Assembly (NCBI GenBank): GCA_012960755.1
Contig: DUAT01000028.1
Coordinates: forward strand, 1-6,880
DNA from: Gammaproteobacteria bacterium
Lineage (GTDB): Bacteria > Pseudomonadota > Gammaproteobacteria > Pseudomonadales > Azotimanducaceae_A
Direction: 5' to 3'
DNA: 6,880 nt
Both the position numbers and the translations under genes were made by a program. The notes below the pieces were generated by a model. The model did no database searches. It was not told the DNA's origin and saw only the letters and a list, made by a program, of their open reading frames with translations. Below, one piece after another: positions 1 through 6,880 of the stretch (its first letter is position 1; every line of letters begins with the position of its first letter).

Positions 1-237
1 ACTCACGCAGACTTTATTGTTAACGCGATCAACGACGCTCTTGGTACGGATTTGCCAGTCTCGTTTTATAACGAGCTTGGAACTGAAACGCTGCGCCTTG
101 AGCACGAATTTAATCGGGCCGCAGGGTTTTCCGATGCGGATGACGACCTTCCCGAGTTCTTTTATGACGAGCCACTGCCACCGATGAATCGGGTCGCACG
201 TTTCCGTGGCGAAGAAGTGAACCGATATCGGGAATAG
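1..237 (+). CDS. Aldehyde ferredoxin oxidoreductase, C-terminal end (5' part outside window)
   Basis: The frame is open from base 1 to a TAG at 235-237 and gives the last 78 residues of a protein that begins before the window. The tail carries the C-terminal signature of the tungsten/molybdenum aldehyde ferredoxin oxidoreductase family, closest in style to the YdhV branch: NAINDALGTDL, then LGTETLRLEHEFNRAAGF, then DDDLPEFF and EPLPP. Family members hold a pterin cofactor and an Fe4S4 cluster and oxidise aldehydes with ferredoxin as acceptor. The cofactor-binding region is not in view, so activity cannot be judged from here. No downstream gene follows closely, so this gene probably ends its transcription unit. 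Its last ~200 bases recur twice further on as relics (4321-4428 and 6322-6524). Family assignment is firm; substrate is unknown. Confidence 0.9.
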   Translation, partial: THADFIVNAINDALGTDLPVSFYNELGTETLRLEHEFNRAAGFSDADDDLPEFFYDEPLPPMNRVARFRGEEVNRYRE

Positions 238-681
238 ACTCTCTGGCTGGTTCTTAACGTAGCGTGGCAAGCGGGCTTGTTCGTGGCTGAGGCATTCAAC
301 AGCGTTGCTTTGAACACGTGAAGGGACTGTTTCACTGACCAGTCCGAGCCGCAACGGTTCAAATCAACATGCTGCGCTCTCACCACTGCGGCACAGATTC
401 AGTGTGCCCGATGGCGGGAGCTTTGCCGATTGTTGCAAGAGGGGGCGGGGTTTTAGCGACCCTGGCACCATACCAGCCGGATTCGGGGAGGTATTACACA
501 GTTGCCGGGCGATTCGACAGCAGTCATTGGCTGTTAGACTTGGGTGAAAAAAGGGATTTTATGCCTCTACACGATCGTTTAAACCCACAAACTAACTAGG
601 TGCAGTGGAGTATAGTTGCTTGGGTGTCGGTAGACTTTCATCAGTGGACATACTGACCAAGTTAATCACAGGAGGGTAAAA
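238..681. other. Intergenic stretch without a convincing gene
   Basis: About 440 nt separate the AOR stop from the protease gene. The only plus-strand open frame of any size is 369-599 (76 codons, ATG start). It has no Shine-Dalgarno sequence ahead of it and I recognise no family, so I treat it as probably non-coding. A 6-bp inverted repeat GGACTG/CAGTCC (324-329 and 340-345, 10-nt loop) lies downstream of the AOR gene but has no following T-run, so it is a poor intrinsic terminator. A TATAGT at 611-616 could be a -10 box for the protease gene but has no good -35 partner. A weak TCAGT/ACTGA repeat lies at 641-656. Only the first ~16 bases after the AOR stop resemble the flanks of the two downstream AOR relics. 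Confidence 0.5.
670..676 (+). promoter_or_regulatory. Ribosome binding site of the protease gene
   Basis: The sequence AGGAGGG is a near-perfect Shine-Dalgarno element about six bases ahead of the ATG at 682. It fixes the start codon and suggests efficient translation. Confidence 0.85.
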
Positions 682-3069
682 ATGAAATTCACTTTATCGA
701 ACAGATTAACGATATCCGCTAATGCATTCGTAGTAGCCTTGCTGTTGACGTTTCCCCCCCTTGTAGTTGTTCCCTTTGCACAGGCCCAGACCGTACTTGG
801 CGAGTTAGAAGCTCGAGCAGCACCGGTTTATCTTCGCCGCTGCGTCGCAGGCAGCAATGCCGGAGACTTATGCAAGCAGACTTCAGAATGCCCAGATTCA
901 TACTGTCCGGACCGCAATGTGTTCAATATACAGGTACAAGTTAATTTCACCGCGACTGCAGCTCAACTTACTTCTATTGAAAGCATGATAACCGCTGGCT
1001 CGGCATCACTATTTGATGCAACGGATGGCCAAGCTGAAATCGGTACTGCTTTTATCTATAACGGTTCGTTAGGAGCAACAGATGCTGATATGCTCATTCA
1101 CCCAACTACCAATCCTGTTTGGTGGTTTGCATCTACGGGTAACTGGCAAGTCGGTGGAGATATGGAAGTAAGTATAAATAATGTAACCACTGCAGTTACT
1201 AATGGTACGGCTGGGCCGATAGTCGCTCACGAATTTATGCACCTGGCATTTGACCCACGGGATGAATACGAAACGAAGGCTGCCAATTGTGGGGCCGACA
1301 ACTGTGGTACTCCGGGAGTGAGTGATTCGTGCTGGTCTTGTCCTGACCCTGCGACTATCGCCGCCGGCGCCACATCATGTTTGATGGATACTAATCCACT
1401 AGGAGCAGAGCTCTGCTGGGGCCAGGCCAATTCGGCCGATCTAAGCGATCTTTCTGGCGGTGACCACGATGCAACCAATGTCACTGAACAGTCCTCGTGC
1501 CGGAGCAGCCGCTCGTGCTGGGATCAGGTTGTCTGGTCTTATCCAAACACAATCCTTATGCCGGTTGGTGCGCCGGATCCAGCAGCGAATGGCGCAATCG
1601 TCAATCCCGTCAATTTTGTTCATCTCTCTACTACCAACCGGGTCGTATTGGTACTCGATGAATCGGGCAGTATGAATGAGGAAGCCCCAACTCGTATGGA
1701 TCGATTACAAGTGGCCGCCAATGATTTTGTAGCCCTGGCTGAAAACGGGACCGAACTAGGTATCGTATCGTTTTCTACCGATGCAGACCCGGCCAATGGC
1801 CATGCGAGTATCGCCATCGCGTCGCTTGGAGCCAATCGTGCCGCGTGGACCAATGCAATCGGCGCACTATCGCCTGGTGGTTCAACCAACATCGGTGGTG
1901 GCTTAGATAAAGCATGGGATATGATAGATACCGCTGGTGGTGTAACGGCTAACACCTATATCGTACTGATGACTGATGGTGTAAACAATCAACCACTGCC
2001 GCAATCGACAGCTGATGCTGACTTGCAGGCAAAGATTGATTTCCTGTTGAGTGCAGGGGTTCCCGTCTATGTCACCTGCACAGGTGGCGACCTGACCCTA
2101 GACTCTCAGTGCGCTGAAATTGGGAATGGAACTGGAGGATTTTACTCAGATTCCGCTGATGCAGCTGCATTACCTCCAGTATTCGCTGCGTTTCACGAAA
2201 AGATCTCAGGCCGGGAAGCTATACATTCAAGATCCGGACAGCTTAGGCACTTCCAGCCGCAGAGAGTATTTGTTGAGAAGGACTCCAATTCTGCGACTTT
2301 CATACTCCAGTGGGACAATCCAAATGCTTCACCTTATCTGCTTGTTATTGACCCCACAGGAACTCCACACAAGTCACTTGAAATGGAGCAAGGTCGTTAT
2401 GTACGCGTTACTAATCCGGTTTCTGGAGACTGGCAAATGATGATTGATCCAGGTGGTGATTCTGAAGGCACATATACAGCAAGCGCTTTCTCGAGTAACT
2501 CGATCCACCGATTTAGGGTTGGAACCCGCTATCCAACCGTTCGACCGGGTGAACCGATTACTCTTTTCGCCCACCCCAAAAGTTATCGCGGACCGGTTAG
2601 CAATCCGGCAAGACCAATATTTGCAATAGTCGAAAAGCCTAATGGGCGCAGAGATCGCCTGATGCTATGGGATCAGGGTCGCAGGCCTGGACGTAAAGGT
2701 GATGACATGGCCGATGATGCTATCTATACTGGTGTCTACACGAATACTCGCCAAAAGGGTGCCTATACGTTTCATATTTACGGAAATATAAACCGCTGGA
2801 GGTCTTCCGGAGATGGCCACAAGATTGATCGGAAAATTAGAAGTGCGCGATTCAATCGAATTGCCACATTATCCGTGGCTGTCAGTGACCCAAAGGATGT
2901 GACAAGAAAATTCGAAGATGATCCAAAAAGCAAACGCGAGCAGACCAAACGGTCTAAATCGAGAAAAACAAAAAGTTCCTCAACCTCTACATTCCCCCCT
3001 AATCAAGTGAGTTATGACGTAGTTGGAAAGGGAAAAACGGTTATGAAATTACGCTCCATCCGGAACTGA
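682..3069 (+). CDS. Exported CLCA-like zinc metalloprotease with VWA domain
   Basis: A 795-residue secreted protein. Residues 1-35 form a signal peptide with a hydrophobic core (15-32) and an AQA|QT cleavage site. A small motif with C54, C64, C70 and C75 follows. The zinc-protease motif HEFMHLAFDPRDEY starts at H183 (H183, E184, H187, with D194/E195 downstream); spacing matches the HExxH...DEY motif of animal CLCA proteins. A segment with eight cysteines spans 203-279. The VWA domain starts near 320 and has a complete metal-ion adhesion site: D326-x-S328-x-S330, T402 and D432 (LMTDG). The C-terminal beta region includes an acidic, glycine-rich motif around 662-686 (WDQG...GDD...DDAIYTGVY), like the end domain of CLCAs. 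Residues 743-764 form a strongly basic tail. CLCA family proteins are secreted metalloproteases, some of which cleave themselves. The gene stands alone, with its own ribosome site and terminator. The target is unknown; surface or periplasmic action is inferred. Confidence 0.88.
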   Translation: MKFTLSNRLTISANAFVVALLLTFPPLVVVPFAQAQTVLGELEARAAPVYLRRCVAGSNAGDLCKQTSECPDSYCPDRNVFNIQVQVNFTATAAQLTSIESMITAGSASLFDATDGQAEIGTAFIYNGSLGATDADMLIHPTTNPVWWFASTGNWQVGGDMEVSINNVTTAVTNGTAGPIVAHEFMHLAFDPRDEYETKAANCGADNCGTPGVSDSCWSCPDPATIAAGATSCLMDTNPLGAELCWGQANSADLSDLSGGDHDATNVTEQSSCRSSRSCWDQVVWSYPNTILMPVGAPDPAANGAIVNPVNFVHLSTTNRVVLVLDESGSMNEEAPTRMDRLQVAANDFVALAENGTELGIVSFSTDADPANGHASIAIASLGANRAAWTNAIGALSPGGSTNIGGGLDKAWDMIDTAGGVTANTYIVLMTDGVNNQPLPQSTADADLQAKIDFLLSAGVPVYVTCTGGDLTLDSQCAEIGNGTGGFYSDSADAAALPPVFAAFHEKISGREAIHSRSGQLRHFQPQRVFVEKDSNSATFILQWDNPNASPYLLVIDPTGTPHKSLEMEQGRYVRVTNPVSGDWQMMIDPGGDSEGTYTASAFSSNSIHRFRVGTRYPTVRPGEPITLFAHPKSYRGPVSNPARPIFAIVEKPNGRRDRLMLWDQGRRPGRKGDDMADDAIYTGVYTNTRQKGAYTFHIYGNINRWRSSGDGHKIDRKIRSARFNRIATLSVAVSDPKDVTRKFEDDPKSKREQTKRSKSRKTKSSSTSTFPPNQVSYDVVGKGKTVMKLRSIRN

Positions 3070-3126
3070 AGTACAACTCATAAGAGAATGGGCAGAACAA
3101 AACCGTTAACTTATTGAAAGGCCCGG

Positions 3127-3158
3127 GCCTCTCTGCTTAACAGCAGAGAGGCTTTTTT
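3127..3158 (+). terminator. Intrinsic terminator of the protease gene
   Basis: A perfect 10-bp stem GCCTCTCTGC/GCAGAGAGGC (3127-3136 and 3143-3152) with loop TTAACA is followed by six Ts (3153-3158). It lies 57 nt after the protease stop codon. The left arm overlaps a 12-bp palindrome AGGCCCGGGCCT (3119-3130), which could form a competing fold. No T-run follows the stem on the minus strand, so it probably does not serve the convergent dsbC gene. Confidence 0.93.
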
Positions 3159-3352
3159 CTGATTAAGACCATCTGTCCTATATTTTCGCTATCTATTTTT
3201 CGTACCCAAAACCGAAGGCCTAGCAAAGCTTGTACAACCCAAAGATAATAAAATCATGGTGATAAAATAACGGCTGTAGTTTTCCTACTGCTCGGCGCGA
3301 AAACTCATTGCCAGAAATAACATTCAACCGAGCATTCGAACTCCCACTATGC
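3159..3352. other. Convergent intergenic region
   Basis: This A/T-rich sequence lies between the protease terminator and the stop codon of the minus-strand dsbC-like gene. I see no gene and no clear intrinsic terminator reading leftward for dsbC. The only candidate is a short GTAG/CTAC hairpin near 3274-3286, without a usable T-run. Confidence 0.4.
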
Positions 3353-4102
3353 TTAATTGAGACCCACTTCCTCTAGCAGCTCACTAACCGCTATATAGTG
3401 AGATATGACTTTCCCATTGTCCAGAACAATCCATGGGGTACCTTTGAGTCCAATATCCTGACCCAATCTGAAATGAGCTGCAACAGGATTGTCGCAATTC
3501 TTCGAGGGTAGTGATTTTCCCCGTTTGGCATCAGTCAGGGCTTGAACTTGATCATCCGCGCACCATACTGAAACCAATCTCTCATAACTCTCTGACTGAA
3601 TACCAGCACCAGGATACAACAGATAGCGCACCTCTAGCCCTGCTCTGTTCAGTTGGCCCACCTCTTCGTGGAAACGTCTGCAAAATACACAGTCAACATC
3701 AGTAAAGACGGTAATGAAACGTTTTGCTTTGGCTGGAGATATAACCAACATCTTGTTCAGAGGCATCGTATCAATGGCTTTCTTAATTAACTGATTCCAC
3801 CTTTCAGCCAGCAAGTAGACATTACGATCTAAATCATAAATGTTACCCATAATGAGGAATCCATCTTGCTTAGCAACATAAAATGCATTCTCGCCAACGG
3901 TAACCAGATAGACGTCTTTTATCGGTGATTTCTCAATGGTTGATGGCTTGATGATTGGCGTCATGCTGTGCAATGCTCTTTCTATCTCTTGAATCCCTTC
4001 ATCAGCACTAACCGATAAGCAAACTAAACTACAGATTATCAGCGATATAGAGTTCTTTACATTCAATCCCGCCAATCGATTTTTGACTAACTTGCGTAGC
4101 AT
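3353..4102 (-). CDS. dsbC: DsbC-type periplasmic thiol:disulfide interchange protein
   Basis: A 249-residue exported disulfide isomerase. A basic N-terminus and hydrophobic stretch (residues 17-31) end in VSA|DE, giving a signal peptide cut after residue 33. The N-terminal part (34-95) matches the DsbC dimerisation domain in size. The thioredoxin-fold domain carries FTDVDCVFC with active-site C138-V-F-C141 (CGYC in E. coli DsbC). A second cysteine pair, C181 and C203, and the cis-proline loop GTPW (P223) follow. Spacings from C138 to C181 (43), C181 to C203 (22) and C138 to P223 (85) equal those of E. coli DsbC. DsbC shuffles wrong disulfides in periplasmic proteins and is kept reduced by DsbD. 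ATG at 4102 is preferred over an in-frame TTG at 4120, because that TTG overlaps the Shine-Dalgarno sequence. The gene is A/T-richer than the amidase (20 G+C of 60 at 3781-3840 against 34 of 60 at 5041-5100). DsbG is the alternative, but the second cysteine pair favours DsbC. Confidence 0.92.
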   Translation of the reverse strand: MLRKLVKNRLAGLNVKNSISLIICSLVCLSVSADEGIQEIERALHSMTPIIKPSTIEKSPIKDVYLVTVGENAFYVAKQDGFLIMGNIYDLDRNVYLLAERWNQLIKKAIDTMPLNKMLVISPAKAKRFITVFTDVDCVFCRRFHEEVGQLNRAGLEVRYLLYPGAGIQSESYERLVSVWCADDQVQALTDAKRGKSLPSKNCDNPVAAHFRLGQDIGLKGTPWIVLDNGKVISHYIAVSELLEEVGLN

Positions 4103-4320
4103 GGTAATTTCCTCACCCAATAAGCGAATACTAGTCGACCCGATTTGACTTAAGATGGGGATCGTTAATTATCGCATACGATATACTAGTAGTGATGGAA
4201 GGGGCTGCATATGGATTTGGCAAGAGATGAATGAATACGGTGGATTGACCTGAGGTTGCGCAGGTGTCTGATCCGATATACCTCGACTTCGCTGATACTT
4301 TCTTCTTCCATTATGTGCAC
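4103..4320. other. Upstream region of dsbC; no gene seen
   Basis: This stretch should hold the dsbC promoter, reading leftward, but I find no convincing -35/-10 pair on the minus strand; a TAGTAT near 4128-4133 is the nearest to a -10 box. ACTAGT occurs twice, at 4130-4135 and 4185-4190. The frame leading into the AOR relic at 4321 stays open from about 4252, but it aligns only very weakly with the AOR residues just before the shared segment, so the relic is taken to begin at 4321. Confidence 0.35.
4111..4117 (-). promoter_or_regulatory. Ribosome binding site deciding the dsbC start
   Basis: On the minus strand GGTGAGG lies eight bases ahead of the ATG at 4102. The in-frame TTG at 4118-4120 abuts this element and would have no ribosome site of its own, so the ATG is the probable start. 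Confidence 0.75.
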
Positions 4321-4428
4321 GACGCTCTTTATCCGGATTTACCAACCTCGTTTGATGACGAGTCACCACCACCGATGAATCGGGTCGCACGTTTCCGTGG
4401 CGAAGAAGTGAACCGGTATCGGGAATAA
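4321..4428 (+). pseudogene. AOR 3'-end relic, copy 2 (internally deleted)
   Basis: Read in frame, this encodes 35 residues running DALYPDLPTSF, then DDESPPPMNRVARFRGEEVN, then RYRE and a TAA stop. It matches the AOR tail at 34-237 minus 32 codons. The missing 96 bp fall between two near-identical short sequences of copy 1 (TTTTATAACGAGC at 64-76 and TTTTATGACGAGC at 160-172), as expected from a slippage or recombination deletion that kept frame. Bases 4369-4415 equal 178-224 of copy 1 without a mismatch (47 nt). No start codon, ribosome site or cofactor domain is present, so it is a gene fragment rather than a gene. Confidence 0.88.
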
Positions 4429-4473
4429 ACTCCTGGCTTGGATTATGGCTTAAAGGGTATTTATTCTTCCTAT
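4429..4473 (+). repeat. Repeated flank downstream of AOR relic, copy A
   Basis: These 45 bases directly after the stop of relic copy 2 align without gaps to 6525-6569, directly after relic copy 3, with 38 of 45 identical, including an unbroken 17-nt core CTTAAAGGGTATTTATT. The sequence after the intact AOR copy (from 238) does not continue this match beyond about 16 bases. The repeat therefore extends past the coding end and marks duplicated AOR-linked DNA. The match stops near 4474, where the rhodanese-coding sequence takes over. Confidence 0.8.
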
Positions 4474-4884
4474 ATTCCAGACAGCCTTGAATCCAGGGCC
4501 GGATATATACCCGGTCCGGCGGGCTTCACGCACCGGACTGCAGAAGAGGTGTTGGAAAAAATCAGGGGAGACAAATTTACGTTTGTACTGATGCCACCTG
4601 ACGGTATTCTCGCTAAGCTCGCTGTCGCCGAGGTTTCTCACCGAGGAGACCTTAAAGTGTGTTCTTTGGATGGTGGTATCGCAGCTTGGACAGATGTGGG
4701 CTATGCCCGTGAATCGGCAGACGATCCGGATACGGGTGAACTGCCAGAGGATATCTGGTACAAACCGTATCAGCAGACCGACGCTATCGAAGAGGCAATG
4801 CATACCTACCTGACCGGGCAGGTCGCTTTGGTTGAGCAAATCGAGCGAGACGGCACCACACGTTTTCTTCACTTTTCCCCCTGA
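4438..4884 (+). pseudogene. C-terminal fragment of a multi-domain rhodanese-like protein
   Basis: An open frame of 148 codons from a TTG, with no Shine-Dalgarno sequence. Residues 1-12 derive from the repeated AOR flank, so the recognisable protein begins near residue 13. The rest resembles the last domain of long proteobacterial proteins with several rhodanese domains: YIPGPAGF (23-30), a loop at 52-56 (MPPDG) where active rhodaneses carry the sulfur-accepting cysteine, LDGGIAAW (77-84), then the tail DIWYKPYQ and LVEQIERDGT. No cysteine is in the loop, so this domain cannot transfer sulfur; the catalytic domain of such proteins lies upstream and is missing here. The stop overlaps the amidase ATG as TGATG. 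It may still be translated as a leader that delivers ribosomes to the amidase. Confidence is high for the family, moderate that it is broken rather than a short working gene. Confidence 0.7.
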
Positions 4885-6224
4885 TGAATCTCCACGAACT
4901 CGGTACCGTTGAAATCGTCAGCGGCCTGAGGGCCCGCCGTTTTTCGGTCGTTGAGCTCGTGCAGGCTCTCTTGGCTCGGATCAGCGATCTAGATCACTTG
5001 CAGGCGTGGGTCCATGTCGATCCTGAAGCGGCGATCGCCCAGGCTCATCGGAAACAAGCTGAACTCGATGCAGGATCCAGTGCACCGCTAATCGGTGTCC
5101 CGACCGGGATTAAGGATATTTTCTACACTGCCGGTGTACCGACTACTGCATGTTCCAAGGTCTATGCGGATTTTGTTCCTAAGCACGATGCCACGACGGT
5201 GGCCCGTCTTCGGGAGGCGGGCGGAATCATGTTGGGCAAGACAGTCACCACCGAGTTTGCCTATCGCGATCCGCCTCCAACCCGCAATCCCTGGAACCTC
5301 AACCATACCCCTGGGGGATCGAGCAGTGGCTCGGCTGCTGCGGTTGCTGCGATGATGTGTCCGACTGCGTTTGGAAGTCAGACACGGGGTTCGGTGCTTC
5401 GACCAGCGTCCTATAACGGCATTGTGGGTCTGAAACCAACTTTCGGGCGGGTGAGTCGGTTCGGGGTCGTGCCTTTGAGTTGGTCTTTGGATCACGTTGG
5501 GTGGATGGCAAGATCAGTTGAAGATGCGGCCCTGATGCTTCAGGTGATGGCTGGTCCAGATACAAACGACCCAACCACCGTGTATGACGACGTACCGGAC
5601 TATTGTGTGGGGATTAAGAATCCAAGTCCACCCCACGTGGGGGTACTACAAGATTATTTTTTTGAAAATGCGGATGAAGATGTGCGTGCCCACACGCAAG
5701 AAGTCATCGAACATCTGTCGCGCGAGGGTGCCAGAGTCGAATATATCGAACTGCCAGAAAGTTTTGAACACGCTATGGCAGATCAATTGATAATCTTAAC
5801 CGTGGAAGCCGCCAACTTTCATGAACCGCTGTTCAAAGAAAAGGCGGACCTTTATGGGCCTAATATACGGGAGCTGGTAGAAACGGGCCTTGCTATCGAT
5901 GCGGTCACCTATTCGCGGGCGTTAGAGAGTCGCGTTCAGTTTATGGCTGATGCTGACAGATTATCGAAGCAGGTACAGGTGCTGTTGACCCCGTCCACGC
6001 CAACGCCAGCACCGGGCGATCTTAACGTCACTGGCAGTGCGATGTTTCAAGGCCCATGGACGTCCACTGGACTACCGACGGTGACGGTGCCTTCGGGACT
6101 TTCTAAAGCCGGCCTCCCTTTGGGAATACAGCTTGTCGCGGCCAGAATGGAAGAGCCCAGATTACTCAGTGCCGCCAGGTGGTGTGAGCAGGTGTTTGGT
6201 AAGATGCCGGCGCCACCTCTGTAG
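4884..6224 (+). CDS. Amidase-signature family hydrolase
   Basis: A 446-residue protein of normal length for the amidase-signature family, which hydrolyses C-N amide bonds with a Ser-cisSer-Lys triad. The lysine is K77 in GVPTGIKDIF, the cis-serine is S146 in GGSSSGSAAA, and the nucleophile is S170 in GSQTRGSVLRPA; the 24-residue spacing between the two serines is that of the family. The motif NGIVGLKPTFGRVSRFG follows. No signal peptide is seen, so it is cytoplasmic. An arginine (R168) occupies a place that is often glycine or alanine before the nucleophilic Gly-Ser. The ATG overlaps the stop of the rhodanese fragment by one base and lacks its own ribosome site, so translation is probably coupled. 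GatA, the tRNA amidotransferase subunit, is unlikely: there are no GatB or GatC neighbours, and the oxyanion motif GSQT differs from GTDTGGS. Substrate is unknown. Confidence 0.9.
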   Translation: MNLHELGTVEIVSGLRARRFSVVELVQALLARISDLDHLQAWVHVDPEAAIAQAHRKQAELDAGSSAPLIGVPTGIKDIFYTAGVPTTACSKVYADFVPKHDATTVARLREAGGIMLGKTVTTEFAYRDPPPTRNPWNLNHTPGGSSSGSAAAVAAMMCPTAFGSQTRGSVLRPASYNGIVGLKPTFGRVSRFGVVPLSWSLDHVGWMARSVEDAALMLQVMAGPDTNDPTTVYDDVPDYCVGIKNPSPPHVGVLQDYFFENADEDVRAHTQEVIEHLSREGARVEYIELPESFEHAMADQLIILTVEAANFHEPLFKEKADLYGPNIRELVETGLAIDAVTYSRALESRVQFMADADRLSKQVQVLLTPSTPTPAPGDLNVTGSAMFQGPWTSTGLPTVTVPSGLSKAGLPLGIQLVAARMEEPRLLSAARWCEQVFGKMPAPPL

Positions 6225-6321
6225 ATTTAAAGTCCGTCAGGTTCACTCAGAGTTACTTTCAGGAAATTGTTTATAAGCGACGGCGATTCCGCACGTATCA
6301 ATGTGCTGATTTCCTTACCGC
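6225..6321. other. Short spacer after the amidase
   Basis: About 100 nt between the amidase stop and AOR relic copy 3. I see no terminator with a T-run and no open frame of note. Confidence 0.4.
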
Positions 6322-6524
6322 GACACTCTTGGTACGGATTAATAAACCTCGTTTTATAGCCAACTGGGAAATGAAGCGTCGCGTCTTGAGTACGAATTCA
6401 ATCGGGCCGCAAGGCTTTGCGATTGGGATGATGACCTTCCCGAGTTGTTTAGAGCGAGCTACTTCTGCCAGTGAATTGGGTCACACGTTTTCGTGGCGAA
6501 AAAGTAAACCTGTGTCCGCAATAG
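6322..6524 (+). pseudogene. AOR 3'-end relic, copy 3 (frameshifted, stop codons)
   Basis: The sequence aligns along its length to the AOR 3' end at 34-237. Over the first 126 bases I count 25 mismatches and no gaps (about 80% identity). In the AOR frame it reads DTLGTD, two stop codons, then TSFYSQLGNEASRLEYEFNR, AA and DDDLPELF before further stops; a one-base loss near 6447-6452 shifts the frame. It lacks the 96-bp deletion of copy 2, so copy 3 did not come from copy 2 in its present form. It is clearly dead and older than copy 2. The equivalent of the AOR stop is TAG at 6522-6524, followed by the shared flank. Confidence 0.9.
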
Positions 6525-6569
6525 ACTCCTGACTCGAATTTTGACTTAAAGGGTATTTATTTTCCCTAT
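6525..6569 (+). repeat. Repeated flank downstream of AOR relic, copy B
   Basis: This is the partner of 4429-4473 (38 of 45 identical, gapless). Here it contains an 8-bp inverted repeat AAGGGTAT/ATACCCTT (6549-6556 and 6568-6575, 11-nt loop), which is broken in copy A. It may be the decayed hairpin that once followed the AOR gene; no T-run follows, so it is not a standard intrinsic terminator. Confidence 0.78.
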
Positions 6570-6820
6570 ACCCTTACACGACGGTTGCGCGAGGGTGCCG
6601 GGTCAAATCCCGGCATTGCGCTGACAGTCGCTCGCAATGACGCGGCACTGGGTCTTTTTAACGGGGCATCGGGGTTGTGATTCAAGACAGAAGTGCGCCT
6701 GACTTCCTGGAGTCTGTGTTTTTAGATGCCAACAATCACTGGCCGAACCTCAAACCGATGCTTTGTGCCGTGCCAGTTACCGCCGCCAGTCGACCTGTCA
6801 GATCTATCTGATTCATAGAT
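6570..6820. other. Intergenic region, only a 44-codon open frame
   Basis: No recognisable gene. A GTG-started frame at 6677-6811 gives 44 residues (including FLDANNHWPNLKPML), without a Shine-Dalgarno sequence. It could be a protein scrap or chance; I do not recognise it. The left part holds the hairpins described separately. Confidence 0.35.
6597..6640. repeat. Double-hairpin repeat resembling the CGTCATTGCGA intergenic family
   Basis: There are two adjacent stems. GCCGGG/CCCGGC (6597-6602 and 6609-6614) has loop TCAAAT. CATTGCG/CGCAATG (6614-6620 and 6633-6639) has a 12-nt loop. The right end read on the minus strand is CGTCATTGCGAGCGACTGTC, whose start matches the core seen in many dispersed palindromic intergenic repeats of bacteria. 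Only one copy is present in the window, so membership of a genome-wide family is inferred. Confidence 0.45.
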
Positions 6821-6859
6821 TAATAACCTTGGCTATAATAACCTTGCTTATTATTAGCC
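6821..6859. promoter_or_regulatory. Candidate promoter/operator: TATAAT within direct and inverted repeats
   Basis: TAATAACCTTG occurs twice, at 6821-6831 and 6836-6846, with a 15-base period. An overlapping imperfect inverted repeat pairs GGCTATAATAA (6831-6841) with TTATTATTAGCC (6848-6859) around loop CCTTGC, with one bulged base. A perfect TATAAT lies at 6834-6839, but the -35 region (around 6811-6816, ATTCAT) is poor. The arrangement fits a regulated promoter for a gene beyond the right edge; this is inference. Confidence 0.35.
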
Positions 6860-6880
6860 AGCCTACTACATGATTGCCAT

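Follow-up and report, generated by a model that had tools for sequence, protein, structure and literature searches.

In silico analysis of a stretch of 6,880 nucleotides (the window) from an uncultured, probably marine bacterium revealed the 3' end of an AOR gene at the left edge, the first bases of a MarR-family gene at the right edge and, between them, two cargo blocks, each followed by a relic of the AOR gene tail (Table 1). The AOR C-terminus matches Pfam AFOR_C with E 4e-5, under the Pfam cut-off, and the MarR-family reading frame runs on beyond the right end of the window in the related locus L001. The preliminary description had placed a CLCA-like protein and dsbC between tail copies 1 and 2, and a rhodanese fragment and an amidase between copies 2 and 3. 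The first pair has been confirmed by Pfam matches, and the second by alignment (rhodanese) and by Pfam (amidase).

Table 1. Features of the 6,880-nucleotide window
Feature	Positions	Strand	Basis
AOR gene 3' end (copy 1), last 78 codons and stop	1..237	+	Pfam AFOR_C; 99% aa to L001
ISCR 3' remnant behind AOR, decayed oriIS at about 543-580	238..580	+	ISCR2 3' end match; dispersed repeat; HMM
Cargo block 1 (left edge approximate)	581..4319		genome matches inside dsbC only
CLCA-like VWA protein, 795 aa, intact frame	682..3069	+	Pfam; NCBIfam hCaCC below cut-off
dsbC	3353..4120	-	Pfam DsbC_N, Thioredoxin_2; NCBIfam PRK10877 below cut-off
AOR tail-oriIS unit, copy 2; CGAC left edge, 96-bp in-frame deletion	4320..4477	+	self-BLASTN
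ISCR-type oriIS of copy 2	4453..4475	+	2 mismatches to motif; 91% to ISCR2 end, E 0.002
Cargo block 2, rhodanese-amidase-CaiB locus fragment (homology 4478-6315)	4478..6320		collinear with G026, G027, G024
Rhodanese gene, last quarter, cut at oriIS end	4478..4884	+	alignment to 532-aa rhodanese
Amidase, intact	4884..6224	+	Pfam; dN/dS 0.15 against L002
CaiB-type CoA-transferase, about last 22 codons and 3' flank	6225..6320	-	alignment to donor-type locus
AOR tail-oriIS unit, copy 3; CGAC left edge	6321..6572	+	self-BLASTN; left junction also in L002
ISCR-type oriIS of copy 3	6549..6571	+	3 mismatches to motif; 83% to ISCR2 end, E 0.32
MarR-family gene, first bases; right flank of variable site	6870..6880	+	6773-6880 100% identical to L001

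A BLASTN comparison of the window with itself gave matches on one strand only, and the recurrence of the AOR 3' end, twice and in the same orientation, was thereby reproduced. AOR positions 33-241 match 6321-6528 (78.5%, E 2e-44), positions 160-248 match 4351-4438 (92%, E 7e-31) and positions 32-75 match 4319-4362 (82%, E 2e-6), while 4376-4474 of copy 2 matches 6472-6570 of copy 3 (83%, E 8e-24). Copy 2 has lost 96 bp, in frame, between two repeats of 12 bp (AOR 64-75 and 160-171); across this deletion its offset to the AOR shifts from 4287 to 4191. Both relics begin at AOR position 33, with the tetranucleotide CGAC, in agreement with the described left edge inside the gene. The relic coordinates first given (4321-4428 and 6322-6524) are slightly too short on the right, since the unit common to the relics continues behind the stop codon and reaches about 4477 and 6572.

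The tail copies diverge by 8-22%, and their decay grows rightwards. Such a gradient would suit three tandem AOR genes eroded in place, the outcome that had been named as refuting the preliminary description. The DNA to the left of copy 3, however, is CaiB-locus DNA and not AOR, and DNA searches found an AOR of the window type once each in seven of eight genomes and at most once in each of 20 genomes. An assembly artefact is opposed by the 8-22% differences, which exclude a collapse of identical reads, and by locus L002 of a relative, which independently carries the left junction of copy 3. Both explanations are barely credible. The same gene counts leave the proposed recombination between numerous AOR paralogues without support; in the relatives, the one further AOR observed close to a window-type AOR is 27-28% identical.

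Each relic closes with an oriIS of ISCR type, 23 bp long; in rolling-circle IS91/ISCR elements, oriIS is the end that holds the origin. ISCR 3'-end sequence in the same orientation stands after all three AOR tails. The stacking process, which the preliminary description did not recognise, is recognisable in kind because each tail ends in such an oriIS. The motif is present at both relics, against no matches in 200 shuffles, although the oriIS of copy 3 is weak by itself when compared with ISCR2 (E 0.32); against the printed ISCR1 oriIS both motifs score just 16/22, a value equalled by the best of 30 shuffles. Behind copy 1, the ISCR2 3' end matches window positions 323-562 (66.5%, E 5e-11), and an HMM of the dispersed-repeat family, built with the window copy included, matches 235-561. 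The relics are devoid of the ISCR body that stands behind copy 1. The nearest relative found for the oriIS end and for the transposase C-terminus (59-77%) is ISCR2, of ISCR clade Ia. In line with the preliminary description, neither a transposase nor an integrase was seen: a Pfam scan of five window proteins revealed no integrase and no transposase, HUH (Y2) or other, and a tblastn search for which a piece of the ISCR2 transposase was the query gave no window match at E <= 10.

The ISCR 3' remnant behind the AOR is a dispersed repeat in relatives, where its copies share a constant right end, have varying left match limits and also lie beside genes other than AOR. A pattern search with the motif revealed 12 sites in five of 20 genomes and 18 sites in 10 of 33, with none for the reversed control. 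Same-strand oriIS pairs 3-4.7 kb apart occur in three of the five genomes having at least two sites; random placement yields such pairs in 1.2%, 3.0% and 0.16% of trials. The pair G002:C214, with identical ends of 55 bp, was set aside: one copy lies at the very start of a contig, and because assemblers commonly use a word length of 55, the pair may stem from an assembly overlap. The sites G001:C112, G002:C210 and G021:C32, with three mismatches each, are near-identical among themselves and perhaps lie outside the family. A full-length copy of the repeat in a relative encodes a broken ISCR2-type transposase C-terminus (59% over 121 columns, E 5e-32). Transposase pieces of the ISCR clade have been identified in three of 33 family genomes, and the one in G001 scores 160 bits against NF052416 (ISCR clade Ia), under the full-length cut-off of 925. 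Compared to ISCR2, which adjoins tet(X) in one examined plasmid record, the copies of this clade are diverged and mostly truncated.

Other readings of the repeat have been rejected. A structured RNA was ruled out, the repeat being an ISCR 3' end; Rfam gave no match in the window and only rRNA in five loci, and folding of six repeat copies against shuffles gave one z of -2.9, one of -1.6 and four ordinary values. A promoter or coding function of the motif (the KGVYSSYTP frame) is contradicted by right flanks that diverge immediately after it and by broken frames in most of the copies shown.

Both cargo blocks appear foreign. Block 2 represents one uninterrupted stretch, 1.84 kb long, of a rhodanese-amidase-CoA-transferase locus and is collinear with genomes G026 (83.9%), G027 (81.8%) and, in two pieces, G024. 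Both of its outer genes are cut, one at the oriIS end and the other beside CGAC. The rhodanese piece itself has no Pfam match and was identified by alignment to a rhodanese with four Pfam stretches. The captured amidase appears to be still under selection. For block 1, no match apart from weak ones in dsbC was found in the 33 family genomes. A search of 109 genomes of the order, in which two candidates per genome were scored, revealed no donor, and the three genomes that match do so solely inside dsbC. For the CLCA-like protein there were 270 hits; the 120 listed include P0001, a 94% relative with 29 member sequences, but this sequence match does not settle the origin of the protein.

Different DNA occupies the AOR-MarR site in relatives. 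In L001 the content changes straight after an intact oriIS, and in L002 the AOR is joined to the rhodanese end and the amidase, with no block 1. L002 was not accepted as an unambiguous site without block 1: the AOR-rhodanese join is itself a deletion, and block 1 may have been lost there. Genome G018 has a further AOR relic with a different left edge, and the genomes searched showed tail-oriIS units nowhere but at the AOR-MarR site.

The oriIS ends could be bystanders, the foreign fragments having been joined to the AOR region through recombination of an illegitimate or homology-assisted type, for instance following uptake of DNA, with the duplicated tails as by-products and the ISCR remnants marking a fragile intergenic site. 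A window free of transposase, the plain deletion at the same place in L002 and the mid-gene ends of block 2, which resemble random breaks and whose left one is not among the IS801 tetranucleotides, all agree with this. Both unit edges, however, are identical in two copies despite different neighbours, the oriIS is the right edge each time and the content of L001 also changes right behind an intact oriIS, which makes bystanders an unlikely explanation. Genomic islands insert at tRNA or guaA genes and duplicate the gene ends, and a site-specific integrase inserting islands at the AOR 3' end would likewise leave same-strand duplicated gene ends adjoining the cargo. Against this stand the cargo, which begins and ends mid-gene, the common end, which is an ISCR oriIS present beside other genes too, and the Pfam scan of the five window proteins, which found no integrase and no recombinase gene beside an attachment site; this route is very improbable.

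The best reading, and a probable one, is ISCR-type capture and stacking of cargo behind the AOR, with the order and chemistry of the steps being inferred. It is supported by the common left edge (CGAC, AOR 33) and common right edge (oriIS) of the relics, by the mid-gene cuts of block 2 at those unit edges and by the other DNA found at the site in close relatives. An ISCR-type rolling-circle element would formerly have stood just behind the AOR and lost its left part, including terIS. A transposase acting in trans would start replication at oriIS and, with no terIS to stop it, proceed leftwards into the AOR tail as far as CGAC, and the resulting tail-oriIS unit would insert elsewhere. In a second round at the new place, replication from oriIS would run leftwards into the neighbouring DNA and halt inside a gene. 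The product (cargo, tail and oriIS) would return behind the AOR, either as a circle recombining with the AOR tail or by one-ended insertion at the resident oriIS, and repeats of this cycle would stack cargo with one extra tail per event. The earlier proposal of repeated insertion at the AOR 3' end with cargo stacking comes close to this, except that no tail is restored: the AOR gene retains its own, and the extra tails look like passengers.

Several observations weigh against capture and stacking: the window shows no transposase or terIS, no tail-oriIS unit turned up at other places in the genomes searched, block 2 does not have an IS801 tetranucleotide at its left end, the G018 relic has another left edge, the copy 3 oriIS is weak alone, and both motifs score against the ISCR1 oriIS no higher than the best shuffle. 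The relics' want of an ISCR body would require an extra deletion or a second insertion. Copies 2 and 3 agree in their left edge and in a short 3' region without that body, as they would if a single capture had taken place and one copy had arisen from the other by recombination or gene conversion, the choice of left edge not being repeated. Over the parts compared, copy 2 is nearer to the AOR (92%) than to copy 3 (83%), which fits separate origins from the AOR and leaves a single capture rather improbable, though unequal decay or conversion could mimic the difference.

The nearest known parallels to capture and stacking are complex class 1 integrons with ISCR1, which also have a same-orientation gene-tail duplicate beside captured DNA and the oriIS as the constant end. 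In those integrons the qacEdelta1-sul1 3' conserved segment is partly copied; by analogy, the AOR tail, a partial duplicate of its anchor gene beside ISCR-linked cargo, would take the role of sul1 here. ISCR1 lies 24 bp behind sul1 (PMC6218425), and in the relics the oriIS follows the AOR stop at the same distance of 24 bp. A circle from one-ended transposition has been proposed to recombine into the sul1 segment and give tandem stacking (PMC13023784). In contrast to these integrons, a metabolic gene of the chromosome serves as anchor here, metabolic or secreted-protein genes make up the cargo and the window has no transposase. The window showed neither an integron nor a resistance gene, and Pfam found no trace of intI1, attI or the qacEdelta1-sul1 segment among the five proteins scanned.

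One-ended transposition of IS801 has a constant right end and left ends at tetranucleotides that include CGAC, and in an entrapment experiment pieces of an upstream oxidoreductase gene were captured (PMC3189936). The relics begin at CGAC, but the element here is ISCR-like and the IS801 rule may not be its own. Four of 234 AOR-tail positions carry one of the four IS801 tetranucleotides, and the CGAC argument concerns one AOR position used twice. The constant right and variable left ends of one-ended mobilisation appear here as a pattern of alignment limits. Whereas the IS801 event was trapped experimentally, the present one is inferred from sequence, and ISCR transposition itself was still without experimental proof at the time of PMC6218425.

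The published ISCR work found concerns these elements mostly as vehicles of resistance genes, and none of the openly licensed PMC papers listed reports stacking by ISCR oriIS behind a metabolic gene of the chromosome or within Acidiferrobacteraceae. The window likely holds a series of captures kept in a chromosome, with no drug-resistance cargo in view; a locus of the donor type, the two junctions and a relative lacking block 1 are also at hand. The extent to which ordinary genomes are shaped by one-ended transposition can be tested on it, and it suggests that a duplicated gene tail next to cargo may be taken as an ISCR footprint even where no transposase is visible. A more speculative possibility is that, in the chromosomes of this gammaproteobacterial, probably marine family, solitary ISCR2-like oriIS ends are standing capture-and-landing sites. 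With transposase in trans they would repeatedly pick up DNA and stack it behind host genes, of which AOR is an example, so that species exchange metabolic genes. They might then form an ISCR analogue of the integron array, perhaps older than the ISCR systems of resistance plasmids and feeding them.

Virus sequences were considered as carriers of the AOR tail and rejected; 22 stretches in virus contigs fit a pattern and none encodes a relative. In IMG/VR, four contigs contain the motif exactly and have ISCR2-type ends, which led to matches in plasmid and phage records. Among the plasmid records, the best 20 listed match at 72-76% over 96% of the 178-bp query, and five phage records gave a match.

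The window opens within the last 78 codons of the AOR gene (copy 1) and reaches just into the start of a MarR gene. Two unrelated gene blocks lie in between, and degenerate AOR tails on the same strand separate these blocks and close the second one. Alignment of the window against itself confirmed the three same-strand AOR 3' ends around two gene blocks reported in the preliminary description; the repeats are not due to chance, their E values being 2e-44 and 7e-31 for a search space of 6.9 kb. The defined left edge claimed for the duplicated unit holds for copies 2 and 3, both of which start at AOR base 33 with the letters CGAC. Both extend beyond the AOR stop codon and resemble each other for about 45 bp past it. 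This common edge is no rule for all relics, since a degenerate AOR relic in genome G018, directly beside MarR and near a contig end (G018:C22, L166), has a different left edge: it starts about 8 bases upstream of the window's start, extends to 132 bases past it and is truncated at AOR base 132. A second dispersed repeat lies to the right of copy 3 (6607-6731), with 73-78% matches in G002:C188, G003:C19, G018:C314 and G021:C207.

AOR tail relics of the window and the oriIS motifs at their right ends
Feature	Position	Strand	Observation
AOR tail copy 2	4320-4477	+	92% identity to AOR in right part; 96 bp missing between two 12-bp repeats
oriIS motif	4453-4475		right end of copy 2; pattern match; 0 matches in 200 shuffles
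AOR tail copy 3	6321-6572	+	78% identity to AOR along its length
oriIS motif	6549-6571		right end of copy 3; pattern match; 0 matches in 200 shuffles

The region behind copy 1 (about 241-562) holds a dispersed repeat of the relatives, the right end of which is AAGGGYGTTTATYCTTCCTATAC. Pattern searches for this motif, allowing two and three mismatches, revealed 12 sites in 5 of 20 genomes of the genus and 18 sites in 10 of 33 genomes of the family, with none for the reversed control in either set. Repeat copies elsewhere have a common right end and match leftwards over just 29 to about 350 bp, lengths that are alignment limits. The exact motif is present in four IMG/VR contigs, and among 72,556 plasmid records 2,913 match a 178-bp piece of this repeat, 2,893 of them with identities of 60-80%. 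In plasmid record L176 the match is located 64 bp past an ORF's stop codon, and the C-terminal part of this ORF is the same as in an ORF of contig L175. The L175 ORF matches the NCBIfam model for ISCR element clade Ia transposases (NF052416; E 4e-103, a partial match under the full-length cut-off) and has a weaker match to an IS91 transposase model. The longest copy of the repeat in the clade (G010:C48, L072) encodes a broken C-terminus of this transposase (59% over 121 columns). The repeat is therefore the 3' terminal part of an ISCR2-like element, with its right end corresponding to oriIS. The ISCR2 end used as query matched the window at 323-562 (E 5e-11), 4452-4474 (E 0.002) and 6548-6571 (E 0.32). 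Compared with the ISCR1 oriIS in the excerpted text of PMC13023784, the two window motifs agree at 16/22 positions, a value given no weight as the best of 30 shuffles equalled it. No transposase was found in the window; transposase pieces occur in 3 of the 33 family genomes (G001, G018 and G029), those inspected being incomplete or disrupted; in G001 one of two pieces, and in G018 the sole piece, runs into a contig end.

From 4478 to 6315, block 2 is collinear with a single stretch in G026 (84%) and in G027 (82%), and is matched in G024 by two adjoining pieces, 118 window bp being absent. The order in G027 is a 532-aa rhodanese (four Pfam stretches), an amidase and then a CaiB-type CoA-transferase on the opposite strand. 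Of the rhodanese the window retains no more than the last quarter, which starts at most 3 bases from the end of the oriIS motif; of CaiB it has about 22 C-terminal codons, with similarity ending some 6 bases before CGAC. Both outer genes are cut where the tail copies begin or end, and thereby the copies bracket a fragment cut mid-gene, at their own edges. The right junction is common to the window and its relative L002. The amidase frame is intact, and dN/dS values of 0.15 against L002 and 0.12 against G027 indicate that it is under purifying selection. No tail unit was found at a donor locus. The proposed cargo stacking is largely upheld, but its agent is not unrecognised as suggested earlier: it is recognisable as ISCR-type one-ended rolling-circle capture with the AOR tail as duplicated anchor, apparently within a natural chromosome.

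The genome collection contains 34 loci with an encoded AOR-tail relative, the top three (L001-L003; 94-99% aa) being MAGs labelled Acidiferrobacteraceae in two cases and Gammaproteobacteria in one, of a clade presumably marine, to judge from isolate names. All named genomes used for the closest comparisons are MAGs split into many contigs. Genes left of AOR are identical in kind across the three; the MarR-EmrA pair on the right is common to L001 and L002, and the L003 contig ends before that point. Between AOR and MarR, L001 carries an iron-ADH piece, an SDR gene and genes for a TRAP transporter, and L002 nothing but the rhodanese end, the amidase and the left portion of copy 3, block 1 being absent, whereas the window has both blocks; this interval is therefore variable among close relatives. 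The iron-ADH piece (33/168 Pfam positions; a weak match with E 0.005, short of the curated cut-off) starts right of an intact oriIS. In block 1, the CLCA-like bacterial protein (682-3069) has a VWA domain and, by eye, an HEFMH stretch; it matches NCBIfam hCaCC below the model cut-off (E 5e-17) and, with 94% identity over its whole length, one cluster of 29 member sequences.

Eroded AOR paralogues were rejected as the origin of the relics: DNA searches of 8 handled genomes gave a single AOR of this type in 7 and none in the eighth, those of 20 genus members gave at most one per genome, and the DNA directly left of copy 3 is a CaiB-type CoA-transferase locus, not AOR. More distant relatives (L004-L008) have a second AOR about 2-3.5 kb downstream of the first, which is no source of the 92% DNA match because the protein identity is only 27-28%.

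Replication of IS91-type elements starts at oriIS and proceeds across the element to terIS; when terIS is missed or missing, the DNA beyond is copied. The excerpted text of PMC3189936 describes IS801 fragments obtained in the laboratory that share a constant right end, as well as parts of the gene lying upstream of the element, with left ends at GAAC-like tetranucleotides, CGAC being within the listed target set. The CGAC edge of the relics is one AOR position used twice, one of the four tetranucleotides falling at 4 of 234 positions of the AOR stretch, and block 2 has none of the IS801 tetranucleotides at its left end. Most genomic IS801 fragments look, to the same authors in that text, like rearrangements and not one-ended transposition. 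For ISCR1, the excerpt of PMC13023784 proposes a circle from one-ended transposition, recombined into the sul1 segment, for partial duplicates and tandem stacks; the AOR tail would be the counterpart of the partially duplicated sul1 segment. Both models are compatible with the window. The capture would proceed as follows: (i) an oriIS without its terIS sits behind AOR; (ii) replication proceeds leftwards, entering the AOR tail and stopping at CGAC, which yields a tail-oriIS unit; (iii) this unit, inserted elsewhere, drags along DNA on its left, ending anywhere; (iv) the product is brought back to AOR, forming AOR - oriIS - cargo - tail - oriIS. The return could involve either a circle recombining in the AOR tail or an insertion at the resident oriIS; the ISCR body, which is found behind copy 1 but in neither relic, speaks for exchange near oriIS itself. 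Stacking with the newest block next to AOR fits copy 3, the most diverged tail and the farthest from AOR, and L002, with block 2 and no block 1; this order is no more than probable, as the decisive spot in L002 has also undergone a deletion.

Same-strand motif pairs 3-4.7 kb apart occur in 3 of 5 genomes having at least two motif sites (G002, G010 and G019), and random placement of the sites from the pattern searches, further weaker sites being left out, gives such a pair in 1.2%, 3.0% and 0.16% of trials. The stacking process may therefore not be confined to AOR. In G002:C214 (L070; 29-4208) a 4.15-kb block lies between two same-strand oriIS ends with 55 identical bases, its ORFs being, by eye, sterol-desaturase-like, GcvT-like and an aldehyde dehydrogenase; one end is the contig start, so this pair may be an assembly overlap. 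A block in G019:C96 (L071; 2598-7298) likewise lies between two same-strand oriIS ends, and a methylpurine-DNA glycosylase gene (51/181 Pfam positions matched) abuts its left end.
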